Shown here: positions 1 through 64,000 of the stretch, in pieces
How positions within the stretch are numbered: position 1 is the stretch's first letter
How the letters are laid out: the number at the start of each line of letters is the position of its first letter
Source of the DNA: Halococcus sediminicola
GTDB taxonomy: Archaea > Halobacteriota > Halobacteria > Halobacteriales > Halococcaceae
NCBI RefSeq assembly: GCF_000755245.1
Contig: NZ_BBMP01000011.1
Span: forward strand, 62,001 to 126,000
Length of the DNA: 64,000 nucleotides
Reading direction: 5' to 3'
The notes under the pieces: generated by a model
Seen by the model: the letters and a program-made list of their open reading frames with translations, nothing else
Told to the model about the DNA's origin: nothing
Database searches by the model: none
Made by a program: the position numbers and the translations under genes

Positions 1-531
1 GATCAGCATGACGACGATGGCCGGCACCATCACCTTCGTGGCGAGTTCGATGCCGTCCTCGATGCCGAGCGCGACGATGCCGATGGTGATGAGCATGAAG
101 AGACCGTGGGTGATGACCGAGGGCAGTCCCACCGAGATGGCACCGAAATATCCTTCCGGTGCGGCGAGCGCGCCGCCCGTCACGCTCCCGCCAACGTACC
201 GGAGCACCCAGCCGCCGATCACGCTATAATACGAGAGCGTCCAGAAGGCCGCGAGAACGCCGAGCGCACCGACGAACCACCAGCCCGGATGCTTGAGCTT
301 GCGGAACGCGCCGATGGCGCTGGTGTTGGCCCGCCGGCCGATGACGAACTCCCCGAGGAGGACGGGAATCCCAATGAGCAAGACGGCGAACAGGTAGACC
401 ACCAGAAAGGCCGCGCCGCCGTTCGTGGAGGTCTGGAACGGAAAGCGCCAGATGTTCCCGAGTCCAACTGCACTGCCGATGGCCGCAAGGATGAACCCCG
501 CCCTCGTGGCCCATGTTTCACGTTCTGCCAT
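1..531 (-). CDS. Sodium:neurotransmitter symporter (SNF/NSS) family transporter, partial
   Basis: This is the N-terminal 177 residues of an SNF/NSS family transporter; the rest lies beyond the left edge. Family members use the sodium gradient to import amino acids or related small solutes through the cytoplasmic membrane. The first helix has the family signature GSAVGLGNIWRFPF (residues 19-32), which in characterised members forms sodium and substrate sites, and several more hydrophobic segments follow. ATG at 531 is chosen because a TATA-like TTTTTAACC (minus strand, about 551-559) lies about 25 bases upstream, as expected for a leaderless mRNA. The substrate cannot be told from the fragment. 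Confidence 0.9.
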   Translation of the reverse strand, partial: MAERETWATRAGFILAAIGSAVGLGNIWRFPFQTSTNGGAAFLVVYLFAVLLIGIPVLLGEFVIGRRANTSAIGAFRKLKHPGWWFVGALGVLAAFWTLSYYSVIGGWVLRYVGGSVTGGALAAPEGYFGAISVGLPSVITHGLFMLITIGIVALGIEDGIELATKVMVPAIVVMLI

Positions 532-596
532 AACTGACGGGGTTTCGCTCCGGTTAAAAACCTTCGTGAAACGCTCGCGTGTGACCGGTTCTCTCG

Positions 597-1298
597 TCAG
601 GCCTCGCCGTAAACGGGGACGGCCGCGCCGCTGGTGAGAGCCGCCCTGTCGGAGCAGAGGAACAACACCACGTCCGCGATCTCCTCGGGCGTCGGCCAGT
701 CGTCGGGGTCGCCCGAGAGCATCTCGCGGTTCGCTGGCGTGTCGATGACCTTCGGCATGATCGCGTTCGCGCGCATCTCGCCACGGTTTTCCTCGGCGAT
801 GGTCTCGGTCAGCAGTCGAATCCCGGCCTTCGCCGCTCGGTAGGGTCCGTCGCCCTCACCACCTTCGAGGGACGATTTGGCCGACACCGAGACGACCGCT
901 CCGCCCGACTCCCGGAGGTGGGGGATGGCGTGTTTCGAGGCGAGAAACATGGTCTTGAGGTTGACGTCGAAGACCGTCTCGAACTCGTCACTATCCGTCT
1001 CGTCTATCGGTTGGCCGCCCTGCCACATCCCGGCGATATTGCAGAGCGCGTCGAGGCGGCCCTCGGTCTCGACCACTTCGCTCACGACACGCTCGACGTC
1101 GCCCTCGTCGGTGAAGTCGGCTTCGTGGAAGGCGAAGTGAGGATCGAGCAGCGAGTCCTCGTCGTCGGGCGGTACGAGGTCGGTCGCGTGGACGGTCGCG
1201 CCCGCCCGCTCGAACGCCTCGCAGATACCGCTGCCGAGCGCGCCGCTCGCGCCGGTGACGAGCACTACCTGTCCATCGAAATCGAACTCGGTCGGCAT
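597..1298 (-). CDS. Short-chain dehydrogenase/reductase (SDR)
   Basis: A 233-residue classical SDR, an NAD(P)-dependent cytoplasmic oxidoreductase. The Rossmann nucleotide-binding motif TGASGALGSG is at residues 15-24, the NIAG motif is near residue 87, and the catalytic Ser and YxxxK pair are visible as VSVSAKSS and PYRAAKAG (about residue 153). Length fits the 3-oxoacyl-ACP reductase-like subgroup, but the substrate cannot be predicted. It lies just downstream of the dld gene on the same strand, yet has its own TATA-like element (cgatatatgc on the plus strand, 1321-1330) 25-30 bases before the ATG, so it is probably transcribed separately. A link with lactate metabolism is only positional. 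Confidence 0.9.
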   Translation of the reverse strand: MPTEFDFDGQVVLVTGASGALGSGICEAFERAGATVHATDLVPPDDEDSLLDPHFAFHEADFTDEGDVERVVSEVVETEGRLDALCNIAGMWQGGQPIDETDSDEFETVFDVNLKTMFLASKHAIPHLRESGGAVVSVSAKSSLEGGEGDGPYRAAKAGIRLLTETIAEENRGEMRANAIMPKVIDTPANREMLSGDPDDWPTPEEIADVVLFLCSDRAALTSGAAVPVYGEA

Positions 1299-1320
1299 GG
1301 GATTTCATTGCACCTCGAAC

Positions 1321-1330
1321 CGATATATGC
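1321..1330 (-). promoter_or_regulatory. TATA box of the SDR gene
   Basis: On the minus strand the sequence reads GCATATATCG, centred about 27 bases before the ATG at 1298. This spacing is typical of haloarchaeal leaderless transcripts and indicates that the SDR gene does not depend on read-through from dld. Confidence 0.5.
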
Positions 1331-1352
1331 GTTCGGGCGCTGCGGCCCGAGC

Positions 1353-4300
1353 TCACTCGGCGAGCGCGTCGGCGACCCGCTCGATCGGATGCGGTGGTTC
1401 CTCGCTCTCGTGCTCGCCGAGTTGGCTCCGGCAGGACGCCCCCGGTGCGACCACGCTCTCCCCGTCGCTTTCGTCGACCTGCTCGTAGAGCACGTCGGCG
1501 ATGGCGCGGCTCATCGAGAGGTGTTCGGCCTCGTAGCCGAAGGAGCCGGCCATGCCACAGCAGCCCGAATCGAGGGCGTCCACCGCGTAGCCTGCTCGCC
1601 GCAGGACACCAACCGCGTGGTGGTCTTTCTTGGTTGCCTTCTGATGACAGTGGCCGTGGTAGGTCAGCGATTCGCCTCCTTCGCCGAACGTCATCGCCTC
1701 GTCGAGTCGGAAGCGGTCGACGTATTCGAGAACTCCATACGTATTCCCGGTGACGGTCTCGACGTTACTCTGGCCACCGTCGGTCGCCGGTTTTTGCCCA
1801 CCCTCGCCGGCGGCGACGGTGCCCGTGGGTGTGCTCCTATCGGCGGCCGGAACCAAGTCGGGGTAGTCGTACTGGAACATGACGGCGTCGGAGGGTTCGA
1901 CCACGACCACGTCCCAGTCACGGCGGACGAGCGGCGCGAGCGCGGCGACGTTCTGCTCGGCAGCCGCGCGGGCCTGCTCGATGAATCCCTTCGAGTAGGC
2001 CGGTCGGCCGCTGTCGGCCACGCCGAGCGGAAGACGGACGTGGACGCCGGCGGCTTCGAGCACTCGCACCGTGGCTTTCCCGGCGGCGGGGTGGTTGTAG
2101 TTCGTGTAGGTGTCCGGGAAGAGCAGAACCTTCCTGTCGGCATCGCCCGCCGACACCTGTGCGCCGCCGCGGGCCCCGAACCACTCCTCGAAGCTCTCGG
2201 CGTGGAAGGTCGGCAGCGTCCGCTCTTTGGCGATGCCGACCGTTCGTTCGAGGAGAGCGCGCGCACCCGGCAGTTCAGTCCCCCAGTTCGATAGCGGCGC
2301 GAACCGGCTGCCGAGCGCCGAGAGGGCCTCGATGTTCGCAAAGAGATGGTCGCGGAGGCTCGCCCCGTGGCGCTGGTGGTATTCGTTCGTGACTTCGGCC
2401 TTCATCTTCGCCATGTCCACCTCGCTCGGGCAGTCGTTCGCACAGCCCTTGCAGCCGATACAGAGGTCCATCACCTCGTTCATGAACTCGACGTCGAGTG
2501 CGTCACCGTCGAGGTCACCGCTCATCGCGTCGCGCAGCAGGTTCGCCCGCCCGCGCGTGCTGAGGATTTCCTCCTCGCTGGCCCGATAGGTCGGACACAT
2601 CGTTCCCCCAGTAGTGGACTGGTGGCCGCGACAGCCGCCACAGCCGTGACAGAGTTCGGCCATGCCCTGAAATCCGTTCTCGTTCTCCCAGCGGAGTTCG
2701 GTCTCGAAGCCCGCGTCGAACTCGTAGGCCGAATCGAATCGGAGGTCCTCGGTGGGGCTTGGTGCGTCCCTGTCCACACCGTCGGGCAGCCCACAGACCT
2801 GTCCGGGATTCAGCAGCCAGTCGGGGTCGAAGACGCTCTTCAACTCGCGGAACACGCCCCAGAGACCCTCGCCGTAGCGCTTGCGATTCCACTTCGTGCG
2901 CGCGTGGCCGTCGCCGTGCTCGCCCGAGACGCTGCCCCCGTACTCGACCACCAGGTCCGTCACGTTCTCGGCGATTGCCTCCATCCGTTCCCGTCCCTCG
3001 ACGGTCTTCGTATCGATGAGCGGTCGGACGTGGAGCACGCCCGGACCGGCGTGGGCGTAGAAACTCGCAAAGGTGCCCTGCTCGTCGAGGATATCCTGAA
3101 AGTCGGCGACGTACTCCGGGAGGTGTGCGGCCGGGATGGCACAGTCCTCGATGAACGAGATGTGTTTCGCGTCCGAGGTGCGCGAGAGCAGGATGGGCAG
3201 GCCGGATTTGCGCATCTTCCAGAACTGCGCCCGCGTGTCGGCGTCGTGGGCCTCCATCGCCGCGTTCGCGTATCGTCGTTTTTCCGTCAGTTCGTCCGCA
3301 CCTACACTCGGCTCGACAACCGAGTCACCACCCACGCGGTCGGCGACGAGGTCCGCGACCCGCTGTTTTCCCTCCTCGTCAGAGTCGGCGTAGAACTCCA
3401 CCAGCAGGACGGAATCGGTCCCCTCGGGCAGCATCCCCACGACGTCGGCGAACTCGCTGGTGTCGCGTGCGAGGTCCAGTAGTACGGAGTCCATCACCTC
3501 GACGGCCGCGGGGTCGTGATCGAGAATCGGCTCGACGTCTTCCATCGCCTCACCCAGCGAATCGTACGTTAGCAGTCCGATGGCTTTCGTTTCGGGGATC
3601 GTTTCGAGCGCGACGGTCGACTCGGTGACGATCGCAAGGGTTCCCTCGCTGCCGGCGAGCAGGCGCGCGAGGTTCACCGATCCCTCGCGGGCGTCTTCGA
3701 CCAGCATATCGAGGTCGTAGCCGGAGACGTTGCGTTTCAAATCGGGATAGGCGTCCTCGATTGCTTCGGATTCCTCGTCGATGATGCGCGCGACTGCGGC
3801 GTGGATGCGCGCTTCGAGATTCCCCTCCGAATCGGCGCATTCGTGGAGTTCTTCCACAGTGAGCTCGCCGAATTCTGTTACTGTGCCGTCTGCGAGCACG
3901 ACCTCGCAGGACTCGATATAGGCGTCGGTTTTTCCATATTTGAGCGAGTGCGCTCCGGTACTGTTGTTGCCGATGGCACCTCCTAAAGCGCTCTTGTCGC
4001 CCCACGCCGGGTCGGGTGCGAATTTGAGGTCGTGCGGGGCGAGCGCTTCGTCGATGTCGCCGAGGTAGATACCCGGCTGGGCGGTGGCCGTCCGAGCTTC
4101 GAGGTCCACGTCGAGCAGACCGTCCATGTTCCGTGTGAAATCGAGGACGACGGCCTCGTTGACGGCCTGCCCGGCGAGGCTCGTCCCGCCGCCGCGCGGG
4201 AGTACCGGAATCCCTTCGGTAGAACAGTATTCGACCACCCTTTCGACGTCGGCGGTCGATTCCGGGAAGACGACGCCGATGGGCGTCATCTCGTAGGCGC

Positions 4301-4472
4301 TCGCGTCCGTCGCGTAGAGATCCCGCGAATACTCGTCGAAGCGAACGTCGCCCGCGACGCGTTCTTCGAGGTCCGCGAGGAGGTCCGGGCGGGCGACCGC
4401 GCCGCCGCGATGGTCGTAGTTCGCGTCGTCCGCGGGGTCGTCGGCCGGCAGCGTCTCGAAGTCGGATGTCAC
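1353..4472 (-). CDS. dld: FAD-linked oxidase/Fe-S fusion, probable D-lactate dehydrogenase
   Basis: A fusion of about 1039 residues resembling the GlcD-GlcF-type D-2-hydroxyacid dehydrogenases. An N-terminal FAD_binding_4 domain (PRGGGTSLAGQA, GGAIGNNSTGAHS) is followed by an FAD-oxidase C domain. Two 4Fe-4S ferredoxin motifs come next, CHGCGGC (about residue 606) and CIGCKGCANDCP (about 667). The C-terminal module has HGHCHQK and SGCCGMAGSFGYE (about 970). It likely oxidises D-lactate at the inner face of the membrane and passes electrons to quinone. GTG at 4472 is chosen because the open frame upstream encodes unrelated Ser/Arg-rich sequence that looks non-coding. lctP lies 64 bases upstream on the same strand. 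The first CCG motif of the C-terminal module is missing (see findings). Glycolate is an alternative substrate. Confidence 0.88.
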   Translation of the reverse strand: MTSDFETLPADDPADDANYDHRGGAVARPDLLADLEERVAGDVRFDEYSRDLYATDASAYEMTPIGVVFPESTADVERVVEYCSTEGIPVLPRGGGTSLAGQAVNEAVVLDFTRNMDGLLDVDLEARTATAQPGIYLGDIDEALAPHDLKFAPDPAWGDKSALGGAIGNNSTGAHSLKYGKTDAYIESCEVVLADGTVTEFGELTVEELHECADSEGNLEARIHAAVARIIDEESEAIEDAYPDLKRNVSGYDLDMLVEDAREGSVNLARLLAGSEGTLAIVTESTVALETIPETKAIGLLTYDSLGEAMEDVEPILDHDPAAVEVMDSVLLDLARDTSEFADVVGMLPEGTDSVLLVEFYADSDEEGKQRVADLVADRVGGDSVVEPSVGADELTEKRRYANAAMEAHDADTRAQFWKMRKSGLPILLSRTSDAKHISFIEDCAIPAAHLPEYVADFQDILDEQGTFASFYAHAGPGVLHVRPLIDTKTVEGRERMEAIAENVTDLVVEYGGSVSGEHGDGHARTKWNRKRYGEGLWGVFRELKSVFDPDWLLNPGQVCGLPDGVDRDAPSPTEDLRFDSAYEFDAGFETELRWENENGFQGMAELCHGCGGCRGHQSTTGGTMCPTYRASEEEILSTRGRANLLRDAMSGDLDGDALDVEFMNEVMDLCIGCKGCANDCPSEVDMAKMKAEVTNEYHQRHGASLRDHLFANIEALSALGSRFAPLSNWGTELPGARALLERTVGIAKERTLPTFHAESFEEWFGARGGAQVSAGDADRKVLLFPDTYTNYNHPAAGKATVRVLEAAGVHVRLPLGVADSGRPAYSKGFIEQARAAAEQNVAALAPLVRRDWDVVVVEPSDAVMFQYDYPDLVPAADRSTPTGTVAAGEGGQKPATDGGQSNVETVTGNTYGVLEYVDRFRLDEAMTFGEGGESLTYHGHCHQKATKKDHHAVGVLRRAGYAVDALDSGCCGMAGSFGYEAEHLSMSRAIADVLYEQVDESDGESVVAPGASCRSQLGEHESEEPPHPIERVADALAE

Positions 4473-4536
4473 GATGGCGCACGGTTCGTCGTGGGGGAAT
4501 AAACACCCGTCGGACGAATGGGTTGCCCCCGTGGCC

Positions 4537-6255
4537 TCAGAACACGCCGGGGAAGAGCACGTAGCTGAACAGTAGCGCGAGCAGCCCCGAGAAGGCCGCG
4601 TAGTACGCCAGCGGGATGAGTTCGAGGCGGATGACGCGGCCCTCCTCGCCGACGAGACCGACGACCGCGAGCGCGGCGACGACGTTGTGGACGGCGATGA
4701 GGTTGCCGATCGCGCCACCGACGGCCTGTGCGCCGAGCATCAGCGTTCTCGGCGTGCCGATTTCGGTGGCGACACCGTACTGGAAAGTGCCGAAGAGGAT
4801 GTCGCTGACGGTGTTCGACCCGGCGAGGAACGCGCCGAACGCTCCCACGAGCGGCGCGAAGAACGGATAGACGCCGCCGGCGACGTTCGCCGTGGTATCC
4901 GAAAGTACGATGAGCATGCTGTCGGCACCCGTTGCGGCTCCCGACTGGAGCATTATCTGGACCGTGGCGACGGCGAACAGCAGCGCGACCACGGGCGGGG
5001 CGATCTTCTCGACCGTCTCGCGCCACGCCGCCCGCACCTCGCCGCCGTTCATGCGATGGAGCGGAATCGTCAACAGCGAGACGAACACGAACGCCGCACC
5101 GGGGAGATAGAGTACTTGGAGGTCGTTCGTCAGGCCCGTCCCGAGGATGTCCGACCAGACGAGGACGGCCGTGCTCTGGAGAAACGCCGCCAGCGGGTCG
5201 ACGACGCGCGTGGCGACGAGCACCACGACGAGCAGCAGGTACGGCGTCCACGCCTTCCAGAGACTCATCGACGCGTGCCCGCCGTCGGCCGCGACGGTTC
5301 CGTCGCTCTCGACCGATTCACCGGGTTCGATGTCGCCCACCCAGTGGTCAGGCCACGCCGCCGGGTTCTCGAACTCCCACTGTTCGTCCGGGCGGAGATA
5401 GCCGAGTTTGAGCACGCCCACCGTGAGCGCCAGCCCGACCAGCGCGCCGAGCAGGCCGGGAAACACCGGGCCGAGAAAGGCGGCGGTGAGCCAGTATGGC
5501 ACCGCGAACGCCGCCCACGCGAACAGACAGAGCGGAGCCACTTCGAGCGCCGGCCGAATCGAGCGTTCCGGGCCGAAAAAGCGCGTCATCATCGCCACGC
5601 CGATGAACGGCACCGCGATGCCGACGATGACGTGATAGGTCGCCGCCCACGTCCCGATTTCGGCGACCCAGCCCGCGATGGAAAACGGCGTCTCCGCGAG
5701 CACTGTCGAGCGGATCGCCTCGCTCGAAGCGAACGTGTCTTCCAGTCCGATGATGAGCGGCGTACCGACCGCGCCGAAGGTGATCGCCATGAGGTTGCCC
5801 GTCAGCGCGACGACGACGGCCGCGAGCGGGGGGAAGCCGAGTCCCACCAGGAGGGGACCGACGACCGCCGCCGGCGTTCCGAAGCCGGCTGCGCCCTCGA
5901 CGAACGACCCCATCAGGAAGACCAACAGCACCACCTGCACCCGGCGGTCCTCGCTGATGGCGGCGAACCCCTGGCTGATGGCGCCGAACGCGCCGGTCTC
6001 CTTCAGCGTGTAGAGCAGGAGGATGGCCCCGAAGACGATCCAGAGGATCTGGGTCGCGGTGATGAACCCGTTGATGGTCGCGGCGGCCGCCCAGCGGAGG
6101 TCCATCCCCCAGCCGACGATACCGGCGACGAGCGCGACCAGCCACGCGACCGGCATCGCGCGCGTCGCCGGCCAGAACAGTCCGACCATCAACACGGCGA
6201 TGGCGACCAGCGGCGAGAGCGCGATGAGTATCTCGACGAGGCTAGCCATCGACAC
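4537..6255 (-). CDS. lctP: L-lactate permease family transporter (LctP)
   Basis: A 572-residue polytopic membrane protein of the LctP/LldP family, which imports L- and D-lactate and often glycolate with a cation. Family-typical segments include GAAGFGTPAAVVGPLLVGLG near residue 120, a run of about twelve hydrophobic helices, and the late motif GSNTVSDILFGTFQYG. ATG codons at 6255 and 6249 are both possible; the first is used here. It is the first gene of the minus-strand lactate unit, 64 bases before dld, and divergent from lutC-lutBA. This arrangement puts uptake and both oxidation routes under one intergenic control region. Confidence 0.92.
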   Translation of the reverse strand: MSMASLVEILIALSPLVAIAVLMVGLFWPATRAMPVAWLVALVAGIVGWGMDLRWAAAATINGFITATQILWIVFGAILLLYTLKETGAFGAISQGFAAISEDRRVQVVLLVFLMGSFVEGAAGFGTPAAVVGPLLVGLGFPPLAAVVVALTGNLMAITFGAVGTPLIIGLEDTFASSEAIRSTVLAETPFSIAGWVAEIGTWAATYHVIVGIAVPFIGVAMMTRFFGPERSIRPALEVAPLCLFAWAAFAVPYWLTAAFLGPVFPGLLGALVGLALTVGVLKLGYLRPDEQWEFENPAAWPDHWVGDIEPGESVESDGTVAADGGHASMSLWKAWTPYLLLVVVLVATRVVDPLAAFLQSTAVLVWSDILGTGLTNDLQVLYLPGAAFVFVSLLTIPLHRMNGGEVRAAWRETVEKIAPPVVALLFAVATVQIMLQSGAATGADSMLIVLSDTTANVAGGVYPFFAPLVGAFGAFLAGSNTVSDILFGTFQYGVATEIGTPRTLMLGAQAVGGAIGNLIAVHNVVAALAVVGLVGEEGRVIRLELIPLAYYAAFSGLLALLFSYVLFPGVF

Positions 6256-6480
6256 TCACCACCGAGCGAACAGCAGTCGATTCGTCCTCGATCGCCCGCG
6301 AGTCAAGCGTCCCCGATAGCATGTTCATGTGTGACACTCACAGTGCGGAACCCGGCTTCATAAATATCGGTATTGATGGAGAAACATAATTGAAGATAAT
6401 GATATTATCGATGGTCTCGGTGGTGAGAACGCGGGTGGCTCCGCGAAAGGCCGATATACCCCTCCACCGAACTCCGGACG
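6256..6480. promoter_or_regulatory. Divergent lactate-locus control region with two palindromes
   Basis: This 225-base region separates lctP-dld from lutC-lutBA. For the minus strand a TATA-like ATATTTATG lies at about 6359-6367. For the plus strand CGATATACCC (6451-6460) lies about 26 bases before the lutC ATG, fitting a leaderless mRNA. Two palindromes stand out: TGTGACACTCACA at 6330-6342, placed about where lctP transcription should start, and GATAATGATATTATC at 6395-6409, between the two promoters. They are candidate operators for a lactate-responsive regulator. No regulator gene lies next to them, so the controlling protein is unknown. Confidence 0.5.
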
Positions 6481-6984
6481 ATGAGTGAGTCCCTCACGGC
6501 GTTCGAGTCCTCGCTCGCCGGACTGGACGTCGCAACGACGCGAACCGATCCCGACGGGTTCGACGATGCGCTCGCCGAGGCGCTCCACGAACCAGCCGTC
6601 GGCGTTCCGCTGGGATTCGACGGCGTTTCGCTCGACGACGCGGAGGTAGTGCTCGACCCGACCCCGGCACAGCTCGGATCGGCGACGACGGGCGTCACCC
6701 CCACTCGGATGGGCATCGCCTCCTACGGAACCCTCGCGGTCGAATCGGATGAGGCGGGGAGCGAGCCGGTAAGTCTCTATCCCGACCGCCACGTCGCCGT
6801 CCTGCGCGAGGCGGACCTTCGTCCGGGGATGGACGAGGCGTTCGGCTGGCTCGAAGACGAATTCGCCGCCGGACGGAGTAGTTATGTGTTCGCCACCGGT
6901 GCGAGCGCGACCGCCGACATGGGCGAGATGGTCGAGGGTGTCCACGGTCCGGCTGAAGTGCACGTCATCGTGCTCGAACAATGA
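6481..6984 (+). CDS. lutC: LutC/YkgG-type LUD domain protein of L-lactate oxidation
   Basis: A 167-residue LUD-domain protein of the LutC/YkgG family. In bacteria LutABC is an iron-sulfur complex that oxidises L-lactate to pyruvate. The LUD fold is recognisable from LDPTPAQLGSATTGVTPTRM, GIASYGTLAV and the final HGPAEVHVIVLE. The stop overlaps the start of the next gene (ATGA), so the two are likely translated together. The protein is a little shorter than bacterial LutC (about 240 residues), with a reduced N-terminal part. It is the first gene of the plus-strand unit and appears to be transcribed without a leader. Confidence 0.85.
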   Translation: MSESLTAFESSLAGLDVATTRTDPDGFDDALAEALHEPAVGVPLGFDGVSLDDAEVVLDPTPAQLGSATTGVTPTRMGIASYGTLAVESDEAGSEPVSLYPDRHVAVLREADLRPGMDEAFGWLEDEFAAGRSSYVFATGASATADMGEMVEGVHGPAEVHVIVLEQ

Positions 6985-9188
6985 GCGCGGAGACCAGACG
7001 GGAGAAGGCCCAACACATCCGCCACCTGCTCGACACCGAAGGCGAGAACGTTCGGGCGAACGCGGGTCACTTCAACGAGAGTCGGTACGACGCCATCGAC
7101 GAGTTCGACGAGTACGAGGAGCTCCGAACCGAGGTTCGGGCAATCAAGGAGGATGCTATCGAGCGACTGCCCGAACTCGTCGAACAGGTGCGAGAGAGCG
7201 TCGAAGCCAACGGTGGGACGGTCTATCTCGCCGAGGACGCCACCGACGCCAATCGGTACATCGAGGAGGTCGCCGACGACGCGGAGACGCTCGTGAAGTC
7301 GAAGTCGATGACCACCGAGGAGATCGACGTCAACGATGCCCTCGAGAAGTCAGGAGTGGACGTCTACGAGACCGACCTCGGCGAGTTCGTGTTGCAGGTG
7401 GCCGACGAGACGCCATCGCACATCGTCGGCCCGTCGATCCACAAATCCCGCGAGGGGATCGCCGAACTGTTCAACGACCAGTTCGATCCCGACGAACCCT
7501 TAGAGAGCGCCGAGGAACTCACCGAGTTCGCCCGCGACTACCTCGGCGAGCGGATTCGAGATGCGGACGTCGGCATGACGGGTGCGAACTTCGTCGTCGC
7601 CGACAGTGGCACGATTACGCTCGTCACGAACGAGGGCAACGCCCGAAAATCGGCCGTGACGCCCGACACGCACGTCGCCGTGGCGGGTGTCGAGAAGCTG
7701 ATTCCCACGCTCTCTGATCTCCAGCCGTTCGTCGAACTCATCGCGCGCTCGGCGACCGGCCAGCCCATCACCCAGTACGTCACGATGCTTTCCCCTCCTG
7801 TGGAGACACCCACGGTCGATTTCGAGAGTCCCGACACGCCGATTTCCGAATCGGATGGCGACCGCGAGTTCCATCTCGTCCTGCTGGACAACGGCCGGAC
7901 AGCGATGCGAGACGACGACCAGTTGCGAGAGACGCTCTACTGCATCCGGTGTGGGGCCTGTGCGAACTCGTGTGCGAACTTCCAGCACGTCGGCGGCCAC
8001 GCCTTCGGCGGCGAGACCTATTCGGGTGGTATCGCCACGGGTTGGGAAGCCGGCGTCCACGGACAGCAGAGTGCAGAAGAGTTCAACGACCTCTGTACGG
8101 GCTGTTCGCGCTGTGTCAACAACTGTCCGGTGAAGATCGACATCCCATGGATCAACGAGGTGGTCAGGGACCGCATCAACCACGACGAGTCCACGGAGTT
8201 CGATTTCCTCGTCGAGGGACTGACCCCCGACGAGGAACCGGGCGGGATGAACATGCAAAAGCGGCTGTTCGGCAACTACGCGACCCTCGCCGAATGGGGG
8301 AGCGCAACCGCGCCACTGTCGAATTGGGTTGCGAGGAGCCGACCCGCACGGGCGCTCATGGAACGATTTCTGGGTGTCGACCGCCGGCGCGTGCTCCCGA
8401 AATTCGAGAGTGAAACCCTTCGAAAGTGGTTCGATTCCCGTGGCGGGTCGCGCGTGTCACCGGCCGACGCCGACCGCGAGGCGGTGCTCTATCCCGACGC
8501 CTACACGAATCACGTGCAGGTCGAGCGCGGGAAGGCCGCCGTCAGGGTGCTCGAAGCGCTCGGGGTCACGGTCGAGATTCCCGCCGTCGCCGCCAGCGGG
8601 CGCGCGCCGCTCTCACAGGGGATGCTTTCGACGGCGGAACGCCACGCCCACGACGTCTACGCCGACCTCGCCGAGCACATCGACGCCGACCGGGATATCG
8701 TCGTCATCGAACCCTCCGATCTCGCGATGTTCGCCGGCGAGTACGAGAAGTTCCTGCCCGAACGGTCGGCCGAGCGCCTCGACAGCAGTAGCTACGAGAT
8801 CATGGAGTACGTCTACGGACTGCTCGAAAACGGGGCCGACAGTAACGAACTGCGGGCGGGCGACGGGGAGCGAGTGGCCTATCACAGCCACTGCCAGCAG
8901 CGGACCCTCGGTCTCGAAGCCCACACGGTGGCCGTCCTCGAAGACCGTGGCTACGACGTGCTCACCTCCGAGGTCGAGTGCTGCGGGATGGCGGGCTCCT
9001 TTGGCTACAAGCGCGAATACTACGAGTTGAGCATGGACGTGGGAAGCGAACTCGAAGCCCAGTTCCGGACCGACGAGGCGCGCAATCGCACGGTTGTAGC
9101 GAGCGGCACGTCGTGTCTCGAACAGCTCGATTCGCTGCTGGAGCGGCCGAGCCGACATCCGGTGCAACTGTTGGACGCCCGAGTGTAG
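6981..9188 (+). CDS. lutB: LutB-LutA fusion, Fe-S subunit of L-lactate oxidation
   Basis: A 735-residue protein joining a LutB-like part to a LutA-like CCG part. Residues 1-310 are a LUD domain (GMTGANFVVADSGTITLVTN). Two ferredoxin motifs follow, CIRCGACANSC (about residue 321) and CTGCSRCVNNCP (about 371). The C-terminal third is a cysteine-rich module with HSHCQQR, VECCGMAGSFGYK (about 667) and GTSCLEQL. The product likely works with LutC to oxidise L-lactate in the cytoplasm and pass electrons onward. The last 290 residues closely resemble the end of Dld across the intergenic region. The start overlaps lutC by four bases. As in Dld, the first of the two usual CCG motifs is lost. Confidence 0.88.
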   Translation: MSAETRREKAQHIRHLLDTEGENVRANAGHFNESRYDAIDEFDEYEELRTEVRAIKEDAIERLPELVEQVRESVEANGGTVYLAEDATDANRYIEEVADDAETLVKSKSMTTEEIDVNDALEKSGVDVYETDLGEFVLQVADETPSHIVGPSIHKSREGIAELFNDQFDPDEPLESAEELTEFARDYLGERIRDADVGMTGANFVVADSGTITLVTNEGNARKSAVTPDTHVAVAGVEKLIPTLSDLQPFVELIARSATGQPITQYVTMLSPPVETPTVDFESPDTPISESDGDREFHLVLLDNGRTAMRDDDQLRETLYCIRCGACANSCANFQHVGGHAFGGETYSGGIATGWEAGVHGQQSAEEFNDLCTGCSRCVNNCPVKIDIPWINEVVRDRINHDESTEFDFLVEGLTPDEEPGGMNMQKRLFGNYATLAEWGSATAPLSNWVARSRPARALMERFLGVDRRRVLPKFESETLRKWFDSRGGSRVSPADADREAVLYPDAYTNHVQVERGKAAVRVLEALGVTVEIPAVAASGRAPLSQGMLSTAERHAHDVYADLAEHIDADRDIVVIEPSDLAMFAGEYEKFLPERSAERLDSSSYEIMEYVYGLLENGADSNELRAGDGERVAYHSHCQQRTLGLEAHTVAVLEDRGYDVLTSEVECCGMAGSFGYKREYYELSMDVGSELEAQFRTDEARNRTVVASGTSCLEQLDSLLERPSRHPVQLLDARV

Positions 9189-9222
9189 CTATCGGAAGTC
9201 GATCGGGTGATTTTTCGACGGG

Positions 9223-10740
9223 TCAAAAATCGTTGGCCAACTCCCGCGTTCGCTCGCGTCCGGTCGTGGCCTCGCGCATCTCCTGAATCCCGGCCCTGTT
9301 CAGGTCGACCATCAGCCCCTCGTCGGTGTGCGTCTTGTCGATGATCCGCATCGATTCGAGCGTGGTCGCTACTGCCGTGACGTCGTCGGTACTCGAACTT
9401 CCCAGCCGTGTGAGAATCGTACTGTGACCGACTGGCCCGTTCTCGTCGACGAGCGTGGCGATGATGCCCTTTGCGTACTCCGCGGATGCGCGCGAGTGTT
9501 CTTCCGCTCTCCAAATCTCGTGACGGATGACTGCGCCGTCGAGCAGGTCGGCGTACGTCTCGTCGTTTGTTCCCGTTTCGGCACACACGGAATCGGTGGG
9601 TTCGTCCGCTCCGTCAGTTTCCTGAGAGGGCGTGTCGGCTCCCGGTGTGTCCCGGCTGGCGTCGCGTTGGCGCTCGGTCCGTGTCGTATCCGCACCGTCA
9701 TCGCTCCCCAAATCGGTCGCCACACCGTCCGTGTGAGTCAATGCACGGGTGAACTGGGTTGCCATGTCGCTCAGGTCTCTGGCACGGTCGAGTTCGGCTT
9801 CGAGTTCGGCGATCCGTTCGTTTTTCCGTTCGAGTTTCCCTTCGAGACGTGCGAGGCGGTCTTCGCGCTCGCGCGTGCGCTCCGATATCCCCTGGAGGTC
9901 GTCGAGCAGTCCGTCGCCGATGCTCTTGAGGTCGGGCCGTTCGACGCCGCCGAGACCCGGCGTTGCGCCGGCGTCGAAGGTCTCCTTGCGGCGAACCTGC
10001 ACCCGTCGGCGGGAGCCATCCCAATCGGTGACGAGAATCGCCTCGCCGTCGTCGAGGCTCTGTACTGCCGTGGCCGCATCCCCGTCGAGCACGCGCCGCA
10101 CGACCGAGGTGTCGTTGTCCCACGTCAGCCGGTGCCAGCAGAGCCAGTCACACTGGGTGATGACGTCCTTTTTGACGTTCGCCGGCCGCTGGGAGATGCC
10201 ACAGAACCCGAGGCCGCGCTTGCGGCCGCGTTTGGCCACGCGGATGAGCATCTCCCCCGCGCTGTCGAGACCGCCGGATTCGGGGATGAACTCGTGGACC
10301 TCCTCGACCAGTAGCAAAAAGGGCCGACGCGCCTCCTGTTCGCGGGTGAACAGCGCCTCGACGGTCGCCCGGACGAGGTCGTGGCCCTCCTCGTCGAGAC
10401 AGGCGGACACGTCGAGGATCACCGGCACACCCCCCTCAAGCGCGAGTTCGGCGAGTTTGTCGGCGTGTTCGGTGCCGATTTGGACGTCACACTCTTCGCC
10501 CGCACCCGCATGGAGGACTTCGTACTGTTCTTTGAGTCCGTAGTACTCGCCGTCGGTATCGACGATGAGAAGTGGATGGCCGTCCGCCAGCAACTCCTCG
10601 GCGATGACGCTCGCGGTGTTCGATTTCCCGCCGCCGCTCTTGCCGGTCACGAACCCGCGTCCGGTCAGTAGTTCGACGGTCGGAATGGAGACGATACCGT
10701 CGGCGTCGAGCGTGACCGTCCGTTGGTCCTCACGCGACAT
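9223..10740 (-). CDS. HerA/DUF87-like ATPase with C-terminal winged-helix region
   Basis: A 505-residue FtsK/HerA superfamily ATPase. Walker A is GKSGGGKS (residues 33-40), Walker B is LLLVEEVHEF (142-151), and SQRPANVKKDVITQ is the usual conserved segment after Walker B. Residues of about 290-330 are a predicted coiled coil, followed by an acidic low-complexity linker. The last 90 residues look like a winged helix (GHSTILTRLGSSSTDDVTAV). HerA proteins are hexameric DNA pumps that partner NurA in end resection, and related ATPases occur in defence systems. No nurA lies nearby, so the role is open. The gene is convergent with lutBA. Confidence 0.85.
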   Translation of the reverse strand: MSREDQRTVTLDADGIVSIPTVELLTGRGFVTGKSGGGKSNTASVIAEELLADGHPLLIVDTDGEYYGLKEQYEVLHAGAGEECDVQIGTEHADKLAELALEGGVPVILDVSACLDEEGHDLVRATVEALFTREQEARRPFLLLVEEVHEFIPESGGLDSAGEMLIRVAKRGRKRGLGFCGISQRPANVKKDVITQCDWLCWHRLTWDNDTSVVRRVLDGDAATAVQSLDDGEAILVTDWDGSRRRVQVRRKETFDAGATPGLGGVERPDLKSIGDGLLDDLQGISERTREREDRLARLEGKLERKNERIAELEAELDRARDLSDMATQFTRALTHTDGVATDLGSDDGADTTRTERQRDASRDTPGADTPSQETDGADEPTDSVCAETGTNDETYADLLDGAVIRHEIWRAEEHSRASAEYAKGIIATLVDENGPVGHSTILTRLGSSSTDDVTAVATTLESMRIIDKTHTDEGLMVDLNRAGIQEMREATTGRERTRELANDF

Positions 10741-10743
10741 CGG

Positions 10744-10824
10744 TCAGCCCTCTAACTCGTAGCCGGCCGAACCTGCCGGGTCGCGTTTCGTGCGGTGTCC
10801 AGAGACCCATGAGTTACTCCTCAC
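10744..10824 (-). CDS. Possible 26-residue ORF upstream of the HerA-like gene
   Basis: A GTG-started frame of 27 codons ends three bases before the HerA-like start codon. Its C-terminal half (TKRDPAGSAGYELEG) has the acidic, Gly-rich style of haloarchaeal proteins. Against it, no TATA element is well placed, the codon third positions are only moderately GC-rich, and no family is recognised. The tight spacing is the only real support. It may be a short upstream gene, a leader peptide or chance. Confidence 0.25.
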   Translation of the reverse strand: MRSNSWVSGHRTKRDPAGSAGYELEG

Positions 10825-11035
10825 TGCACCCGGCGCCCACAAAAACCCCGCGTGAGAAATCGTCGTTTCGACGATCGAAATCGCCGTTGAAGCGGCTGAG
10901 TCAGCATCCACGACCAGTGTTCGATTCCGAGCAATAACCGCCGACGTTTCCCCACCCCACTTTCTTCACTCGCGGAGAGTCCGGTGGTTTGAGACAAACG
11001 AAACTATTATCCCAATACGATGTATTTATCCATTG

Positions 11036-11911
11036 ATGATAGATCGGCGGAAGTATTTAGCGGTGGTTGGTGCTGCAACAAGCCTCGGTCTGGCCGGCTG
11101 TAGCGGCGAGTCGGGCGGCAACAACAGCAGCGGCGGAAACGGTAGCGCTGGCGGAACGAGCGGTAGCGACGATGCCAACGCCACCGACGGCAAGACTAGC
11201 GAAAGCACGGGTACTGTAGCGACGGAAAGTGCGACCGGAGCTACAACAATGGAAACTGACGGTTCGATGAAAACGACAACTGCTGGAGGAACAGAGATGA
11301 GTGAAGCAGAAACACTCACACCCTCTGGCGGTGGTGGAGCAGGCAACACCAACGTCACGAATAGCGAACTCGTTGTTGATGAAGGACAGTACGGAACAGA
11401 TATTTACATGACTGGTCTAGTCGAGAATACCGGAAATAGTGTTCTTCGACTTCCCGAAGCAAGGGTGTCCTTCTATGATAGCGAAGATTCGATTCTCAGC
11501 AGCACGACAACGAGTATTGCATTCCTCAAGTCGGGAACACAGTGGGAAGTCCACGAACTATACTTCGACGAAGACAAACCAGAACGTGGCGAGATCGAGA
11601 TCACGAGTGCCGATACGTTCCAGACCGAACTCGGGATCCCGGATTCGCTCAAGGTGGCGGAGGAGAACTTGAATACTGGAGAGGAGCCAACGCTCTCAAT
11701 TCGTATCGAAAATACGTCGAACAGTGCAGTTTCGCCCTCGGTGTTCTGCGTTTTCTACGATGACGATGGCATTGCGTTGGGTGACGGGCTCGACAGTCTC
11801 GATCAACTCCCAGCGGGCGAATCGTGGCAAACTTCGCTCGAATATCTTGCGTACAGTACGCAGGACGCGACTCGCATCTCGGATTACGACCTCTATGCGA
11901 ACACACTATAG
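11036..11911 (+). CDS. Tat lipoprotein with FxLYD-like domain
   Basis: A 291-residue secreted lipoprotein. It begins MIDRRKYLAVVGAATSLGLAGC, with an arginine pair and lipobox LAGC, so it is probably exported folded by Tat and lipid-anchored at Cys22. A Gly/Ser/Thr-rich linker (about 25-105) follows, then two beta-rich repeats of the FxLYD type (VTNSELVVDE...GLVENTGNSVL and LSIRIENTSNSAVSPSVFCV), usual in extracellular adhesion or sensing proteins. ATG at 11036 is preferred to TTG at 11033; ACTATTAT at 11003-11010 can serve as TATA box. Codon use is more AT-rich than the neighbours, hinting at later acquisition. Confidence 0.75.
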   Translation: MIDRRKYLAVVGAATSLGLAGCSGESGGNNSSGGNGSAGGTSGSDDANATDGKTSESTGTVATESATGATTMETDGSMKTTTAGGTEMSEAETLTPSGGGGAGNTNVTNSELVVDEGQYGTDIYMTGLVENTGNSVLRLPEARVSFYDSEDSILSSTTTSIAFLKSGTQWEVHELYFDEDKPERGEIEITSADTFQTELGIPDSLKVAEENLNTGEEPTLSIRIENTSNSAVSPSVFCVFYDDDGIALGDGLDSLDQLPAGESWQTSLEYLAYSTQDATRISDYDLYANTL

Positions 11912-12624
11912 GAGATACGGCAAAAACACACCGGGCAGCATAACGGACGAGGTGTGAGATTAGCGGCAATTAGCAATTTCGGCGTGTCTCACGAACTGTA
12001 TTAGCAATTGGATGTGACAATTCCATCACCAATACTTCGTGGAGGATCCAGCGTCACGGCGGTGTCTCTCGCGTCTTCGCGTTTCGAATCCATCAGAGGC
12101 CTGAAAATCTACGAAGTAGTGCTCGGGATGAACTTGGAACTAGGGTTCAAGTGCCCGCGTTTGGACGAGAAAAACGGACGATGGCCAAGAAGGCCACCTG
12201 TGCGGTCATTCGACTGCGCAAGTGCCGCGAAGAAAACGGACTCCCCGGGACCGATTCGGAGAACGGCGAGTGTCTCGAACTCCACGGTGGCCGATCGGAG
12301 ACGATCGAAGGATTCCCTAGCCGGGTTCGGATCAGTAGGGTAGATACCATCGTAACCCTTATACTGACCGAATATTTAGTCAAAGGTGGAGCCAATCACT
12401 ACTCGGCTCCGCTATCGGGGGACTACCGCCCATCCACTGCGTGGCATCACTCGCACCGGATCGAACTGGTTAACAGCCTTCCCCCGTCGGCCCATTCTCT
12501 TGTAGCCGTCCCGAAGATACCACGATCGATAGATAGCAGTTGCTCTGCCATGTTTCAGTCGAACGAGACCGCGACCGATGCTGTCGAGTTGATCGATAAT
12601 GGTCGTGAATTACTCTCCGTGTAG
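11912..12624. other. 0.7-kb stretch without a convincing gene
   Basis: No reading frame here has haloarchaeal character. The longest (12151-12624, plus strand) is low in acidic residues and resembles no family. Its last 24 codons from ATG 12550 do look protein-like and acidic, and end exactly where tetR (minus strand) ends, so they could be a small gene or gene remnant. The clear signal in the stretch is a TATA-operator pair at 12358-12381. With the AT-richer lipoprotein gene before it, the stretch may be degraded or imported DNA. Confidence 0.4.
12358..12381 (+). promoter_or_regulatory. Orphan promoter-operator resembling the tetR (19424) site
   Basis: CTTATACTG (12358-12366) looks like a TATA box and is followed directly by GACCGAATATTTAGTC (12366-12381), inside the palindrome TGAC..AATATT..GTCA. 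The 16-mer differs at only two positions from the reverse complement of the site before the TetR gene that starts at 19424. Transcription from it would run rightward toward the 3' end of the tetR gene at 12625-13248. Confidence 0.45.
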
Positions 12625-13248
12625 TTACTCGGATTCGGGTTCGTCTCGAGCGGCGGCGTTGGTGAGTCCCGTCGCGATGGTCTCGATCATCATGTCGCGG
12701 ACCACCGGGTAGAGGTCCGCACCGATTTCGTCCTCGTGGAAGGCGAGAACGGCGACCGAGTCGATGGTGGCGGCGAGAACCTCCGGGTCGCCCTCCCGAA
12801 TCATCCCGGCCTTCTGCCACTCCCTGATGTAGGGCATGACGTAGCCGAGTTCGCGCGTGCGCTGTTCGATGAACTCCTCGTCGGAATACAGATGGAGCAA
12901 CTGCTCCACTTCGTTACCGGCGAGCAGTCGTTCGATTATCGGGTTCGTCTCCAGTTCCTCGAAGACGATGTGGAGGTACTCGACGATCGCCCGTTCGGGG
13001 TCGGAGTGCTCTTCGAGCGGTGTGACGGCGCGCTCGTAGAACTGCTTGCCCTCGCGTTCGAGGATTTCGAGGTAGAGCTCCTCCTTCGAGTCGAAGAACT
13101 GGTAGAACGTGCTCGGTGCGATGTTCACGGGGTCGGTGAGATCGGTCATCGTCGTCTTCTGCAGCCCGTAGCGCGCGAAGAGTTTCCGGCCCTCGTCGAG
13201 CAGTTCCTGTCGAATGTATCGTCGTTTTTCGTCGCTGAATCCTTTCAT
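12625..13248 (-). CDS. TetR/AcrR family regulator of the ABC-2 exporter
   Basis: A 207-residue TetR-family repressor. The N-terminal helix-turn-helix is clear (TTMTDLTDPVNIAPSTFYQF near residues 32-51, then DSKEELYLEILEREG), and an all-helical ligand-binding part follows. It is the last gene of a four-gene minus-strand unit (ATPase, two permeases, regulator) and probably represses it until a transported compound binds. Its likely operator is the ATTCAT..ATGAAT palindrome at 15961-15978. The ligand is unknown. Confidence 0.9.
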   Translation of the reverse strand: MKGFSDEKRRYIRQELLDEGRKLFARYGLQKTTMTDLTDPVNIAPSTFYQFFDSKEELYLEILEREGKQFYERAVTPLEEHSDPERAIVEYLHIVFEELETNPIIERLLAGNEVEQLLHLYSDEEFIEQRTRELGYVMPYIREWQKAGMIREGDPEVLAATIDSVAVLAFHEDEIGADLYPVVRDMMIETIATGLTNAAARDEPESE

Positions 13249-13309
13249 GATGCTGGTTGATCGGGTGTCGTGTTCGAGTTGGTCTCGAAGACCGGGCGGT
13301 TCGTCCGGG

Positions 13310-14101
13310 TCACTGGATGTCCATTCGGGTGAAACGAAATTGGCTCACGGCCACCAACACGACGGCGACGGCGAGCAGGATGGCCCCACCGGCGATGTCG
13401 TAGGTCCCCTCGACAAGGATTTCGTTCGGGTCGATGTACGCCATCGGGGCGAGGTTGCCGAGCCACTCGACGTCCGTCGAGACGACGAGCGACTGGAGCA
13501 TGAACAGCGCGAACAGCACGCCGAGCGCCGCGTTCTGGGCGGTGTCCTTGTCGGCGAGATACACCGACAGCACGAGTCCGATGGCCCCACAGCAAAACAG
13601 GTAGGGAATCGACAGTCCGTGCAACACCGCGAGGTCGGTGAGCGACACCGATTCGCCGACCATCGCCGCGCCGAGATAGACCACGCTCGGCACGACGAGG
13701 TTGGCGACGACGATGGGCACCAGTAGTGAGAGAAACTTCTCGAAGAGCACGCTGGTCCGCGAGACAGGTGCGGCGAGCAGCGTGTCCATCTCGTTGGTCT
13801 CGATATCGCCCGCGATCGAGCCGGCCGCGCTGTAGGCGAGATAGATGCCGAAAAACAGCAGCCAGAAGAGGGTGTAGAACTCGCTGGCCAGTAACCCTTC
13901 GATGCTGCCGAGGCTCTCGAAGCCGAAAGCCTCGACGAATACTGGAGGGAGTTCCTCGCTGAGCGATTCGAACTCGCCACCGGCGACGATCTGTGGGCCG
14001 AGCGCGAGGAAAGCGATCGCCATCACCGAGAACGCGGCGCTGATACCGAACGCGCCCCGCACGCGGTCGTTGCCCTCGTAGCGGAGCACTTCGAGCGCCA
14101 T
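13310..14101 (-). CDS. ABC-2 type exporter permease, second copy
   Basis: A 263-residue integral membrane protein of the ABC-2 permease type, with about six hydrophobic helices. It is paralogous to the preceding permease: both begin with a short (V/L)(A/L)RYEG segment and share GDIET(N/G)xMDTLLAAPVSR and near-identical C-terminal helices. Its start overlaps the stop of the upstream permease by one base, so translation is coupled. The two probably form a heterodimeric channel driven by the ATPase encoded upstream, exporting a drug, lipid or other compound. The substrate is not predictable. Confidence 0.85.
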   Translation of the reverse strand: MALEVLRYEGNDRVRGAFGISAAFSVMAIAFLALGPQIVAGGEFESLSEELPPVFVEAFGFESLGSIEGLLASEFYTLFWLLFFGIYLAYSAAGSIAGDIETNEMDTLLAAPVSRTSVLFEKFLSLLVPIVVANLVVPSVVYLGAAMVGESVSLTDLAVLHGLSIPYLFCCGAIGLVLSVYLADKDTAQNAALGVLFALFMLQSLVVSTDVEWLGNLAPMAYIDPNEILVEGTYDIAGGAILLAVAVVLVAVSQFRFTRMDIQ

Positions 14102-14883
14102 CAGATGTCCATCCCCCTGAAGCGCAACTGGCTCGCGAGCACCAACACGAGGGCGGCCGCGAGCAGAATCCCCGCGCCCGCGATGTCGTAGCTCCCGTCG
14201 ACGAGGATTTCCGTCGGGTCGAAGTAGTTCATCGGGGTCAACACGCCGAGGTCCTCGTAGTCCGTGCCGACGAACACCGTCTCGACGAGGAAGGCGACGA
14301 CGAGCACGCCGATGGCCCCACGCTGGGCGAGGCTCTCGCTCCCGAGAAACACCGAGAAGGCGAGCCCGACGGCCGCACAGAAGAGGAGATACGGCACGGC
14401 GAGTGCGTGGAGCGCGACGAGATTCGCAACGCTAATCGGCTCGTTGATGACGCCCGCAGCGACGTAGATCACCGCCGGAGTGATAGCGTTGACCGCGAGG
14501 ATCGGTACGAGCAACGAAAAGAACTCCTCGACGATGATCGTGCCCCGCGAGACGGGCGCGGCGAGCAGCGTGTCCATCCGCCCGGTCTCGATATCGCCGG
14601 CGACCATCGAAGCCGCGTTGTACGCGAGGTAGAGGCCGAGCACGAGCAGCCAGCCGATCTGGTAGAGTTCGACCGCGAGGATACCCGCGAGCGAATCCAT
14701 CGCCTCCAATCCAAGTCCCTCGGTGAGCTGTTCGGGGTAGGCACTGAGGAGGCTCGTGATGTCGAAATCCGCCAGCGAGGGAGCCAGCGCGACGAACATC
14801 GCGCCGTAAAAGCCCGCCGCGGCCGCGATGGTGACACCGAGCACGAGGCGGCGCTCACCTTCGTACCGTGCGACCTCAAACAT
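14101..14883 (-). CDS. ABC-2 type exporter permease, first copy
   Basis: A 260-residue ABC-2 permease with about six membrane helices, paralogous to the following permease. ATG at 14883 (MFEVARYEGERRLVLG) is chosen over the upstream ATG at 14955 because it aligns with the paralogue and the extra 24 residues are Cys/Arg/Pro-rich and lie over the ATPase gene. The start overlaps the ATPase stop by eight bases. The conserved cytoplasmic motif GDIETGRMDTLLAAPVSRG is present. Confidence 0.87.
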   Translation of the reverse strand: MFEVARYEGERRLVLGVTIAAAAGFYGAMFVALAPSLADFDITSLLSAYPEQLTEGLGLEAMDSLAGILAVELYQIGWLLVLGLYLAYNAASMVAGDIETGRMDTLLAAPVSRGTIIVEEFFSLLVPILAVNAITPAVIYVAAGVINEPISVANLVALHALAVPYLLFCAAVGLAFSVFLGSESLAQRGAIGVLVVAFLVETVFVGTDYEDLGVLTPMNYFDPTEILVDGSYDIAGAGILLAAALVLVLASQLRFRGMDI

Positions 14884-15937
14884 CGACGAGTCTCCCGGAT
14901 TCGGGTTCCTCGTCGGGTTCGACCTCGCCGTAAAAGCGCATGAACACGTCTTCAAGCGGGGCGTCCGAGATATCGAGGTCGAGCACGTCGTACTTGACGA
15001 GGTGTTCGAGCAGTTCGTTGTAATCGCCCGTGAAGGTGAAACTCACGCTCGTGTCCTCGCGGTCGCTTGAGAAGGCGTCATCGTCGTCGGAGCGGTCGCC
15101 ACCGCCGGACCGCTCCGCGGCCCGGCGAGAATCGCGCTCGCTTCGTTCGCGCTCACCCCCATCGGCTGCGGCCTGCCGTGACGGCTGCTCGTCGCCGGTG
15201 ATGGAGAGGTCGTGTGCGCCCTCGATGGCGAACTCGCCTGCTTCGACAGGACCGGCGATACGCACCGAGACGCGCTTGCCACCCCGATCGAGCAGCGTCT
15301 CGACGTCTTCGAGTTCGACGAGGTGGCCGTTCCGAATGACGCCCACCCGGTCGCAGATCTTCTGGACCTCGCTCAGGATATGCGAGGAGAAAAAGAACGT
15401 CTTCCCCTTGGCCTGTTCGTCGCGGATGAACTCGTAAAACCGCTCCTGCATCAGCGGGTCCAGCCCCGAGGTCGGCTCGTCCATGATGACCAGATCGGGG
15501 TCATGCATGAACGCGAGGACGATGGCGAGTTTGCGCTTGTTTCCCGTCGAATACTCGCCGATCGCCCGCTCCATCGGCGGGTCGAACAGTTCGAGCAGCT
15601 CCTCGCTGCGCGTATCACCTTTGAGCGAGGCCTGATAGCGCAGAAATCGCTCGCCAGTGACGCTCTCGTCGAAGCCCATCTCGGCGGGGATGTATCCCAG
15701 ATGGCGTTTGGCCTCGATCATCGCGTCCCGGTCGGTGACGTCGTAACCCAACACCGTGGCACTCCCGCTCGTCGGGGACTGAAAGCCCATCAGCGTGCGG
15801 ATGGTGGTCGACTTGCCCGCACCGTTCGGTCCCAAATATCCGAAGACCTCGCCCTCGCGCACCGCAAAAGAGAGGTTCTCGTTGGCGCGGACCTCGCCGT
15901 AGTGTTTGGTCAGCCCGTCCGTTTCTATTGCAGCCAT
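14876..15937 (-). CDS. ABC transporter ATP-binding protein of an ABC-2 exporter
   Basis: A 353-residue ATPase of the CcmA/drug-exporter class. Walker A is GPNGAGKSTT (about residues 38-47), the signature is EYSTGNKRKLAIV (the usual LSGGQ is STGNK), Walker B is LVIMDEPTSGLDP and the H-loop is FFFSSHILSE. After about residue 225 a long hydrophilic insert rich in Arg, Asp and Ser (GGDRSDDDDAFSSDRED) precedes a conserved end, VLDLDISDAPLEDVFMRFYG. It energises the two permeases encoded downstream, and it is the first gene of that operon. The insert length is unusual, as typical members are about 300 residues. Confidence 0.92.
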   Translation of the reverse strand: MAAIETDGLTKHYGEVRANENLSFAVREGEVFGYLGPNGAGKSTTIRTLMGFQSPTSGSATVLGYDVTDRDAMIEAKRHLGYIPAEMGFDESVTGERFLRYQASLKGDTRSEELLELFDPPMERAIGEYSTGNKRKLAIVLAFMHDPDLVIMDEPTSGLDPLMQERFYEFIRDEQAKGKTFFFSSHILSEVQKICDRVGVIRNGHLVELEDVETLLDRGGKRVSVRIAGPVEAGEFAIEGAHDLSITGDEQPSRQAAADGGERERSERDSRRAAERSGGGDRSDDDDAFSSDREDTSVSFTFTGDYNELLEHLVKYDVLDLDISDAPLEDVFMRFYGEVEPDEEPESGRLVDV

Positions 15938-16095
15938 GGCTTGTCGCTACCGTCCCTACGATTCATGAGTATATGAATTTTCGTCCGTTTTATTTTTGGA
16001 AACATTGAATACGAGTCATTGTCTATTGCCATGTGACGATGCGTGCCGCTCGGGACCGACTCGGTGTCCCTGCCGGTTCGCCGCGCCACCAGATC
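15938..16095. promoter_or_regulatory. Divergent promoter with palindrome ATTCATGAGTATATGAAT
   Basis: This region separates the ABC operon (minus) from the CARDB gene (plus). A palindrome with perfect 6-bp arms, ATTCAT at 15961-15966 and ATGAAT at 15973-15978, lies 24 bases before the ATPase start codon and overlaps AT-rich TATA-like sequence. It is the best candidate operator for the TetR protein encoded at 12625-13248. TTTTATTTTT (about 15988-15997) could be the TATA box of the CARDB gene, which would leave that mRNA with a leader of some 75 bases if ATG 16096 is used. Confidence 0.45.
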
Positions 16096-18399
16096 ATGAA
16101 TGGAAGACAGATTACGACTATCGCGCTCGTAGCACTGCTTGCCGTTCCGGCGGCTGTTACCGGCTTCTCGACCGGACCGGTCGCCCAGCAGGCCGGCCCG
16201 GTGGCCAACAACTCGACTACTACTGCAAACGACTCGGCCGCTCCGGCTGCCACGACCGACGAATCGACCGCCCCGAGCACTCAGACGGCATCGCCTGATG
16301 CCGACTTCGAAGTGGTCGATGTCGATGCTGACCTCCAAGTCGGAGAACAAGGGACCGTTGCGGTGACGATCGAAAACCAAGGTGAAGACGCCGCGGACGT
16401 CGTTGTCAACCTCCAATCCCGGAGCAGTTCTCTTGTTTTCGGTGAGTCGGCGACCGCGAGCCAGTTCGTCGGTGAGTGGGACGAGGGCGAAAACAGGACC
16501 ATCGAACTCGATGCGACCGTTCCCTCAGGTGGAGAAGCGCGCAGCTATCCGGTAGAGGCCACCGTCTCGTACGTGAACGACGATGACGACCAGAGCCAGT
16601 CCGCACCGCTCACGTTCGGCGTCACGGCAGGCGAAGGCGACGAGGATTTCGCGATCGTCTCGACTTCGTCGGATGTAGCGGTCGGTGATACCGGCAACCT
16701 CTCGGTCGTGCTCGAAAACCAAGGCGGAGACATCGAGGACGCCGTGATCAACCTTCAGACACTCAGCGGAACCGTCACCTTCGGTGGGCTGGCAAACACG
16801 AGCGAGTTCGTCGGCGACTGGGAGGCCGGCGAACAGCGAACCATCGAAACCGACATCAGCGCCGCATCGAGCGCCAGAGAACGCAGCTACCCGGTGCAGG
16901 CGACGGTCGCCCACGAAGACGACGGACGAGAGACGCAGGCCGGCCCGTATCTCTTCGGCGTCACACCCGCGGGCGAGCAGGCGTTCACGCTCGATGGCGT
17001 CGATAGCTCACTCGCCGTCGGCGAGGAAGGGACGGTCTCAGGAACCATCACCAACGACGGTCCCAAGAACGCGACCGACGCGACGCTGGTGTTCGCCGCG
17101 AACGCGACCGGTGACCTCGTGCCGCGCCAGTCCGAAGTCGTGCTGGAGGACATCAGTCCCGACGGATCGGTCGATTTCGAATACCCGTTCGTCGTCAACG
17201 GCTCCGCCGAACCCGGCGAGCGCCAACTCCCGTTCGTGGTGCAGTATCGGAACGCCGCGGGCGAGACGGTTCGAAGCGAGCGACTCACCACACAAGTGAT
17301 AATCGACGACCGCGCCGACGAGTTCGCACTCGAAAACGTCGCGTCGAACGTGCAGGTCGGCGACACGGGGACCATCGACCTCACGCTCCGCAATACGGGG
17401 TCCGACAGGGAAGACGCCTCGGTGACGCTCGAATCGTCGAATGCGCAGGTATTGTTCGGCAACAGCACGTCCGCGACCCGCTACGTGGGTGAGTGGGAAG
17501 CGAACGAGACGAAGACGGTCTCGTTCGGGACGACCGCGACGCCCGACGCCTCGGTGGAAGCCTACGCGCTCACCGCACAGGTAAGCTATCTGGACGACGG
17601 TCAGCCGGTCAGCTCTCAGCAACTATCGATGGGTATCAGTCCCCGTGACGAACAGGCCTTCGCCATCAACACGACCGACACCACGCTCCGCATCGATCGC
17701 GATGGGAGCCTCAACGGGACGGTCACGAACGCCGGGCCACTGCCCGTGAGCAACGCGACGATTCGACTCAGTAATCGCTCCGGAATCACGAGCGAGCGTG
17801 CAGCCTACCCCGTCGGGAATTTGGACGTCGGCGAGAACGAGACTTTCAGCTTCCCGGTATCGGTGCAGGGTGGAGCCACCGGACCACAGCAAGTCGAGTA
17901 CTCGGTTGCCTACACGGGCCCGACGGACAACAGACGAACCGACACCGGCTTCATGAGCCAGGTGGACGTCGCGCCACGACGGCCACTGCTCACCACGACG
18001 ATCGAAGACCCGAACGTCACCGTCCAGCAGTCCGAAGTGATGAACGTCACGGTCACGAATCAGGGCAGCGAGACGCTGCGGAACGTCCAAGCGGTCCCCA
18101 ACGGGAGCGGGTCGCTGGCGGTCTCACCAACCAGTCTGTTCGTCGGGCAGCTCGAACCCGGCGAAACGGTGACGCGACAGCTCGAAATCGACGCCGACGA
18201 CGTCGAGGTCCCGAGTCGGATACCGCTCATCATCGACTTCCAGTACGAGACGAACAGTAATGAGATGCGACAGACGCAAGCGCCGCCGGTCGGTATCGCA
18301 GTGGTCGCCGCCGAATCGGGTCTCGTCACCGGGCCGGTCGTGGTTGGCGCAGTGCTCCTCATCGTCGTCCTCGGCGGACTGATCTGGTATCTCCGATAG
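16096..18399 (+). CDS. CARDB-repeat (COG1361-like) surface protein, membrane-anchored
   Basis: A 767-residue secreted protein. A Sec-type signal (MNGRQITTIALVALLAVPAA) is followed by a Thr/Ser/Ala-rich segment, about six immunoglobulin-like CARDB repeats of roughly 110 residues, and a C-terminal membrane helix ending GGLIWYLR. Repeats 1, 2 and 4 carry LFG...FVGEW-type motifs; repeats 3 and 5 are a second type with NDGP or NAGP. Many NxS/T sites suggest N-glycosylation. ATG 16096 gives a normal signal peptide, though GTG 16033 and ATG 16039 are in frame. The gene is divergent from the ABC-2 exporter and paralogous to the protein at 22689-25874. It may act outside the membrane as a partner of the exporter or as cell-surface structure; this is inference. 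Confidence 0.82.
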   Translation: MNGRQITTIALVALLAVPAAVTGFSTGPVAQQAGPVANNSTTTANDSAAPAATTDESTAPSTQTASPDADFEVVDVDADLQVGEQGTVAVTIENQGEDAADVVVNLQSRSSSLVFGESATASQFVGEWDEGENRTIELDATVPSGGEARSYPVEATVSYVNDDDDQSQSAPLTFGVTAGEGDEDFAIVSTSSDVAVGDTGNLSVVLENQGGDIEDAVINLQTLSGTVTFGGLANTSEFVGDWEAGEQRTIETDISAASSARERSYPVQATVAHEDDGRETQAGPYLFGVTPAGEQAFTLDGVDSSLAVGEEGTVSGTITNDGPKNATDATLVFAANATGDLVPRQSEVVLEDISPDGSVDFEYPFVVNGSAEPGERQLPFVVQYRNAAGETVRSERLTTQVIIDDRADEFALENVASNVQVGDTGTIDLTLRNTGSDREDASVTLESSNAQVLFGNSTSATRYVGEWEANETKTVSFGTTATPDASVEAYALTAQVSYLDDGQPVSSQQLSMGISPRDEQAFAINTTDTTLRIDRDGSLNGTVTNAGPLPVSNATIRLSNRSGITSERAAYPVGNLDVGENETFSFPVSVQGGATGPQQVEYSVAYTGPTDNRRTDTGFMSQVDVAPRRPLLTTTIEDPNVTVQQSEVMNVTVTNQGSETLRNVQAVPNGSGSLAVSPTSLFVGQLEPGETVTRQLEIDADDVEVPSRIPLIIDFQYETNSNEMRQTQAPPVGIAVVAAESGLVTGPVVVGAVLLIVVLGGLIWYLR

Positions 18400-18463
18400 C
18401 GCTCGCAGCGAGCGCGGTATCCTGTTTTTGAACCCACCACTCAGGCACTCGCTACCGGCGAAA

Positions 18464-18479
18464 CAGTTAATATGAACTG
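18464..18479. promoter_or_regulatory. Palindrome CAGTTAATATGAACTG before a small membrane protein gene
   Basis: Perfect 5-bp arms (CAGTT/AACTG) flank an AT-rich centre that could itself be the TATA box, about 20-35 bases before the start codon at 18499. It does not match the 16-bp palindrome shared by the neighbouring export locus, so a different regulator is implied if it functions. Confidence 0.3.
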
Positions 18480-18498
18480 ATGACGTACGTTCGTTTGG

Positions 18499-18798
18499 GT
18501 GCTATGTGTGTACGTGCCACATGGATCGGTCGAAAAAGAACAGTCGGTTATCCCGGAGAGTGATCGAGAGGGAACGAACCGTGTCGGCTCGGTCGAACAC
18601 CATCTCTGTGGCGTCGGGAGCCTGCTTTTGGCCGTCGGGTTCGCCGTGTTGTTCTACCCGCTTCTCGTGGCGCTCGCCCTGCCGCTCGAAGCGCTCGCCA
18701 CGACGGCACTCGTCTCGGCGGTCGTCCTCGTCTGGTCGGTCGGCTGGGTCGGGTTCGAACTCCTCTGGGAGTGGCGTGCCGGTCGGTGGTCGCGATAA
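18499..18798 (+). CDS. Small two-helix membrane protein
   Basis: About 99 residues from GTG 18499; GTG at 18508 or 18514 would give a shorter N-terminus. After a polar start it has two hydrophobic segments, SLLLAVGFAVLFYPLLVALA and ATTALVSAVVLVWSVGWVGF, and a basic end. No family is recognised. It is convergent with the tetR gene at 18828-19424 and follows the CARDB gene on the same strand, with a palindrome between them, so it may be an accessory of either export locus. The frame is GC-rich in third positions, which supports that it is real. Confidence 0.5.
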   Translation: MLCVYVPHGSVEKEQSVIPESDREGTNRVGSVEHHLCGVGSLLLAVGFAVLFYPLLVALALPLEALATTALVSAVVLVWSVGWVGFELLWEWRAGRWSR

Positions 18799-18827
18799 TC
18801 GCCGCCCCTTGACCGGAGGCGAACCGT

Positions 18828-19424
18828 CTATTCGGCGAGGAGATGTGAGTCGACGAACCCTGCTATCGCCGCGCGGGTCTGGGCCGTGAGGTCCTCGGTC
18901 GTCGTCGCACGCCGAAGCATCGCCCCGTTGATGCTCGACACGAGCAGTTCCGTGGTCGTCTCGACATCGACCGCCCGGAACGTTCCGTCGTCGACACCGG
19001 CTGCGAGGACGGTTTCGAGCGTCTCGTAGATGAGATGGTCGGCGCGGGCGAACTGCTCGGAGTAGGCCGTATCCGAGAGCGCCCGCGAGCGCAACTCGAA
19101 CAGTGCGACCTGTGACTCGCGTTGCTCGTCGTCTGGCGACGCCGGCAGGAACTCGTCGATAAGCGTCCACAGCTGCTCGTCGGGGCTGTCTTCCGTGTCG
19201 ATGGTGTCCTCGATAGTGAACTCGTCGAGCATATATTCTAGAAAGGCGATGAGGATCTCGTCTTTCGTGTCGTAGTGGTAGTACAGCAGCGATTTGCTCT
19301 TCGGGAACTCGTCGGCGATCGCCTGAATCGTGAGATCGGCGTAACCGTGCTCGCAGAGCGCGCGATAGGTCGCTTCCATGATCTCCGACTGCGTACCGGG
19401 TTGGTCGGTCGTGTCCGCGTCCAT
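18828..19424 (-). CDS. TetR/AcrR family regulator of the RND export locus
   Basis: A 198-residue TetR-family repressor. The helix-turn-helix is LTIQAIADEFPKSKSLLYYH (about residues 31-50), followed by YDTKDEILIAFLEYM and a helical ligand-binding domain (TetR_C). It has its own promoter: CCTTTTGA (minus strand, 19449-19456) and a palindrome at 19428-19443 lie directly before the ATG, so it is probably autorepressed. The same palindrome before the CARDB-RND operon points to that operon as its main target. It lies just beyond the last gene of that operon. Confidence 0.92.
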   Translation of the reverse strand: MDADTTDQPGTQSEIMEATYRALCEHGYADLTIQAIADEFPKSKSLLYYHYDTKDEILIAFLEYMLDEFTIEDTIDTEDSPDEQLWTLIDEFLPASPDDEQRESQVALFELRSRALSDTAYSEQFARADHLIYETLETVLAAGVDDGTFRAVDVETTTELLVSSINGAMLRRATTTEDLTAQTRAAIAGFVDSHLLAE

Positions 19425-19427
19425 GCA

Positions 19428-19443
19428 GACTAACTATTCAGTC
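19428..19443. promoter_or_regulatory. Probable TetR operator GACTAACTATTCAGTC
   Basis: A 16-bp imperfect palindrome with perfect GACT/AGTC ends sits between a TATA-like CCTTTTGA (minus strand) and the tetR ATG at 19424. Very similar 16-mers occur at 12366-12381 (14 of 16 identical on the opposite strand) and 26174-26189 (11 of 16 identical), each next to a TATA box. Confidence 0.6.
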
Positions 19444-19470
19444 AACGATCAAAAGGCTGTCGCCCTCGCC

Positions 19471-20241
19471 TCACCACTCGTCGATGTACTGGGTGAACCA
19501 GACGTCCAGTAGCCCGACGAGCACCGCCGCGAAGCCGGTTTCGCTGCTCCAGACCGCGGCTTCGCGACGAACTCCCGGCAGTTCCTCACCACCGAGAACA
19601 CTTATCAGGACCGTATCGGCGTCGACGACGAGGACGCGACCGCTACGCTCGTCGTCGGGCGCACCGGTGACTGCACTGACCGTCACCTCACCATCGTCGA
19701 AGCGTTCCCGTACGCTGTCGCTCGCGGTCAGGACGGTCACGTCGACGCCGCGCTCGCTGGCGGCGACGAGCGCGTCGGCGATCGGTTCGTCGAGGGCCGT
19801 GACCTCTCTCGGTCCGAAGACGATTCGACTGTTGGCCTCGGTGACGAGCTTCACGACCCGGTTGTCGATCGTCTCGCGGCCCTGCACCGTCCAGATGTCC
19901 TCTTGGGATTCGCTTTCGTCGGCGAACTCCTCGCGTGCCGATTCGAGGTAGTCGAACGCACGCTCTTCTTCCCTGTCGAGGCGCTCTCTGAGTCGCGTTC
20001 GCGCCTCGTCGAGTTCGACCGCGCGGTACTGTATCGGGTTCGACTGCTGGATGTCGAGCAGGCCGCGCTCGGCGAGGTCCTCGGCAGCCCCGTAGATCTG
20101 CGACCGCGGGACCTCGGTCATCCGGTCGACGTCACGGACGACCCCGGTATCGAGCCGTTGGAGCGCGATGAACACTTGGGCCTCGTAGCTCGACAATCCC
20201 AACCGCTTGAGTGCCGCGACCGCCTCGTCGTGATCGGTCAT
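19471..20241 (-). CDS. TrmB family transcriptional regulator
   Basis: A 256-residue TrmB-family protein. The N-terminal winged helix reads LGLSSYEAQVFIALQRLDTG...EVPRSQIYGAAEDLAERGLL. A coiled segment (DEARTRLRERLDREEERAFD) follows, then a TrmB C-terminal phospholipase-D-like regulatory domain (IVFGPREVTALDEPIADALV). Its start overlaps the stop of the RND gene (ATGA), so it is cotranslated with the pump and is likely part of the same response. In this family the C-terminal domain binds a small ligand. Having both a TrmB and a TetR regulator on one export locus suggests two inputs. Confidence 0.88.
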   Translation of the reverse strand: MTDHDEAVAALKRLGLSSYEAQVFIALQRLDTGVVRDVDRMTEVPRSQIYGAAEDLAERGLLDIQQSNPIQYRAVELDEARTRLRERLDREEERAFDYLESAREEFADESESQEDIWTVQGRETIDNRVVKLVTEANSRIVFGPREVTALDEPIADALVAASERGVDVTVLTASDSVRERFDDGEVTVSAVTGAPDDERSGRVLVVDADTVLISVLGGEELPGVRREAAVWSSETGFAAVLVGLLDVWFTQYIDEW

Positions 20242-22685
20242 GCGAACCGCCCCCAGACCACGACCACCGACGGCGTAACGAGGATGGCCGCGATGTACGC
20301 GAAGAAGATGCTCAGCGCGAGCACCAGCCCGAACTGGCCGAGAATCGGCGTGATGGCGAGGGCGAGGACGCCGATACCTGTCGTGGTGGTAAGCATACTG
20401 CCGGTGAGCGCGCCGCCGGTTCCCCGAACAGTCTCTTCGAGCGCGGGGAATATCTTCTCGTCGGACTCGTGGTACTCGTCGGCGAAGCGGTGGACGAAGT
20501 GCGCCGAGTAGTCGATGCCGAGACCGATGGCGATCGAGAGGATCGTCGCCGTGAGCGCATTGAGCGGAATGCCGAAGAGGCGCATCGACCCCGCAAGGAG
20601 CGCGACCGAGACGACGATCGGCGCGAGATTGACGAGTCCGAGCGAGGGCCGACCCTCGATGACGTAGTAGACGAGCACGAGGAAGATGGCCGTCACGACG
20701 AGGGCCGTGACGAGGCTCCGAATCGCCGAGGAGAAGATGGTCCCCGAGACGGCTTCGAGCACGATGGTCTGGCCGGTGGCGGTCGCCGTGAACTCGTAGC
20801 GGTTGGCGAGCGTCCGTGCGTCGCTTTCGATTTCGTCGTTCGAGGCGTCGCTTTCGGTCGAATAGACGACTTGGGTACTATGGTAGTCCTCGGTGATGTA
20901 CTGGAGCGCCTGCGTGCGATACGGCGAGTCGAGCAGCGCGTCGTAGATGGTCCCCAGATCATCGTCGGGCACGCCGTCGTCGTCGACGTCGTTGCGCGCG
21001 ACCAACTGGGCGAACTCGGGCGATTGTGCCGCGTAGTCGTCGATCACGGTGATGATGCTCTCGGTATCGGCCATCCGGTCGCTCGCGACGAACGCGTCCG
21101 GCGGGTTCCGGTTGGCGCGCTGGATGGATTCCAGGGCGTAATCGTCGCGCAACGGTCCCTCGGCGTAGACCGTCACCGAACTGCCCTGGGTGGTGCTGAA
21201 GCGCTCTTCGAGGAAGTTCGTCGTATCGGTCACGGTGTAGGTGCCGGGCGCGAACGGTTCGGGGAGGTTCTCGACGTACCCCGGCACCTCCTCCGGCGGC
21301 AGGAAGTCGTCCTGCGAGAAGGAGGTGTCGACGCCGGTCGCGTAGACGCCCGAAACCGCCGTCAAAACGACCGTCAGCACGAGCAGCGCGTACGGCGCGC
21401 GTTTGGCCGCGCCGACGCCGACCATCAGCGCCCGTCCCAGCACCGAGCCTTCCGCCCCCAGTGGGCTGAGGCCGAACTCCGGGACGTCGTATTTCACGCG
21501 GAGTTCGTCGGCCCAGACCTTCGCCGCCGGCAGGAAGATCCCGAAGATCAGGAACGTGAAGACGATGCCGATGGCGGCGACGAGTCCGAACGATCGGATC
21601 GGGGCGAGGTCGCTGATGAGGTTCGCACCGAAGCCCACCACAGTCGTACCGGTAACGATGAAGAAGGCCACCAGGAGTTGGTCGGTCGCGGTCCGCATCG
21701 ACTGGCTGATACCGATGCCCTGGACGCGCTCTTCGCGGTAGCGGTTGATCGCGTGGATGCCGAAGTCGATACCCACCGCGAGCAGCAATGGGGGCACGGC
21801 GATGAGCATCTGGGAGAAGGGCAGTCCCGCGAGTCCGGTGAACCCGAACGTCCAGACGACGGTCATCACGAGCGCGAACACACCCAAGAGGAGATCGATT
21901 GGGTCGCGGTAGGCGAAGACCAGAAAGCCGAGGATCAACAGCGACGCCGCCGGCACGACGATGAGCAGCGAATCGAAGATGACACTCGAGAGTTCGTCGG
22001 AGGTAATGCCGCTGCCGAACACCTGGATGTCGCTATCGACCGTCCCGACGATCTCCTGTGCGCGGATCTGGATGTCCGTGAGCGGACTCGTTCCACCCGT
22101 CCCCGCCGACGACGAGGAGACCCCACCGAGCACGTCGTGCTGGACGGTCCCGATCGTGGCCGAGGCCGACGCCGACTCGCGATTGAAGTCGTTGCTCACG
22201 AGTCCTGTGAAGCCGGGGCCCGCGGCGGCCGTCTGAATCGCGTTTTCGATTTCGCCCGTCGTCGCGCCTTCGAGCGCGCGGATCTGGCCATCGACGCTCG
22301 TCGCGTTCGGGTCGATGGTCTGGGCGACGATCCCGGCGGCGCTCGACGAGGAGACCACCCGTTGACTCTCGTGGTCTTCGAGGCGCTGTTGGGCTTCGAG
22401 CATCGCCAACAGTTCGTCCTTGGCGAGCACGTTCGACCCCGACTGGATGAGCTGTGTGCTGCCGTTACCCGCCTCGAAGGCGGGCGAGAACTCCTGGTCG
22501 ATGTCGTCGAGAGCGGCCTGTGCGGGGCTTTCCTCGGTGAACTGGCTCGTCCCGGCGTCCGTCGAGATGTTCGTGAGTCCGACCGCGAACACCGCCGTGA
22601 CGAGGAGGAACGCGATGATCACCGTCCGCGGCCGTTCGGTGATCCACTCGTCGATCCAGTCGATGTAGCGTTGGTACTCGACCAT
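20238..22685 (-). CDS. RND superfamily (MMPL) exporter
   Basis: An 815-residue RND/MMPL protein with two homologous halves, each a large extracellular domain plus about six helices. The helix-4 motifs with the proton-relay Asp are present in both halves, GIDFGIHAINRY (about residue 303) and GIDYSAHFVHRF (about 723). The N-terminus is a short cytoplasmic start then a membrane helix. Such proteins export lipids, hopanoids or hydrophobic drugs, or assist membrane assembly, using the ion gradient. It starts three bases after the stop of the CARDB gene upstream and overlaps trmB by four bases, so the three genes form one operon. Confidence 0.9.
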   Translation of the reverse strand: MVEYQRYIDWIDEWITERPRTVIIAFLLVTAVFAVGLTNISTDAGTSQFTEESPAQAALDDIDQEFSPAFEAGNGSTQLIQSGSNVLAKDELLAMLEAQQRLEDHESQRVVSSSSAAGIVAQTIDPNATSVDGQIRALEGATTGEIENAIQTAAAGPGFTGLVSNDFNRESASASATIGTVQHDVLGGVSSSSAGTGGTSPLTDIQIRAQEIVGTVDSDIQVFGSGITSDELSSVIFDSLLIVVPAASLLILGFLVFAYRDPIDLLLGVFALVMTVVWTFGFTGLAGLPFSQMLIAVPPLLLAVGIDFGIHAINRYREERVQGIGISQSMRTATDQLLVAFFIVTGTTVVGFGANLISDLAPIRSFGLVAAIGIVFTFLIFGIFLPAAKVWADELRVKYDVPEFGLSPLGAEGSVLGRALMVGVGAAKRAPYALLVLTVVLTAVSGVYATGVDTSFSQDDFLPPEEVPGYVENLPEPFAPGTYTVTDTTNFLEERFSTTQGSSVTVYAEGPLRDDYALESIQRANRNPPDAFVASDRMADTESIITVIDDYAAQSPEFAQLVARNDVDDDGVPDDDLGTIYDALLDSPYRTQALQYITEDYHSTQVVYSTESDASNDEIESDARTLANRYEFTATATGQTIVLEAVSGTIFSSAIRSLVTALVVTAIFLVLVYYVIEGRPSLGLVNLAPIVVSVALLAGSMRLFGIPLNALTATILSIAIGLGIDYSAHFVHRFADEYHESDEKIFPALEETVRGTGGALTGSMLTTTTGIGVLALAITPILGQFGLVLALSIFFAYIAAILVTPSVVVVWGRFA

Positions 22686-22688
22686 CGA

Positions 22689-25600
22689 TTACCGTCTCGA
22701 CCAGACCCAGCCGACGCCGAACAACACGAGCAACGCGCCGAGACCCCACATCACCGACAGCGACGAGAGGATGCCGCCGTCGTCGCTCGCGACGAGTTCG
22801 ACCGGCACCTCGTAGGTGTCGGAGAGCTTCGATTCGCCACCCGAATCGTACTGGAAGTCGACCGAGAGCGGGTACTCGCCGGCGCTCGCGTCGCCGCCCG
22901 AACTCACGTCGAAGGCGATCTGCTGGGTTTCACCGGGGTTCAGTTCGGCGATGTACGCCTCGTCGCTCGAAAGCGATAGCGGGTCGTCGACGAACGCCTT
23001 CGCGTTGACGTTGCTGACTGTACTGTCGCGGTTGTTCGTCACGTTGAGCGTCACCGTGCCCGACGCGCCGACGTCGAGACTCGAATTCGCCCGCTCGACG
23101 AGGAACTCGTCGCGCTGTGGTTCGACCCCGACCTGCGTATCGAGGGTGCCGCTCCGGCGTGTGTCGCCGTTCTGGTTGTCGTACTCGACGATGAAGGAGA
23201 ACTGCTGTTGGCCGGGTTCAGCTCCATCAGTGACCTCGACTGGCAGCGAGAAGTTCGCCGCCTCGCCGGCCGGCAGACTGCCGATGGCGACTTCGGTCGT
23301 CTGTGGCTGGATGTTCTGGCTCTCGGAGACGAGCGTCACGACCGCGTTCCGTGTGTCCTGCGGCCCCTGATTCGTAATCGTGCCCGTGACGTTGCCCTCG
23401 TCGCCGACGGCCAGCGTACTGTTGGTATTCGAGAGTGTGAACGTCTGTTCTGGCTGTGGCGTGATGCCGAGCGTGAACGAGTCGGACTGGCCCACGTCGC
23501 CGTTGCTGTCCTTGTACGAGATCGATGTCTGGAGCGGGTAGCTCTGGGTCTCGGACTGGTTGCTCGCGGTCGCGTTGAACGTTACTGTCCGCTCGGCCCC
23601 GGCGGGCCACTCGCCGACGAACTGCGTGGCGTTCGCCGCCCGACCGAACAGGATGTCGCCCGTCAGCGACTGGAGCGACACTGTGGCCTCCGAGACGTTC
23701 TCGCCACGGTTTTCGAGCGTCACGCTCACCGGTCCCTCGTCGCCGACCTGCACTTCGGAAGACGAGGAGACCACCGCGAAGTCGTCCTGTCCCTCGTCGG
23801 GTTCGACACCGAAGGAGAACGGTCCCGACTGCGCTTGATCGCCGTCGGCATCGTCGTAGGTGAGCGACGCCTGCATCGGGTAGTTCCCGCCTGTGGTGCT
23901 GTCGGCGGCGGTCACGTCGAACTCGAAGGTCCGCTGTTCGCCCGTATCCCAGTCGGCGACGAACTGACTGGCGTTGGCCGACTCACCGAACAGGATGCTG
24001 CCGGAAAGCGACTGGAAGCTGACTGTGGTATCGGTGACGTTCTCGCCGGTGTTGTTCATCGTGACCGAAAGCGTCCCCTGCTCGCCGGCCTCGACATCGG
24101 CCTCGACGTCGGTGATCTCGAAGTCGTCGCTCTCGGCGTCGATATCGACCTGTGCGTTGAGCGGCTTGCTCTGGAGGGGGTTCCCGTCCGAATCGTAATA
24201 TTGCACGACGAACTGGACCTGCCGTTCGCCGGGTTCGGCAGTACCGTTGACGAGTACGGGCAGTTCGAACGACTCGGATTCGTCCGCGTCGAGGTCGCCG
24301 AGCACGTACTGAGACTGGCGCGGGACGACGTCCCGGCTGCCGTTGGGCGAGACGGCGAGCACCGCGTCGGCGGCCGCTTCGGGACCCTCGTTCGAGATCG
24401 TTCCCGAGATCGTTCCCTTCTCGCCGACCGCAAGGTCACTATCGACGCCGCCGAGGGTGAACCCCTGTTCTGACTCGAGCGTGACGCCGAACGTCAGCGG
24501 CGCGGATTGAGATTGGTTGCCGTCGTCATCGTCGTACGAGACCGTCGCCTGAATCGGATATTCGGCCGTGTCCGCACTCGGCGACGCGCGCATCGTCACC
24601 TCGACGGTGCGGCTCTCGCCCTCGTCCCAGTCACCGACGAACCGGCTCGTCTCCGGCGACTGGCCGAAGGTCAGATCGCCCGACTGCGACTGGAAGCTCA
24701 CGACCGCGTCGGTCGCGTCCTCGCCGGTGTTCTCGATGGTCACCGAGACGTTTCCCGTGCCGCCGACCACCACGTCCGAGGAGACCGACGTGATCTCGAA
24801 CTCGGCGTCCGACGACGCTCCGGAATCACCGGCCGCTGCGCCTGCACCGCCCGCTCCCGCCACACCAGCGCCACTCGATCCACTGGGGGCCGCGCCTGCT
24901 CCGCTCGGTGCGCCGGAAGGTGCTGCACCCGCTCCGGCCGGAGCAGCGCCCGCACCGCTGGCCCCGCTGGGTGCACCACCCGAAGGCGCTGCACCTGCCG
25001 ACGGCGCTGCACCGGATGCGCCTGCGGATCTACCGGACGTTGCTCCGCTCACTGCCGCACCGGATGTGCCGCCGGGCGACTGGCTAGCCCCGGCCGGCGA
25101 ACCACTTGCCGCCGCCCCGCCGGCGGCCGCGCTCGACGGTGCGGCTTCAGTTGGTGGACTTCCGCCAGCCGCCGCGCTCGGTGCTCCGGTCGAGGGAGCG
25201 CTCGCTCCCTCAGCCGCTCCGCTGCTCTGTGGCGGCGCATCCGCCTCGCCACCGCTCGGCGGCGCTTCGCTAGCTCCACTCGTGTCGCCGGGTGGCGCAC
25301 TTCCGCTCTCCGGCGCTTCGCCTTCGGTCGATGATGGCGTCTCCGATGAAGTCGTCTCCTCCGTCGACGTTTGCTCTTCGCCCGACCCGTTCGAGTCAGT
25401 CACTTCGTCCGACTCATCCGGCTCATCCGAGCCGTTCGTTTCGCTTCGTTCTCCGTCCGAAGTCCCCGTTTCACTCGACGTGTCCGTCTCAGTCGGGGTA
25501 TCGGTTGCCGTCTCGGTCGTGGTCTCGGCCTCAGTTTCAGTCGAGGTCGGGGTCTGCGTGGTACTCGTTTCAGTCGGTTCCGTCGTTCCATCGGTGATCG

Positions 25601-25874
25601 ATTCCGTCGTGGTTGCATCGTCGGAAGGTGTCCCATCGGCGTTCTGTGCCGACAAACCCTCATCGTCGTCGGCCTCGGCGTTCGCGGCCGCCACGCCATC
25701 CGTGGTCTCCGATGACTCGGCGATCGAAGTCGCGCTCGACGCATCCGACACCGTCGTTTCGTCGGTGGTGTCGTTCCTCGCATTCGAGAAGGAATCACCG
25801 GTGAGCACGCCAGCGACGCTTCCCTGCACGGTGAGCAACACGACGAGGACGGCTGCGACTGCGGCACGATTCAT
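22689..25874 (-). CDS. Large CARDB-repeat surface protein with mucin-like stalk
   Basis: A 1061-residue secreted protein. Residues 1-25 are a Sec signal. Residues of about 30-180 are Thr/Ser/Glu-rich and about 180-360 are almost only Gly, Ala, Ser and Pro. Six CARDB-like repeats follow, alternating the LFG...FVG(D/E)W type with the N(E/Q)GP type, and a C-terminal helix with a basic end (LVLFGVGWVWSRR) anchors it. It is the first gene of the operon with the RND exporter and TrmB and is paralogous to the protein at 16096-18399. The stalk may cross the S-layer. A role as an extracellular adaptor of the pump is inferred from the operon only. Confidence 0.85.
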   Translation of the reverse strand: MNRAAVAAVLVVLLTVQGSVAGVLTGDSFSNARNDTTDETTVSDASSATSIAESSETTDGVAAANAEADDDEGLSAQNADGTPSDDATTTESITDGTTEPTETSTTQTPTSTETEAETTTETATDTPTETDTSSETGTSDGERSETNGSDEPDESDEVTDSNGSGEEQTSTEETTSSETPSSTEGEAPESGSAPPGDTSGASEAPPSGGEADAPPQSSGAAEGASAPSTGAPSAAAGGSPPTEAAPSSAAAGGAAASGSPAGASQSPGGTSGAAVSGATSGRSAGASGAAPSAGAAPSGGAPSGASGAGAAPAGAGAAPSGAPSGAGAAPSGSSGAGVAGAGGAGAAAGDSGASSDAEFEITSVSSDVVVGGTGNVSVTIENTGEDATDAVVSFQSQSGDLTFGQSPETSRFVGDWDEGESRTVEVTMRASPSADTAEYPIQATVSYDDDDGNQSQSAPLTFGVTLESEQGFTLGGVDSDLAVGEKGTISGTISNEGPEAAADAVLAVSPNGSRDVVPRQSQYVLGDLDADESESFELPVLVNGTAEPGERQVQFVVQYYDSDGNPLQSKPLNAQVDIDAESDDFEITDVEADVEAGEQGTLSVTMNNTGENVTDTTVSFQSLSGSILFGESANASQFVADWDTGEQRTFEFDVTAADSTTGGNYPMQASLTYDDADGDQAQSGPFSFGVEPDEGQDDFAVVSSSSEVQVGDEGPVSVTLENRGENVSEATVSLQSLTGDILFGRAANATQFVGEWPAGAERTVTFNATASNQSETQSYPLQTSISYKDSNGDVGQSDSFTLGITPQPEQTFTLSNTNSTLAVGDEGNVTGTITNQGPQDTRNAVVTLVSESQNIQPQTTEVAIGSLPAGEAANFSLPVEVTDGAEPGQQQFSFIVEYDNQNGDTRRSGTLDTQVGVEPQRDEFLVERANSSLDVGASGTVTLNVTNNRDSTVSNVNAKAFVDDPLSLSSDEAYIAELNPGETQQIAFDVSSGGDASAGEYPLSVDFQYDSGGESKLSDTYEVPVELVASDDGGILSSLSVMWGLGALLVLFGVGWVWSRR

Positions 25875-26363
25875 CGGAATTGGCCCCGCACCGAGTCAAC
25901 AGGCGATTCGCTTCCCACCGACGGACGACGAACGAGATGGTCGTCCCCCGTTGTCTGTATTTCTCTACTAACGGAGCTCATGCTACGATTACCGACTGGA
26001 GTGACTATACAGTTTCCGATGGACGATGGTTGGTCTCGACTCGTCTCATGTTCTCGAAAAGGCATTGCTCGCGCCTCCAGACCCGGCGTGACTTGCTCAC
26101 GCGAGAACTGTGCCGGGGTCGTGATCGCCATATCCCCCCTCAGAACCGGCCGTGTTTCGTCTCCACCCATATAGACTGAACAATCAGTTAAGGATAAATG
26201 GCTTTCGTATCCACGTTCAACCGAGATCGATAGCAGGCATCTACTTCGTCGGTCCCGTGTCTACTGCACTCAGGACACGCTCCGATGGATGAATTTCTGA
26301 CGAGTACGATTTGACAGCTAGTTCCGTTTCAGCCCCGCTCTGGACACTAAACTGAGTCGAGAA
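25875..26363. other. Leader and promoter region of the CARDB-RND operon
   Basis: About 490 bases lie between the CARDB start and tRNA-Met. The far part holds the TATA-operator pair at 26174-26199, which would give an mRNA leader near 300 bases. One frame spans that leader (25871-26170, minus strand, 99 codons). It ends in an ATGA overlap with the CARDB start, but is basic and Ser/Thr/Arg-rich, unlike its neighbours. Another TATA-like CTGTATAG (minus strand, about 26005-26012) could start a shorter mRNA. Nothing else is seen. Confidence 0.4.
26174..26199 (-). promoter_or_regulatory. Promoter and TetR operator of the CARDB-RND-trmB operon
   Basis: On the minus strand TTTATCC (26193-26199) is a good TATA box. 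Directly downstream lies a palindrome, GACTGAACAATCAGTT on the plus strand (26174-26189), with perfect ACTGA/TCAGT arms. The layout (TATA, then operator, then start of transcription) is the same as before the tetR gene at 19424, so repression would work by blocking the pre-initiation complex. Confidence 0.55.
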
Positions 26364-26486
26364 TGCCCGGGGTGGGCTCCGAACCCACGATCTCCGCATG
26401 TCCCAGGTCCGAGGCGACAGCCTCGGGGGAGCGCACTCGGTGAAACCCTATGAGTGCGGCGCTATGTCCAGCTAAGCCACCCGGGC
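26364..26486 (-). tRNA. tRNA-Met (CAU), elongator type, with intron
   Basis: The acceptor stem is GCCCGGG/CCCGGGC, the T-arm is GTGGG TTCGGAG CCCAC, and the anticodon stem CCGCA/TGCGG encloses loop CTCATA+A with anticodon CAT. Exon 1 is 26449-26486 and exon 2 is 26364-26399. A 49-base intron (26400-26448) sits after position 37, the normal archaeal site, cut at a bulge-helix-bulge by the splicing endonuclease. The start GCCCGGGTGGCTTAGCTGG matches haloarchaeal elongator tRNA-Met, not the initiator. CCA is not encoded. Confidence 0.93.
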
Positions 26487-26569
26487 TATCCATCGATATT
26501 CGACTCGCGTTCATTAACGTTCCTATCTCGCTCCGGCAGTCTTTTGTTGGTCGATAGCACAGTCGCCGT

Positions 26570-27577
26570 ATGGACGTTCCCGGCATCGTCCGCGAGCGCC
26601 TCGCCGACGAGCGACGGATGACCAGCGTGAACGTCGGCGGCGACGACCGGGTCTACGTCACGCCACCGAAGACGCTCGTCTATCGCGCCGCGGGACTGTT
26701 TAGCAGCGAATCGATCGAGGAGTTTCCCCACGACGTCGGCCGCTTCGACGTCTCGGCCGACCGCCGCGAGGCGACGTTCGCCTTCGAGTACGAACACGGC
26801 GTCGAGGCGTTCTCGGCCCCGCGCGAGCGCATCGACACCGTCCTCCCGCCGGTGCTCGCCGGCGTGCTCCGAACCACCGGACTCATCGACGAGGACGAAC
26901 GCATCGAGGAGAGCTACCGCTTCGGCGAGCGGACGCTCGTCGTCACCGATAGACGATTGCTGACCTCCGTCGGCGAGGCCGTCTGGGACCGCGAACACGA
27001 CAGCTACGACTACGAGCGGGTCACCGACCTGCGCTTCGAAGAGGACCTCCGCATCGACGTCGACGGCCGAGCGCGATATATCGAACTCACCGGAGAGGGT
27101 CGGCGCGAAGCCTACGAGACGCTCGAAGACGCGCTCTGTGCATACCACGGCGTCGCCAGCATCGACCAGCTACCGGATCGGACACCCGAACGAACGACCG
27201 ACACCGCTCCCGTCGAGTCCGAATCCCGGACCGTCGCTACCGACCCCGCCGGTGATAGTTCGGCCAACGAAACAACCGACCGCGACGCCGCCGGTGACAC
27301 CGCGCCCACCACCGCGGAAACCCCATCTCAGACCCGTTCTCCGCCCGACGAATCACCCGAACCGCTGATTCCCGAAGCGAGCGAATCGGACCACACGGAG
27401 GGCGAACCCACCCACAGCGACGAAGGAGAGAGAACCGACGAGAGGCGGCTGGCCGACGAGGTCGATGTGTTGAGCGAGCGCGTCGAGCGCCAGACCGAGT
27501 TGCTCGAACGGCAGACCGAACTGCTCGAACGGTTGGTCGAGGAGGCCAGCACGCAGCGAGTCAGCGACGACCGATAA
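26570..27577 (+). CDS. Conserved haloarchaeal protein with C-terminal coiled coil
   Basis: A 335-residue soluble protein. Residues 1-200 form a conserved part of two beta-rich halves that look like PH-type repeats (VYVTPPKTLVYRAAG, ERTLVVTDRRLLTSVGEAVW), a pattern seen in a haloarchaeal DUF family (possibly DUF7115). A long acidic low-complexity linker (about 205-300) leads to a C-terminal coiled coil with repeats of ERQTELLERQTELLERLVEE, suggesting an oligomer. A TATA-like TCTTTTG about 25 bases upstream supports the ATG. The function is unknown. It overlaps the next gene tail to tail by 17 bases. Confidence 0.75.
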   Translation: MDVPGIVRERLADERRMTSVNVGGDDRVYVTPPKTLVYRAAGLFSSESIEEFPHDVGRFDVSADRREATFAFEYEHGVEAFSAPRERIDTVLPPVLAGVLRTTGLIDEDERIEESYRFGERTLVVTDRRLLTSVGEAVWDREHDSYDYERVTDLRFEEDLRIDVDGRARYIELTGEGRREAYETLEDALCAYHGVASIDQLPDRTPERTTDTAPVESESRTVATDPAGDSSANETTDRDAAGDTAPTTAETPSQTRSPPDESPEPLIPEASESDHTEGEPTHSDEGERTDERRLADEVDVLSERVERQTELLERQTELLERLVEEASTQRVSDDR

Positions 27578-27914
27578 CCTTCCTGATACACGAGGAGCCG
27601 AAGGGGCCGAGTTCGCCGGCGTCGAGTTCGACGAAATGACCGGTCGTGAGCGCTGCACCGCAGCGCCGACAGGTGAACTCGCCCTCCCGCGTGACGACGT
27701 CGCGCTCGAAACGGACGAACCCTCCCGACCGAACCCGAACCCGTCCGTCTTCGCGTTCGATGATACCGCGCTTTTCGGCCGTATCGAGGATACTGCGGGT
27801 GGTGTGCGGATTATTCGTGACGGCTTCGAGTCGATTCACCGCTTCGGCGAGGGGGAGTTCGTCGTCATCGAGGGTCGCGAGGAGGCTCACGCCGAGTTCG
27901 ACCACGTCGCTCAC
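27561..27914 (-). CDS. Small winged-helix/zinc-ribbon protein (DUF5830-like)
   Basis: A 117-residue protein from a GTG start. The N-terminal 60 residues look like a winged helix (LPLAEAVNRLEAVTNNPHTT, SILDTAEKRGIIEREDGRV). The C-terminal part has zinc-ligand-like Cys residues in FTCRRCGAALTTGHF and GPFGSSCIRKVIG. The pattern matches small haloarchaeal proteins annotated as DUF5830. It may bind DNA or RNA, but no target is known. It is convergent with the preceding gene. Confidence 0.7.
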   Translation of the reverse strand: MSDVVELGVSLLATLDDDELPLAEAVNRLEAVTNNPHTTRSILDTAEKRGIIEREDGRVRVRSGGFVRFERDVVTREGEFTCRRCGAALTTGHFVELDAGELGPFGSSCIRKVIGRR

Positions 27915-27994
27915 GGATAGACTGAATCGTCGGTGCGTAAACGTCGTGCGAAACGGACCGAAACCGGCTTCTCGCCCGCCCCGCGAGTCGGCGT

Positions 27995-28663
27995 GTGTCG
28001 CGCGCTCGTCGGCGTCTCGTCGGGGTCGTGGCCGTCGTAAGTGTGGTGGCGCTCGCCGCGCTCACGCTCTCGCCGGCCGCGCTGCTCGGCTGGGTCGGCG
28101 ACCTCCGTTCGCACCCGCTCGCGTTCGCGCTGGTTGTCGCGGGGCTGTACCTCGGCCGCCCGCTCGTCGCGTGGCCGATGAGCCTCTGTTCGGCCGTGGT
28201 CGGCTACGGCTACGGGTTCTGGGGTCTGCCACTCGCGCTCGCCGGCGTGCTCGTCACCTGCCTTCCACCGTACGTGCTCGGACGGTACGCCGGCGACGCG
28301 AGCGCTTTCGGACGCATCGGCCACGCCGGCGAGCGGTTTTTCGCCCGCGTCGGCGGCGCTCGTGGCGTGGCTGCCGCCCGCCTCGCCCCGCTGCCCGCCG
28401 ACCCCGTTTCGGCCGGCGCAGGGCTGTCTGGGGTGGGTCCTCGGGAGTATCTCCTGGGAACGCTCGTCGGCGAGGTGCCGTGGACGGTCGCGGCGGTGCT
28501 CGCGGGGAGTTCGCTCTCGACGCTCGCCGTCGCGGGATTGAGTGGGGCCGGCGTCGAACTCGCGCTCGCGGCGGGTGCGCTCGCCGTCCTCGCGCTCGCC
28601 GGGCCGGCCTACGAGTACCTCCGCGAGCGGCGCGCTCACCAGAACGTGTCGGAGCAGTCGTAG
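27995..28663 (+). CDS. TVP38/TMEM64 (VTT domain) membrane protein
   Basis: A 222-residue membrane protein of the SNARE-associated/DedA-like VTT family. It has about six hydrophobic segments and the characteristic re-entrant stretch GYGYGFWGLPLALAGVLVTC...GRYAG, with RLAPLPADPVSAGAGLSGV and REYLLGTLVGEVPW. Bacterial and eukaryotic relatives are linked to lipid scrambling or membrane homeostasis. GTG 27995 is used as start; the next downstream in-frame starts would cut into the first helix. It is convergent with the zinc-finger gene, overlapping it by 28 bases. Confidence 0.82.
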   Translation: MSRARRRLVGVVAVVSVVALAALTLSPAALLGWVGDLRSHPLAFALVVAGLYLGRPLVAWPMSLCSAVVGYGYGFWGLPLALAGVLVTCLPPYVLGRYAGDASAFGRIGHAGERFFARVGGARGVAAARLAPLPADPVSAGAGLSGVGPREYLLGTLVGEVPWTVAAVLAGSSLSTLAVAGLSGAGVELALAAGALAVLALAGPAYEYLRERRAHQNVSEQS

Positions 28664-28758
28664 ACGACGCCGTGGCGCGGGCAGACGTACTTGCAGTGGC
28701 GGCGCTGCATGCCGGTGTCACACTTCGGGCAGGGCCGACCCTGCTCTGGCGCGTCCAT
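28636..28758 (-). CDS. 40-residue zinc-finger protein (HVO_2523-like)
   Basis: A very small protein, MDAPEQGRPCPKCDTGMQRR followed by HCKYVCPRHGVVYDCSDTFW. Cys10/Cys13, His21/Cys22, Cys26 and Cys35 offer ligands for a zinc knuckle, and the spacing matches the haloarchaeal HVO_2523-type small zinc-finger family. An upstream ATG at 28767 would add MHG. The gene overlaps the 3' end of the VTT gene. Its partner (protein, RNA or DNA) is unknown. Confidence 0.75.
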   Translation of the reverse strand: MDAPEQGRPCPKCDTGMQRRHCKYVCPRHGVVYDCSDTFW

Positions 28759-28857
28759 ACCGTGCATTCGACGGCGCGCAGGTGAACCTTTGCCCGCGCG
28801 ACGAAATTGGGTCGGAGTCCGGCCAACGTTCATCCGCGCGTCGGCTCTCTCACCACT

Positions 28858-30453
28858 ATGAGCAACCTCTCCACGAACGGGTCGTTCGCCCCGGCGGTCG
28901 TGACGGCCGTCTTCGCGGGTGTTGCGGGCGTCTTCGGGTCGTACGCGCTCGCCGGCTACACGCCGTCGTTCGTTCTCGCGCCGATCACGGCGTTTCTCAC
29001 GCGAACCCTGCCGGCGGCGCTGCTGACGTTCGCCAAGGGACCGCTCACCCAGCTCGGTGAAGGGGTCGGCATCGAGCATCTCGGCCAGCAGTTGAACCTG
29101 CTGCTCGCGTTCGTGCTCGGCAGCGGACTGTTCGCCTGTCTCGCGCTCGCGGCGCTCGCCACCGGGCGACGACTCGCCAATCCCGCCGTTTCGGTGGCCT
29201 TCACTGGAATTCTCGTCTGGCTCGCGGCCACAGTGGTGACGGGCGCTGTGGTGCCGGCGCTCGGGACCGGCGTCGCCAGCGCCGCCGTGGTCGCTATTGC
29301 GGTGCTCGCCTCGATGGGGCGCGTCGGCGGCGGAGCGGTCTCGGACGGGCGGCGCTCGGTGCTGGGCAGCGTCGCCGGCGCGCTCGGTGTCGGCGTGCTC
29401 GGTTACACACTCGGCAGCGGTGAGGGGTCGGCGGCCGGTGCTCCCGGCGACTCGGCGGCGAGTGCGGACGGGGCGGACGGCGGTGCGAACGCGACCGGCG
29501 ACTCGGGGAATGCGAGCAGTGGAAACGAAGCGAACAACGCCGGACCGTCGGCCGGTCGGTTGCTCTCGAAGGCCGAATCGAAATCGCTCTCGGTTTCGGG
29601 TCTCGAAGGATTGGTGAGCGGCGACGACTTCTACGAGGTCGATACCGCGAACGTCAATCCCGACGTGAACGCCGCCGACTGGTCGCTGTCGATGACGGGT
29701 GCGGTCGCAAACGAGCAGACTTTCGACTACGACCGGCTCACGTCGATGGGTAGTGAATTGCGGTTCATGACGCTACGGTGTGTCAGCGACCGGCTCAACG
29801 GGAACAAGATGGACAACGCGCTCTGGGAGGGCGTGCCGATGGCACGAGTGCTCGACGGGATGAACCTACAGGGCAAGTTCGTCATGGCCCGCTCGGTCGA
29901 CGGCTACTACGAGGAATTCCCGGTCGAGGCACTCAGGACGGGCTTCCTGGCCTACGGTAAGGACGGCGAGACCCTGCCGCGCCAGCACGGCTACCCGGTC
30001 AGGCTGTTGGTGCCGGGCCACTGGGGCGAAATCAACGTCAAGTGGCTCGACGAACTCGAAATCCTCGACCGTCCGGCGAAGGGTTTCTGGGAAAAACGCG
30101 GCTGGAAGGGGACCGGTCCCGCTAACACGGTCGCCAAACTCCACGCGACGAACAAGCAGGACGGCAAGGTAACCGTCGCCGGCCACGCGAACGCCGGGGT
30201 TCGGGGCATCCAGAAGGTGGAGGTCTCGACGGACGGTGGCTCCTCGTGGAACGAGGCGCGGCTTTCGGAGGTACTCGAACCGAACCTCGGGGGCGACGTC
30301 TGGCGACAGTGGGCGTACAGCTACGAGCCTCCAGAGGGTAAACACGAGGTCGTCGTCCGCGCGACGGACGGGGAAGGTACGCTCCAGCCGAAGAAAAAGA
30401 GCGGACCGTCGCCGAGCGGTGCGAGCGGTTGGGTCTCGAAGACGGTCAAATAA
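28858..30453 (+). CDS. Membrane-anchored sulfite-oxidase-family molybdopterin protein
   Basis: A 531-residue protein. The first 190 residues hold about five hydrophobic helices (VVTAVFAGVAGVFGSYALAG, LLLAFVLGSGLFACLALAAL). A Gly/Ala/Asp/Asn-rich linker (about 192-235) leads to an oxidoreductase molybdopterin domain. Its TLRCVSDRLNG places the molybdenum-ligand Cys near residue 306, and VPGHWGEINVKWLDELEILD is typical of the family. A C-terminal Mo-co dimerisation domain follows (VEVSTDGGSSWNEARL). The catalytic part probably sits outside the membrane, tethered by the helices. The substrate could be sulfite or another oxo-compound. ATG 28858 is preferred to 28807. Confidence 0.85.
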   Translation: MSNLSTNGSFAPAVVTAVFAGVAGVFGSYALAGYTPSFVLAPITAFLTRTLPAALLTFAKGPLTQLGEGVGIEHLGQQLNLLLAFVLGSGLFACLALAALATGRRLANPAVSVAFTGILVWLAATVVTGAVVPALGTGVASAAVVAIAVLASMGRVGGGAVSDGRRSVLGSVAGALGVGVLGYTLGSGEGSAAGAPGDSAASADGADGGANATGDSGNASSGNEANNAGPSAGRLLSKAESKSLSVSGLEGLVSGDDFYEVDTANVNPDVNAADWSLSMTGAVANEQTFDYDRLTSMGSELRFMTLRCVSDRLNGNKMDNALWEGVPMARVLDGMNLQGKFVMARSVDGYYEEFPVEALRTGFLAYGKDGETLPRQHGYPVRLLVPGHWGEINVKWLDELEILDRPAKGFWEKRGWKGTGPANTVAKLHATNKQDGKVTVAGHANAGVRGIQKVEVSTDGGSSWNEARLSEVLEPNLGGDVWRQWAYSYEPPEGKHEVVVRATDGEGTLQPKKKSGPSPSGASGWVSKTVK

Positions 30454-30482
30454 CGCTTCGCGTTACGGCGTGATTCTCGGAT

Positions 30483-33400
30483 TCAGCACTCCGACCAGCC
30501 ACAGGACTCGCAGGTCTTGCAGCCCTCGGAGTAGTACAGCGTGAACGCCCCACAGGAGGGACATTCGGGACTCTCGCCGTTGTCGATGAGCGCCTGCGCG
30601 TCGCTCTTGCCGGCCGACTCGTGTTCGGTCGCTACGCCGCCGTCGGCTTCCGGTTCACCCTCCTCGTCGGCGATCTCGGCGAGGTTGCGCTGTTGGGGGT
30701 AGGTCTTCTCGATCTCGCCGTCGAGATATCGGCGCATCGCGGTGCCGATGGCGTCCGGGATGGACTGGATCTGCTCGCCCTTGTCCCACGCGACCTTCGG
30801 ACTACGGGTGCCGTCGAGTTCGTCGACGATCTCCTCGGGATCGACGCCCGAGCGCAGCGCCGTCGAGATGACTTTGGCGAGCGCCTCGGTGAAGGAGTTC
30901 GTAAACCCGCCCGAGTGACCGATGTTGGCGAACAACTCGAACGGTCTGCCCCGCTCGTCTTCGTTGATGTTGACATAGAGTTTTCCATACCCCGTGTCGA
31001 TGCGTTGGGTCATCCCGTGGAGTACGTCCGGCCGGGGCTGCTTTGCGGCGTAGGTCGGCTGCTCGCCCGCGAGGTCGGTGTCGAGCGCCGCACGGACGTC
31101 CTCGTGGTCGAGAAAGTCGGCAAGCCCACCGAAGGTCTCCTCGATCTGTTCGGCGATGACCGCCGCGGCCTCCTCGTCGTCGGCGAACTCGGCGTTGTCC
31201 GCGCGGGTCGTCAGAACCTGCTTCGAGCGCGTGCCGTCCCGATAGACGGTGACGCCCTTGCCACCGTTGTCGTAGATGTAGCGATAGACCTCGTCCATAT
31301 CCGCCTTCGTGGCGCTGTTCGGGAAGTTACAGGTCTTCGAGATGGCGCTGTCGACACCGGCCTGACAGGCCACCTGCACGCCAGCGTGTTCGATCCCCGA
31401 AAGGTCCGAGGTGACGACGAACAGTTCGCCGATGGCCGCCGGAACGGTCGAAAGTCCCTCGACGCCGTCGAACTCGTTACTACTCATCTGGTCTTGGGCC
31501 TCGCGTTTCACCTCGTCGACGTCGATGTCGTTGGCCTCCAAGACCCTGAGGAAGTAGTCGTCGAACTCGACGAGCATCTCGTCGCCCTGCACGTCGTCGG
31601 AGACGTTCTTGTAGTAGGCGACATTATAAATGGGTTCACACCCTCCTGTGGTGTTGCCGACCATCGAGGTCGTCCCCGTGGGTGCGATGGTCGTCGTGTT
31701 GTGATTGCGAACCGGGTAACCATCTGCCCAGTCGTCGGCCGATTCGCCGGTTTGGGCCTCGAACCACTCGCGGTATGCGGTGGGGTTCGCGTACTTCGAA
31801 TCTTCCCAATCCTCGAAACTGCCCCGGACCTCGGCGAGTTCGTGGGAGGCGTGCTTTGAGCCATGATTGATGTGGGTCATCAACTGGCGCGCCATCTCGT
31901 TGCCTTCCTCGGAGCCGTAGCGCACACCGAGTTGGATGTAGAGTTGGGCGAGCCCCATGACGCCCAGTCCGATCTTGCGCATTTCCCTCACTTTCTGCTC
32001 GATCTTCTCGACCGGGAAGTCGGACATCGTGACGACGTTTTCGAGGAATCGTGTCCCGAGTTCGATGCGGCGGTTGAACGCTTCGTGGTCGATGGCCTCG
32101 TCCAGGTACGCGTCCATCGCCGCCGCCTGACTGTCGTACTCGTCGACGTGCTCGTCCGACCAGACCCGCCAGTCCGGCGCGTCGCTCGCGGCAAGCGTCG
32201 AGAGGTTGATGTGGCCGAGATTGCAGGCTTCGTACTCTTCGAGGGGTTGCTCGCCACAGGGGTTCGTCGCCAGGATCTCGTGATCGGGATGTTCCTCGAC
32301 GTCGAAGGAGTGTTCCTTGTTCACCCGTTCGAGATAGATGACACCGGGTTCGCCGTTCTGGTAGGCTCCGTCGACGATGTGCTCCCAGAGCGCGGCGGCC
32401 GGGATCGACAGTTCTTCACCGACCTCGACGTGTTCGCCGAGACCGTAACAGTCGTAGAGTTCCTTCGTTTCGGCCGTGGCGATGTGCGGTTCCTCAGTAC
32501 GGGGATTGGTGAAGGTGAACTCCTCGCCGTTTTCGAGCGCCTCCATGAAGGCGTCGGTGACGCCCACAGAGATGTTGAAGTTCGAGAGGTGGCCCTCGAC
32601 GGCGTTGCGGAGGTGTTCCGGCACTCTCCCCTCGTCGTCGATGAGTTCGCGGGCCTCTTCGAGCGCGTCGACGAACTGGGTATGCGTGAAGTCGTCGGGG
32701 TCGTTCAGTCGCAGCGAGTGTGCCAGCGAGACGTCCTTGTTCTTCGCGTGGATGAACTGGATGACGTCGGGATGGGAGACGCGCATGACGCCCATCTGTG
32801 CGCCGCGGCGCGCGCCGCCCTGCGCGATGGTCTCGCACATCTGGTCGTAGGTGCGCATGAACGTGATGGGACCGGAGGCGATCCCGCCCGTGGATCCCAC
32901 GGCGTCGCCGTACGGCCGGAGCTTCCAGAACGCGTAGCCCATCCCGCCACCCGATTGAAAGACCTGGGCGGCCTCCTTGGCCGTCTCGTGGATGTCGTCG
33001 ATGTCGTCGGCCGGCGAGTCGACGAAACACGCCGAGAGCTGCTGGAGTTCGTCGCCCGCGTTCATCAGCGTCGGCGAGTTCGGCACGAACGAGAGGTTCT
33101 CCATCGAGTCCTGGAACCGCTCGGCGGTCGCCTCGACGTGGTCGCGGACCCCATCGGGAAGTTCGGGCACCACGGTCTCGTAGGCGAACTTGTTGACGTT
33201 GTAGCGGGTGAGGGAGGTCTCCGCAGCCGCGTCCGCGGTCGTCCCCTTCCCGAACACCTCGCTCGCGAGGTCGTCGCGGCGCGGGTGGTCGGGTTTCAGC
33301 TGGTCGGGTGTCACGGTAACGTCGACGTCCTGCCGGTCGGCCTCGAAGACCGCCTCGGCGAGCGCGACGTTTTTCGCCACGCGGTCGAAGAGGTCCTCCT

Positions 33401-33557
33401 GGGTCTCGACGAGTTCGCCATCCGAATCCTTCCGGAGATAGCGCGCCGGCAGGATGTTCTCGTAGGCGTTCGCAGTCAGGCGTTCTTCCAAGGTGTCGCC
33501 GTCGGTGCGCTTCACGGGCAAAACGACCTCGTCGGCCGATCGGTCCGCGCGGCTCAT
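30483..33557 (-). CDS. nrdJ: Adenosylcobalamin-dependent (class II) ribonucleotide reductase
   Basis: A 1024-residue class II reductase, which converts ribonucleotides to deoxyribonucleotides using vitamin B12 and so works with or without oxygen. Visible landmarks are LSACFVDSP (N-terminal redox Cys, about residue 175), FQSGGGMGYAFWKLRP, ARRGAQMGV and the catalytic ATNPCGEQPLEEYEACNLG (about 430). A C-terminal TSCPD-type domain follows, ending in a zinc ribbon, CPSCG...CKTCESCGWSEC, from about residue 1000. The length is typical of haloarchaeal NrdJ. A TATA-like TTTTAC (minus strand) near 33611-33620 may be its promoter. It is convergent with the sulfite-oxidase-family gene. Confidence 0.95.
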   Translation of the reverse strand: MSRADRSADEVVLPVKRTDGDTLEERLTANAYENILPARYLRKDSDGELVETQEDLFDRVAKNVALAEAVFEADRQDVDVTVTPDQLKPDHPRRDDLASEVFGKGTTADAAAETSLTRYNVNKFAYETVVPELPDGVRDHVEATAERFQDSMENLSFVPNSPTLMNAGDELQQLSACFVDSPADDIDDIHETAKEAAQVFQSGGGMGYAFWKLRPYGDAVGSTGGIASGPITFMRTYDQMCETIAQGGARRGAQMGVMRVSHPDVIQFIHAKNKDVSLAHSLRLNDPDDFTHTQFVDALEEARELIDDEGRVPEHLRNAVEGHLSNFNISVGVTDAFMEALENGEEFTFTNPRTEEPHIATAETKELYDCYGLGEHVEVGEELSIPAAALWEHIVDGAYQNGEPGVIYLERVNKEHSFDVEEHPDHEILATNPCGEQPLEEYEACNLGHINLSTLAASDAPDWRVWSDEHVDEYDSQAAAMDAYLDEAIDHEAFNRRIELGTRFLENVVTMSDFPVEKIEQKVREMRKIGLGVMGLAQLYIQLGVRYGSEEGNEMARQLMTHINHGSKHASHELAEVRGSFEDWEDSKYANPTAYREWFEAQTGESADDWADGYPVRNHNTTTIAPTGTTSMVGNTTGGCEPIYNVAYYKNVSDDVQGDEMLVEFDDYFLRVLEANDIDVDEVKREAQDQMSSNEFDGVEGLSTVPAAIGELFVVTSDLSGIEHAGVQVACQAGVDSAISKTCNFPNSATKADMDEVYRYIYDNGGKGVTVYRDGTRSKQVLTTRADNAEFADDEEAAAVIAEQIEETFGGLADFLDHEDVRAALDTDLAGEQPTYAAKQPRPDVLHGMTQRIDTGYGKLYVNINEDERGRPFELFANIGHSGGFTNSFTEALAKVISTALRSGVDPEEIVDELDGTRSPKVAWDKGEQIQSIPDAIGTAMRRYLDGEIEKTYPQQRNLAEIADEEGEPEADGGVATEHESAGKSDAQALIDNGESPECPSCGAFTLYYSEGCKTCESCGWSEC

Positions 33558-33876
33558 CGACCGTCCCCTCCGGCAGCGTGCGGGCGCTGACGGGCAAAAC
33601 TCCCCTTTCGGTGTGGTGTAAAATCGGTCATTCGGTGACGGACTCCCTGTTCTCCGCCGACCTAAATAAATTATCCGCCTTGGGTTTACTTTTTACAAGT
33701 GAGGTTGAGTACGCTGTTGGCACTACTCGACGATCTCTGAATGTCCATCGATTCGTAGTCCCCGGAGGGTCATAAGCGTACCCAGTGCGGAGTGGAAGTG
33801 ATAGCGGTACGAGAAATGCGTAGAGGGAAGACGGGTTCCACTCGAAGCGCGAAGGGGTCGCTTCGCCGTGAGTCCG
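33558..33876. other. Region upstream of nrdJ
   Basis: This 319-base stretch holds the nrdJ promoter and the 3' flank of the arylsulfotransferase-like gene. Two AT-rich places read as possible minus-strand TATA boxes: ATTTTAC at about 33611-33620 and TTTATTTAGG at about 33661-33670. T- and A-rich runs at 33685-33700 could end or start transcripts. No cobalamin-riboswitch core and no protein-like frame were seen. Confidence 0.4.
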
Positions 33877-35190
33877 TTATCGCCGCCGGCCGCTCCAGAC
33901 CAGGACGCCGCCGACGAGGGCGAACACGATGCCGAGTGCGAGCGCGCCGATATGCCACGGCTGGAACCAGACCGGCAGCGACACCACGTAGGAGAGTCCG
34001 GCGTGGGCCTGCCCGAGCAGCGGGAACGTGTTCTCGCTCACGCCGGGCGCGTCGCCGGTGCCGTTCATCCGCGGCAGGCGGTCGTCGTCGAGCAGTTCGT
34101 TGTACGGCAGCCGTTCGGCGTCGTACGGCCAAATACCGGTGTCGACGCTCCAGACGGTCTCGCCCTCCGGCGTGACCTCGACGACACGGTTGTTGCGGCT
34201 GTCGGTGATGAGCGTGTTGCCGTTGGGCAGGCGATCAGCGTCGCGCGGCCAGTCGAAGCCGACACCGTTAGCGGAATTGACGCCCCACGCGACCTCCCAA
34301 CTGCCGTTTCGCTCGTGGAGTTCGACCACGCGGTCGTTCTCGCTGTCGGCGACGAGGATCGCCCCCGGACCCAAGTACTGGGGATTGTGCTGGTGGTCCA
34401 TCAACTCGGGGTCGCCACAACGCACGTCGCCCGCGCTGTCGTTGCTGTAGTCGGCGAGTCCGTTGTTTGCCTTGCAGTTCTCGTCGTTTCCTCGCTCGGT
34501 GTCCTCGTTGATGACGTCGACGACGCCCTGCCCGCGCTCGATGATCAGGAGTTGGTTGGCGTTGCGGACCGAGACCATGAATCGTCCGTCGCCGATCGGG
34601 TCGACGTCGTTGATGTGGAGCCAGTCGGTCTGGGTCGGGTCCGGCGGCGCGTCGTAGAACGCGCTCGCGTTCCACTCCCAGGTGACCGTGCCGTTCGGCG
34701 CGACGGTGAACACGCGTTCTGCGTCCATGTCGGTCATCACGATCTCGCCGGAGGGAAGCAGGTTCGCGTCGTGGACCTCACTGTTGAGTTTCGTCTGGAC
34801 GGGAAACGACCACTCGTTGATGATGCGCGGTTCCGGCTTGGGGTCGATGAGTCGGTAGCCCGTCCGCGAACAAGGTGCTTCGTACTCCCCACAGGACTGC
34901 TGACCTTCGGCGATGAACCCCGCGAGCACCGTGCCGTTGTCGAGTTTCGTCACGTCGAAGTAATCGACGTTCTCGCCACGTTCGACCCAGTCCACGTCGC
35001 CGTTCGCGCCGAACTGGGCGACCGCCCCTTCCGACTGCATCCCGACGATGGTGGCCCCTCGGGTGGAGTCGTCGTCGCTCCCACTGGTGCTGGGGGCGGT
35101 CGCCGCGCTCACCGCGAGCGAACCGACGACGATGACGACCGCGAGTATCAAAAGCCACGCACCGAGACGCTTGCGAGAGGGCGAACGCAT
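33877..35190 (-). CDS. Arylsulfotransferase-like (ASST) beta-propeller, membrane-anchored
   Basis: A 437-residue protein anchored at both ends: an N-terminal helix (LGAWLLILAVVIVVGSLAVS) and a C-terminal helix (IGALALGIVFALVGGVLVWS) followed by Arg residues. Between them is a propeller of the ASST type with repeated blades (NGTVTWEWNASAF, AILVADSENDRVVELH, NTLITDSRNNRVVEVTPEG). HINDVDPIGDG and DHQHNPQYLG supply His residues like those at the ASST active site. True ASST enzymes move sulfate between phenols. Many archaeal members are untested, so an enzymatic role is only possible. ATG 35190 is chosen because upstream sequence is Arg-rich and noncoding in style. Confidence 0.75.
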   Translation of the reverse strand: MRSPSRKRLGAWLLILAVVIVVGSLAVSAATAPSTSGSDDDSTRGATIVGMQSEGAVAQFGANGDVDWVERGENVDYFDVTKLDNGTVLAGFIAEGQQSCGEYEAPCSRTGYRLIDPKPEPRIINEWSFPVQTKLNSEVHDANLLPSGEIVMTDMDAERVFTVAPNGTVTWEWNASAFYDAPPDPTQTDWLHINDVDPIGDGRFMVSVRNANQLLIIERGQGVVDVINEDTERGNDENCKANNGLADYSNDSAGDVRCGDPELMDHQHNPQYLGPGAILVADSENDRVVELHERNGSWEVAWGVNSANGVGFDWPRDADRLPNGNTLITDSRNNRVVEVTPEGETVWSVDTGIWPYDAERLPYNELLDDDRLPRMNGTGDAPGVSENTFPLLGQAHAGLSYVVSLPVWFQPWHIGALALGIVFALVGGVLVWSGRRR

Positions 35191-35225
35191 GAGTTGTCCC
35201 GAGTGCGTGGCTGACCGGGTTAACC

Positions 35226-35861
35226 CTACTGATTCGCGTTCGCCACCGTCCTGCTCTCGCGCTCGACCGCGGTCAGGAAGTTCCGAACCACATCGTGACC
35301 CACCCCGGTGAGCACGCTCTCGGGGTGGAACTGCACGCACTCGATCGGATGCTCGCGGTGACGAACCCCCATCACGAGACCGTCCTCGGTGCGCGCGCTC
35401 ACCTCGAAGCAATCCGGGACGTCGGTGGCGATCAGCGAGTGATAGCGCCCGGCCCGAAAGCCCTGTGCTAGCCCCGCAAACACGCCACAACCGTCGTGGT
35501 CGATGGCGAACGCCTTGCCGTGCACGGCTTCCGGTGCGCGACCGACCGCCCCACCGTAGGCATAGATGGCCGCTTCAAGCCCGAGGCAGACACCGAGCGT
35601 CGGCACGTCGGGACTCACCTCCCGAAGGACATCCAGTGTGACGCCCACGTCGCGGTCGTTTTCTGGATGGCCGGGACCGGGACTGACCACGATACCATCC
35701 GGGTCGGCGGCGCGCACGTCCGCAAGCGGGACCGTGTTGCGGACGACCTCGGTGTTCGCGTGTTCGCTCACGTACTCGACGAGGTTGTAGGTGAACGAAT
35801 CGAAGTTGTCGACGAACAGGACGTGCGGGCGATCGTCGGGGTCGGTCGGTAGGGCGGTCAT
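35226..35861 (-). CDS. trpG: Anthranilate synthase, glutamine amidotransferase subunit
   Basis: A 211-residue class I glutamine amidotransferase that supplies ammonia to TrpE in the first step of tryptophan synthesis. The nucleophile is in GVCLGLEAAIYAYGG, the partner His/Glu are in VQFHPESVLTG, and FVDNFDSFTYNLV is at the N-terminus. Its start overlaps the trpE stop by four bases. It is the last gene of trpDFEG, an order known from haloarchaea, where a second trpCBA cluster usually lies elsewhere. Confidence 0.95.
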   Translation of the reverse strand: MTALPTDPDDRPHVLFVDNFDSFTYNLVEYVSEHANTEVVRNTVPLADVRAADPDGIVVSPGPGHPENDRDVGVTLDVLREVSPDVPTLGVCLGLEAAIYAYGGAVGRAPEAVHGKAFAIDHDGCGVFAGLAQGFRAGRYHSLIATDVPDCFEVSARTEDGLVMGVRHREHPIECVQFHPESVLTGVGHDVVRNFLTAVERESRTVANANQ

Positions 35862-37429
35862 CGGGATGGCTCCGCCACCGTGGGCCGTTCGATGCGGTCG
35901 AGCGCGGTGAGCACGCCCTCGATCTTCTGTTCGGTCTCCGCGTACTCGCTTTCGGGGTCGGAATCGGCGACGATGCCCGCGCCCGCCCGCACCGTGATGC
36001 GGTCTTCCGTCCCCGTGTGCTCAACCAGCGCCGTCCGAATCGTGATGGCGACGTCGGCGTCGCCGTCCCACGAGAAGTAGCCGACGCCGCCGCCGTACAG
36101 GCCCCTGGGTGTGGCTTCGAGCGCGTCGATGATCTCCATCGCGCGGACCTTCGGCGCGCCCGAGAGCGTCCCCATCGGGAAGGCCGCACGCACCGCGTCG
36201 AACGCATCCACGTCGTCGGCCAGTTCCCCCGTGACCGTGGACTCGATATGCTGGACGTGAGAGTATTTGAGGACGGTCATGAACTCCGCGACCTGCACCG
36301 AACCGGGCCGACTCACCCGACGGGTGTCGTTGCGCGCCAAATCGACGAGCATCGTGTGCTCGGCGCGCTCCTTCTCGTCGGCGAGCAGTTCGCCCGCGAG
36401 CCGGCGGTCCTCGACGGGACTCGTTCCCCGAGAACAGGTTCCTGCAAGGGGATTCGAGACGACTTCGTCCCCACGAACGGAGACCAGCGTCTCGGGACTC
36501 GCCCCCACCACCGAACGGTCGCCGTATTCGAGCAGGTACATGTACGGCGAGGGGTTGATGTCGCGCAGGGCGGCGTACAGCCCGCGCGGGTCGATCTCAC
36601 CGACGAGTTCGCGGGCGCGCGAGAGCACCACCTGATAGCTATCCCCGTCGAGGACGTGCTCTTTGGCCCGACGGACGGATTCTTCGTAGGCTTCGCGCGA
36701 GCCGGCAGTCCCATCACGGCGCTCGAACCCACCTGTTTCGACTGCGGCGTCCGAAATCGCCTCGCGGACGCGCGCGACCTCGGCTTCCATCGCGTCGTAG
36801 ATGGCGTGTGGGTCGTCCTCGGGCCTGACGAGCGGCGTGAACACGAGCGAGACCTCATCGGATGCGTGGTCGAACACCACGGTCTTGGTGGTCAGCACGA
36901 ACTGCGCATCGGGCACCGGCGAGTCGGGGCGGGCGAGACCCACCTCGTCGAGATGGAGGTCGTAGACCGAATCGTAGGCGAGATAGCCGACGAGACCGCC
37001 GTCGAGCTGCTGGCGGTCAGTATCAGAAAAATTCACGCGGTCGGCGTCGGGCAGCGCGCCGCGAAGTCGGTCGAGGACGTCGCCCGTGTCGCTGTCGAAC
37101 GCGTCCCGATACCGCTCGGTGAAGCACTCGACGTTCGTTTCGTCCGGGCCAACGGTGACGAGCGCCGCCGGATCGTAGCCCACGAACGAGTAGCGCGCGT
37201 GGCCGTCTTCCTCGTTCGGTGCGAACGCCCCATCGGGGTCGCTGGAGGCGACCTTCTCGGCGCTTTCGAGGAGGAAGGTGTGGTTCGCACCGTCGGCGAG
37301 CGTCGCGTACGCCGCCAGCGGGTCGACGTCCGTATCGAGCGCGGCGACCGTGCGGACGACCGCCGGACGAGTCCGGTCACTGGCGAGTTCGACGAAGCGC
37401 TCGCGGCCGGGGTTCAGGGTCGGTTCCAT
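35858..37429 (-). CDS. trpE: Anthranilate synthase, chorismate-binding subunit
   Basis: A 523-residue chorismate-using enzyme that makes anthranilate with TrpG. The tryptophan feedback site motif is seen as TFLLESAEK (about residue 50). The catalytic part has SYQVVLSRARELVG, NPLAGTCSRGTSP, HTMLVDLARND and FPMGTLSGAPKVRAMEIID. Its start overlaps trpF by one base and trpG begins inside its stop. The length and motifs fit TrpE better than PabB, as does its place in the trp operon. Confidence 0.95.
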   Translation of the reverse strand: MEPTLNPGRERFVELASDRTRPAVVRTVAALDTDVDPLAAYATLADGANHTFLLESAEKVASSDPDGAFAPNEEDGHARYSFVGYDPAALVTVGPDETNVECFTERYRDAFDSDTGDVLDRLRGALPDADRVNFSDTDRQQLDGGLVGYLAYDSVYDLHLDEVGLARPDSPVPDAQFVLTTKTVVFDHASDEVSLVFTPLVRPEDDPHAIYDAMEAEVARVREAISDAAVETGGFERRDGTAGSREAYEESVRRAKEHVLDGDSYQVVLSRARELVGEIDPRGLYAALRDINPSPYMYLLEYGDRSVVGASPETLVSVRGDEVVSNPLAGTCSRGTSPVEDRRLAGELLADEKERAEHTMLVDLARNDTRRVSRPGSVQVAEFMTVLKYSHVQHIESTVTGELADDVDAFDAVRAAFPMGTLSGAPKVRAMEIIDALEATPRGLYGGGVGYFSWDGDADVAITIRTALVEHTGTEDRITVRAGAGIVADSDPESEYAETEQKIEGVLTALDRIERPTVAEPSR

Positions 37430-38067
37430 CAGGCACTCACCGGCTCCCCGCGGGCGCGCTCGACGAACCGCCGGAGCTTCGCGTGGTCTTTCTCGCCCGC
37501 ACTCCGCTCCGTCCCGCTCGACACGTCCACGCCGAAGGGTCCGACCGCCTCGACCGCGTTGGCGACGTTTGCGGGCGTGAGACCACCCGCGAGCAGAACG
37601 GGGATGTCGAGGTCGGCGACGACCTCCCGTGCGCGCGACCAGTCGTGTGTCTCGCCGGTGCCGCCAGCACCCTGCTCGTCGGTCGAGTCGAGCACGAGCG
37701 CGTCCGCGGCGGTAGCGTATTTTTCGAGATTTCCGTCGGCCGCATCGACGGCCGCAATCACCGGGATGGCGATGCGTTCAGCGAGTGCATCGATTTCGTC
37801 CGAGGAGCAGCCGTGGACCTGGATCGCATCGGACCCGACTCGCTCGACGAGTTCCGTACCCGCTTCCGGCGTCTCCGGCATCGTGACGAGCACGCTCGTG
37901 ACAGTCTCGGGAACGCGTTCGACGAGCGCAGCGGCGCGGGCGGGCGCGAGTTCCCGCGGCGTCTCGATTGGCACGCCCGAGACGAATCCCACCAGGTCCG
38001 TGCCGGCGTCGATGGCCGCATCGAGGTCGCGCTCGCTGGTCAGCCCGCAGAGTTTCGTTCGGGTCAT
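37429..38067 (-). CDS. trpF: Phosphoribosylanthranilate isomerase
   Basis: A 212-residue TIM-barrel enzyme, third step of tryptophan synthesis. The catalytic Cys is in KLCGLTSERDLDAAI, the catalytic Asp in VDVSSGTE, and the phosphate-binding loop in LLAGGLTPANV. It overlaps trpD by four bases (ATGA) and trpE by one, so the operon is tightly coupled. Confidence 0.94.
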   Translation of the reverse strand: MTRTKLCGLTSERDLDAAIDAGTDLVGFVSGVPIETPRELAPARAAALVERVPETVTSVLVTMPETPEAGTELVERVGSDAIQVHGCSSDEIDALAERIAIPVIAAVDAADGNLEKYATAADALVLDSTDEQGAGGTGETHDWSRAREVVADLDIPVLLAGGLTPANVANAVEAVGPFGVDVSSGTERSAGEKDHAKLRRFVERARGEPVSA

Positions 38068-39083
38068 CGGCCCTCACCCGCGACCGCCTCGGCCGTGCGC
38101 AGCGCGGCGAGTTTCTCGCCGGCGCGGCCGGTATCGATGGCCTCGCGAGCGTGCTCGACACCCTCCCGAATACTGTCGGCGACGCCGGCGACGTAGACCG
38201 CTGCGCCGGCGTTTGCAAGTACGATGTCCCGTTTCGCCCCCGTGATGTCGCCCGTGACGATCCCTCGGAGGTCGGCAGCGTTCTCGGTGGGCGTGCCACC
38301 CGCGACCGCCGCGACCGGGGCCGTGTCGAAACCCAGCGCGTCGGGCGTAAGCGTGTACTCCTCGATTTCACCACGACTGACCTCGGCGACGCGCGTCTCG
38401 CCGTGGATACAGATCTCGTCCATACCCGACCCATGCACCACGAGCGCGCGGTCGACCCCGAGCTGGGCGAGCGCGCGGGCGAGCACGGGCACCAGATCGG
38501 GGTCGTAGACGCCGACGACCTGGGCATCGGCCCCCGCCGGATTCGTCAGCGGGCCGAGCACGTTGAAGATCGTCCGCACGCCGAGTTCCTTGCGCGGGCC
38601 GATGACCGCCTTCATCGCGGGATGGAACACCGGCGCATGCATGAAGCCGATTCCCCGCTCTTCGATGGCATGCTCGACAGCCGCCGGCTCGGCGTCCGCA
38701 TCGATGCCAAGTGCTTCGAGCACGTCGGTACTCCCCGATGACGAGGAAACGGAGTAGTTGCCGTGCTTTGCAACTCGCACTCCGGATCCGGCGGCGACGA
38801 CCGCGCTCGCCGTCGAGACGTTGATCGTATCGTAGTCGTCGCCGCCCGTTCCGCAGGTGTCGACCAGCGGCCGACAGTCCGGCTCGATGGTGCGCGCGGC
38901 CGCGCGCATGCCCTGGGCGAAGCCGGCGATTTCGGTCTCGGTCTCACCTTTCGTCCGCAGCGCCGCCAGCAGCGCGCCCATCTGTGCTTCGGTCGCTCCC
39001 TCGAAGATCTCCGTGGCCGCCGTGCGCGCGGCCGCAAGCGAGAGATCCTCGCCGTCGGCCACTCGTGAGATGTACTCTTGCAT
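38064..39083 (-). CDS. trpD: Anthranilate phosphoribosyltransferase
   Basis: A 339-residue enzyme joining anthranilate to PRPP, second step of the pathway. Typical motifs are DTCGTGGDDYDTINVSTASA, AKHGNYSVSSSSGSTDVLEA and GIGFMHAPVFHPAMK. It is the first gene of trpDFEG. CTTAAA on the plus strand (39131-39136) gives a minus-strand TATA box and a leader of about 25 bases. Repeats of GATGTAC in the leader and start of the gene are candidate control sites. Confidence 0.95.
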   Translation of the reverse strand: MQEYISRVADGEDLSLAAARTAATEIFEGATEAQMGALLAALRTKGETETEIAGFAQGMRAAARTIEPDCRPLVDTCGTGGDDYDTINVSTASAVVAAGSGVRVAKHGNYSVSSSSGSTDVLEALGIDADAEPAAVEHAIEERGIGFMHAPVFHPAMKAVIGPRKELGVRTIFNVLGPLTNPAGADAQVVGVYDPDLVPVLARALAQLGVDRALVVHGSGMDEICIHGETRVAEVSRGEIEEYTLTPDALGFDTAPVAAVAGGTPTENAADLRGIVTGDITGAKRDIVLANAGAAVYVAGVADSIREGVEHAREAIDTGRAGEKLAALRTAEAVAGEGR

Positions 39084-39136
39084 GTGCGGATGTACTGATT
39101 CGCGTTGTAATGCACAAATACGTACATCGACTTAAA
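39069..39136 (-). promoter_or_regulatory. trp operon promoter with GATGTAC repeats
   Basis: The TATA box is TTTAAG (minus strand, 39131-39136). GTACATC at 39122-39128 lies just downstream of it, and GATGTAC recurs on the plus strand at 39089-39095 and 39069-39075. The last two are direct repeats exactly 20 bases apart, about two helical turns. The first two form a 7-bp inverted repeat bracketing the expected start of transcription. This could be the operator of a tryptophan repressor. Confidence 0.45.
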
Positions 39137-39213
39137 CCTACCGTCAGCGGCCGTCCATCCCGTCCGTTCCGAAACGTTCAATTGTACCCGCGGCACACTC
39201 GAAGACACAGGCA

Positions 39214-39288
39214 GGGTTCGTGGTCTAGGCTGGTTATGACACCTCCTTGACATGGAGGAGGCCGGCGGTTCAAATCCGCCCGAACCCA
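39214..39288 (+). tRNA. tRNA-Val (GAC)
   Basis: The acceptor stem is GGGTTCG/CGAACCC with discriminator A at 39288. The anticodon stem CCTCC/GGAGG holds loop TTGACAT with anticodon GAC at 39249-39251, and the T-arm is GGCGG TTCAAAT CCGCC. There is no intron, and CCA is not encoded. It is oriented away from the trp operon. Confidence 0.95.
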
Positions 39289-39436
39289 CTCACCCACCTC
39301 TTGCTGCGCTCGTTCACTCCCTACGGTCGCTCGCTCGCTGGCAAAATCTGGACCAAAGGCCTCCTCGTTCCCGTTGATCACTCGTCGGCCCGCTCGCTCC
39401 CGCTGGTCGTTCACGGTTCTATCGTTCACGCCGTAC

Positions 39437-39790
39437 TCAATCGGCGCGATCGGTTCGCTGGCCGTCCGAAACCGCCGCGTCCTCGGCGGTCGCCACGCCG
39501 TTGACGAGTTCGTGAATCCCGACGACAAGCGCCGGCACGACGATCATGAAGATGTGTTCTTCGATAGGAATACCCAAGAGATCGACGCCGGTGCGCAGTC
39601 GGATCTCGAAGACGCCCACATGGAGGGTGTACCAGTCCCAAACGTACGCGATCGGGTAGAGCGCCACGACTGTTCGGGCGGCCCGTTTGAGTGACCCGGT
39701 GTAGGTGAGCAGCGCGAGCGCGGCCGACCCGAAGACGACCTCGGTCACGAGGTACGTGTACGGGCCGAACACCCCGATGTCCGGCAACAT
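39437..39790 (-). CDS. Stand-alone lycopene cyclase domain protein
   Basis: A 117-residue membrane protein with about three helices and the motifs of one CrtYc/CrtYd-type lycopene cyclase domain (YPIAYVWDWYTLHVGVFEIR, DLLGIPIEEHIFMIVVPALV). Full archaeal cyclases carry two such domains in tandem; this protein has one. It may pair with another copy, or act on a different isoprenoid such as a bacterioruberin precursor. ATG 39790 is chosen because the upstream frame lacks hydrophobic or acidic character. It is divergent from the CBS-HPF gene. Confidence 0.75.
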   Translation of the reverse strand: MLPDIGVFGPYTYLVTEVVFGSAALALLTYTGSLKRAARTVVALYPIAYVWDWYTLHVGVFEIRLRTGVDLLGIPIEEHIFMIVVPALVVGIHELVNGVATAEDAAVSDGQRTDRAD

Positions 39791-39924
39791 CTCCGTGGGT
39801 AGGCGCGCGAGCGACAAGTATCCACGGTCGGTTTCGGGATGCTCGACGACGAAAATATCGGTCGAGCGATGGTTTTGAGCAAAGTGTTGATTAGCCCCGC
39901 CGTCGAAGGGTGTGGAGTGGGAAC

Positions 39925-41067
39925 ATGAATATTGCCGATATCGCAACCACTGACCACGCCGAAGTGAGCGCCGACCAGCGCCTCGGAAAGGTTCGGGCGC
40001 GCTTCGAGGATGAGAACCCGCGTGGCCTCATCGTGACCGACGACGGTGAGTACGTCGGCGTCATCACCCAGCGCTCGCTGATGCAATCACACGTCGAAGA
40101 CTCGACGAAGGCGAACGCGCTGATGACCTCCGCTCCACAGGTCGAACGCACGGCCGACGTGCGGGAGGTCGCGCGGATGCTCGTCGAGGGCAACACGAAG
40201 GTCGCGCCGGTCTTCGAGGGCGATTCCCTCTGGGGCATCGTCACCGCCGACGCCATCCTGGAGGCAGTCCTCGACAACCTCGACGCGCTCGTCGTCTCAC
40301 AGATATACACCGACGACGTCATCGCCGTTTCGGAGGACACTCGCGTGGGCCGAGCCATCAACCTCCTGCGCGAACACGGCATCTCCCGACTCCCAGTTGA
40401 AAACGAGGCGGGCTATCTCACCGGCGTGGTCACGACCCACGACCTCGTGGACTTCGTGGTGCGCAACATGGACCAGCCGACCGAGGGCGAGCGCTCGGGC
40501 GACTCGGACAGGATGCTCGACATCCCGGTCTACGACCTGATGAACTCGCCCGTCGAGACCGCCTCGCGCGACGAGTCCGTGCGCGAGGCCGTCACGCGGA
40601 TGCTCGACAGCGACTACAACGGCTTGGTCGTCACGTCCCCGGAAGACGACCGCACCATCGACGGCGTCCTCACCAAGACCGACGTGCTCCGGGCGCTGAC
40701 GTTCACCGAGGAGGACCACATGGACGTCCAGATAACGAATATCGACCTGCTCGACACCATCACCCGCGAGTCGCTGCGCGAGTCGGTCACACAGGTCACC
40801 GACAAGTTCCAGGAGATGCAGGTCCACCACGCCCACGTGCGATTCCACAAACACAAGGAGAAACTCCGTGGGACGCCGCTGATCCAGTGCCAGATTCGCC
40901 TCCGGACGAATCAGGGCCAAGTCGCCGGCACGGGCGAGGGCTACGGCGCCGAGAGCGCCTTCCGGGTCGCGCTGGACAAACTCGAACGGAACGTCCTCGA
41001 ACGCAAGGGCATCAGAGCGGACGAACAGCGCCGCGGGCAGATCCTCAAAAAGCTCAACGAGATCTGA
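39925..41067 (+). CDS. CBS-domain protein fused to an HPF/RaiA-like ribosome-binding domain
   Basis: A 380-residue protein. Residues 1-265 hold four CBS motifs (two pairs): RGLIVTDDGEYVGVITQRSL, KVAPVFEGDSLWGIVTADAI, ISRLPVENEAGYLTGVVTTH and YNGLVVTSPEDDRTIDGVLT. Residues of about 270-380 resemble HPF/YfiA hibernation factors (MDVQITNIDLLDTITRESLR, HAHVRFHKHKEKLRGTPLIQ, ending FRVALDKLERNVLERK). CBS pairs bind adenine nucleotides, and HPF domains bind the small ribosomal subunit and stop translation. The fusion suggests a ribosome factor gated by energy charge. ATG 39925 is preferred to 39910. Confidence 0.85.
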   Translation: MNIADIATTDHAEVSADQRLGKVRARFEDENPRGLIVTDDGEYVGVITQRSLMQSHVEDSTKANALMTSAPQVERTADVREVARMLVEGNTKVAPVFEGDSLWGIVTADAILEAVLDNLDALVVSQIYTDDVIAVSEDTRVGRAINLLREHGISRLPVENEAGYLTGVVTTHDLVDFVVRNMDQPTEGERSGDSDRMLDIPVYDLMNSPVETASRDESVREAVTRMLDSDYNGLVVTSPEDDRTIDGVLTKTDVLRALTFTEEDHMDVQITNIDLLDTITRESLRESVTQVTDKFQEMQVHHAHVRFHKHKEKLRGTPLIQCQIRLRTNQGQVAGTGEGYGAESAFRVALDKLERNVLERKGIRADEQRRGQILKKLNEI

Positions 41068-41091
41068 CCGCTCTTTTTCCACGCTGTCGAT

Positions 41092-41946
41092 TCAGGCCGC
41101 CGAACCGCCGACGTACAACACGACGACGAGGAACAGCCACACCACGTCGACGAAGTGCCAGTACATCGAGACCGTGCTCAGGGAGGTGTGGCGCTCGGCG
41201 GAGTACTGGCCGGCCAACCCGCGCACGAAGACGATGCCGATGAGTATCGCACCCATCGTGACGTGCAGTCCGTGGAGACCGGTGAGGCTGAAGAAGGCGC
41301 TGCCGAAGATGCCGGAGGTGAGCGTGAAGCCCTCGTGGACGATGAACTCGTAGTACTCGTAGACCTGCCCGCCGATGAACACGATGCCTAAGAGAAGCGT
41401 CGTCCCGAGCAGGCCGAGGAAGCGACCACGGTTTTCGTTGCGGAGTGCGACTTCGGCGAAGTGGAACGTAAAGCTACTGACGACCAGAATGACGGTGTTG
41501 ATGAGCACCAGCGACCCGAGCAGCTCGGGTTGACCGGCCGTCGACCACTCGCCCACGCGGATGAAGAAGAAGTAGACGAAGCCGGCTCCGAAGGTGGCGA
41601 TTTCAGTCCCCAAAAACAGCAGCATGCCGAAGCGAAGCGTCCCCGCGCCGTGGCTGTCGGTGCCGCGCGCCCAGTAGTCGGCGATGAAGGCGTGATAGAG
41701 CCAGCCGAACAGTCCAAAGAGGAAGAGACCGGCGCTGGCGATGAACACCAGCGGCCCGGCCGACTCCGGGACGAGTCCGATGTCGCCGCGGCCCAGGAAG
41801 AAGAGCGCCGCGCCGAGATACAGCCCGGCCGCGCCCGCAGCGGCGATGAACGGCCACCAGCTCGCCTCGCCGAACCCGCGCGGCCAGTCCTCGGTCGCCG
41901 GGAGGTGATGTCCCTCTCCCTCGCTCGTGTCGTCGGCGGTTCCCAT
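41092..41946 (-). CDS. coxC: Heme-copper oxidase subunit III
   Basis: A 284-residue membrane protein with seven hydrophobic helices of the CoxC family, which stabilises aa3-type oxidases and supports proton pumping. Motifs include LRFGMLLFLGTEIATFGAGF, GSLVLINTVILVVSSFTFHF, TGLHGLHVTMGA and the final YWHFVDVVWLFLVVVLY. TTTTTAATC (minus strand, about 41968-41976) is the TATA box of a leaderless mRNA. It is divergent from the small membrane-protein genes and coxA. Confidence 0.93.
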   Translation of the reverse strand: MGTADDTSEGEGHHLPATEDWPRGFGEASWWPFIAAAGAAGLYLGAALFFLGRGDIGLVPESAGPLVFIASAGLFLFGLFGWLYHAFIADYWARGTDSHGAGTLRFGMLLFLGTEIATFGAGFVYFFFIRVGEWSTAGQPELLGSLVLINTVILVVSSFTFHFAEVALRNENRGRFLGLLGTTLLLGIVFIGGQVYEYYEFIVHEGFTLTSGIFGSAFFSLTGLHGLHVTMGAILIGIVFVRGLAGQYSAERHTSLSTVSMYWHFVDVVWLFLVVVLYVGGSAA

Positions 41947-42062
41947 ACGCGCCGGTTGCACACCGACGATTAAAAACCCTCTTACACCGCTCGGCACGCG
42001 CCCGTCGTTCGGCACGGGCTGACTTTCGATGGGTTTGTTACGCTCGCGGCCCATCGGTGTGT

Positions 42063-42467
42063 ATGGACGACCAGCCAGGACTGAGCGACCAGTACCGGAT
42101 GTCGAGTCCGTGGCCGCTCATCGTCGTGCTCGGACTGGTGTTTTCGGAACTCGGCTTGCTGTTCAACGTGTTCGCGGTCGCCGTCGGCGGACTGCTCCTA
42201 TTCGTCGGAGCCATCGCCGGCATCATCCTCGAATCGGGCTACGCCGAGCGCCCGTGGAACCTGCTGGCGGGGCTCGGTGCCGTGCTCTGTGTACTCGGCG
42301 CGCTCCTCACCGTGACCCAACTCGACAGCGTCACGCTCGATGCGCTCGCGGGCGTCATCGGCCAGCCAAACGGCATCGTCGCCCGCGGCGTCGAGTTGCT
42401 CATCGCCGGCGTCGTCGCGGTCGCCGTCGGGGCCGGCGGGCGCTTCGTCGAGAGCGAATCCGTCTGA
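42063..42467 (+). CDS. Small four-helix membrane protein, oxidase-cluster DUF (possibly DUF7541)
   Basis: A 134-residue protein with four hydrophobic segments (PLIVVLGLVFSELGLLFNVF, GGLLLFVGAIAGIILESGY, LLAGLGAVLCVLGALLTVTQ, GVELLIAGVVAVAVGAGG). ATG 42063 is preferred to GTG 42057. It lies between coxC and coxA; similar small proteins occur in haloarchaeal oxidase clusters under DUF names. A role in assembly or as a minor subunit is inferred from position. Confidence 0.7.
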   Translation: MDDQPGLSDQYRMSSPWPLIVVLGLVFSELGLLFNVFAVAVGGLLLFVGAIAGIILESGYAERPWNLLAGLGAVLCVLGALLTVTQLDSVTLDALAGVIGQPNGIVARGVELLIAGVVAVAVGAGGRFVESESV

Positions 42468-42531
42468 GTCGTGTGGCGTCGCCCCGTCGGAACCGACAAC
42501 CTATTTATCCGGCCCGTCGAACCCGTCACTC

Positions 42532-42912
42532 ATGTCAGAGCGCACGTTCGACCGCGAGACGCTCCTCGACCTCACGGTCAACATCGTTCCGCTCGGAATC
42601 CTCGCCTTCTTCGTCCTCGTGTTTCTGATCGTCAACCCCTGGGGGTTCGACCCGTTCGTCGCTCTCATCAGCATGGGACTGCTGGTCGTCCCGTTCGCCG
42701 TCCTCGCGCTGGTCACGTTCGTCTCCGGGCGAGCGGTCGCACAGGACGAGGAGAGTGGGACGACCGCCGGCGAGCTGTCGGCGGGCAACGCCACTCTCGA
42801 CAGCGGCGTCGAGAACGAACTAACGAGCGACGGGCATCCCGAGAGCGGCTCCGTGGACGACGAAAGCGACGGCGAGGCGACCGACGAAAACGGCGAAAAC
42901 TCGTCGGCGTAG
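42532..42912 (+). CDS. Small membrane protein, DUF6684-like
   Basis: A 126-residue protein beginning MSERTFDRETLLDLTVNIVP, with two helices (GILAFFVLVFLIVNPWGFDP, LISMGLLVVPFAVLALVTFV) and a long acidic Ser/Gly-rich tail (from about residue 65). The pattern matches the DUF6684 family found next to haloarchaeal cox genes. It is placed 104 bases before coxA on the same strand, so an assembly or accessory role for the oxidase is likely but unproven. Confidence 0.75.
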   Translation: MSERTFDRETLLDLTVNIVPLGILAFFVLVFLIVNPWGFDPFVALISMGLLVVPFAVLALVTFVSGRAVAQDEESGTTAGELSAGNATLDSGVENELTSDGHPESGSVDDESDGEATDENGENSSA

Positions 42913-42987
42913 CTCCCCCGTCACCGTCGATACACGCTGCCGTCGTCCCACGGTCGGCGACCACGGGGCAGCCGGAATCTAAGGATT

Positions 42988-43012
42988 CTTTACCCTGTGG
43001 GTTCCACCACAG
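42988..43012 (+). promoter_or_regulatory. coxA promoter and palindrome
   Basis: TTCTTTACC (about 42987-42995) can act as TATA box about 25 bases before the coxA ATG at 43016. It is followed by a palindrome with 6-bp arms, CTGTGG (42995-43000) and CCACAG (43007-43012), covering the expected start of transcription. It is a candidate operator for control of the terminal oxidase. Confidence 0.4.
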
Positions 43013-43015
43013 TGC

Positions 43016-44815
43016 ATGGTAGAAGCGCAGTTAGTGTTGACAGCGTTGATGGGGTTGTTCCTGGCGGGCGTGGCCGTCTGGCTCAGCCGCATCGAGGACT
43101 GGCGCTCGTATACGCCCCTCGCCGGCGGCGGTGCCGTCGGTGAGGAGAGCGGCTACGCGCACGAAGAGAAGCCCGGCGGTCTCATCCGCTGGCTGACGAC
43201 CGTCGACCACAAAGACATCGGGATTCTCTACGGCGCCTACGCGATCTTCGCGTTCGCCGTCGGCGGTATCATGGTCGTGCTGATGCGGACCGAACTCCTC
43301 GCCCCCGCCGAGGACATCATCGGATCGCAGTTCTACAACTCACTCTTGACCAGCCACGGCATCACGATGCTGTTCCTGTTCGGGACGCCGATGCTCGCGG
43401 CCTTTGGCAACTACTTCATTCCCCTCCTGATCGGGGCCGACGACATGGCCTTTCCGCGCATCAACGCCATCGCGTTCTGGATGCTCCCGCCGGGAGCACT
43501 ACTGATCTGGGGCGGCTTCTTGGTCGTGCCGTTCACCGACATCCAGCCGGCACAGACCGCGTGGACGATGTACACGCCGCTGTCGGCCGGCGTCGGCACC
43601 GGCACCCAAGGCGGGGTCTCGGGTCTCGGCGTCGATTTCATGTTGTTGGGGCTGCATTTCACCGGCATCTCGGCGACGATGGGGGCGATAAACTTCATCG
43701 CCACCATCTTCACCGAACGCGATAGCGACGTCAACTGGGCGAACCTCGACATCTTCTCGTGGACGATGCTCACCCAGTCGGGACTGATCCTCTTCGCGTT
43801 CCCGCTGCTGGGCAGCGCCATCATCATGTTGCTGCTCGATCGCAACTTCGCGACGACCTTCTTCCTCGCGGAGGGTGGCGGTGCCATCCTCTGGCAGCAC
43901 CTCTTCTGGTTCTTCGGCCATCCCGAAGTGTACATTCTCGTGCTCCCGCCGATGGGGCTGATCAGTCTCATCCTCCCGAAGTTCGCGGGGCGCAAACTCT
44001 TCGGCTTCAAGTTCGTCGTCTACTCGACGCTGGCCATCGGCGTCCTTTCGTTCGGAGTGTGGGCACACCACATGTTCGCAACGGGTATCGACCCCCGCAT
44101 CCGCGCGAGCTTCATGGCTGTCTCGCTGGCCATCGCCATCCCGAGCGCCGTGAAGGTGTTCAACTGGACGACGACGCTCTGGGGCGGCAATCTCAGACTC
44201 ACCGCGCCGATGCTGTTCTGTATCGGTGCGGTGTCGAACTTCATCTTCGGCGGCGTGACGGGCATCTTCGTCGCCGCCATCCCCGTCGATCTCGTGTTGC
44301 ACGACACCTACTACATCGTCGGCCACTTCCACTACATCGTCATGGGGCTCATCGGGTTTGCGGCGTTCGCCGGCATCTACTACTGGTTCCCCATCTTCAC
44401 CGGCAAGATGTACCAGAAACGCCTCGGAAAGTGGCACTTCTGGCTGACGATGGTCGGGACGAACCTCACGTTCTTCGCCATGCTGTTGCTTGGCTATCTC
44501 GGCATGCCCCGCCGATATGCGACCTACACCTTCGAGGTCGGTCCCCAGCAGATGATAACGATTCTCCACCAGCTGACGACTCTCGGGGCGTTCATCCTGC
44601 TGGTCGGGCAGATAATCTTCGTCTGGAACATGCTCCAGTCGTGGTACGAGGGGCCCGTCGTCGACAACAACGACCCGTGGGACCTCAAGAAGACCAACCA
44701 GTTCACCAACGAATGGGGCTGGAACGAACGCCGCCTGGAGACGGCCATCGCCGACGGCGGCGAGGAGGACGCAGCCAGAACCGACGGCGGCGAGAACGTC
44801 GACTCGACCGAGTAG
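43016..44815 (+). CDS. coxA: Heme-copper oxidase subunit I (A-type)
   Basis: A 599-residue catalytic subunit of a terminal oxidase that reduces oxygen to water and pumps protons. The low-spin heme ligand His is in LLTSHGITMLFLFG. The CuB site and cross-linked Tyr are in FFGHPEVYILVLPP (about residue 300) and VWAHHMFATG, and the high-spin heme ligands are in HDTYYIVGHFHYIVM (about 428). The GHPEVY sequence marks the A1-like class. About twelve helices are followed by a short acidic tail. Subunit II is not encoded in the cluster. Confidence 0.96.
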   Translation: MVEAQLVLTALMGLFLAGVAVWLSRIEDWRSYTPLAGGGAVGEESGYAHEEKPGGLIRWLTTVDHKDIGILYGAYAIFAFAVGGIMVVLMRTELLAPAEDIIGSQFYNSLLTSHGITMLFLFGTPMLAAFGNYFIPLLIGADDMAFPRINAIAFWMLPPGALLIWGGFLVVPFTDIQPAQTAWTMYTPLSAGVGTGTQGGVSGLGVDFMLLGLHFTGISATMGAINFIATIFTERDSDVNWANLDIFSWTMLTQSGLILFAFPLLGSAIIMLLLDRNFATTFFLAEGGGAILWQHLFWFFGHPEVYILVLPPMGLISLILPKFAGRKLFGFKFVVYSTLAIGVLSFGVWAHHMFATGIDPRIRASFMAVSLAIAIPSAVKVFNWTTTLWGGNLRLTAPMLFCIGAVSNFIFGGVTGIFVAAIPVDLVLHDTYYIVGHFHYIVMGLIGFAAFAGIYYWFPIFTGKMYQKRLGKWHFWLTMVGTNLTFFAMLLLGYLGMPRRYATYTFEVGPQQMITILHQLTTLGAFILLVGQIIFVWNMLQSWYEGPVVDNNDPWDLKKTNQFTNEWGWNERRLETAIADGGEEDAARTDGGENVDSTE

Positions 44816-44860
44816 CTTCGGTCACCGATTTTCCACGAACCCGCTCGGTTCGTCGATCGT

Positions 44861-44950
44861 TCAACTGGTAGCGACGAGCACGACGGCCATGATCGCCATC
44901 AGCGTCGCGATGCCCGCAAGCACGACCAAGAGGAGTTCCTTTTCGTTCAT
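44861..44950 (-). CDS. 29-residue single-helix membrane peptide beside coxA
   Basis: A tiny gene encoding MNEKELLLVVLAGIATLMAI plus MAVVLVATS: a short charged start and one membrane helix. It sits between coxA and the next small gene, on the opposite strand, with its ATG at 44950. Single-helix subunits of this size are common in respiratory oxidases, so a role in the oxidase is plausible. The clean start, full hydrophobic span and stop support a real gene. Confidence 0.55.
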   Translation of the reverse strand: MNEKELLLVVLAGIATLMAIMAVVLVATS

Positions 44951-45009
44951 GGCACGGGTAGTGGACAGGCGGACAAAAGGCTAATCTTCCAGCGAGCGGT
45001 AGGAGTCAC

Positions 45010-45282
45010 GTGTCCGAGACCCCGACGCGACGACGACGAGCGGATCACAGCGGCCGCAGTATCGTGTTCGTCATTTATCTCGTCGCCATCGGCGTCGCCG
45101 GAACGATGGGCTTTCTGCTCGGGATGATCGGCCCGGACGCGCTCAATTCGGTGCGGCTGTTCTTCCTCATCGAACTGCCGCCCACACCGCTCGGTCTCGC
45201 GTTCTACGGCATGGCGACGCTCGCGGTCGGTCTCGGTGTGCTCTTGCTGGCCGTCCGGTACGTCGCTCGGCGCTACGCCTAA
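45010..45282 (+). CDS. Two-helix membrane protein of the oxidase cluster (possibly DUF7520)
   Basis: A 90-residue protein from a GTG start: a basic N-terminus (TPTRRRRADHSGRS), then two helices (IVFVIYLVAIGVAGTMGFLL, GLAFYGMATLAVGLGVLLLA) joined by a loop. Proteins of this layout follow coxA in other haloarchaea under a DUF name. The function is unknown; a role as oxidase accessory is inferred from position. Confidence 0.68.
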   Translation: MSETPTRRRRADHSGRSIVFVIYLVAIGVAGTMGFLLGMIGPDALNSVRLFFLIELPPTPLGLAFYGMATLAVGLGVLLLAVRYVARRYA

Positions 45283-45320
45283 TCGGGACGGGTAAGGCGG
45301 CGCGTCCCCGTGGCTTCACC

Positions 45321-45704
45321 ATGTACACCGTCGTCATGGGTGTCGGCACCGATACCGAGCGCACGCTACGAAAGGCGCAGGCCATCGACGCCCTGCCCGC
45401 ACCGCCGGAGTCCGTCGCGGTCGTCGTGGTGCAGGCTGGCGAGGAATCGGCCGACACGCCGAATCTCGACCGGCTCACCGGATTCTTCGACGAGCACTCG
45501 ATCGACGCCACCGTCGAGACGGTACACGCCGACCCGCCGACCGCGCTCGTCGAGGCGGCGGCCGATCACGAGGCCGACCTCATCTGTGTCGGCGGCCGCA
45601 AGCGCTCGCCGGCCGGGAAGGCACAGCTCAGAAGCGGCGCGCAGTCGGTGATGATCAACACCGACCGCCCGGTGCTGGTCGCGGGCGAACCCGGCGATTA
45701 CTGA
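45321..45704 (+). CDS. UspA-type universal stress protein
   Basis: A 127-residue UspA-domain protein. The ATP-type binding motif is visible as CVGGRKRSPAGKAQLRSGAQ, with PVLVAG at the end. Such proteins bind ATP or related ligands and modulate stress responses. It overlaps the lipoprotein gene tail to tail by seven bases. A paralogue with the same GGRKRSPAGKA motif lies at 46646-47047. Confidence 0.9.
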   Translation: MYTVVMGVGTDTERTLRKAQAIDALPAPPESVAVVVVQAGEESADTPNLDRLTGFFDEHSIDATVETVHADPPTALVEAAADHEADLICVGGRKRSPAGKAQLRSGAQSVMINTDRPVLVAGEPGDY

Positions 45705-46552
45705 CGCCGAACGGCTGTCGACGCCACGGCTGCCCGCGATCCGTCGGTCGTCGCGTTCGCTGCGGCCATCGCCGTTCGGTACCACGCCGGGCGCTCGACC
45801 GTCGTCGAGCCGACGTCCGTATACCGCGTCGAGACGACGATGGACGACGGATCGCCCGGTTGCCGTTCGCTGAGCCCTTGATCGAGCGTGTAGCTGCGGA
45901 CGAAACCGCGCGTCGTGATTCGCGCACGCACGCGTACCGACTGGCCGGGACCGCTCGCGTTCGAGCGGGTTCGCTCCACCGGCACCAGTCGATAGACCGT
46001 CGTCTCGCCGCGTTCGCTTCGCGCGACGACGCGCGTCTCGGCCGCGGTGAACACCCGCTCGATCCGCTCGCCGCCCGCTTCGGTCGCCACGCGTGCGCTC
46101 GACGGCGGGGCTTCGTGGTATGCCGTGTCGTTTTCGGCGTCGGTCGTCGCCACGAGGAGGCGCTCGCTGTCGAAATACGCCGTCTCGCAGCGCAGTGTCG
46201 TCTCACCCGTCCACCGCCGCTGGACGAGAAATCGTCCATCGCGGGCGACGCGGGCCACGCTCGTGAGTTCCCTGACCGGCATGCCGGTTCCGGTGCGGTA
46301 GGTCATCGTCCGCCGCACGGTAAACGACCGTCCGTCGAGCGCTGCGGCGTGTGCCGCCGCGAGCGCGCCCGCGTCCGCCACACCGTCCCGCGTGAGTCCC
46401 GGCGCGAGTCGTGGGATCGGTGTGGGGGTCGGTTCGTCGGTGGGGACGGCGGCGGGCGTGAGCGTCGCCGTCTCCTCACCACCGTCGAAGACACCGCCAC
46501 AACCGGCGAAAACGACCATCACGACGAGCAAGACGGGCACAACAAGCCTCAT
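45698..46552 (-). CDS. Haloarchaeal lipoprotein (DUF7537-like)
   Basis: A 284-residue secreted lipoprotein. The signal MRLVVPVLLVVMVVFAGCGG has a lipobox with Cys18; there is no twin arginine, so export is probably by Sec. A Thr/Pro linker (25-45) leads to a beta-rich domain with LAAAHAAALDGRSFTVRRTM, a start typical of a widespread haloarchaeal lipoprotein family annotated as DUF7537. It resembles LolA/LppX-like lipid-binding shapes only in general form. The function is unknown. It lies between two uspA genes. Confidence 0.72.
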   Translation of the reverse strand: MRLVVPVLLVVMVVFAGCGGVFDGGEETATLTPAAVPTDEPTPTPIPRLAPGLTRDGVADAGALAAAHAAALDGRSFTVRRTMTYRTGTGMPVRELTSVARVARDGRFLVQRRWTGETTLRCETAYFDSERLLVATTDAENDTAYHEAPPSSARVATEAGGERIERVFTAAETRVVARSERGETTVYRLVPVERTRSNASGPGQSVRVRARITTRGFVRSYTLDQGLSERQPGDPSSIVVSTRYTDVGSTTVERPAWYRTAMAAANATTDGSRAAVASTAVRRQ

Positions 46553-46645
46553 TCTTCGAGATAGCGTCGAACCGTGGGTGTGAACCGAGCAGTGTTCGAG
46601 ACGACCGTCACAACAGCTAAGTCGTCGCTCGGCGCACTAGCCGCC

Positions 46646-47047
46646 ATGTACGAGGTGTTGCTCTGTGTCGCCGCGGATACGACGAGTCTCGACAGACAGA
46701 TATCGGCCGTCACCGCGCTGCCGGACGCAGCCAGCAGCGTTCACGTCACGGTCTGTCACGTCTTCGGCGACAACCCCTCGGGAGCCTCCGCGACACAGGT
46801 TACGTCCGTTCGGCGCGCGCTCGACGCGCTCGACGACGCCGGCATCGAGACGGCGGTCGTCGGCGAGAGCGGCGATCCGACCGACGCCATCCTCCGGGTG
46901 GCCGACGAACGCGACGCCGACGCCATCTACATCGGCGGGCGGAAGCGAAGCCCCGCGGGCAAGGCGCTGTTCGGCAGCGTCGCCCAGTCGCTGATCCTCA
47001 GCGCCGACCGCCCGGTGCTGGTCGCCGGGCAGGGCGAAGGGGCCTGA
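46646..47047 (+). CDS. UspA-type universal stress protein
   Basis: A 133-residue UspA-domain protein with YIGGRKRSPAGKALFGSVAQ and PVLVAGQG near the end, the ATP-binding signature of the family. ATG 46646 is chosen over 46574 because the extra residues overlap the divergent lipoprotein promoter and a TATA-like GCTAAG lies about 27 bases upstream. It is paralogous to the protein at 45321-45704. Confidence 0.9.
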   Translation: MYEVLLCVAADTTSLDRQISAVTALPDAASSVHVTVCHVFGDNPSGASATQVTSVRRALDALDDAGIETAVVGESGDPTDAILRVADERDADAIYIGGRKRSPAGKALFGSVAQSLILSADRPVLVAGQGEGA

Positions 47048-47049
47048 AC

Positions 47050-47793
47050 TCACGACCCGTAGACCTCCGCACACGCCGCCGCGACACGTTCGGCGGTCGC
47101 CCGCCCGGTGAACCCCTCGCGGAACTCGCCGTCCTCGAAGAGGACCATCGCCGGCGCGGCGTCGATGTCGTAGGCACGACGGAACTCCGCGCACTGCTCG
47201 CCGTCGAGACCGCCGACGGCCACGGGCTCGGGAATCGCGTCGAGGATCTCGCCTAACTCCGATTTCATCGCCTCGCAGGGGTCACAGTGGCGCTTCCAGA
47301 CCGTGACGATCGCGCGCTCGTTCGCTTCGACGAACCCTCGATAGCTCTCGTCGTCGAGTTCGACCACGCCATCGGGTACCGGCGTTCCCGGGCCGACGCC
47401 ATCGACGACCCGTGCCATCCTGGCGAGCGTCGCCGGGGCCGGCGACCAGTCGAGTTCCGAGTCGATGGCGAGATACGCGACGAATTCCGCGCGCGTGACC
47501 GACAGCGCCGCGACTCGCTCGGCGGCCGTCTCGCGGTCTTCGAGCCCGAAGACGTCGGCGACAGACTCGTGGAACTCCCCCTTGGAGACGGTGGTGTAGG
47601 TGTCGTGGTAGATGCCGCGCGTGGCGTCGTAATCGTCGGTCGTCACAAAGGCGTCCGGCTCGCGCTCGGCCAGCACGCCGCCCTCGATGAGCATTGCGAG
47701 GAGTTCCTCGGCGGTCGGTTCGCCCTCGTCCGATGCTGCCAATGCATCGATCTCGTTCGGTGCGCTCGTTTGGCTTGTATCGTTCCGGTCCAT
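47050..47793 (-). CDS. Thioredoxin-fold protein with N-terminal extension
   Basis: A 247-residue protein. The last 105 residues are a thioredoxin fold with active site CDPC in TVWKRHCDPCEAMKSEL and the cis-Pro segment DAAPAMVLFEDGE. The first 140 residues are an acidic helical region of unknown family. It starts one base after the livF stop, so it is the last gene of the liv operon. A role in redox control of the transporter or of a solute is possible but not shown. ATG 47793 is preferred to an upstream start inside livF. Confidence 0.8.
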   Translation of the reverse strand: MDRNDTSQTSAPNEIDALAASDEGEPTAEELLAMLIEGGVLAEREPDAFVTTDDYDATRGIYHDTYTTVSKGEFHESVADVFGLEDRETAAERVAALSVTRAEFVAYLAIDSELDWSPAPATLARMARVVDGVGPGTPVPDGVVELDDESYRGFVEANERAIVTVWKRHCDPCEAMKSELGEILDAIPEPVAVGGLDGEQCAEFRRAYDIDAAPAMVLFEDGEFREGFTGRATAERVAAACAEVYGS

Positions 47794-47794
47794 T

Positions 47795-48538
47795 TCAGAC
47801 ACCCAGATAGCGGTCTCTGGTCTCCTCGTCGCCACGAAGCTCGTCGGCGGTGCCGCCGAAGACGATGGCACCTTGATCGATGACGTAACAGCTGTCGGCG
47901 ATGTCCATCGCCGCCATCGCGTTCTGTTCGACCAGCAGGATGGTCGTGCCGTTCTCGCTGATGCGCTCGACGGCCGCCTCGACGGCCTCGATTATCTGCG
48001 GGGCGAGTCCCTCGTACGGTTCGTCGAGCATCAGCAGGTCGGTGTTCTGCTTGAGCGCGCGGGCGATGGCGAGCATCTGCTGTTCGCCGCCGCTAAGCGT
48101 GCCGCCGCGCTGGTCGGCGCGCTCGTCGAGTCGCGGGAAGTACTCGTAGACCTCCTCGGTGCTCATCCCCTCGCGGGTGACCTGCACCGAGCGCCCGACG
48201 GTGTTCGAGCGGTTCGAGACCACCTCGGCGAGATGCAGGTTCTCCGCGACCGTGAGGTTCGAGAAGATGCGACGCTCTTCCGGCACCAGTGAGAGCCCCC
48301 GCACGGAGACGTCCTCGGCGAGCATGCCGGTGACGTCGCTCCCGGCAAAGGTGATGGTGCCGTCGCGGACCTCGGGCGGGGTCGCCCCGGCGACCGAGCG
48401 CAGCGTCGTCGTCTTGCCCGCGCCGTTGCGCCCGAGCAATGCACAGATGTCGCCTTCCTCGACAGTAAAGGAAAGGTCGCGCAGGATGTGGCTCTCGCCG
48501 TAGTAGGCGTCGACCGCGTCGAGTTCGAGCAGGCTCAT
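47795..48538 (-). CDS. livF: Branched-chain amino-acid-type ABC transporter ATPase LivF
   Basis: A 247-residue LivF-type ATPase. Walker A is GRNGAGKTTTL, the signature is TLSGGEQQMLAIARAL, Walker B is LLMLDEPYEGLAP. It pairs with LivG under the LivHM channel at the inner membrane face. The start overlaps the livG stop by four bases. The transported solute may be branched-chain amino acids, but LivFG also serve urea, amide and aromatic-acid uptake systems. Confidence 0.93.
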   Translation of the reverse strand: MSLLELDAVDAYYGESHILRDLSFTVEEGDICALLGRNGAGKTTTLRSVAGATPPEVRDGTITFAGSDVTGMLAEDVSVRGLSLVPEERRIFSNLTVAENLHLAEVVSNRSNTVGRSVQVTREGMSTEEVYEYFPRLDERADQRGGTLSGGEQQMLAIARALKQNTDLLMLDEPYEGLAPQIIEAVEAAVERISENGTTILLVEQNAMAAMDIADSCYVIDQGAIVFGGTADELRGDEETRDRYLGV

Positions 48539-49293
48539 GCTTCCACGCTCCCGAGGTACGCCTCCTGAACGTCGTCGTCCTCCCGGATCTCCTCGGGCGG
48601 GCCTTCGGCGATGACGCGCCCGCGATTGAGTACGATGATTCTATCGGAGACGTCGAAGACGATCTCCATGTCGTGTTCGACCAGTAGGACGGTGAGGTCG
48701 AGGCGGTCGGTAACTTCCTCGATGAGGTCCACGGTCGCGTGGGTCTCCTCGGGACTCATCCCGGCGGTCGGCTCGTCCATCAACAGCATGTCGGGTTCGC
48801 TGACGAGCGCGATGCCGATTTCGAGCCGGCGTTTGTCCCCGTAAGGCAGGTCGGCTGCGGTGACGTTTCGCTGATCCCACACTCCGACCGCTTCGAGGGT
48901 CTCGCGGGCGCGCCGCTCGATGCCCGAAAACGAGTCCTGACGCCGGAGGAAGTCGAACCTGAACGCGCCGCGCTCGGCCCCGATGGCGGCGACCTGTGCG
49001 TTCTTCTCGACGGTGAGGTCGGGGAAGATCGAGGCGGTCTGGAAGGACTTGCTGATGCCGCGCTGGGTGATTTCGTGGGGACTGAGTCCGGTGATCGATT
49101 CGTCCTTGAAGCGAATGTCGCCCTCCGATTCGTCGAGATTGCGCGTGATGAGGTTGATCAGGGTGGATTTGCCCGCGCCGTTCGGCCCGATGAGGCTGAC
49201 GCGCTCGCCCTGCTCGATGGCGATATTCACGTCGTCGGTCGCGGTGAGACCGCCGAAGCGCTTGACGAGACCGTCGGTTTCGAGCAGCGCCAT
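48535..49293 (-). CDS. livG: Branched-chain amino-acid-type ABC transporter ATPase LivG
   Basis: A 252-residue ATPase with GPNGAGKSTLINLITRNL (Walker A), LPYGDKRRLEIGIALVSEP (signature region; here YGDKR replaces LSGGQ, as often in LivG) and LLMDEPTAGMSPEE (Walker B). ATG 49293 is chosen because the frame upstream is a shadow of livM. It overlaps livF by four bases and livM by one base. Confidence 0.92.
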   Translation of the reverse strand: MALLETDGLVKRFGGLTATDDVNIAIEQGERVSLIGPNGAGKSTLINLITRNLDESEGDIRFKDESITGLSPHEITQRGISKSFQTASIFPDLTVEKNAQVAAIGAERGAFRFDFLRRQDSFSGIERRARETLEAVGVWDQRNVTAADLPYGDKRRLEIGIALVSEPDMLLMDEPTAGMSPEETHATVDLIEEVTDRLDLTVLLVEHDMEIVFDVSDRIIVLNRGRVIAEGPPEEIREDDDVQEAYLGSVEA

Positions 49294-50408
49294 CAGCGAT
49301 CCCTCCCGGTGAGCCGCGCCCCGGCGTCGGTGAGCAGCCCCCAGATGCCGCGCGGTGCGAACACGACCACGGCGACGAAGACGAGTCCGAGGATGAGATG
49401 CCAGAACGGGCCGATGGTATCGAACCCGCTGACGATGACCTCGACGTAGAGATAGAGCGCCGCGCCGATCATCGGCCCGATGATCGAGCCGACACCCCCG
49501 AGGACGGTCATGATGACGACTTCGCCGCTGGTCGTCCAATAGAGCGATTCGAGCGGGACGTAGCCGCCGTGGATCGTGAACAGACTGCCCGCGACGCCCG
49601 CAAAGGCTCCCGAGAGCACGAAACTCATCAGTTTGTACCGTCGGACGTCGAGACCGACGAACTCCGCGCGCTGTTCGTTCTCGCGGATGGCGCGAAAGAC
49701 CAGTCCGTAGGGCGAGTTGAGGATGCGATAGAGCACCACCACACTGAGCACCGTCAAAAGCCCGATGAAGGCGTACATCCAGTTGCCGAGCAACAGTCCG
49801 CCAATGGAGGGCAGTTCGCTCCCGAGGTCGAACGTGCCGAACAGTTCGCCGATCTCGACGTCGGTGAAGCCGTTCTCGCCGCCGGTCAGCGTCGAGAGCG
49901 GCCCGAGCGCGACGTAGTAGATCATCTGAGCGAACGCGAGCGTGAGGATGGCGAAGTAGATGCCGCCGCGGCGCAGCGAGAGCACGCCGAACAGCCACGC
50001 CAGCACGACCGCCGCGACCGTCCCCACGAGCACCAACACGACTGGCGAGCCGACGACGTTCGCGCTGACCCAGCCGGCGGCGTAGGCCGCGACGCCCCAG
50101 AAGGCCGCGTGACCGAACGAGAGGAGTCCAGTGTAGCCCAACACGAGGTTGAACCCGATGGCGAAGATGCCCCAGATCAACATCAGCGACGCGAGTTCCT
50201 GATAGCCCTGCAGCGCCGGACTGATGACCGGTGCGCGCGCGAAGAGGTAGGGAAAGAGCACGACGCCGAGCACGGTGAGGACGAACACGGTCGTCTCGCG
50301 GTCGCGGACCGCCTGCCAGCGAGCGCGGAATCCCGTCTCTCCCTCGCCGACGCTCTCGTTCGCGGTGCCGCCGTCGGTGCCGGTCCGCCCGGTTGGTTCG
50401 TCGCTCAC
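49293..50408 (-). CDS. livM: Branched-chain amino-acid-type ABC transporter permease LivM
   Basis: A 371-residue permease with about ten helices. GTG 50408 gives MSDEPTGRTG. The family segments GYTGLLSFGHAAFWGVAAYA and VLGGVGSIIGPMIGAALYLY are present, as is the cytoplasmic loop RAIRENEQRAEFVGLDVRRY that contacts LivG. It overlaps livH by four bases. With LivH it forms the channel of the ABC importer. Confidence 0.92.
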   Translation of the reverse strand: MSDEPTGRTGTDGGTANESVGEGETGFRARWQAVRDRETTVFVLTVLGVVLFPYLFARAPVISPALQGYQELASLMLIWGIFAIGFNLVLGYTGLLSFGHAAFWGVAAYAAGWVSANVVGSPVVLVLVGTVAAVVLAWLFGVLSLRRGGIYFAILTLAFAQMIYYVALGPLSTLTGGENGFTDVEIGELFGTFDLGSELPSIGGLLLGNWMYAFIGLLTVLSVVVLYRILNSPYGLVFRAIRENEQRAEFVGLDVRRYKLMSFVLSGAFAGVAGSLFTIHGGYVPLESLYWTTSGEVVIMTVLGGVGSIIGPMIGAALYLYVEVIVSGFDTIGPFWHLILGLVFVAVVVFAPRGIWGLLTDAGARLTGRDR

Positions 50409-51376
50409 GAGACGTCCACCTCGCTGCCGAGCAGTCCCTGCGGGCGCACGAGCAGAATGACCGCGGCGATGGCGTAGATGCCGACCTGTGACCACTGCGA
50501 GAAGCCGTAGTTGATGCCGAGTGCGGGTATCACGAGGTTCCACTGGATGAGAAAGGCCTGTGTCATCCCGAGTGTCAGCCCACCGAGCACCGCTCCCCGA
50601 ATACTGCCGAGACCGCCGATGACGACGGTGAGGAACGCGGGAACCAGAATGTCGGTGCCGACGTTCGGGTTCACGGGATTGAGCGGACCGCCGACCACGC
50701 CGGCGATACCGGCGAGCGCCGCGCCGATGCCGAAGACGACGATGTACGGGCGTGTGATCTTCACGCCGAGCAGGCGCACCATCTCCGCGTCCTGCGTGCC
50801 CGCGCGCACGATGAGTCCGAAGTCGGTGAACTCGATGAGCGCGTAGACGACGAGCACCAGTATCGCGGTGATGGCGATGACCCACAGCCGCCACTGCGGG
50901 AAGTTTCCGACGACCGGCAGCGAGACGGGACCGGAGGCCCAGCCGGGCTGGTCGAACGGGAGGCTCTGGCCGCCGAAGAGCACGCGAAACAGCTCTTGAA
51001 TCGCGATGGCGATGCCGAAGGTAAGCAGTATCTGGTCGGTGTCGGCCCGGTCGTAGAAGGGCCGCGCGACGAAGCGCTCCATCAGGAGACCGATGGCGAA
51101 GACGAACAGCGGGACGACCACGAGTGCGACGAGAAAGCCGAGGTCCAATCCCACCTGCGAGAAGCCCCAGTCGGCGAGCTTCCCGTTCGTGAGCGAGATC
51201 TCCTGTGAGACCAACAGTCCCACGTAGAGCCCGACGAGATAGAGCGCGCCGTGGGCGAAGTTCACGAACTTGAGGGTGCCGAGGATGATCGATAGTCCGA
51301 CCGCCAGCAGGACGTAGATCGCGCCCTGCTGGAAGCCGTTGAGCAGAATGACTATCATATCGGAGAGCAGACTCAT
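50405..51376 (-). CDS. livH: Branched-chain amino-acid-type ABC transporter permease LivH
   Basis: A 323-residue permease with about eight helices and LivH family features: FVNFAHGALYLVGLYVGLLV, the loop FGLIVRAGTQDAEMVRLLGV and VIGGLGSIRGAVLGGLTLGM. It is the second gene of the operon, 112 bases after livK and four bases overlapping livM. Confidence 0.93.
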   Translation of the reverse strand: MSLLSDMIVILLNGFQQGAIYVLLAVGLSIILGTLKFVNFAHGALYLVGLYVGLLVSQEISLTNGKLADWGFSQVGLDLGFLVALVVVPLFVFAIGLLMERFVARPFYDRADTDQILLTFGIAIAIQELFRVLFGGQSLPFDQPGWASGPVSLPVVGNFPQWRLWVIAITAILVLVVYALIEFTDFGLIVRAGTQDAEMVRLLGVKITRPYIVVFGIGAALAGIAGVVGGPLNPVNPNVGTDILVPAFLTVVIGGLGSIRGAVLGGLTLGMTQAFLIQWNLVIPALGINYGFSQWSQVGIYAIAAVILLVRPQGLLGSEVDVS

Positions 51377-51488
51377 CGGCGAACCTCCCCTGGTTCGGTG
51401 CGGTGCGGTCGTGCTGTCGTTGGGGCGTATCGTCGCGGATTCATGAACGGTGATGACACGGATGATCGGCAGGTGACCCAGAGCGGAG

Positions 51489-52919
51489 TCACTCGTAATC
51501 GCCGAGTTCGCATTCGGCGGCCGGGCCGCCGTCGCAAGGGTAGCCGAGGTCCTTTCGCGAGGTGAGGTTCACGATCTCGATGAAGTTGCCCTCGGTCTGT
51601 TCGCTTTTGGGCAGGCCGCGGGCGACCGGCACCGCGCGCTGGGCCTGATGGTCGCATTTGCGCATCAACTCGGGCCCCATCCCGACGTTGTCGTACTCGT
51701 ACCCCTCTAACTGTTTGATGACTTCCGGCGGGTAGAACGTCCCCGCACGCTCGACAGCCGCCGCGTAGTTCAGCGTCTGTGCGTAGGCGAGCTGTGCCGG
51801 TCCCGACGGGATCCGGTCGTACTCGTTCTGGAAGGCTTTGGTGAACTGCTTGGTGGGTTTGTTGTCGATCTGTGAATCCCACGCGATGGTCCCGAAGATG
51901 CCCTCGATGGCCCCGCCCGCGGCCTGTGCCATCGGGCGGTTGTAGAGCGGGACGACGATCTCCATGTTCTGGTCGATGCCGGCGTCGACCGCCTGCGTAA
52001 GCGACGTCGAGCCGTCGAGCCCGTAGTGGTTGAGAAAGAGGACGTCCGCGTCCGAGTTCGCCGCTTCCGAGAGATACGAGGAGTAATCGGAGGTTCCGAG
52101 CGGGGTGGCCACGCTGTCGACCTGCGTCCAGCCGGCCTCCTCGAAGAACTTCTTCATCGAAGCCTGCTGGGTCTGGCCCCACGTGTAGTCGGCGTACAGC
52201 TGGTAGAACTTCTTGTTCTTGCCGTACTCCTCGGTGACGACCGGCGCGAGCGCCTGCCCGGTCATGTAGGCGTTGAACACCTCGCGGAAACTGTAGCGCA
52301 CGCAGTCCTTCCCCGTGGTGTCGTTCGAGTGGGTCAGACAGCACATGAACTGCACCTTGTTGTCCTGGGCGACGCCCTGCTGGGCGATCGCCACCGCACT
52401 CGACGAGCCACCCGAAAACATGATGACGCCGTCCCGGTTCACCATTCGCGAGGCCGACTGGGTGGCGGTGTCGGCGTCGGTCGCGGTGTCGCCCTTGACC
52501 GAATCGATCTGCATGCCGAGTACGCCGTCGCCCGAGAGGTCGTCGAACTGCGAGTCGACCCAACCGCCGCCGTTGTTCAGGTGTTTCTTCGCGAGGTTGT
52601 AGGCTCTGAGTTCGTCCTCGCCCTCCGCAGAGTACGGTCCCGAGGTGGGGACGTTGAACCCGAATATCGCCTTGTCGCCCTGAATCGGGAAGTTGCCGAG
52701 CGAGGGATAGTCCTTGCCACCGCCACCACCGCCGCCACCAGAACCGTTCCCGCCGCCGGAACCACCACCGCCGGAGCCGTTCCCACCGCCGCCACCGGAG
52801 CCGTTTCCGCCGCCACCGCCACCGAGGCAACCCGCCATCCCGGCGATGCCGGCGGCGCTTCCCGCGCCGGCCAGTTTCAGCACGTCACGGCGGCTCCGTC
52901 CCGTGTTATCTCGTTTCAC
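51489..52919 (-). CDS. livK: Tat-exported lipoprotein, LivK-type solute-binding protein
   Basis: A 476-residue substrate-binding protein. It starts MKRDNTGRSRRDVLKLAGAG with a twin arginine, followed by lipobox GMAGC and an unusually long Gly/Ser stalk (about residues 33-75), then a two-lobed periplasmic-binding fold (IFGFNVPTSGPYSAEGEDEL, DGVIMFSGGSSSAVAIA). It would hang from the membrane and deliver the solute to LivHM. GTG 52919 is the start; TTATTATGG (minus strand, about 52939-52947) is a TATA box 25 bases upstream. The binding site does not reveal the solute. Confidence 0.88.
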   Translation of the reverse strand: MKRDNTGRSRRDVLKLAGAGSAAGIAGMAGCLGGGGGGNGSGGGGGNGSGGGGSGGGNGSGGGGGGGGKDYPSLGNFPIQGDKAIFGFNVPTSGPYSAEGEDELRAYNLAKKHLNNGGGWVDSQFDDLSGDGVLGMQIDSVKGDTATDADTATQSASRMVNRDGVIMFSGGSSSAVAIAQQGVAQDNKVQFMCCLTHSNDTTGKDCVRYSFREVFNAYMTGQALAPVVTEEYGKNKKFYQLYADYTWGQTQQASMKKFFEEAGWTQVDSVATPLGTSDYSSYLSEAANSDADVLFLNHYGLDGSTSLTQAVDAGIDQNMEIVVPLYNRPMAQAAGGAIEGIFGTIAWDSQIDNKPTKQFTKAFQNEYDRIPSGPAQLAYAQTLNYAAAVERAGTFYPPEVIKQLEGYEYDNVGMGPELMRKCDHQAQRAVPVARGLPKSEQTEGNFIEIVNLTSRKDLGYPCDGGPAAECELGDYE

Positions 52920-53144
52920 GGTCTCACGTTGCAGAACGCCATAATAAGTCTTGCGCTCGCTCCCTAGTCATCACCTTATTCTTTATAGATTCCGGGCTTT
53001 TTCATGCCAAATAAGAATGCGAGAAACGAACATGGAGTTTCACTCGCTTCCGGGTCACCGGAACGATCGACGCTTGCCGCCGTCGTCCTTCGATCACGTC
53101 CACGACGGCGGCCACCGTCCGAGGCGCGGGAAAGTCGAACGGTC

Positions 53145-55121
53145 TCAGTCGGCCCGTAGTTGGTCGCGGATCTCCTCGGGCACGCTCGGGTCGGCGAGCG
53201 TGCTCGTGTTGCCCAACTCGTCGTCGTTGGAGATGTCTTCGAGCAGGCGGCGCATGATCTTGCCAGAGCGCGTCTTCGGGAGGTCGTCGACGAACAGCAC
53301 GTTCGCGGGACGGGCGAACTTGCCGATGCCGTCCTCGACGGCTCCGACGATGCGCTCGCGCACCGCCTCGCTCTCCTCGACGCCCTCCCTGACGGTGACG
53401 TAGACGTCGGGCACCTCGCCCTTCTCGGCGTCGTCGCGTGCGGCGACCGCCGCCTCGGCGACGTCGTCGACCTCCGCGACCGCGCTTTCGAGTTCCATCG
53501 TTCCGAGGCGGTGGCCGGCGACGTTCATCACGTCGTCGAGCCGACCGAGGATGCGGTAGTAGCCGTCGGTTCCCTTCACGGCGGCGTCGCCCGCCTCGTA
53601 GACCCAGTCCTCCGAGTCGTCCGAATCGGTGTCCGAAAAGCGCTCCCAGTACTCGGCGATGAATCGCTCGTCGTTGCCGTACACGGTTTGCAGCATGCCG
53701 GGCCACGGCCGCGTGATGGCGAGGTTGCCCGCCTCGCCGGCTTCGGCTCCGATCTCGTTACCCTCGTCGTCGAGGATAGCCGGCTCGATACCGGGCGCGG
53801 GACGGCCGGCGCTGCCGGGTTTCATGTCCTGGATCGCCGGCAGGTTGGTGATGAGGTGGCCGCCGTTCTCGGTCTGCCACCACGTGTCGACGATAGCGGC
53901 GTCCTCGCCACCGATGTGTTTGTAGTACCAGAGCCACGCCTCGGGCTGGATCGGCTCTCCCACCGTGGTCATGTGCCGGAAGTCGAAGTCGTAGCCCTCC
54001 AACTCCTCTTCGCCCCACTTCATGAACTGTCGGACTGCCGTCGGCGAGGTGTGGAAGATGTCGACGTCGTACTTCTCGGCGATATCCCACGTCCGGCCCT
54101 TGTGCGGGTAGTCGGGCGTCCCCTCGTACATGACAGTGGTAGTACCGAGCGCGAGCGGGCCGTAGACGATGTAGCTGTGGCCGGTGATCCAGCCGATGTC
54201 GGCCATACACCAGTAAGTGTCCTCGGGCTTGATGTCCTCGACGTACTTCGAAGTGCCCGTCGCGTAGGCGAGATAGCCGCCCGTCCGGTGCTGACAGCCT
54301 TTCGGCTCGCCGGTCGTCCCCGAGGTGTACATCAAGAAGAGGGGGTCTTCGGCGTCGCGGCTCACCGGTTCGACCGTCTCCCCGTGATGGTCGTCGAGGA
54401 GGTCCGCAACCATCGTGTAGTCGTCGCTGACGTCCACTTGCGGCTCGTCGTGGCGCGTCCACGCGAGCACCTCGGGGTCGCCGTCGACGGCCGCCATCGC
54501 CTCGTCGGCCTTCTCGATGTGGTCGAGGAAATCGCCCCGGCGGTAGTAGCCGTCGATGGTGACGACGTGGTCCGAATCGGCGCTGTCGACGCGGTTTGCG
54601 AGCGCGCTCGCCGAAAAACCCGCAAAGACGACGCTGTGGGGTGCGCCGATGCGCGCGCACGCGAGCATCGTGATGGGTAGTGCCGGCACCATCGGCAGGT
54701 GAATCGTCACCACGTCGTCCTCTTCGACACCCATCGAGCGCAGCGCGGCGGCCATCGCGTTGACCTCCCGATAGAGGTCCTGATAGCTGACGTTGCGCTG
54801 CTCGCCGTCCTCGCCCTCCCACAACAGTGCGGTCTGGTTCTTGCGCTCGTCGAGGTGACGGTCGATGCAGTTGTGGCTGGCGTTCAGTTTGCCGCCGACG
54901 AACCACTCGTAGAAGGGTGGGTTCGAGTCGTCGAGCACTTCGTCCCACTGCTCGTCCCAGTCGAGCATTTCGGCGTACTCTTCGAACCCCTCGGGGAACT
55001 CGTCGAAACGGTCGTAGACCGCCGGGTCGGCCATGTTCGCCTGCTCGACGAACTCCTCGGGTGGACTGAAATACTCCTGTTCGGCCAGCCGTGACTCGAT
55101 AGTGATGTCTTCGTCTACCAT
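53145..55121 (-). CDS. acs: Acetyl-CoA synthetase
   Basis: A 658-residue AMP-forming acyl-CoA synthetase. Landmarks are YTSGTTGEPKGCQHRTGG (phosphate loop), VDTWWQTENGG (the Trp-rich motif that fits acetate in true Acs), YRILGRLDDVMNVAGHRLG and KTRSGKIMRR (C-terminal catalytic Lys, open to acetylation control). It makes acetyl-CoA from acetate, CoA and ATP. ATG 55121 is the start that gives the usual length. Propionate is a possible second substrate, given mutA next to it. It lies between the liv operon and mutA, all on one strand. Confidence 0.94.
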   Translation of the reverse strand: MVDEDITIESRLAEQEYFSPPEEFVEQANMADPAVYDRFDEFPEGFEEYAEMLDWDEQWDEVLDDSNPPFYEWFVGGKLNASHNCIDRHLDERKNQTALLWEGEDGEQRNVSYQDLYREVNAMAAALRSMGVEEDDVVTIHLPMVPALPITMLACARIGAPHSVVFAGFSASALANRVDSADSDHVVTIDGYYRRGDFLDHIEKADEAMAAVDGDPEVLAWTRHDEPQVDVSDDYTMVADLLDDHHGETVEPVSRDAEDPLFLMYTSGTTGEPKGCQHRTGGYLAYATGTSKYVEDIKPEDTYWCMADIGWITGHSYIVYGPLALGTTTVMYEGTPDYPHKGRTWDIAEKYDVDIFHTSPTAVRQFMKWGEEELEGYDFDFRHMTTVGEPIQPEAWLWYYKHIGGEDAAIVDTWWQTENGGHLITNLPAIQDMKPGSAGRPAPGIEPAILDDEGNEIGAEAGEAGNLAITRPWPGMLQTVYGNDERFIAEYWERFSDTDSDDSEDWVYEAGDAAVKGTDGYYRILGRLDDVMNVAGHRLGTMELESAVAEVDDVAEAAVAARDDAEKGEVPDVYVTVREGVEESEAVRERIVGAVEDGIGKFARPANVLFVDDLPKTRSGKIMRRLLEDISNDDELGNTSTLADPSVPEEIRDQLRAD

Positions 55122-55284
55122 TGTCGTTCGGCGTGCACTTCGGTGGAACGCCACATAGTAGTAACGGTGAGAAACCTCCGTCCGGTTTATCCAACCGACC
55201 GACGGCTCGCTACCGATCGATGTCAAGTGTGCCGAGAATCTCCGCTCGACCGCTCGGCGACCGATTGCAGCCGTGTGGGACGAA

Positions 55285-56985
55285 TCAGGCCACGCCGACG
55301 GTCTCGCGGTAGGAGCCGTGGCGGCGCTCGAACAGTTCCATGATCTCGCCCATCGTCGTCCCGACCTTGACCGCATCGACGATGGCCGGCATGGCGTTGT
55401 CGCCGCTCTCGACGGCGCTCCCCAGTTCGTCGAGCGCGTCCTCGACGGCCGCGTCGTCGCGTTCGTCCTTCACCTCGGCGAGGCGCTCGCGCTGGCGATT
55501 CTGGACTTCGTCGTCGACGTGGAGCATCTCCGGTTTGGTGTCCTCGTCGGACTCGTACTTGTTGACCCCCACAACTGTTTCCTCGCCCGTCTCGACGCGC
55601 TCTTGGTACTCGAAGGAGGCGTCCTGGATCTCGCGGTGGAAGTAGCCCTGCTCGATACCGGCCAGAACGCCGTCCCGAACCGAACCGTCGCCCATCTCGC
55701 GGATCTCCTCGATGTACGCCATCGCCTTCTCCTCGGTTTCGTCGGTGAGGCTCTCGACGGCGAAACTCCCGCCGAGGGGGTCGACGATGTCGGCCGCACC
55801 CGACTCCTCGGCGATGATCTGCTGGGTTCTGAGTGCGACTCGCACGGCCTTCTCGGAGGGGAGCGCGAGCGCCTCGTCGTAGCTGTTGGTGTGGAGGCTC
55901 TGTGTGCCCCCGAGGACGCCGGCGAGCGCCTGGACCGTCACGCGCGCGACGTTGTTCAGGGGCTGTTGGGCGGTGAGGCTCTGGCCGGCGGTCTGGGTGT
56001 GGAACTTCAACTGCTTCGAGCGCTCGTCATCGGCGTCGTACCACTCGTCCATCACGGTCGCATAGATGCGCCGCGCGGCTCGGAACTTGGCGACCTCTTC
56101 GAACAGCGAGTTGTGCGAGTTGAAGAAGAAGGAGAGTTGGGGCGCGAATGCGTCGATATCGAGTCCCCGATCGAGCGCGTCCTCAACGTAGGCGAACCCG
56201 TCGGCGAGCGTGAAGGCGAGTTCCTGAATCGCCGTCGAACCGGCTTCACGGATGTGATAGCCAGAGATCGAGACGGGCTTGATGTTCGGCGTCTCCCCGA
56301 CGGCGAACTCGATGGTGTCGGTCACGAGTTTCAGGGACGGGTCGGGCGGGATGACCCACTCCTTCTGGGCGATGAACTCCTTCAGCATATCGTTCTGCAT
56401 GGTTCCCCGGAGCTTCTCGCGGGAGACTCCCCGCTGGTCGGCGAGCGCGACGTACATCGCGAATATCACGGGCGCGCTCGGGTTGATGGTGAACGAGGTC
56501 GAGACGTCCTCCAGATCGATGCCGTCGAACAGTATCTCCATGTCCCGGAGGGTATCGACCGCGACGCCCTCCTTGCCGACTTCGCCGTCGGCCATCGCGT
56601 CGTCCGAATCGATGCCCATCAGCGTCGGCATGTCGAACGCCGTCGACAATCCTGTCTGTCCCTCGTCGACGAGGTAGTGAAAGCGCTCGTTGGTCTCCTC
56701 CGCAGTACCAAAACCGGCGAACTGGCGCATCGTCCACGTCCGCCCGCGGTACATCGTCGGATAGACACCTCTGGTATAGGGTTCCTCGCCGGGGAGTCCC
56801 AGATCCTCGTCGTAGTCGACGTCGGCCACGTCGTCGGGCGTATATACCCTATCGACTTCGAGGTTCGAGACCGTGGCGAAGCGGTCCTGTCGTTCGCCGT
56901 GACGGTCGAGCACAGGGTCGAGGGTCTCGTCGGCCCAGCGCTCCTTGTCTTCCCGAATGGCTTCGAGGTCCTCGTCGTCGTACAT
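55285..56985 (-). CDS. mutA: Methylmalonyl-CoA mutase, large (catalytic) subunit
   Basis: A 566-residue protein equal to the N-terminal catalytic barrel of methylmalonyl-CoA mutase, which interconverts methylmalonyl-CoA and succinyl-CoA. Motifs are GYPTMYRGRTWTMRQFAGFG-like VYPTMYRGRTWTMRQFAG, GLSTAFDMPTLMGIDSD, SISGYHIREAGSTAIQELAF and GGTQSLHTNSYDEAL. The B12-binding domain (DxHxxG) is absent, as in archaea where it is a separate small subunit, here not nearby. ATG 56985 (MYDDEDLEAIREDKERW) is preferred to TTG 57012 because it matches the usual family start. Confidence 0.92.
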   Translation of the reverse strand: MYDDEDLEAIREDKERWADETLDPVLDRHGERQDRFATVSNLEVDRVYTPDDVADVDYDEDLGLPGEEPYTRGVYPTMYRGRTWTMRQFAGFGTAEETNERFHYLVDEGQTGLSTAFDMPTLMGIDSDDAMADGEVGKEGVAVDTLRDMEILFDGIDLEDVSTSFTINPSAPVIFAMYVALADQRGVSREKLRGTMQNDMLKEFIAQKEWVIPPDPSLKLVTDTIEFAVGETPNIKPVSISGYHIREAGSTAIQELAFTLADGFAYVEDALDRGLDIDAFAPQLSFFFNSHNSLFEEVAKFRAARRIYATVMDEWYDADDERSKQLKFHTQTAGQSLTAQQPLNNVARVTVQALAGVLGGTQSLHTNSYDEALALPSEKAVRVALRTQQIIAEESGAADIVDPLGGSFAVESLTDETEEKAMAYIEEIREMGDGSVRDGVLAGIEQGYFHREIQDASFEYQERVETGEETVVGVNKYESDEDTKPEMLHVDDEVQNRQRERLAEVKDERDDAAVEDALDELGSAVESGDNAMPAIVDAVKVGTTMGEIMELFERRHGSYRETVGVA

Positions 56986-57063
56986 GCGCACAGCGTTTGC
57001 GGGGGTCGTCAATGAAGGTTCCGGGCCGGGGGTGACTCGACGGCCATCGAGCGGTCGACGGCT

Positions 57064-57867
57064 TCACTCGTGGTTTTGCAGGCGCTCGACGCTTTCGATG
57101 AGCGGATGGTGGGCGTAGTCGACCACCGTGATGTCGTCGATGGTCGAGAGCCCCTCGTTGCGGGCGGTCTCGGCCATGCCGAGTTCGACCTGCTCGTCGA
57201 CCACGATGACGTAGGCGTCCATCTCGTCGATGCCCGACTGGGCGGCGGCCTTGACTCTGTGATGACCGTCGGCGAGCAGCAGTTTTTCGCCCCCGTTGTC
57301 GATCACCACGAGGGGTTCGGTCAGTCCGTGTTCGAGTTCGTAGCTCCGGCCGTCGAGTTCGTCGCCGTAGACCTTCGACTGGGTGGGCGTCAGGTCGTCG
57401 AGCGAGACGCGCCGTCGCTCCTCGCGCGTCGCGACGCCGTGGATGTTCTCGAGCGTGCGCGAGAGTTTCCCGACTTTTTCCGGCGTGGCGCGCTCGATCT
57501 GGCTGCGCACGACGTCGGTGTTGGCGATGATGCCGATGAGGTTGCCGGCGTCGTCGACCACGGGGAGTTTCTGGATGCCCGAGCGCAGGATGACGCGCGC
57601 GGCGTCCGAGAGCGCCATCTCCGGGTGCGCGACCACGAGGTCGTCGGACATCACGGTGAAGACGAGCGCGTCGGCGTCGGCGAGCAGGAGGTCGCGGGCG
57701 CTGACGAACCCGATGCAGTTCCGGCCGTCACAGACCGGCAGGCCGCTGTGTGCTTCGCTCTCGGCGATACGGCGTGCGACCGCCGCGACCGTGTCGTCGG
57801 GCGAGACGGTGGCGACCTCGCGGGTCATGTAGTCTTCGACCCGTGGCTTCTCGCTTCCTTCGGCCAT
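57064..57867 (-). CDS. CBS pair fused to a ParB/Srx-like domain
   Basis: A 267-residue protein. Residues 10-125 form a CBS pair (VEDYMTREVATVSPDDTVAA, VMSDDLVVAHPEMALSDAAR, GIQKLPVVDDAGNLIGIIAN). Residues of about 150-240 match the ParB/Srx superfamily, with DDLTPTQSKVYGDELDGRSY and LLLADGHHRVKAAAQSG. Some stand-alone archaeal ParB-like proteins (SerK) are free-serine kinases, while others bind or cut DNA. The CBS pair would add control by adenine nucleotides. ATG 57867 is supported by a TATA-like GCTTTTG about 25 bases upstream. Function open. Confidence 0.82.
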   Translation of the reverse strand: MAEGSEKPRVEDYMTREVATVSPDDTVAAVARRIAESEAHSGLPVCDGRNCIGFVSARDLLLADADALVFTVMSDDLVVAHPEMALSDAARVILRSGIQKLPVVDDAGNLIGIIANTDVVRSQIERATPEKVGKLSRTLENIHGVATREERRRVSLDDLTPTQSKVYGDELDGRSYELEHGLTEPLVVIDNGGEKLLLADGHHRVKAAAQSGIDEMDAYVIVVDEQVELGMAETARNEGLSTIDDITVVDYAHHPLIESVERLQNHE

Positions 57868-58002
57868 TGGTGAGCACTCGCCGTCGGTGGACAAAAGCCT
57901 CCCGCTCGGATGCCGGTTGGAAGCGCGCCCGTTCGTCGACGAAATCGCCCGACAGCGAAGCGATCGTGGGTCGTTCGTCACGCATCGTCCACAGCCGACG
58001 TA

Positions 58003-59466
58003 TCAGCCGCGCGCCGACCCCGAGCCGTCGCCGTCGTCCTCGGCGAACGGGCCGGCCGAGCGCACGCTCGGGCGTGCCTCGATGGCGGCGAAGAACCGCT
58101 CGACGATGAGGTCGTGGACGATGTCGGTGAGTTCGTCCTCGTCGCTCTCGCCGAGCAACCCCAACGGGATCTGTGCGCCGGCCATGTCGGCGTGGCCGCC
58201 GCCGCTGCCGATCTGGTCGAAGGCATCTCGCAGAGTCTCGCCGATGTCGAGGTTCGCCCCGCGCGTTCGTCCCGAACAGTAGACCGTGCCGTCGATGATG
58301 CCGTAGACGAGCGTCGTCCGCACGCCCTCGATGTCGAGCAACTGGTCGGCCGACTGCGCGAGCGCGTCGCGCTCGTGGAGGTCCGCGATGTGGCTCACGA
58401 GCACCGACCCGCGAACTTCACGGTTGGAGATGGCTCGCGCCATCGTTTGCAGTGTCTCGGCGCTCATGCTCGGCGTCGCGATCCGTTCGAGTACCGATTC
58501 GTCCGTATACGGCATGAGGAAGGCCGCAGCCTCGAAGTCCACGGTCGAGACCTCGCGCCGGAAGTCGTCCGTGTCGACGCGGATCCCGTACAGCAGCGCG
58601 GTCGCAACGGTCTCCTCGACGTCGATACCCAACTGGCGGAGGTACTCCACGAGCAGCGTGCTCGTCGCCCCGACGTCGCTACGGAGGTCGACGAAGCGTG
58701 CCTCGACCGGCGCGCGCGGAGGATGGTGGTCGATGAGCACGTCCACGGGCGTGTCCTCGGGCAGTTGGTCGTTGACGCCCGGCCGCGAGTGGTCGACGAG
58801 TGCGATGCCCCCGTAGTCGTCGATATCGCCCGGTTCGAGCTTGCGGAGGTCGACGTCGAGGACGTTGACCAGCGCACGGTTCTCCTGATGGGTGATGTCG
58901 CCGAAGTAGCAGATGTCCGCCTCGCGGCCGGTCGTGCGTGCGATCTCACAGAGCGCGAGCGCGCTCGCTATCGCGTCGGGATCCGGGTTGTCGTGGGTGA
59001 CGACCGCGAGCGACCCGTCGACCGAGCGCAACACCCGGCGGAGTCGCCGGGGCCGCATGCTCGCCTCGCCGATGCGCTCCATGAGGTCGCCGGCGACGGT
59101 CGCCTCCCCGTCAATGGTGCGGTCGGCGAGCGTCTCGATTTCCATCCTGACCTCGGCCGACGGCTCCTTGCCCGCGTACGCGAGCACGAAGGCGTCGGGA
59201 TAGTGCTCGCGGACGAGGTCGGTAGCTGCTCGATTCACCGCGGGGTCGTCGGCGGCCACGACGACGATGTCGACCGGTCGCGCCACTCCATCGAAGGTTT
59301 CGGGGTCGGTCGGGTCGGCTCGTCTGGCGGCGACGCGGTCGCTGCGGAGGGTCTCGATGCGGTGTTCGTTCTCACAACAGACCAACACCGACCCCCGGCG
59401 GTCGGCGAGCGCGCTCACGAGCGCCCGCCCGACCGATCCACATCCCAGCACGAGCCGCGAGACCAT
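58003..59466 (-). CDS. Rossmann (TrkA-N-like) plus DHH/DHHA1 phosphoesterase
   Basis: A 487-residue fusion. Residues 1-130 are a Rossmann domain of the TrkA-N/RCK type (RLVLGCGSVGRALVSAL). Residues of about 150-330 are a DHH domain with the metal motifs THDNPDPDAIASALAL, LVDHSRPG and VLIDHHPP. The end is DHHA1 with GSGGGHADMAGAQIP. DHH enzymes hydrolyse cyclic dinucleotides, nanoRNA or polyphosphate. The Rossmann domain may sense a nucleotide such as NAD or cyclic-di-AMP, which links it to K+ transport control. ATG 59466 has a TATA-like GTTTTAACC 25 bases upstream. It is divergent from the NADH dehydrogenase. Confidence 0.85.
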   Translation of the reverse strand: MVSRLVLGCGSVGRALVSALADRRGSVLVCCENEHRIETLRSDRVAARRADPTDPETFDGVARPVDIVVVAADDPAVNRAATDLVREHYPDAFVLAYAGKEPSAEVRMEIETLADRTIDGEATVAGDLMERIGEASMRPRRLRRVLRSVDGSLAVVTHDNPDPDAIASALALCEIARTTGREADICYFGDITHQENRALVNVLDVDLRKLEPGDIDDYGGIALVDHSRPGVNDQLPEDTPVDVLIDHHPPRAPVEARFVDLRSDVGATSTLLVEYLRQLGIDVEETVATALLYGIRVDTDDFRREVSTVDFEAAAFLMPYTDESVLERIATPSMSAETLQTMARAISNREVRGSVLVSHIADLHERDALAQSADQLLDIEGVRTTLVYGIIDGTVYCSGRTRGANLDIGETLRDAFDQIGSGGGHADMAGAQIPLGLLGESDEDELTDIVHDLIVERFFAAIEARPSVRSAGPFAEDDGDGSGSARG

Positions 59467-59577
59467 GCGAACGGCTGGATCCCGCGACGGTTAAAACCCC
59501 CCACAAGCGGGATGACGACCCGTCCACCGTCGGGGTCGTTTCAAAGCCTTTGTAACGGCTGCCCGCCCAGAGACGAT

Positions 59578-60732
59578 ATGACCGAAACCGTCGTCGTCCT
59601 CGGCGCTGGCTATGCTGGTGCCGGCGCGATCATGAGTCTCGAAGACGCCCTCGGCGAGGGCACCGACCTCGTCTGGGTCTCCGACAACGACTACCACCTC
59701 GTGCTCCACGAGGCCCATCGCTGCATCCGCGACCCGAATGTCCAGCAGGACGTCACGATACCCGTCGAGGCGATCAAATCGCCGAGTACCCGCTTCATCG
59801 AGGGCGAAGTCACCGGTCTCGACTGTGACGAGCGCGAGATCTCCCTGGGAGACGGCTCGACGGTAGCCTACGACTACGCGCTCGTCACGCTCGGTTCGCA
59901 AACTGCCTACTACGGCATCGACGGGCTGAAAGAGCACTCGCTCACCCTCAAGGGTCTCGACGACGCCTTCGAGATCCACGACCAGATAAAGGAAGCCGCC
60001 CGCGACGCGACCGACGACGATCCCGCACGGGTCGTCGTCGGCGGTGCCGGTCTCTCCGGGATCCAGACCGCCGGCGAGGTCGCGGAGTTCCGCGACATGC
60101 ACCACGCACCGATCGAGATCACGCTCGTCGAAGCGCTCGAAGAGATATTCCCGGGCAACGACCCCGAACTACAGGGTGCGCTCAGAAAGCGCCTGCTGGA
60201 GCGTGACGTCGAGATCTCGACCGACGATCCCATCACCGAAGCCGACGAAGAGGAGATCCACTTCCAGTCCGACGAGTCGCTCGCCCACGACGTGTTCGTC
60301 TGGACCGGGGGCATCACGGGCCGGGAGGCGATGAGCGACGCAAACTTGGAGAACGAACACAACCGAGTGAACGCCGACGCGACCTTCGAGACGAGCGACG
60401 ATCGGGTGTTCGCGCTGGGCGATTCGGCCATCGTCGACCAGCCGGGAGGACCCTGCCCGCCGACCGCACAGGCCGCCTGGCAGGCCGCAGAAGTCGCCGG
60501 CGAGAACGTCGCCCGCGCGCTCCACGGCCAGCCCCTCGCCGAGTGGACCCACGAGGACAAGGGTACGGTGGTGTCGGTCGGCGACAAGGCCGTCGCCCAC
60601 GACGTCGTCGGCGTCCCGGTCAACACCTTCGGCGGCCCGGCGGCGGAGTTCCTGAAGAAGGCTATCGCCGCGCGCTGGATCCGTGACGTCGGCGGGACGA
60701 CACGGGCGGCGCGCGCGTGGTCGGACCTCTGA
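59578..60732 (+). CDS. FAD-dependent oxidoreductase, probable type II NADH dehydrogenase
   Basis: A 384-residue flavoprotein with two dinucleotide-binding motifs, VVLGAGYAGAGAIM (FAD, residues 5-18) and VVVGGAGLSGIQTAGEVA (NADH, about 154-171), and the FAD-contacting RVFALGDSAIVDQPGGPCPP. This is the layout of NDH-2/sulfide:quinone reductase relatives, which pass electrons to quinone without pumping. Sulfide:quinone reductases have catalytic Cys pairs that are not apparent here. ATG 59578 has TTTGTAACG about 26 bases upstream. The large frame upstream of this ATG is a shadow. Confidence 0.88.
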   Translation: MTETVVVLGAGYAGAGAIMSLEDALGEGTDLVWVSDNDYHLVLHEAHRCIRDPNVQQDVTIPVEAIKSPSTRFIEGEVTGLDCDEREISLGDGSTVAYDYALVTLGSQTAYYGIDGLKEHSLTLKGLDDAFEIHDQIKEAARDATDDDPARVVVGGAGLSGIQTAGEVAEFRDMHHAPIEITLVEALEEIFPGNDPELQGALRKRLLERDVEISTDDPITEADEEEIHFQSDESLAHDVFVWTGGITGREAMSDANLENEHNRVNADATFETSDDRVFALGDSAIVDQPGGPCPPTAQAAWQAAEVAGENVARALHGQPLAEWTHEDKGTVVSVGDKAVAHDVVGVPVNTFGGPAAEFLKKAIAARWIRDVGGTTRAARAWSDL

Positions 60733-60787
60733 GAGCGCCTTCGACAGGACCTACGGGTTTTTCCGCGCTCGGCACCCACCGTCGAGC

Positions 60788-61480
60788 ATGCGCGTCGCGC
60801 TGCTGTCGGTCGGTGACGAACTGCTGGCCGGCGACACGGTGAACACCAACGCCACGTGGCTCGGCACGCGTCTCACCGAACGGGGCGCGGACGTCGAGCG
60901 CGCGGTCGTCGTCCCCGACCGTATCGACGAGATCGCCGCCACCATCTCGACCCTCCACGACCGCTACGACGCCGTGCTCGTGACTGGGGGTCTCGGTCCG
61001 ACCCACGACGATTTGACGATGGACGCCGTCGCGCGGGCGTTCGACCGCGACCTCGAAGAAAGCGACGAGGCGGTCGAGTGGCTCGAAGCACACGGTGGCT
61101 ACGAGCGCGACGACCTCGCGGCCGGCACGACCGATCTCCCGAGCGGGGCGCGTGTCCTCCACAACGAGGCGGGCGTCGCGCCTGGCTGCGTCGTCGAAGG
61201 GGTGTATGTGTTCCCGGGTGTGCCAGACGAGATGAAGGCGATGTTCGAATCGGTTGCCGAGGAGTTTTCAGGGACTGTCAACACCGTCGAGTTCGTCTAC
61301 GCCGACGAACCCGAGAGCGCACTGCTCGACAGAATAAAAGAAGTCCGCGAGCGCTTCGACGTTTCTGTGGGGAGCTATCCCGGCGAGCACGTCCGTCTCA
61401 AGGTCCAGAGCGCGGAGCAAGAGGAGGTCGCGGCGGCGGCCGACTGGCTCAGAGAGCACGTCACGCTCGTCGAGGAGTAG
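60788..61480 (+). CDS. CinA/MoaB-like molybdopterin-binding domain protein
   Basis: A 230-residue protein of the competence/damage-inducible CinA N-terminal type (COG1058). SVGDELLAGDTVNTNATWLG and LVTGGLGPTHDDLTMDAVAR are the signature segments of the MoCF-binding fold, and GVYVFPGVPDEMKAMFESV follows. Bacterial CinA also carries an NMN deamidase domain, absent here, as usual in archaea. A role in nucleotide clean-up or cofactor handling is possible. TTTTTCC about 25 bases upstream can be the TATA box. Confidence 0.88.
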   Translation: MRVALLSVGDELLAGDTVNTNATWLGTRLTERGADVERAVVVPDRIDEIAATISTLHDRYDAVLVTGGLGPTHDDLTMDAVARAFDRDLEESDEAVEWLEAHGGYERDDLAAGTTDLPSGARVLHNEAGVAPGCVVEGVYVFPGVPDEMKAMFESVAEEFSGTVNTVEFVYADEPESALLDRIKEVRERFDVSVGSYPGEHVRLKVQSAEQEEVAAAADWLREHVTLVEE

Positions 61481-61603
61481 TCAGCGGTAGAGATACGCCC
61501 ACCACACGGCGACGATGGCTAGTCCCGCGACGGTGACGGCGATACCGGCTCCGTTGATGATGCCCGTCTGCACGCCCTCCTGGAGGAGAACACCCGTGTC
61601 CAT
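61481..61603 (-). CDS. 40-residue single-helix membrane protein
   Basis: A short gene encoding MDTGVLLQEGVQTGIINGAG followed by IAVTVAGLAIVAVWWAYLYR: one membrane helix with an aromatic end. CTAAAGG on the minus strand (about 61624-61630) lies some 24 bases before the ATG, as in leaderless genes. It ends right beside the CinA-like stop, tail to tail, and is divergent from the ATP-NAD kinase gene. No family is recognised. Confidence 0.55.
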   Translation of the reverse strand: MDTGVLLQEGVQTGIINGAGIAVTVAGLAIVAVWWAYLYR

Positions 61604-61678
61604 ACGCGCCCTTGCCCGCCCGCCCCTTTAGGTCGTTCGAGTCGGACGGCTTTTGCCGGTGATAGTCGTACGGGAGAT

Positions 61679-62752
61679 ATGCGACGCCTCGGCTTCGTGG
61701 TGAATCCCATCGCCGGGATGGGCGGTCGCGTCGGACTGAAGGGTACCGATGGGAAGGTCACCGAGGCGCGCGAACGCGGGGCGGAACCGCGCGCACCCGA
61801 GCGCGCCCGCGAGGCACTCGAATCGCTGACCACCCACGAGGACGTCGAACTGCTCGCCGCGGGCGGCGCGATGGGCGAATCGGTCGCCACCGCGGTCGGT
61901 TTCGAGTGCGAGGTCGTCACCCATCCCTCCGAAGAGACGAGCGCCGAAGACACCCGCGACGCTGTTCGCGCGTTCGCGGAGGCGGGCGTCGACCTCGTGC
62001 TGTTCGTCGGTGGCGACGGCACCGCGGTCGACGTCGCCGAAACGCTCGCCGAACACGGTGAGGAGATACCGATATTGGGCGTGCCGGCCGGCGTGAAGAT
62101 TTATTCCTCCGTCTTCGCGGTCTCGCCGCGCGCGGCCGGCCACATTGCGGCGACCTTCGAGCGCACCGCAACCCGCGAGGTCAACGACATCGACGAGGAC
62201 GCCTACCGCTCGGGCGAGGTCCATACGGAGCTGAAGGCGCTCGCGGCGGTTCCCGTCGCCGAGGAGGTCCAATCGAGCAAGCAGCTCTCGGGCGGGAACG
62301 TCGAAACGCTCGCCGCGGGCGTCGCCGCCGACGCCGAGGCGGGCGTGACGTACGTGCTCGGACCCGGAAGCACGCTCGGCGCGATAAAACGCGAACTCGG
62401 GTTCGATGGCACACCACTCGGCGTCGACGTCTGGCGCGCTACGGACGAGGGTGGCGAACTGCTCGTCCGCGACGGCAGCGCCGACGAGATCGACGAGAGT
62501 CTCGGTGAGCACAACGTCGTGATGGTCTCGCCCATCGGCGGACAGGGGTTCGTCTTCGGGCGGGGCAACCAACAGATTTCCCCAGCCGTTCTCCGGGAAA
62601 GCGAAGTCGAAATCGTCGCCTCGCGGGCCAAACTCGACGATATCGGCGTGTTGCGAGTGGATACCGGCGACTCAGCCCTCGACGAGGACCTCCGTGGCTG
62701 GCGGCAGGTGCGCATCGGTCGCGTCGAGCGGCGGCTGCTGAAGGTCGTCTGA
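61679..62752 (+). CDS. ATP-NAD kinase family protein (COG3199-like)
   Basis: A 357-residue protein with GFVVNPIAGMGGRVGLKGTDG-type start (NPIAGMGGRVGLKG), FVGGDGTAVDVAETL (the GGDG motif of NAD/diacylglycerol kinases) and ILGVPAGVKIYSSVFAVSPR. The C-terminal part has VLGPGSTLGAIKRELG. Members of COG3199 are ATP-NAD kinase-like but most are untested; classic NadK in archaea is a separate family. It likely phosphorylates NAD or a related compound. ATG 61679 has GCTTTTG about 28 bases upstream. Confidence 0.85.
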   Translation: MRRLGFVVNPIAGMGGRVGLKGTDGKVTEARERGAEPRAPERAREALESLTTHEDVELLAAGGAMGESVATAVGFECEVVTHPSEETSAEDTRDAVRAFAEAGVDLVLFVGGDGTAVDVAETLAEHGEEIPILGVPAGVKIYSSVFAVSPRAAGHIAATFERTATREVNDIDEDAYRSGEVHTELKALAAVPVAEEVQSSKQLSGGNVETLAAGVAADAEAGVTYVLGPGSTLGAIKRELGFDGTPLGVDVWRATDEGGELLVRDGSADEIDESLGEHNVVMVSPIGGQGFVFGRGNQQISPAVLRESEVEIVASRAKLDDIGVLRVDTGDSALDEDLRGWRQVRIGRVERRLLKVV

Positions 62753-62830
62753 CTCCGTCGCTAGTAGAAGGGGGAGGTACTTTAGTGGCGTATAGTGAAG
62801 ATTAAGGCAACAGGGGGTCTCCGTGCCCGC

Positions 62831-63865
62831 ATGGTCGAAACGCGAAAGGTCCAGCGGCTCGGTCCCTCGACGCTGGCGATGACGCTGCCCGCCGAGTGGG
62901 CGCGCGCACACGGCGTCGAGAAGGGCGACGAGGTGTCGCTGCGCTCGGGCGGGAAGGGTACTCTCACAGTGCTGCCCGAATCCGCTCAGACCGAGGAGTC
63001 ACGGGCGACCATCCACGCCGCAAACATGGACGCGAGCGTGCTCGAACGCGCCATCGTCGCCCAGTACGTCCTCGGCCGTCGGGTCATCCACGTCGAGGTC
63101 GACGAGGGGACGCTCGACTCCTCGCACATCAACGCCGTCTACAACGCCGAAACCCAGTTGATGGGCCTCGGCGTCATCGAAGAAACTCCGGAGCGGATCG
63201 CCATCCGGTGTTCGGTCGATCCGGAGGACTTCACGCTCGACAACCTGCTCGAACGGCTCGAATCGACGGGTTCGACGATGCGCGACGAGGCGATGAAGGC
63301 GCTCGCGCTCGGCAACCCCGACTTCGCCGAGCGGGCGCTGAATCGCGAACGACAGGCGAACAAGATCTTCGTCCTCCTTCTGCGGCTGATCTTCACGGCC
63401 TACCAGAACCCCACCCTCGCGCGGGCGGTGGGTCTCGACGACGGCTTCCCGCTCATCGGCTACCGCTCGATCGCCAAGAACCTCGAACTCACCGCCGACA
63501 ACGCCGAAGACATCGCCACGATCGCCATGGAGTCGCCGGGTCACACCCTCGACGTCGACGACGCGACGATGCGACGCATCAGGGAGTTCACCGACGCCGT
63601 CGACGAGATCTCCGAACTCGCGGTGCGGGCCGCCGTCGAGCGAGATTTCGGGATGACCGTCGAGGTGCGCGAGCGCTTCGCCGAGATCAACGACCGCGAG
63701 AGCGAGATCCTCGACGACCTGCCCGAGATGGGCAACGAGGCGCTGTTGCGGGTGCGCGAAGTGCTCGTCAGCCTCGCTCAAACGGCTCAGTACGCCGTCC
63801 GCAACGCCGAAATCGCCACGAACCTCGCGCTCAACGAGGAGTCGGTTCACACGACCATCACGTAG
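62831..63865 (+). CDS. AbrB-PhoU domain regulator
   Basis: A 344-residue protein. Residues 1-45 are a SpoVT/AbrB-type domain (ETRKVQRLGPSTLAMTLPAE, AHGVEKGDEVSLR) and the rest is a pair of PhoU-like helical domains (RDEAMKALALGNPDFAERAL, EVREVLVSLAQTAQYAVRNA in related form). Such haloarchaeal proteins are thought to control phosphate uptake. ATG 62831 is preferred to GTG 62795: the TATA-like ACTTTAG (about 62778-62785) would start transcription near 62808, after that GTG, and METRKVQ-like starts are the norm. Confidence 0.85.
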   Translation: MVETRKVQRLGPSTLAMTLPAEWARAHGVEKGDEVSLRSGGKGTLTVLPESAQTEESRATIHAANMDASVLERAIVAQYVLGRRVIHVEVDEGTLDSSHINAVYNAETQLMGLGVIEETPERIAIRCSVDPEDFTLDNLLERLESTGSTMRDEAMKALALGNPDFAERALNRERQANKIFVLLLRLIFTAYQNPTLARAVGLDDGFPLIGYRSIAKNLELTADNAEDIATIAMESPGHTLDVDDATMRRIREFTDAVDEISELAVRAAVERDFGMTVEVRERFAEINDRESEILDDLPEMGNEALLRVREVLVSLAQTAQYAVRNAEIATNLALNEESVHTTIT

Positions 63866-63927
63866 CCCGCCCCTATGTCCGATCGCGTCCCGTCATCGGT
63901 TTAGGCTCCCACCCCCTATCGCGACCG

Positions 63928-64000
63928 ATGGACGACAGCGTGCTCGACGCCATTGGGTCGCCGCTGGTGCGAGTGGATTCGCCGCCGGGAACGACCGTCG
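63928..64000 (+). CDS. PLP-dependent cysteine synthase-like protein, partial
   Basis: The first 24 codons (MDDSVLDAIGSPLVRVDSPP...) match the start of haloarchaeal cysteine synthase/threonine dehydratase-type PLP enzymes, where D.IGxTPLVRV-like sequence opens the fold. The rest lies beyond the right edge. GGTTTAGGC (63898-63906) is a TATA box about 26 bases before the ATG. Only the N-terminus is visible, so the exact enzyme is uncertain. Confidence 0.65.
   Translation, partial: MDDSVLDAIGSPLVRVDSPPGTTV

Follow-up and report, generated by a model that had tools for sequence, protein, structure and literature searches.

The DNA analysed here, a 64,000-nucleotide window from the haloarchaeon Halococcus sediminicola, contains on its minus strand what its ORF coordinates show to be a tight operon, in which a gene for an Ig/NEW3-repeat protein of the COG1361 type is followed by genes for an RND/MMPL pump and a TrmB-family regulator. 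The repeat-protein and pump genes are separated by 3 bp, the pump and TrmB genes overlap by 4 bp, and a TetR-family gene lies downstream of the TrmB gene after a further 46 bp. The first-pass annotation of this locus, which described a 1061-residue repeat protein, an 815-residue pump, a TrmB regulator and an adjoining TetR gene, is exact to the base in its coordinates and spacings. The features of the locus and of the gene preceding it in the window are as follows.

16096-18399, plus strand: second, solo Ig/CARDB-repeat protein, 767 aa, a paralogue of the pump partner, adjoining an ABC exporter
18828-19424, minus strand: TetR-family regulator, 198 aa, a variable neighbour (TetR_N 36 bits, TetR_C_6 47 bits)
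19471-20241, minus strand: TrmB-family regulator, 256 aa, 4-bp overlap with the pump gene (TrmB profile 57 bits)
20238-22685, minus strand: RND/MMPL (HAE3-like) exporter, 815 aa, MmpL/HpnN/NPC1 fold (profile and fold matches)
20508-20513, minus strand: TM10 D725-Y726 of the pump; of 212 paired pumps, 175 have D/E here and 35 have A
21762-21767, minus strand: TM4 D307-F308 of the pump, at the position of the MmpL DY pair; D/E in 211 of 212 paired pumps
22689-25874, minus strand: type I membrane protein of 1061 aa with Ig/NEW3 repeats (COG1361/CARDB-type), homologous to the HVO_A0466-type RND-associated proteins
22704-22760, minus strand: its C-terminal transmembrane helix, aa 1039-1057, followed by RR; single TM
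22782-23102, minus strand: NEW3 repeat next to the membrane, aa 925-1031, more conserved than any other part of the partner family
23103-24812, minus strand: five Ig-like repeats, aa 355-924, of two alternating types; the modelled part is beta-only
24813-25808, minus strand: low-complexity A/S/G/T/E/P segment, aa 23-354, 332 residues, rich in A/S/G/T, at the end away from the membrane
25803-25874, minus strand: signal-peptide-like N-terminus, hydrophobic aa 6-24 (Kyte-Doolittle only)

The repeat protein matches the Pfam family NPCBM_assoc/NEW3 at 62.8 bits (cut-off 24.4) and has six Ig-like repeats in all, starting at residues 355, 470, 583, 693, 806 and 925. Those that start at 355, 583 and 693 are of one type (43-52% identical), those at 470 and 806 are of another (38%), and the NEW3 repeat stands apart from both; its residues N947, P965, Y1001 and Y1009 are kept in 98-100% of 212 partners. 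The protein also bears 19 N-glycosylation sequons. Its earlier designation as a CARDB-repeat protein holds at the level of type (COG1361/CARDB-NEW3), as relatives with such repeats carry the COG1361 S-layer family annotation and its paralogue and relatives match Pfam CARDB, but in Pfam the 1061-residue protein itself matches NEW3 and not CARDB. Going outward, the order of its parts is transmembrane helix, NEW3 repeat, other repeats and low-complexity tail, the last being placed outermost because the anchor is C-terminal. The long stalk with a C-terminal anchor that had been proposed is therefore correct as to the anchor, but the low-complexity segment belongs at the outer, N-terminal end, outside the repeats. 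Across relatives the partner ranges from 279 to 1480 aa, with a median of 548 where its gene lies upstream of the pump gene and 368 where it lies downstream. The partners at five loci (L075, L083, L089, L139 and L142) have a long acidic tail after the transmembrane helix, on the predicted cytoplasmic side.

The pump matches MMPL (PF03176) in two stretches at 105 bits, which is over the cut-off, and also matches SSD-type domains in Pfam. The nearest NCBIfam family is TIGR00921 (HAE3), for which the window pump scores 211.2 bits against a curated cut-off of 351.9, whereas relatives from other families in the phylum score above that cut-off; the window pump is thus related to TIGR00921 but outside the curated family. 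A model of the pump obtained from a read-through fusion has the 12-TM-type RND fold with two extracytoplasmic loops, and its best matches among solved structures are MmpL5/MmpS5 (8zkp), MmpL4 (9syj, 9gi0), NPC1/NCR1 and HpnN. Acidic-aromatic pairs are present in both TM4 and TM10, and in MmpL the DY pairs couple protons (PMC12803245).

The pairing of an RND pump with an Ig-repeat protein was already published in 2024 for Haloferax volcanii (Sailer et al. 2024, PMC11349517). There, the RND permease HVO_A0467 is induced 44-fold under iron starvation and shares an operon with HVO_A0466 (the 'RND-T-associated protein'), a secreted glycoprotein predicted to be a fibre made up of four Ig folds and to have a transmembrane segment at its C-terminus; such pairs were found adjacent in 21 haloarchaeal genomes, a functional interaction was proposed, siderophores were suggested as the substrate, and deletion of HVO_A0467 had little phenotype (PMC11349517). 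HVO_A0466 is N-glycosylated (PMC8241124). The pump at a Haloferax alexandrinus locus (L352) contains three published HVO_A0467 peptides at their published positions; the window pump shares 48% identity with it over 808 aa, and between the window partner and the H. alexandrinus partner, which was used for comparison rather than HVO_A0466 itself, identity is 36% over 364 aa. Since the peptides and these two identities link them, the window pair belongs to the HVO_A0466/HVO_A0467 kind: the pumps are homologous, and a homologous Ig-repeat partner with a signal peptide and a C-terminal transmembrane helix is encoded directly upstream. It departs from that type in that the window partner has 1061 aa as opposed to the 462 annotated in H. 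alexandrinus, with six repeats and a long low-complexity tail, and in that the two window genes are 3 bp apart, whereas those of H. alexandrinus overlap by one base, and the window pump gene overlaps at its end with a TrmB gene. The literature that we searched holds no account of the spread of such pairs to other families of the phylum, of reversals in gene order, of co-occurrence counts or of a comparison with MmpS-MmpL.

We surveyed 80 named haloarchaeal loci together with others taken from genomes across the family, class and phylum, using one partner HMM throughout. The survey covered 289 full-length pump ORFs, and 234 of these have a same-strand partner gene immediately beside them, on the upstream side in 206 cases and on the downstream side in 28; the gaps mostly lie between -4 and +27 bp. 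After removal of near-copies, and with some assignments corrected by hand after inspection, 216 of 260 non-redundant pumps have an adjacent partner, 192 of them upstream and 24 downstream. The linkage is not due to chance, and the breadth of the pairing rules out its absence elsewhere, which the first-pass annotation had named as grounds for abandoning its proposal. The downstream order has arisen through at least six changes on the pump tree while the pair stays together, so the partner is retained despite rearrangement, and pump and partner distances correlate (r=0.88). Beyond the haloarchaea, further families of their GTDB phylum also keep the pair, some with a downstream partner and a 4-bp overlap, and the annotation of the Halobacterium salinarum plasmid PHS3 places a 'COG1361 S-layer family protein' 4 bp before an 'MMPL family transporter'. 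In the pump ORFs at 286 loci, no fusion of pump and partner genes was noticed. A paralogous pump clade in the same genomes (L055-L061, about 870 aa and 31-34% identical) is never paired.

The 44 of 260 pumps that lack an adjacent partner, and other departures from the common arrangement, take several forms. At three Halorussus loci (L091, L101, L124) the partner lies on the opposite strand at a distance of about 3.7 kb, and at a further locus (L141) it is 0.65 kb from the pump. In two drafts from a neighbouring genus (L051, L053) the partner adjoins a broken pump gene, which may reflect faulty assembly or genuine decay; elsewhere in the same genus there is an intact pump with no adjoining partner. 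Haloarcula rara (L098) has one partner with two tandem pumps, and two loci (L102, L140) have two complete pairs close to each other. Outside the haloarchaea, two different repeat proteins are encoded in tandem after or near the pump at five loci (L303, L308, L281, L319 and L283), the order at L319 being RND-CARDB-CARDB-TrmB. Large RND proteins of 1103 and 998 aa (L314 and L317, respectively) are unpaired, with no adjoining repeat-protein gene, and the gene for the latter overlaps a TrmB gene by 4 bp.

Co-occurrence was examined in 103 haloarchaeal genomes, with the C-terminal 472 aa of the partner as query and a pump ortholog defined by E<1e-200. All 66 genomes with a pump ortholog have a strong partner match, as compared to none of the 36 without one, among which there are four weak matches (E 6.6e-4 to 3.8e-13); the remaining genome (G035) has a strong match as well, and a more distant HAE3-type pump lies right beside its partner gene. 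The Fisher exact probability for this distribution is 1.4e-28, a value that ignores phylogeny, and the absences span several families. This co-occurrence suggests that pairs which have become separated may still act in trans.

The regulators are less constant than the pair that they accompany. At 27 loci a TrmB-like gene comes after the pump on its strand, often with a 4-bp overlap, and at 16 one is divergent before the pair; TetR-like genes are divergent before the pair at 16 loci and follow it at nine. Given these recurring neighbours, local regulation is a recurrent trait, but the regulator used varies, and the TetR gene noted earlier, although present here, is no constant member of the operon. 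A TetR operator-like palindrome spotted by eye upstream of 25874 was dropped when its consensus pattern had no match in the window. On the other side of the TetR gene, the solo paralogue of the partner is divergent from an ABC-2-type exporter at 12625-15937 (minus strand), which comprises an ATPase and two permeases and has a TetR gene of its own. Two of the four weak partner homologues (L353, L354) adjoin ABC ATPases resembling the one in the window, and another solo homologue (L115) lies near a related ABC ATPase. The Ig-repeat fold is therefore not exclusive to RND pumps, and these solo homologues suggest that it may also serve ABC exporters. An elongator tRNA-Met(CAT) gene with a 49-nt intron lies at 26364-26486 (minus strand); it was found only with introns allowed and is absent from the default ARAGORN and Rfam results.

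Among systems already described, the mycobacterial MmpS-MmpL systems are the best functional analogue that our comparisons identify for the archaeal pair, without homology of the accessory proteins being implied. MmpS is an operon partner with a single transmembrane helix and an outside beta-sandwich, which contacts the transmembrane and porter domains of MmpL (PMC12803245, PMC12346298). As in MmpS4-MmpL4 and MmpS5-MmpL5, an MMPL-type pump is encoded in the same operon as a single-TM extracytoplasmic beta-sandwich accessory, and the archaeal pump has the MmpL fold and DY-pair position. Where MmpS has a single beta-sandwich domain, the archaeal protein carries several Ig repeats and is anchored at its C-terminus; it lacks the MmpS layout of an N-terminal transmembrane helix plus one beta-sandwich and has no match to the MmpS profile in Pfam. 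The model of the archaeal pump, unlike MmpL, also has no visible coiled-coil domain. HpnN, NPC1, Patched and Dispatched share the pump fold and the SSD/MMPL domains, and we know of no homologous Ig-repeat partner for any of them. The AcrA/MacA membrane fusion proteins likewise are accessory subunits encoded beside an exporter gene, but the archaeal partner has neither their family signature nor their hairpin or lipoyl architecture, and its host has no outer membrane channel. Membrane fusion protein profiles (AcrA/MacA/HlyD) in Pfam and NCBIfam do not match the repeat protein at E 0.01, and an alpha-helical hairpin or lipoyl domain is absent from the modelled C-terminal 380 residues, which are beta-only save for the transmembrane helix and to which the remaining repeats are homologous. 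On these grounds a bacterial-type adaptor was rejected.

Physical interaction was explored with AlphaFold2 on natural read-through fusions, in which the stop codon was read as G and 88 in-frame paired loci supplied paired rows; the runs were in monomer mode, with one copy per chain and a two-residue linker. The fusion of 380 partner residues to the pump gave a pTM of 0.68 and that of the NEW3-TM part to the pump 0.80, values that are about those expected from the pump alone, and the partner transmembrane helix had a pLDDT of about 47-65. Because that helix stays at low pLDDT we claim no interface, and neither fusion, in this mode, has a confident one. Such modelling had been proposed as a check on the complex; with two single-copy fusions it is a weak test that does not refute binding, since monomer mode, single copies and a two-residue linker could overlook a trimer, or contacts at a distance from the pump N-terminus. 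Mean-field coevolution over 212 pairs (Neff 128) gave inter-protein scores no higher than the noisy intra-protein ones; it likewise tests binding only weakly and does not refute it.

Taken together, the pump and the repeat protein very probably work together as functional partners, and direct binding between them is likely. We favor, with a probability of roughly 0.6, the reading that the locus encodes a two-component exporter made up of an RND pump and a dedicated extracytoplasmic Ig accessory subunit that works like MmpS. The 815-residue protein would be an ion-driven HAE3/MmpL-type pump, in which the acidic-aromatic pairs of TM4 and TM10 occupy the MmpL proton-relay positions, and the 1061-residue protein its accessory, an Ig chain held on a C-terminal helix with NEW3 at the membrane and the variable tail directed outward. 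The NEW3 domain and the helix may touch the porter domain of the pump and so stabilize or gate the assembly, as MmpS does with MmpL, while the outer Ig repeats would stretch toward the S-layer. TrmB, and here TetR, would regulate expression of the operon locally. The exported substrate may be amphiphilic compounds, or it may be siderophores, which have been suggested for HVO_A0467. Weighing against this reading are the AlphaFold2 and coevolution results, the 44 pumps with no adjoining partner, the solo homologue next to an ABC exporter and the slight phenotype of the HVO_A0467 deletion (PMC11349517).

The same gene neighbourhood could also arise if the repeat protein were an envelope or S-layer-associated glycoprotein, made with the pump in a single response to envelope stress or nutrient limitation and having no contact with it. 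Its resemblance to other COG1361 'S-layer family' proteins is in keeping with this idea, as are the N-glycosylation of the Haloferax homologue (PMC8241124) and the lack of an interface from AlphaFold2 or coevolution. Strict co-presence (66/66 versus 0/36), spacing that is near zero or overlapping and retention of the pair through order reversals exceed what co-regulation usually brings, however, and most such repeat proteins in these genomes adjoin a pump; we regard co-regulation without contact as unlikely, though well worth keeping in mind. The first-pass annotation had gone further in the opposite direction, toward an adaptor linking the pump to the S-layer. A conserved pump/repeat-protein pair does exist, and gene pairing and an outward-reaching architecture are what one would expect of a fibre that attaches to the pump and provides a path for substrate to or through the S-layer, in the way that AcrA-TolC serves AcrB. 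This strong, conduit form is nevertheless unsupported and appears quite improbable, given that the partner has no match of the membrane-fusion type and no alpha-hairpin or lipoyl domain in its modelled part, that lengths of 279-1480 aa ill suit a conduit of fixed length, and that the S-layer is porous already. We think that an accessory subunit reaching outward, a softer form of the adaptor idea, is to be preferred. The roles might conceivably be reversed, with the RND protein helping to release, fold or position the Ig-repeat protein as the working product, in the manner of Dispatched or SecDF; the pump shares its fold and SSD-type domains with Dispatched, Patched and SecDF, but the repeat protein has an ordinary signal peptide and transmembrane anchor with no sign of a lipid anchor, and the closest studied haloarchaeal pump responds to iron limitation (PMC11349517), so that we consider such a role very improbable.

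Beyond the MmpS-like accessory that we favor at this locus, it is a speculative and rather doubtful, if possible, extension that archaea lacking an outer membrane possess an accessory class of their own, in which anchored Ig fibres bind the pump, bridge to the S-layer and serve both RND exporters and, as solo proteins, ABC exporters. The strict co-inheritance of pump and Ig fibre makes the accessory-subunit hypothesis testable in Haloferax volcanii, where such a pair has been described and is amenable to gene deletion. The similarity to MmpS-MmpL suggests, moreover, that MmpL-type pumps may generally have beta-sandwich accessories as partners where cells lack a classical outer membrane channel.

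Follow-up and report, generated by a model that had tools for sequence, protein, structure and literature searches.

A CBS-HPF protein of Halococcus sediminicola, very probably the archaeal ribosome hibernation factor HibA

Gene and domain organization

The window, that is, the whole 64,000-nucleotide stretch of Halococcus sediminicola DNA that was analysed, comes from a host genome of 3.76 Mb in 27 contigs and carries on its plus strand a reading frame that opens with ATG at 39925, closes with the end of the stop codon at 41067 and encodes 380 amino acids (hibA, of the HibA1 type defined below, as assigned from homology, the tree and the orthologue alignment). The choice of start codon is backed by the orthologues, which open with M[N/D]I. 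The frame is maintained across 23 aligned orthologues with protein identities of 63–92%, which, together with the full-length match to solved homologues, excludes a chance origin. Upstream, in divergent orientation, lies a lycopene-cyclase-like gene (39437–39946, minus strand; Pfam Lycopene_cyc match just under the cut-off), the longest reading frame of which overlaps the start of hibA, and downstream the convergent cox3 is followed by cox1.

The protein consists of four CBS stretches followed by an HPF/RaiA-like domain, the architecture that a preliminary description of the locus had read into a single 380-residue product and that the reading frame, the Pfam matches and the structural models all bear out. 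The limits of the CBS units, all encoded on the plus strand, are approximate: CBS1 (residues 1–57, 39925–40095), with the degenerate nucleotide motif GVITQRS, as seen from Pfam, the model and column counts; CBS2 (residues 58–118, 40096–40278), with the motif GIVTADA, where the acid sits one position out of register; CBS3 (residues 119–180, 40279–40464), with an intact T170-x-x-D173 motif; and CBS4 (residues 201–260, 40525–40704), with an intact T250-K-T-D253 motif. Between the last two lies a loop (residues 181–200, 40465–40524, plus strand) with low pLDDT at 184–193, where P. abyssi HibA has its PTC loop (PMC13324472). The HPF/RaiA-like domain (residues 267–380, 40723–41064, plus strand) follows the order strand-helix-three strands-helix, and the codons of K311, E312 and K313 (40855–40863, plus strand) lie close to the tip of the hairpin that joins its strands 2 and 3.

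Pfam recognizes the four CBS stretches with confidence (E = 2.8e-39) and the HPF domain at the margin: Ribosomal_S30AE, at residues 281–361, scores 23.2 with the full-length protein against a gathering score of 23.7, and 25.8, 2.1 bits above the cut-off, with the C-terminal 121 residues alone. The same model matches 29 of 30 orthologous C-terminal domains (E up to 0.1), and hibA is the sole match exceeding its cut-off in a Pfam search of the host genome. The NCBIfam matches to the protein (the best 25 of 31) are all of the CBS type and far under their cut-offs.

Predicted structure

Modelled in full (24 sequences, pLDDT 81.3), the protein shows four CBS units followed by a C-terminal domain in the order strand-helix-three strands-helix. 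In a fold search, the CBS module resembles the ribosome-bound archaeal proteins Dri and Sri, MJ1225 and the gamma subunit of AMPK. Foldseek with the full-length model yielded CBS-type proteins only among the 50 matches listed, so the HPF domain was modelled alone, as the last 121 residues (AlphaFold2, 30 sequences, pLDDT 81.7). The HPF-like fold that had been proposed for this part of the protein is recovered: VIA-align superimposes the model on E. coli HPF (6h4n) with Z 12.5 and an rmsd of 2.2 Å over 94 residues, and the first 32 of the 50 matches listed are all HPF/RaiA/pY-type proteins. From Z 7.5 downwards, most of the matches are double-stranded-RNA-binding domains, the arrangement of which is partly similar. 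Foldseek also finds the HPF/RaiA family, from E = 3e-5, with bacterial and chloroplast HPF/RaiA ranking at the top.

The bacterial HPF/RaiA/YfiA proteins thus share the C-terminal fold but have no CBS module, and the sequence similarity to them is marginal; a profile built on the C-terminal domain retrieved no bacterial HPF from the PDB sequences. In the bacterial long and short HPF, the HPF domain is N-terminal or stands alone, whereas here it is preceded by four CBS stretches. Dri (9e6q/9e7f) and SriA-D (9znf/9zng/9zni) share the fold of the CBS module and are ribosome-bound according to their entry titles; neither these titles nor the available passages describe an HPF domain in them. Dri is a fusion of two CBS modules, whereas the H. 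sediminicola protein combines one such module with an HPF domain.

Homology to HibA

HibA was defined in 2026 as a ribosome hibernation factor with a four-CBS plus HPF architecture, present in 47% of archaeal genomes (PMC13324472). The protein encoded in the window aligns with PDB 9sr9 chain H over residues 3–377 of 380 (E = 2.1e-43; profile E = 1.5e-63), with no large gaps at either archaeal HPF insertion site in this sequence alignment. Judging from its length (392 aa) and architecture, this chain is probably P. abyssi HibA (Q9UYR4); the depositors call the molecule 'Dehydrogenase', which looks like a misannotation of long standing. On their own, the C-terminal 114 residues match both 9sr9 (E = 1.8e-5) and 9l96 (E = 5.8e-17), the latter a haloarchaeal-type relative discussed below. 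P. abyssi HibA and the window protein share the succession of four CBS units and an HPF/RaiA domain in an end-to-end alignment, a CBS3-CBS4 (PTC) loop of equal length and intact CBS3 and CBS4 motifs; they differ in the net charge of the CBS module, which by residue count is -8 in P. abyssi and -26 in the more acidic window protein.

Taken together, the gene very probably encodes HibA. Against this assignment, the protein shares only ~30% identity with P. abyssi HibA, hibA lies beside cox3 and a lycopene-cyclase-like gene and not beside translation genes, and the solved relative 9l96 falls in a different paralogue clade. As the CBS-HPF family itself is already described (HibA was named in April 2026; PMC13324472), the window protein is one more unremarkable addition to it.

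In stressed P. abyssi, HibA is seen in 70S ribosomes: its HPF domain occupies the mRNA/tRNA channel, and its CBS module is found at three positions on the 50S subunit, where it docks as a plug and does not act solely as a sensor (PMC13324472). HibA inhibits translation in extracts, and its deletion in T. barophilus delays recovery and leaves ~60% fewer 70S ribosomes (PMC13324472). The role in ribosome hibernation suggested in the preliminary description is thereby the right one for the family. By analogy with this Pyrococcus relative, the H. sediminicola protein would itself bind the ribosome, holding the inactive 70S particle together and protecting it until growth resumes, and it would represent the likely way in which haloarchaea store ribosomes. 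The words 'Haloferax' and 'haloarchaea' are absent from the main text of PMC13324472, and our literature search found no paper on the structure of a haloarchaeal hibernating ribosome; the window protein extends a family with a published structure from Thermococcales to a group that includes the genetically tractable Haloferax.

The nucleotide site and energy sensing

The T-x-x-D motif of CBS domains contacts the ribose. Among 85 distinct window-type sequences, T170 and D173 of CBS3 and T250 and D253 of CBS4 are invariant (85 of 85), CBS1 is without the acid, and in CBS2 the acid is in most cases displaced. The mean majority fraction per alignment segment is lowest in the PTC loop (0.66), followed by the CBS units (0.76–0.77), the HPF core (0.85) and the tail (0.87).

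P. abyssi HibA binds AMP (Kd 12 µM), ADP and ATP at the CBS3/CBS4 interface, with one nucleotide per CBS module (PMC13324472). The intact CBS3 and CBS4 motifs agree with a single nucleotide at this position, and by analogy an adenine nucleotide, with AMP preferred, probably occupies the haloarchaeal interface as well. The preliminary description went further and proposed a direct energy-to-ribosome switch, in which AMP or ATP bound at the CBS module would decide whether the HPF domain attaches to the ribosome. The invariance of the CBS3/CBS4 motif and the affinity of the P. abyssi protein for AMP speak for this proposal. Against it, AMP leaves the conformations of P. abyssi HibA and their distribution unchanged, ATP adds one weakly populated state, and the authors report no clear effect of either nucleotide on ribosome binding (PMC13324472). 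Nucleotide control of the binding or release of HibA is possible, and a direct switch of this kind, which is supported in part, appears rather unlikely.

Distribution and two haloarchaeal clades

Among the host genome and its nearest relatives, 38 of 41 genomes, and 27 of the 27 more complete ones, have a match at E = 1e-10; across the class, 291 of 292 genomes do so at E = 1e-20, a count that includes a second paralogue, so that the gene is near-universal in the class. The nearest named relative of the window protein is that of Halococcus morrhuae (92% identity, the maximum reached in genomes of the same genus). HibA is present once in the host genome, where the remaining five matches are confined to CBS regions, at 28–33% identity. 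These censuses were made with a protein query. Pfam PF02482 was rejected for the purpose: it missed the host genome at E = 0.01, even though the gene scores E = 5.7e-5 in the search of its own genome. In the phylum-wide Pfam search at E = 0.01, 31 of 295 genomes matched and the window gene was absent from the list, which indicates that the Ribosomal_S30AE model is weak for archaeal members.

Of 130 loci collected (L057–L186), all but L147 and L164 have a reading frame that attains 330 residues (128 loci), and 126 of the sequences are distinct. A FastTree tree of these 126, two PDB sequences and the window protein, rooted at the midpoint and read without regard to support values, puts the window protein in the main haloarchaeal group and PDB 9l96 in a second haloarchaeal group; we label these HibA1 and HibA2, terms coined in the present analysis. 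The intermediate branches L146, L148, L149, L150, L151, L152 and L183 were excluded from the column counts. The HibA2-type structures (9l96/9l98/9l9c/9l9v) share the architecture of the window protein (E = 1.7e-65), and our literature search found no paper for 9l96, which is 71% identical to L142/L186. Apart from forming a separate haloarchaeal clade, HibA2 differs in its pre-CBS4 loop, which is Gly-rich and up to about 25 residues longer (the loop of 9l96 is seen in part).

With L142 as the query and a threshold of E = 1e-70, which also lets in L149 of genome G027, placed by the tree outside the HibA2 clade, a HibA2-like gene is found in 45 of 145 class genomes, in some of them in two or three copies. 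One 98% complete haloarchaeal genome (G026, with L143) has only the second type of HibA and no window-type HibA. The long open frame at L148 could be read as a larger fusion, which is unlikely because its part upstream of HibA overlaps another open frame that, by eye, resembles a methyltransferase.

Lysines of the HPF hairpin

In Haloferax volcanii, lysines 311 and 313 of HVO_2384 are reported to be acetylated (PMC12607858). This protein appears to be an orthologue of the window protein, as judged through two other Haloferax species (L116 and L117). L116 has 380 residues, aligns with the window protein without gaps and has a mass of 42,504 Da and a pI of 4.93, compared with 42,521 Da and 4.87 reported for HVO_2384 (PMC12607858), values in keeping with the orthologues of the window protein. 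The gapless alignment and the fit of mass and pI place K311 at codon 40855–40857 and K313 at 40861–40863.

In the model, the two lysines adjoin the turn of the hairpin at residues 315–316. The hairpin reads KEKLRG in haloarchaea and NEKFRG in P. abyssi, where the HPF-domain insertion between the matching strands contacts uS12 and the decoding bases (PMC13324472); in our reading, based on strand order and not on structural superposition, the two are the same place. Acetylation of K311 and K313 might therefore tune ribosome binding and couple the Pat2/acetyl-CoA state to haloarchaeal hibernation, a scheme consistent with the presence of lysine at both positions of the window protein (numbered through L116) and with their location near the hairpin tip. 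Several facts run counter to it. Lysine occupies position 311 in only 67 of the 85 window-type sequences (Asn in 14) and position 313 in 78 (Arg in 5), deletion of both archaeal insertions left the inhibition of in vitro translation unchanged (PMC13324472), and no acetylation of HVO_2384 by wild-type Pat2 was seen in the complex examined (PMC12607858). Elsewhere in the alignment, the 14 HibA2 rows have either Asp (8) or Lys (6) at position 311; of a further 23 rows, made up of 9sr9 and 22 loci that lie outside the main clades or far from them, 16 have Lys there and 6 have Arg. Overall, we consider regulation by acetylation unlikely, more so than the nucleotide switch.

Among the papers listed by a literature search that combined acetylation with hibernation, only PMC12607858 is relevant, and the available parts of this paper and of PMC13324472 do not draw a link between acetylation and hibernation by HibA. 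A broader speculation, to which we give somewhat lower odds still, is that haloarchaea regulate HibA hibernation by reversible acetylation of K311/K313 beside or instead of nucleotide sensing, and that in many species the work is divided between two HibA paralogues with different loops facing the peptidyl-transferase centre. Whether adenine nucleotides or acetylation control HibA is a question that can be tested directly in Haloferax volcanii.

Gene neighbourhood and a possible role in DNA replication

P. abyssi HibA is reported to associate with RadB, and pull-downs link it and its T. kodakarensis homologue to replication and recombination proteins (PMC3820547), which makes another role possible. 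The main role of HibA would then lie in DNA replication or recombination, with RadB, GINS and GAN as partners, and ribosome binding would be secondary. At first sight, the gene neighbourhood concurs: among 80 named haloarchaeal loci (L057–L136, several of which end at contig ends), radB lies in the flank of hibA at 59. We rejected this linkage as functional evidence, given that the lycopene-cyclase-like neighbour is equally conserved (58 of 80) and that the three Halococcus-type loci (L057–L059) have no radB there. The best RadB match in the host genome sits on another contig, and radB was found near hibA at none of 20 loci outside the class, several of them short, with a haloarchaeal RadB query that may miss distant RadB. 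Both the HPF fold and the structures of P. abyssi HibA on the ribosome favour a ribosomal function. A primary role in DNA transactions is thus highly improbable, and we retain the assignment of the gene as a hibernation factor.

Elsewhere in the window, at about 57066–57873 on the minus strand, another CBS pair is followed by a segment containing LADGHHRVKAA that resembles a ParB/sulfiredoxin-type domain.
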